DNA of 7,572 bases. It comes from an uncultured Devosia sp. (GTDB lineage Bacteria; Pseudomonadota; Alphaproteobacteria; Rhizobiales; Devosiaceae). The position numbers and the translations under genes were made by a program. How positions within the stretch are numbered: the stretch's first letter is position 1; each line of letters starts with the position of its first letter. The stretch spans positions 1 through 7,572 of the forward strand of contig CAMLKN010000106.1 of assembly GCA_946480655.1 (NCBI GenBank), in the 5' to 3' direction. This document shows positions 1 to 7,572 of the stretch, one piece after another. The notes under the pieces are model-generated. The model did not search any database, was not told the origin of the DNA, and saw only the letters and a list, made by a program, of their open reading frames with translations.

Positions 1-18
1 TCCCACGTCCTCGACTGA
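1..18 (+). CDS. Possible 3' end of an upstream gene (last five codons and stop)
   Basis: Frame 1 reads Ser-His-Val-Leu-Asp-stop, with C in the third position of all five sense codons, as in the surrounding genes. It ends 9 bases before hisD. In related alphaproteobacteria a small DUF2948-type gene often precedes hisD, so this could be its tail. Five codons cannot identify a product; the call rests on codon bias and context only. Confidence 0.3.
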   Translation, partial: SHVLD

Positions 19-27
19 AAGCTCTTC

Positions 28-1320
28 ATGCCCCTTCGCCTCGATAGCGCCCAGGCCGATTTCGAACAGCGCTTTTCCGACCTGCTTGGCGCCAAGCGCG
101 AATCGAGCAAGGACGTCAATGACACTGTCGCCGCCATCATTGCCGATGTGCGGGCGCGGGGCGATGTGGCCGTCGCCGAACTCACCAACCGGTTCGACCG
201 CACCAGCCTCACGCCTGAGACGCTGGCCTTCACCGCCGACGAGATCGCTGCCGCCGCTGCCACGGTGCCGGACTATGTGCGCGCTGCGCTCCAGACCGCG
301 CATGACCGCATCAAGGCCCATCACGAAAAGCAGAAGCCGCAGGACCACGTCTATACCGACGCCCTCGGCGTGACGCTGGGCTCGCGCTGGACCCCCGTGG
401 ACGCCGTCGGCATCTATGTGCCCGGTGGCCTCGCCTCCTATCCGTCCTCGGTGCTGATGAATGCCGTGCCCGCGCGTGTCGCCGGTGTCTCCCGCATCGC
501 CATGGTCGTTCCCACGCCCAATGGCGAGATCAATCCGACCGTGCTCGCCGCCGCGCAGATTGCTGGCATCACCGAAATCTATCGCATTGGCGGCGCCCAG
601 GCCGTCGCGGCCCTGGCCTATGGCACGGCTTCGATTCCGCGCGTCGACAAGGTGACGGGTCCGGGCAATGCCTTCGTCGCCACCGCCAAGCGCCAGGTCT
701 TTGGCCAGGTGGGCATCGACATGATTGCCGGCCCGTCCGAAGTCCTGGTCATCGCCGACAGCTCCGCCAATCCCGCCTGGGTGGCCGCCGATCTGATCGC
801 CCAGGCCGAACACGGGGCAGGGGCCCAGTCCATTCTCGTCACCACCGACGAAAAACTCGCCGACGCGGTCGAGGCCGAGGTCGATCGCCAGCTTTCGCTG
901 CTGCCCAAGCAGACCATCGCCCGCGAAGGCTGGGAGGAACTGGGGGCCATCATCACCGTCGTCTCGCTCGATGAGGCGGCTGTGCTGGCCAATCGCATTG
1001 CCTCCGAACATGTCGAGATCGCCACCGACGACCCCGATGCGCTGGTCCCGAAGATCCGCCACGCGGGCGCGATCTTCCTCGGGCACCACACGCCCGAGGC
1101 GATTGGCGATTATGTCGGCGGCTCCAACCACGTCCTGCCCACCGCCCGCTCGGCGCGCTTTGCCTCGGGCCTCGGCGTGCTCGATTTCATGAAGCGCACC
1201 TCGCTTCTGGGCTGCACGCCATCCTCCCTCGCGGCCCTGGCCGAACCGGCCGTCACCATTGCCGGGGTCGAGGATCTCGATGGCCATGGGCGGTCCATTT
1301 CCATCAGGCTCAACCGGTGA
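28..1320 (+). CDS. hisD: Histidinol dehydrogenase
   Basis: This enzyme carries out the last two steps of histidine biosynthesis in the cytoplasm, oxidising L-histidinol through histidinal to L-histidine with two NAD+ and a bound zinc ion. The 430-residue length is normal for the family. The zinc ligands known from E. coli HisD are in place: Gln259 and His262 in AQAEHGAGAQ, Asp361 shortly before GSNHVLPT, and His420 in DGHGRS. The catalytic pair is Glu327-His328 in IASEHVEIA. The glycine-rich segment VGIYVPGGLASYPSSVLMN and the VTGPGNAFVA motif are also typical. The start at 28 gives a normal N-terminus; no strong ribosome binding site is seen, only a weak GAAAG, so coupling to the gene ending at 18 is possible. 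The stop codon overlaps the start of the next gene, which implies cotranscription. The identification is secure. Confidence 0.97.
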   Translation: MPLRLDSAQADFEQRFSDLLGAKRESSKDVNDTVAAIIADVRARGDVAVAELTNRFDRTSLTPETLAFTADEIAAAAATVPDYVRAALQTAHDRIKAHHEKQKPQDHVYTDALGVTLGSRWTPVDAVGIYVPGGLASYPSSVLMNAVPARVAGVSRIAMVVPTPNGEINPTVLAAAQIAGITEIYRIGGAQAVAALAYGTASIPRVDKVTGPGNAFVATAKRQVFGQVGIDMIAGPSEVLVIADSSANPAWVAADLIAQAEHGAGAQSILVTTDEKLADAVEAEVDRQLSLLPKQTIAREGWEELGAIITVVSLDEAAVLANRIASEHVEIATDDPDALVPKIRHAGAIFLGHHTPEAIGDYVGGSNHVLPTARSARFASGLGVLDFMKRTSLLGCTPSSLAALAEPAVTIAGVEDLDGHGRSISIRLNR

Positions 1321-2270
1321 GCATATCCATGGGCACAGAGCAGGCGGCGACCGACAGGAACAGGCTGGTCACCGTCACGCTCGATCCCAATACGATCACC
1401 TCGATCAATCCCGACGAGGTGCATGAATGGCGCATCGCCATCTATGACCTGCTGGAGGACAACAGTTTCCGGCCTGCGCGTGTCAGTGCCGAAGGCCCCT
1501 ACGCCCTCCATATGTCGATCATCGGCAACTACATCCTGCTCGATGTGCGCAACCCCGAGACCTTCCAGCCGATCGCCGCGCACTATCTCTCGCTGACCCC
1601 GTTCCGGCGCCTCATCCGCGACTATTTCCGCATCCGCGACGCCTACTACGAGGCCATCCGCTCGGCCCAGCCCTTCCAGATCGAGACCGTGGACATGGCG
1701 CGGCGCGGCATGCACAACGAGGCTGCCGAACTCTTGCGCACGCGGCTGACCAACAAGATCATTCTCGACCTCAATACCGCCCGGCGCCTGTTCACCCTCA
1801 TCTGTGCTGTGCAGCCCTATGCCTCCCGTATCGACGAGGCGACCAGCGAATTGCCCACTGTGCTCTTCGTCTGCTCGATGAATTCGGTGCGGTCGCCCAT
1901 TGCCGCGGCGCTGGCCCGCCAGGCCTTTCCCGGCCGCCTCATCGCCCGTTCGGTCGGCGTCAATGGCGGCAAGGCCGACCAGTTCGTACATGAGGTCATG
2001 GAAGAGATCGGCATTGATATGAGCGTGCACACGCCCCATATCCTGGACGAACTGGTCGCCAACCATTTCGATCTCGTCATTACCCTCTCTGACGATGCCC
2101 CCGATGCCGTGCGCAGGAAGGGGCTCGAAATGGGCGCGCTCGAAGAGTGGAAGGTGGAAGACCCTTCCCTCGTCGAAGGCAGTCGCGAGGTGGTTCTCAA
2201 CGCCTATCGGGACCTGCGCGACAGTCTGCGCAAGAAGGTCCGGGCTCGCCTCGAAACGCTGGTCAGCTAA
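1317..2270 (+). CDS. UPF0262 domain fused to low-molecular-weight phosphatase domain
   Basis: One uninterrupted frame of 317 codons holds two domains that are usually encoded by adjacent genes. Residues 1 to about 165 match UPF0262, an alphaproteobacterial family of unknown function, with hallmarks such as LSLTPFRRLIRDYF, RRGMHNEAAELL and ARRLFTLIC. After a linker of about 15 residues, residues 180-317 resemble low-molecular-weight protein tyrosine phosphatase or arsenate-reductase-type proteins. The phosphate-binding loop is Cys186-SMNSV-Arg192-Ser, fitting CX5R(S/T), and the likely general acid is Asp282-Pro283. The real substrate is unknown; phosphotyrosine, another phosphoprotein or arsenate are all possible. 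The GTG start at 1317 overlaps the hisD stop (GTGA), suggesting translational coupling; an in-frame ATG at 1329 is an alternative. The UPF0262 stop codon that normally separates the two genes is missing. Domain identity is well supported; the physiological role is not. Confidence 0.85.
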   Translation: MSISMGTEQAATDRNRLVTVTLDPNTITSINPDEVHEWRIAIYDLLEDNSFRPARVSAEGPYALHMSIIGNYILLDVRNPETFQPIAAHYLSLTPFRRLIRDYFRIRDAYYEAIRSAQPFQIETVDMARRGMHNEAAELLRTRLTNKIILDLNTARRLFTLICAVQPYASRIDEATSELPTVLFVCSMNSVRSPIAAALARQAFPGRLIARSVGVNGGKADQFVHEVMEEIGIDMSVHTPHILDELVANHFDLVITLSDDAPDAVRRKGLEMGALEEWKVEDPSLVEGSREVVLNAYRDLRDSLRKKVRARLETLVS

Positions 2271-2279
2271 GGGCTTGGC

Positions 2280-2296
2280 AGGCCGATTTCCGGCCT
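2280..2296 (+). terminator. Weak hairpin after the phosphatase gene
   Basis: Six-base arms AGGCCG and CGGCCT flank a five-base loop, ten bases after the stop codon, followed by a short pyrimidine run but no true T-tract. It may attenuate readthrough into infA or simply protect the transcript end. An alternative longer-range pairing exists between TTGGCA at 2275 and TGCCAA at 2310. Confidence 0.3.
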
Positions 2297-2342
2297 TCTC
2301 TGCGCCGCTTGCCAACAATGTGACGCCGCTTTGGGCAAGTGG

Positions 2343-2371
2343 TTCACAAAACCATTGAATTGAAGTAGGTT
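2343..2371 (+). promoter_or_regulatory. Candidate promoter for infA
   Basis: TTCACA at 2343-2348 and TAGGTT at 2366-2371 are separated by 17 bases. The -35 is close to TTGACA, while the -10 matches TATAAT at only three positions, which is common in alphaproteobacteria. This AT-richer pocket (AAAACCATTGAATTGAAG) sits in otherwise GC-rich DNA and would give a leader of about 55 bases. It would let infA be transcribed independently of hisD. The call is weak without transcript data. Confidence 0.3.
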
Positions 2372-2423
2372 CCGCCCGAATTTGCGGCCCCGGCCAGCCG
2401 ACAATGGCGCATGGGGCCTTCTC

Positions 2424-2429
2424 AGGAGA
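2424..2429 (+). promoter_or_regulatory. Ribosome binding site of infA
   Basis: AGGAGA is a strong Shine-Dalgarno sequence four bases before the ATG at 2434. It decides the start in favour of 2434 over the in-frame ATG at 2404. Confidence 0.75.
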
Positions 2430-2433
2430 AAGT

Positions 2434-2652
2434 ATGGCCAAGGAAGAAGTGCTCGAATTTCCGGGCGTGGTCACCGAATTGCTTCCCAATGCGACCTTTC
2501 GCGTGAAGCTCGAAAACGATCATGAGATCATCGCTCATACCGCTGGGCGCATGCGCAAGAATCGCATCCGCGTTCTCGCCGGCGACAAGGTCCTGTGCGA
2601 GATGACCCCTTACGACCTCACCAAGGGTCGCATCACCTATCGATTCAAGTAA
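2434..2652 (+). CDS. infA: Translation initiation factor IF-1
   Basis: IF-1 is a small OB-fold (S1-like) protein that binds the A site of the 30S ribosomal subunit during initiation, working with IF-2 and IF-3. The product from 2434 is 72 residues, the usual family length, beginning [11 protein letters not shown]. Family hallmarks are visible: [47 protein letters not shown]. The start at 2434 is preferred over the in-frame ATG at 2404 because AGGAGA at 2424-2429 lies four bases before it and because it gives the standard N-terminus. The gene follows a 163-base gap containing a candidate promoter and is followed by a palindrome-rich spacer. Identification is secure. Confidence 0.97.
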
Positions 2653-2659
2653 GGCGCGA

Positions 2660-2733
2660 CCGCCCTTTTGGGGCGGGCAAAACGATCCGGTGGATCGTTT
2701 TGAGCAACGAGCGCCCTGAGCCATGCGAAGGGC
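2660..2733 (+). repeat. Three-hairpin palindromic spacer between infA and maf; possible terminator
   Basis: Three dyads follow one another. The first is CCGCCC with GGGCGG (2660-2665 and 2671-2676) around a five-base loop. The second is a perfect 11-base stem, CAAAACGATCC with GGATCGTTTTG (2678-2688 and 2692-2702), around GGT. The third is GCCCT with AGGGC (2713-2717 and 2729-2733) around a variant of the TGAGC...GCGAA core. The second stem carries A4 and T4 at its base, so it could work as an intrinsic terminator on either strand. The layout looks like dispersed intergenic palindromes known from rhizobial-type genomes, but copy number cannot be judged from one window. Confidence 0.55.
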
Positions 2734-2759
2734 CCGGGCTTTCCAGGAGCACGACATAA

Positions 2760-3398
2760 ATGGCCGGCCGTCCCGACCTGATTCTGGCTTCCGCCTCGCC
2801 GCGCCGGCTGGCCCTCTTGAACCAGATCGGCATCGAGCCTGAGCATCTGGTGCCGGCCCATGTCGATGAGACCCCCGAGAAAGGCGAACTGCCGCGCAAG
2901 CTGGCGCAGCGCCTGGCCGATCTGAAGGCCCTGACGGCGCGCCACAAGGCCAGCGTCGCCGGCTTCGGCGCCAATTCCATGGTGCTGGCCGCCGATACGG
3001 TCGTGGCCGTCGGCCGCCGCATCCTGCCCAAGGCAGAGACCATGGAAGAGGCAGCCGACTGCCTCCGCCTGCTCTCGGGCCGCGCCCATCGCGTCTATAC
3101 CGGGGTGACCCTCATCACCCCCTCCGGCGCCCGCCGCCATCGCCTGGTCGAAACCCGCATCCGCTTCAAGCGCCTCTCGTCCAAGGAGATGGAAGCCTAT
3201 CTCGCCAGCGCCGAATGGCGTGACAAGGCGGGTGGCTATGCCATCCAGGGCATTGCCGGCTCCTTCGTGGTCAAGCTCGTCGGCTCCTATTCCGCCGTGG
3301 TCGGCCTGCCGCTCCACGAAGTGACGCAGCTCCTGGCCGGTGAAGGCTATCCCGTGCATTTCAACTGGCTCAACCAGTCGAGCCTTTCGGGCGTCTGA
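2760..3398 (+). CDS. maf: Maf family nucleoside triphosphate pyrophosphatase
   Basis: Maf proteins hydrolyse non-canonical or excess nucleoside triphosphates to monophosphate and pyrophosphate in the cytoplasm, cleaning nucleotide pools; overexpression blocks septum formation in Bacillus subtilis. The 212-residue product has the N-terminal signature LASASPRR (residues 9-16), the catalytic-type Asp79 in AADTVVAVG, Lys91 in ILPKAE, the [11 protein letters not shown] segment and the C-terminal [10 protein letters not shown] motif. The Asp-Thr pair and general pattern fit the dTTP/UTP (YhdE-like) branch more than the m7GTP (YceF) branch, but substrate choice is inferred. AGGAG at 2745-2749 precedes the ATG by ten bases. 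The last bases overlap the yacG start (TGATG), showing tight coupling. Family assignment is secure. Confidence 0.93.
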
Positions 3399-3574
3399 TG
3401 GCTGAGGCCAAGTCAAAGAAATGCCCCATCTGCGGCAAGCCGGCCGTGGACCAGTTCAAGCCCTTCTGCTCCAAGCGCTGCGCCGATATCGACCTGAACC
3501 GCTGGCTCACCGGCAATTACGTCATCCCTGCAAGGGATGATGAGCCAACCGAAGATGGCGACGACGAAGGCTAG
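3398..3574 (+). CDS. yacG: DNA gyrase inhibitor YacG, zinc-binding
   Basis: YacG is a very small zinc-ribbon protein that binds GyrB and inhibits gyrase activity in E. coli. The product has 58 residues, beginning [15 protein letters not shown]. Four zinc-ligand cysteines are present as CX2C-X11-CX3C: Cys9, Cys12, Cys24 and Cys28. The [15 protein letters not shown] segment followed by YVIP is the family signature, and the tail is acidic ([12 protein letters not shown]). Its ATG overlaps the maf stop codon, so it depends on upstream translation and is cotranscribed with maf, as in other alphaproteobacteria. No separate ribosome binding site is seen. Confidence 0.93.
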
Positions 3575-3593
3575 CTCTGCGTTTCCGGCCCCT

Positions 3594-3668
3594 TCGCACC
3601 TCCCCCTGGATGGGGGAGGTAGCGCAGCTGGGCCCTTAGGGCCTTAGCGGAGCTCGGTGGGGGTGGCG
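3594..3668 (+). repeat. Dispersed-type intergenic palindromic repeat
   Basis: ACCTCCCCC at 3598-3606 pairs perfectly with GGGGGAGGT at 3612-3620 around a five-base loop. GGCCCT and AGGGCC (3631-3636 and 3638-3643) form a second dyad. The following AGCGGAGCTCGGTGGGGGTGG provides an alternative partner for the first arm. Elements with an ACCTCCCCC...GGGGGAGGT hairpin followed by GGTGGGGGTGG are familiar between genes in many alphaproteobacterial genomes. It lies 24 bases after yacG and could act as a transcript end or stabiliser. No coding capacity is apparent. Confidence 0.6.
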
Positions 3669-3739
3669 CGCTATCCGCCGGAATTTGCCACCACATCACC
3701 GCCGCCCAAACTCCCTTTATCCACACCAGCTTTTCCCGC

Positions 3740-3768
3740 TTGCGCGGCAAAAACCGTTCCCCTATAAG
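3740..3768 (+). promoter_or_regulatory. Promoter of tRNA-Phe
   Basis: TATAAG at 3763-3768 is a good -10 element, 17 bases after TTGCGC at 3740-3745, which keeps the TTG of the -35 consensus. Transcription would start near 3775, leaving a leader of about 30 bases before the mature tRNA. The -35 lies within a small dyad, TTTT-C-CCGC-TTGC-GCGG-C-AAAA (3731-3752), which could be coincidental. Confidence 0.5.
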
Positions 3769-3804
3769 GCCCGTGGCTCGCGACACCCGTCGCATCGGCC
3801 CGAT

Positions 3805-3880
3805 GCCCAGATAGCTCAGTTGGTAGAGCAGCGGATTGAAAATCCGCGTGTCGCTGGTTCGATTCCGGCTCTGGGCACCA
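3805..3880 (+). tRNA. tRNA-Phe, anticodon GAA
   Basis: The 76-base sequence folds as a complete cloverleaf with the CCA end encoded (3878-3880). The acceptor stem pairs GCCCAGA with TCTGGGC (7 bp). The D arm is GCTC-AGTTGGTA-GAGC. The anticodon stem pairs GCGGA with TCCGC around TTGAAAA, with anticodon GAA at 3838-3840, reading UUC and UUU for phenylalanine. The T arm pairs GCTGG with CCGGC around the standard TTCGATT loop. No adjacent integrase or repeated tRNA 3' end is seen, so nothing suggests an integration site in use here. Confidence 0.97.
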
Positions 3881-4021
3881 CTCTCGCTCTCTCCTCTCCC
3901 CTGCTCCGTCTCTCTCGCTGCCGCGCTATCCTGCGGGATCGAGTAAATTTTTACGGATACACAAACGCTCCCTTTACACGCGCAAGTCTAAATTGACCCC
4001 GATGCACTCTGGGGGCGGACT
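3881..4021. other. Spacer between tRNA-Phe and the GGDEF-EAL gene
   Basis: No gene is visible. The first 50 bases are a pyrimidine-rich run just after the tRNA. A short dyad, GTAAA-TT-TTTAC at 3943-3954, lies in the only AT-rich pocket and could be an operator or part of the promoter of the following gene. No -35/-10 pair with good spacing could be settled on. A G-rich stretch at 4011-4018 precedes the ATG at 4022. Confidence 0.4.
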
Positions 4022-5869
4022 ATGTTGACGGGCAATACTGAAATATTGCTGCGTGTACAGACGGTAGTCTTGGAAGCCGTCGCGCGGGGCGAAGAACTGG
4101 GCGAGGTCGGCACGATTCTATGCCGGCAGGTGGAAGCCGTCGCCCCTGGCGTCATCTGTTCCATCCTGCTCATCACGGATGGACTGGTGCACCCGCTGGC
4201 GGGCCCCAGCCTGCCCGACGACTATTCCCGCGCCCTCGAAGGCGTTCCTGTCGGCCCCAGGTCGGGCTCCTGCGGCACGGCCGCCTGGCGCGACGAGCCC
4301 GTCATCGTCACCGATATTGCCACCGACCCGCTCTGGGCGGACTACAAGGCCCTGGCGCTGCCGCTTGGGCTCAACGCCTGCTGGTCGAGCCCCATCCACG
4401 ACGCCCAGGGCAAGGTCATCGCCACCTTCGCCTTCTACTATGCGACCAATCGCGGACCGACCGAGTTCGAGCGGCAACTGGTGAAAACCTGCCTGCATCT
4501 GTGCGCGCTGGCCATCGAACATGATCGCGTGCGGGCCCGCAATCACCACCTGGCCTATTTCGACGTCCTGACGGACCTGCCCAACCGCGCGCATTTCAAC
4601 GCGACCCTGGCCGAGCGTCTGGTGGTGGGCAGGCCCTTCGGCCTGCTGCTGCTCGATATCGACCATCTCAAGCAGGTCAATGACAGCATCGGCCATGGCG
4701 CCGGCGATGCCCTGATCCGCGCCATTGCCGAGCGCCTGGCGGCCTGCCGGCCGGAGGCCCTGCCGTTTCGCCTGGGCGGCGACGAAATGGCCATCCTTGT
4801 CGGCGGCTGTGCCGATCACGCCGCGCTCGAGGCCGCGGCGCGGCGCATCCTCGATACCGTTTCCGGCATGGTCACCGTGGGTGGCCAGAGCATGGATGCC
4901 CATGTGACCCTCGGTGGCGCCCTCTACGGCGTCGACGGCGACGATGCCGATACCATCTGCCAGAATGCCGATTTCGCCCTCTACCAGGCCAAGCAGACCC
5001 ATCGCGGCGGCTATGTGGGCTTCCGCCCCGATCTGCGCACGGCCATTGTCGAGCGCATGGCGATCGTCCGCCAGCTCGATGTCGCCATGAGCCAGGGCCG
5101 GGTCGTGCCCTATTATCAACCGCTGGTCCGGCTCGAAACGGCCGAGATCGTCGGGCTCGAAGCCCTCGCGCGGCTGGTCCTGCCCGATGGCGAGGTGGTG
5201 TCCGCGGGGGCCTTCAGTGCCGGCCTCGACGATCCGCGCATTGCCTATCAACTGACCGGCCAGATGCTCGACCAGGTGGCCCGCGACATCCGTTCCTGGC
5301 TCGACCAGGGCATTCCCTTCCAGCATGTCGGGATCAATGTCACGACCGGCGACTTTGCCCGCGGCGATCTGGCGGACCGGGTCAGCACGCTCTTTGCCGC
5401 CCACGACGTGCCACTCAGCCATGTCGTGCTCGAGGTCAATGAAGCAGTCTTCATGGGCGGCAGCGACCAGGCCGTGCCCCGTGCCGTCGAGGCCCTGCGC
5501 GCAAAGGGTATCCTGGTGGCGCTCGACGATTTTGGCACCGGCTATGCCTCGCTCACGCACCTGCTGAGCTTCCCGGTCGACGTCATCAAGATCGACCGCT
5601 CCTTTGTCGAAAGACTGGGTGATGATCAGCCCAGCGAAGTGGTCGTCCGCGCCATTCTCGACATTGCCCGCAGGCTCGACATGCGGGTTGTCGCTGAGGG
5701 CATCGAGACCACCCAGCAGGTGGCGGTGCTGCGCCAGTTCGGCTGCCTCATGGGGCAGGGCTATCTGTTTTCCCGGCCCGTTCCAGCCGAAGACGCAACC
5801 CGGCTTATGCGCCTGTTTGCCCAGAAGCCGCAGGCCGCGAGCCGCGCCAGGGCCAGCGCGACCGCCTGA
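4022..5869 (+). CDS. GAF-GGDEF-EAL cyclic-di-GMP enzyme
   Basis: This 615-residue soluble protein probably makes and/or degrades the second messenger c-di-GMP under control of an N-terminal sensor. Residues about 10-165 form a GAF domain with the GSCGTAA, DPLWADYK and GLNACWSSPI pattern; the ligand is unknown. Residues about 175-335 form a GGDEF domain: LTDLPNR begins at 183, the metal region is LLDIDHLKQVND, and the signature at 252-256 is GGDEM, so the four key positions remain but F is M. The inhibitory RxxD site is lost, reading Arg243-Pro-Glu-Ala246. Residues about 350-600 form an EAL domain with the phosphodiesterase residues present: Glu380 (EAL), Asn439, Glu471, Asp502-Asp503 (DDFGTG), Lys523, Glu559 and Gln579. 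Phosphodiesterase activity is therefore likely; cyclase activity is uncertain. No signal peptide or membrane segment is seen. It appears monocistronic, ending at a terminator. Confidence 0.92.
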   Translation: MLTGNTEILLRVQTVVLEAVARGEELGEVGTILCRQVEAVAPGVICSILLITDGLVHPLAGPSLPDDYSRALEGVPVGPRSGSCGTAAWRDEPVIVTDIATDPLWADYKALALPLGLNACWSSPIHDAQGKVIATFAFYYATNRGPTEFERQLVKTCLHLCALAIEHDRVRARNHHLAYFDVLTDLPNRAHFNATLAERLVVGRPFGLLLLDIDHLKQVNDSIGHGAGDALIRAIAERLAACRPEALPFRLGGDEMAILVGGCADHAALEAAARRILDTVSGMVTVGGQSMDAHVTLGGALYGVDGDDADTICQNADFALYQAKQTHRGGYVGFRPDLRTAIVERMAIVRQLDVAMSQGRVVPYYQPLVRLETAEIVGLEALARLVLPDGEVVSAGAFSAGLDDPRIAYQLTGQMLDQVARDIRSWLDQGIPFQHVGINVTTGDFARGDLADRVSTLFAAHDVPLSHVVLEVNEAVFMGGSDQAVPRAVEALRAKGILVALDDFGTGYASLTHLLSFPVDVIKIDRSFVERLGDDQPSEVVVRAILDIARRLDMRVVAEGIETTQQVAVLRQFGCLMGQGYLFSRPVPAEDATRLMRLFAQKPQAASRARASATA

Positions 5870-5891
5870 CAGTCGCTTCTGCCAGACATGG

Positions 5892-5931
5892 AAAGGCCCG
5901 GACACCTTGGGGGAAGATGTCCGGGCCTTTT
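5892..5931 (+). terminator. Intrinsic terminator after the GGDEF-EAL gene
   Basis: A perfect 13-base stem, AAAGGCCCGGACA (5892-5904) with TGTCCGGGCCTTT (5918-5930), encloses a 13-base loop and begins 22 bases after the stop codon. The T-run is short (four T) and lies mostly within the stem, so the A/T base of the stem may let it work on both strands. Confidence 0.8.
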
Positions 5932-6081
5932 GGTGTCGGCTCTTGAGCCCTCGGCTCTGCAGGTCGCTGGGGAGGGGCCGCGCCCTGCATGCCGGCTGTC
6001 GCCGAGCACTGGGACGCGCGCCTGGGCGCCGCATCCTTGCCCTGTTAGATGGGGCTTTCCGTTAACGTTTCAAGAGGCGCC
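5932..6081. other. Non-coding spacer downstream of the small minus-strand gene
   Basis: No convincing gene is seen on either strand; frames open here are shadows of GC-rich DNA. A 10-base perfect palindrome, GAGGCGCCTC (6074-6083), overlaps the stop codon of the minus-strand small gene. A weak dyad of GCCC (6039-6042) and GGGC (6052-6055) lies further on and could help end that transcript, though neither is a good terminator. Confidence 0.4.
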
Positions 6082-6240
6082 TCAGATCAGCCGGGCCAAC
6101 AATGCCGTGGCCACCGCCACCAGCCCGAAAGCACTGAACATGGAGACAACCACCATGAGCCGCGCGCGCCTCGCGTGCGGCGTGTGCCGCCGCGCTGCAC
6201 TGAGGTCCGCCGCAAGGGAAGTCGAGTGGAGGTGTGCCAT
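6082..6240 (-). CDS. Small single-span membrane protein, unrecognised family
   Basis: The minus strand encodes 52 residues beginning MAHLHSTSLAADLSAARRH. The first 28 residues are polar and increasingly basic (Arg17, Arg18, Arg24, Arg25, Arg27), followed by one hydrophobic stretch from about residue 29 to the end (MVVVSMFSAFGLV, then AVATALLARLI). The positive-inside rule predicts an N-terminus in the cytoplasm and a C-terminus near the outer face. Third codon positions are mostly G or C, as in neighbouring genes. The region before the ATG has GGGGCGGA, a weak ribosome binding sequence. Upstream lies an elaborate RNA fold, which supports this being a real regulated gene. I do not recognise the family. 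The function is unknown; a role beside a transporter or in the envelope would be a guess. The gene could be spurious, as it is short. Confidence 0.5.
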   Translation of the reverse strand: MAHLHSTSLAADLSAARRHTPHARRARLMVVVSMFSAFGLVAVATALLARLI

Positions 6241-6242
6241 GG

Positions 6243-6345
6243 TCCGCCCCGTCAACGCGGCGTCGTCGAAACGCCGTTGATCCTTCGGGCAGCCGCCTTG
6301 CCGGGCTGTTTCTCACCCTCTCGGGTGGGAGACTACGCCTGCGGA
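6243..6345 (-). ncRNA. Structured 5' leader, candidate cis-regulatory RNA (riboswitch-like)
   Basis: Read as minus-strand RNA just before the small membrane-protein gene, this region folds into a closed multi-helix domain. Closing helix: UCCGC (6341-6345) with GCGGA (6243-6247). Helix 2: UCUC with GAGA, then ACCC with GGGU, capped by a GAGA tetraloop of GNRA type (6311-6332). Helix 3: CAGCC (6304-6308) with GGCUG (6290-6294). Helix 4: CCCG, bulge AAGGA, UCAACG and GCGU pairing back with ACGC, CGUUGA and CGGG (6248-6289). The closing helix ends three bases before the start codon at 6240 and occupies GGGGCGGA, so folding would hide the ribosome binding region. The unpaired GAGAAA and CCGAAGGAUCAA-type joints look like conserved ligand-core sequence. 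The class is not identified; nhaA-I (Li+) and glycine-like folds were considered. Confidence 0.45.
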
Positions 6346-6376
6346 TGCCTTTGACGAGCGACGGCTCAAAACGCGG

Positions 6377-6390
6377 TTAATTTGAATTAA
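6377..6390. promoter_or_regulatory. AT-rich operator-like dyad between the small gene and uxaC
   Basis: TTAATT and AATTAA form a perfect inverted repeat around TG, in the only AT-rich pocket between the divergent genes. It lies 68 bases before the uxaC ATG at 6458 and upstream of the structured leader on the other strand. This is the size and symmetry of a transcription-factor site, for example of the GntR or LacI type that commonly control hexuronate genes, but the regulator is inferred. TTGAAT at 6382-6387 overlaps it and could be a -35 element for uxaC. Confidence 0.4.
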
Positions 6391-6457
6391 ACACGATCCA
6401 CTACCATCTTGTATGGAAGATATTGAAACCGCCTGGCGAACATGGCACAACCCTGCC

Positions 6458-7572
6458 ATGACCCAGCCCAGCCACCTCCACCCCGATCGCCTTTTCCCCG
6501 CATCCGAGCCGGCGCAATCCATCGCGCGCGATCTCTATCCGGCGGTCAGGGATCTGCCCATCGTCAGCCCACATGGCCATACCGACCCTTCCTGGTTCGC
6601 CCAGAATGGCCGCTTTGCCAGCCCCACGGCCCTGTTCCTGACGCCCGATCACTATGTGCTGCGTATGCTGAGGAGCCGCGGCATTTCCTATGATGCACTG
6701 GGCATTCCGAGGAAGGATGGGAAGCCGGTCGAGGCCGATCAGCGCAAGGCCTGGCGGCTCTTTGCCGAAAACTACTATCTCTTCGCCGGCACGCCTTCCA
6801 AGACCTGGGTCGATCACTCGCTCCATGCCGTCTTCGGCATCACCGAAGAGCTTTCCGGCGCCACCGCCGACAGCATCTATGACGCCATCGACGCCAGGCT
6901 GGCCTCGCCCGATCTTCTGCCCCGGGCAATTCTCGAGCGCTTCAAGGTGGAGGTCATTGCCACCACCGAATTCGCGCTCGATCCCCTGATCCATCACCAG
7001 TCCATGCTCGATCAGGGCCTGATCGGCCAGGTCCGCACCACCTATCGGCCCGACGATGTCTGCGACCCGAGCCGCGCCGCCATTGTCGAGAACCTGCAAA
7101 GGTTCGGCGAACTGACCGGCGAGAATGTCAGCACCTGGGCCGGCCTCATCAACGCCCATCGCGTCCGCCGCCAATATTTCCGCCGCTTCGGCGCCGTCGC
7201 CACCGACCACGGCGTGCCCACCGCCAATACCGCCGACCTGCCGCTGGTCGAGAAACAGGCCCTGCTCGACAAGGTCCTCGCCGGCAAGCACGACGCCAAT
7301 GATGCCGAGCTCTTCCGCGCTCAGATGATGACGGAAATGGCCCTGCTTTCGGTTGAGGACGGCATGGTCATGCAGATCCATGCCGGCTCGCGCCGCAATA
7401 CCGATCCGCTGCTGTTTTCCGAGCGCGGCCCGGACCTGGGCGCCGACATCCCCGGGCCGACCGACTACGTCAACGGCTTGCGCGCGCTGCTTTCGCGCTG
7501 CGGCAACGAGCCGAACCTGCGGCTGATCATGTTCGTCCTCGACGAAACCACCTATGCCCGCGAACTGGCGCC
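6458..7572 (+). CDS. uxaC: Uronate isomerase, 3' end beyond the window
   Basis: UxaC interconverts D-glucuronate with D-fructuronate and D-galacturonate with D-tagaturonate, the first cytoplasmic step of hexuronate breakdown. The visible 371 codons are open to the window end; the family is usually about 470 residues, so about 100 are missing. The N-terminal region LHPDRLFPASEPAQSIARDL and the metal-type motif VSPHGHTDP (His39 and His41), a feature of this amidohydrolase-superfamily branch, identify it. Further family segments include FLTPDHYVLRML, NYYLFAGTPSKTWVDH, VEVIATTEFALDPL and MVMQIHAGSRRNTDP. The ATG at 6458 gives the usual N-terminus; an in-frame ATG at 6413 would add 15 residues, and neither has a good ribosome binding site. 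It is divergent from the small membrane-protein gene, and a dyad at 6377-6390 may be its operator. Identification is secure. Confidence 0.95.
   Translation, partial: MTQPSHLHPDRLFPASEPAQSIARDLYPAVRDLPIVSPHGHTDPSWFAQNGRFASPTALFLTPDHYVLRMLRSRGISYDALGIPRKDGKPVEADQRKAWRLFAENYYLFAGTPSKTWVDHSLHAVFGITEELSGATADSIYDAIDARLASPDLLPRAILERFKVEVIATTEFALDPLIHHQSMLDQGLIGQVRTTYRPDDVCDPSRAAIVENLQRFGELTGENVSTWAGLINAHRVRRQYFRRFGAVATDHGVPTANTADLPLVEKQALLDKVLAGKHDANDAELFRAQMMTEMALLSVEDGMVMQIHAGSRRNTDPLLFSERGPDLGADIPGPTDYVNGLRALLSRCGNEPNLRLIMFVLDETTYARELA

Follow-up and report, generated by a model that had tools for sequence, protein, structure and literature searches.

A conserved RNA core of about 32 nt upstream of a small membrane protein gene in Devosia is a candidate translational control element

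We analyzed a 7,572-nt stretch of DNA, here called the window, all of which is Devosia-type chromosome, and found on its minus strand a short RNA core located directly upstream of an open reading frame (ORF) encoding a small membrane protein. We are nearly certain that this region is a conserved, structured and cis-acting leader, and on balance we favor the view that it is a riboswitch-type leader controlling translation, undescribed in the sources searched. The evidence comes from sequence comparison and consists of the conservation of the core, the pairing of its outer helix (P1), its single copy per genome, its association with one gene, its position behind a promoter and the co-evolution of the linker that follows it. 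In its most complete form, our reading is that of a new class of about 30 nt, found in Devosia and close kin at the 5' end of an mRNA, in which a candidate ligand would make a CCC move from the Shine-Dalgarno (SD) run to P1 and thereby switch on a single-helix membrane protein; the chances of this full version we put at just under even. The features are listed in Table 1.

Table 1. Features of the Devosia leader and its surroundings (window positions).
Feature	Position	Strand	Remarks
Small membrane protein ORF, 52 aa	6082..6240	-	ATG 6240-6238, stop 6084-6082
Shine-Dalgarno-like GGGG	6247..6250	-	7-10 nt before the ATG
Variable linker hairpin	6250..6279	-	predicted to bring the CCC to the SD run; letters vary, pairing kept
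RNA core (aptamer-like), GGGUGAGAAACAGCCCGGCAAGGCGGCUGCCC	6287..6318	-	about 32 nt; defined by comparative conservation
P1 3' strand GCCC	6287..6290	-	contains the CCC proposed to switch between the 5' GGG and the SD run
Internal-loop strand GGCU	6291..6294	-	consensus GRCK
P2 3' strand GGC	6295..6297	-	partner of GCC 6304-6306
P2 5' strand GCC	6304..6306	-	pairs with GGC 6297-6295
Internal-loop strand GAGAAACA	6307..6314	-	core A6, G7 and A8 invariant
P1 5' strand GGGU	6315..6318	-	pairs with 6290-6287
Putative -10 element TAGTCT	6330..6335	-	TAnnnT
Putative -35 element CTCGTC	6353..6358	-	consensus TTCGnn; CTCG in the window
Upstream box ATTTnAnnYAAATTAACYGC	6373..6392	-	20 bp; candidate activator site
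uxaC (glucuronate isomerase)	6458..7572	+	PF02614; divergent from the small ORF; truncated by the window end

Besides uxaC, the window encodes histidinol dehydrogenase, a UPF0262-LMWPc fusion, IF-1, Maf, YacG, a tRNA and a GAF-GGDEF-EAL protein. In the fusion, UPF0262 and a low-molecular-weight phosphatase domain share a single ORF (1317-2267, plus strand). The closest UxaC relatives in the species genome collection belong to Devosia, with at most 94% identity over most of the length and 96% over a piece of 113 residues. uxaC more likely begins at 6458 than at 6413: with the former ATG it agrees better with many orthologues, the matches beginning at residues 9-16 in many of 50 loci. A CTACCATCTTGTATGG-type box at 6401-6420, also seen ahead of uxaC at several further loci, is possibly the uxaC operator.

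A preliminary description, made from the window alone, had proposed a riboswitch-like leader at this site, and it proved real in essence and wrongly drawn in detail. The bases that it named are present (UCCGC at minus-strand positions 6345-6341, CACCC-GAGA-GGGUG at 6327-6314 and the arms of a long hairpin at 6279-6250), as is GGGGCGGACC followed by the ATG at 6240. Likewise, the comparison across Devosiaceae bears out a structured, conserved leader in front of the small membrane protein ORF, and the idea that it is able to hide the ribosome-binding site stands. The specific fold does not. UCCGC, which was to form a closing helix with the bases preceding the start codon, lies upstream of the -10 element and of the probable transcript start near 6323, so that it is probably outside the RNA and the helix could not form in such a transcript. 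The GNRA-capped hairpin is private to the window sequence, CACCC-like letters preceding the GGG in 1 of 57 leaders. As for the CCGAAGGAUCAA joint, it covers the 3' end of the core and part of the variable linker, and this linker part is not conserved. Folding energy alone was ordinary: the minus strand from 6239 to 6360 gave a z-score of -1.23, with 26 of 200 shuffles folding equally well, the plus strand folded better (z -2.31; 3 of 200 shuffles as good), and the z-scores of nine leaders ranged from -0.4 to -2.0. Because of this, single-sequence folding was rejected as evidence and we turned to comparative data.

Collecting homologous leaders revealed a conserved 32-nt core whose base pairs covary, with the consensus GGGY-RAGAA(A)CR-GC-loop-GC-GRCK-RCCC. 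Thirteen columns were invariant in all 40 aligned sequences, namely the window and 39 of the 50 loci fetched via uxaC, in which the element lies on the minus strand between uxaC and a small ORF, five of the 40 cores being divergent; two degenerate cores (L028 and L033) were excluded from the core alignments. Among 54 distinct cores, including two variants added by eye (L168 and L169), the first four nucleotides formed standard pairs with the last four in 100% of cases, the fourth pair being UG, UA or CG, and the CCC of the P1 3' strand was invariant (54/54). The inner helix P2 was paired in 91.4% of cells; its third pair occurs as CG, UG, GU, GC or UA and is unpaired in 12 of the 54. Taken together, P1 and P2 showed standard pairs in 97.9% of cells in 34 distinct sequences, compared to 92.2% after shuffling, and a covariation score of 0.216 compared to 0.109, a value reached by none of 500 shuffles, with the caveat that the leaders are akin, so that pair counts overstate the number of independent changes and related sequences can beat such shuffles. 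When the P1/P2 structure was slid along the alignment, the fraction of paired cells dropped to 32-65%. An alternative P2 register, CAGC:GCUG, was paired in 92.3% of cells overall and showed two-sided changes with less covariation; L125 favors this register and L168 favors GCC:GGC. The choice between the two is thus ambiguous at the sequence level, and P1 holds whichever applies. A mixed register fitted poorly (63.2% paired) and was discarded. In the minus-strand reading of the RNA, standard pairs filled 364 of 378 cells, compared to 310 of 378 in the plus-strand reading, where the U-G wobbles found at the fourth P1 pair of 39 of the 54 cores turn into mismatches.

The core was found once per genome in 62 of 136 Devosiaceae genomes (model R1, E up to 1e-4), always directly upstream of the small gene, with an intact ORF in 60 cases and a frame-shifted one in two. 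This adjacency was established automatically for 56 loci, by eye for two and through the frame-shifted ORFs for two; the last two (G029 and G080) were taken as L032 and L027 on the basis of identical contig coordinates, with a protein match alongside. In both frame-shifted loci (L062 in G014 and L124 in G032), the core and the promoter are kept. Of 60 fetched leaders, 37 repeat loci fetched via uxaC, which for the most part had served to build the model; another 22 are not repeats and one is unclassified. In the order search, 14 of 397 genomes gave core matches, 11 of them already in the family set and the other three (L133-L135) inside long open frames; in the class search, the core was found in 1 of 385 genomes, the centre genome itself. 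Weak matches are lost under the stricter filters applied at the family, order and class levels. A looser search (E up to 1) gave 52 rows in 18 of 19 genomes, 13 of which were the cores and 39 weaker; we inspected 13 of these 39 as candidate extra copies and rejected them, all lying inside a long open frame.

The gene uxaC adjoins the core in all 61 fetched core loci, so neighborhood alone cannot separate the small gene from uxaC as the partner of the core. One locus (L169 in G086) carries a variant core (1831-1858) ahead of the small gene; the stretch fetched for it has no uxaC match, and the upstream box is missing from the 230 bases read. Additionally, eight Devosiaceae loci (L166, L170 and L172-L177) contain the small gene with neither uxaC nor the core in the stretch fetched. 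In D. nitrariae and D. geojensis (L035 and L036) the small gene is kept behind a short leader of different sequence that has no core, which, together with the degenerate cores of L028 and L033, indicates that the core is dispensable there. Nothing similar to the core was seen in the stretch read of L042, L043, L045 and L050, and the sequences of L044, L048 and L049 start within uxaC.

The small protein belongs to a family whose members are about 50 to 55 residues long, vary at the start and contain a basic region and a single hydrophobic stretch, the latter preceded by an Arg/His-rich segment. The gene is under purifying selection: among 32 pairs of relatives the median dN/dS was 0.185, and 96.9% of the pairs had values below 0.5. 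With a cut-off of E 0.001, 81 of the 136 Devosiaceae genomes had a match to the protein, a handful of these matches being weak or spurious. In the order search, 13 of 397 genomes matched, all 13 already among the Devosiaceae matches; within the family and order genome searches, the protein family is thus found only in Devosiaceae. The 117 database relatives are annotated as hypothetical or uncharacterized, except for one named phage holin family protein. Pfam and NCBIfam returned only stray weak rows (best E values of 0.0034 and 0.0065, respectively), and no solved structure matched below an E value of 0.8.

We analyzed the promoter region, the upstream box and the pairing of the CCC with the SD in 57 distinct leaders, i.e., the window and 56 others. 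A consensus TTCGnn-17-TAnnnT is conserved across them: 56 of 57 leaders have TAnnnT 7 to 12 nt before the GGG of the core (shuffled mean 5.9, maximum 13 of 57), and at a fixed spacing from it the -35 columns show T, T, C and G in 48, 50, 45 and 46 of 56 sequences, respectively. Given this position, the transcript probably starts at the GGG or a few bases before it, in the window near 6323. Further upstream, the TTAAC of a 20-bp box lies 59 to 63 nt before the RNA core, and AAATTAAC is present in 56 of 57 leaders when the alignment is anchored on TTAA. Judged by its sequence, this box may be an activator site; similar letters precede the small gene also in Devosiaceae lacking the RNA core. It resembles in part the CtrA site, given as TTAA-N7-TTAA (PMC11527210), without matching the full motif exactly.

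The linker between the core and the start codon varies in sequence, and its predicted pairing places the CCC of P1 against the SD. In folds of the segment from the CCC to the ATG, the probability of this pairing exceeded 0.5 in 39 of 57 leaders and was 0.5 or less in the other 18. The mean probability was 0.64 in the whole RNA and 0.64 in the segment, compared to 0.26 with shuffled linkers, and 50 of 57 leaders exceeded their own shuffled-linker mean, L108 having no shuffle and L125 a wrong SD pick because its start codon was placed too far in. We also joined the 5' half of the linker of one leader to the 3' half of that of another, generating 600 chimeras from 54 of the 57 leaders, the other three being outside the length limits. 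Native linkers had a mean pairing probability of 0.654 (n = 54) and chimeras one of 0.390, the highest of 2000 resampled chimera means being 0.557; 40% of the chimeras likewise exceeded 0.5. In minimum-energy folds, all three C residues paired with a GGG at the chosen SD or close to it in 42 of 54 leaders, and the stem just inside the CCC:SD pairing takes all pair types across leaders. These predictions indicate that the linker has been kept able to deliver the CCC to the SD, co-evolving as it varies. Since the GGG and the internal loop have also been kept able to claim the CCC, the arrangement follows the logic of a translational riboswitch, of which two exclusive partners for one strand are a hallmark. 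Indeed, the element is a conserved, structured 5' leader of a protein gene, if the transcript starts where the promoter places it, and in sequence and predicted pairing it has mutually exclusive partners that would control the SD. We thus consider it likely, on the strength of these folds, that translation is controlled by the exchange of the CCC between the two.

From these features we infer a transcript start, a direction for the switch and a ligand as its driver. Transcription would start at the GGG or a few bases before it, and the first 30-odd nucleotides would fold into P1 (GGGY:RCCC), an asymmetric internal loop (RAGAA(A)CR facing GRCK) and a short P2. In the absence of the trigger, the CCC of the P1 3' strand would pair with the GGGG of the SD across the linker hairpin, and translation of the small protein would be off. 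The ligand, for which a small molecule or an ion is the likeliest candidate, would bind in the internal loop and favor P1, so that the CCC would leave the SD and translation would be on. That the trigger is indeed a small ligand or ion seems to us an evenly balanced proposition. As only one gene is associated with the core, nothing points to a metabolite.

The same exchange of the CCC could operate without any small ligand if the internal loop were bound by a protein instead, either a regulator or the small membrane protein. A single target gene and a narrow family range would suit an autoregulatory circuit or one with a dedicated protein, and so would the Arg/His-rich segment, but an asymmetric loop in which several bases hardly vary looks just as much like an aptamer, Pfam and NCBIfam revealed no RNA-binding domain in the small protein, and this protein is retained in relatives that lack the RNA core. 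We therefore regard protein binding as unlikely, though the strongest of the alternatives. A little less probable still is a structure that binds nothing, in which P1 and P2 would protect the mRNA and the linker stem would fix a constant rate of translation. Stems at the 5' terminus are plausible mRNA stabilizers, and the core lies where the transcript probably begins; however, a stabilizer needs no conserved unpaired bases, and there would be no point in maintaining rival partners for a single CCC.

If heat rather than a ligand melted the CCC:SD stem, the leader would be an RNA thermometer. The predicted sequestration of the SD in 39 of 57 segment folds would fit, but the conserved GGG and the internal loop would be left unexplained, and no Rfam family matches this region of the window; we consider such a function very improbable. 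Equally remote, or slightly more so, is the notion that the conserved letters act in the DNA, as an operator or an initially transcribed sequence. The core does adjoin the promoter, yet the U-G that predominates as the fourth P1 pair is a wobble meaningful only in minus-strand RNA, and the linker co-evolves with the SD.

Turning back to the riboswitch-type reading, we compared the leader to known classes. Rfam 15 gave no match in window positions 6100-6450 at E values up to 10, which covers the nhaA-I, glycine and DUF1646 families, and nothing relevant in the leaders of L034, L053 and L057 or in six other loci; rows for snoR11, Transposase-2 and RAGATH-25 at the leaders were far below the gathering scores and were dismissed. 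The preliminary description had suggested nhaA-I or glycine membership, and neither holds: the glycine riboswitch has no match in that search, and nhaA-I (RF03057, gathering score 37 bits) is unmatched at the locus, where the downstream gene encodes a protein of about 52 aa without a match to any known family rather than a recognizable cation transporter. A search of 16 genomes for nhaA-I returned one match above the cut-off (45.1 bits), in D. soli (G001) and away from our locus; this true nhaA-I RNA (L178, 1501-1544) precedes the Na+/H+ antiporter gene nhaA (PF06965).

The class closest in style is THF-II (folE motif), a small two-stem aptamer of Rhizobiales with the ribosome-binding site in a stem and 86 unique representatives (PMC6800512). 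Both are small, occur in Rhizobiales, place the ribosome-binding site in a stem and have one main gene. However, the gene of THF-II is folE and its ribosome-binding site lies within P1, whereas the Devosia CCC would swap between P1 and the SD; THF-II itself was rejected, having no Rfam match here, and the downstream protein matches no known enzyme family. Li+-I (nhaA-I) is described as an antiporter-gene leader that activates expression, with a tested example from Azorhizobium (PMC9646797). It likewise belongs to a membrane protein gene, but D. soli carries it as a separate copy and the Devosia core has no Rfam match to it. Na+-I (DUF1646), a cation-sensing leader said to resemble nhaA-I (PMC9646797), differs in that the Devosia locus has no Rfam match up to an E value of 10. 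The yjdF motif, reported as a leader almost exclusively associated with one gene whose function is unassigned (PMC4793209), shares with other orphan riboswitches and with our leader the restriction to one gene, but the Devosia core has no Rfam match and was found in one bacterial family only in the family, order and class searches. Judging from titles and the opening lines of abstracts, none of the papers returned by our literature searches seemed to deal with the Devosia leader.

If our reading is correct, Devosia and its kin would possess an orphan riboswitch-like class with more than 50 distinct natural core variants, a recognizable promoter and a clear off-switch, so that in-line probing for its ligand could begin immediately. 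There would also be a first point of entry to a membrane protein family without known function. Finally, because relatives retain the gene without the core, this very small core and its simple strand-swap platform would make a good model for the gain and loss of minimal RNA switches.
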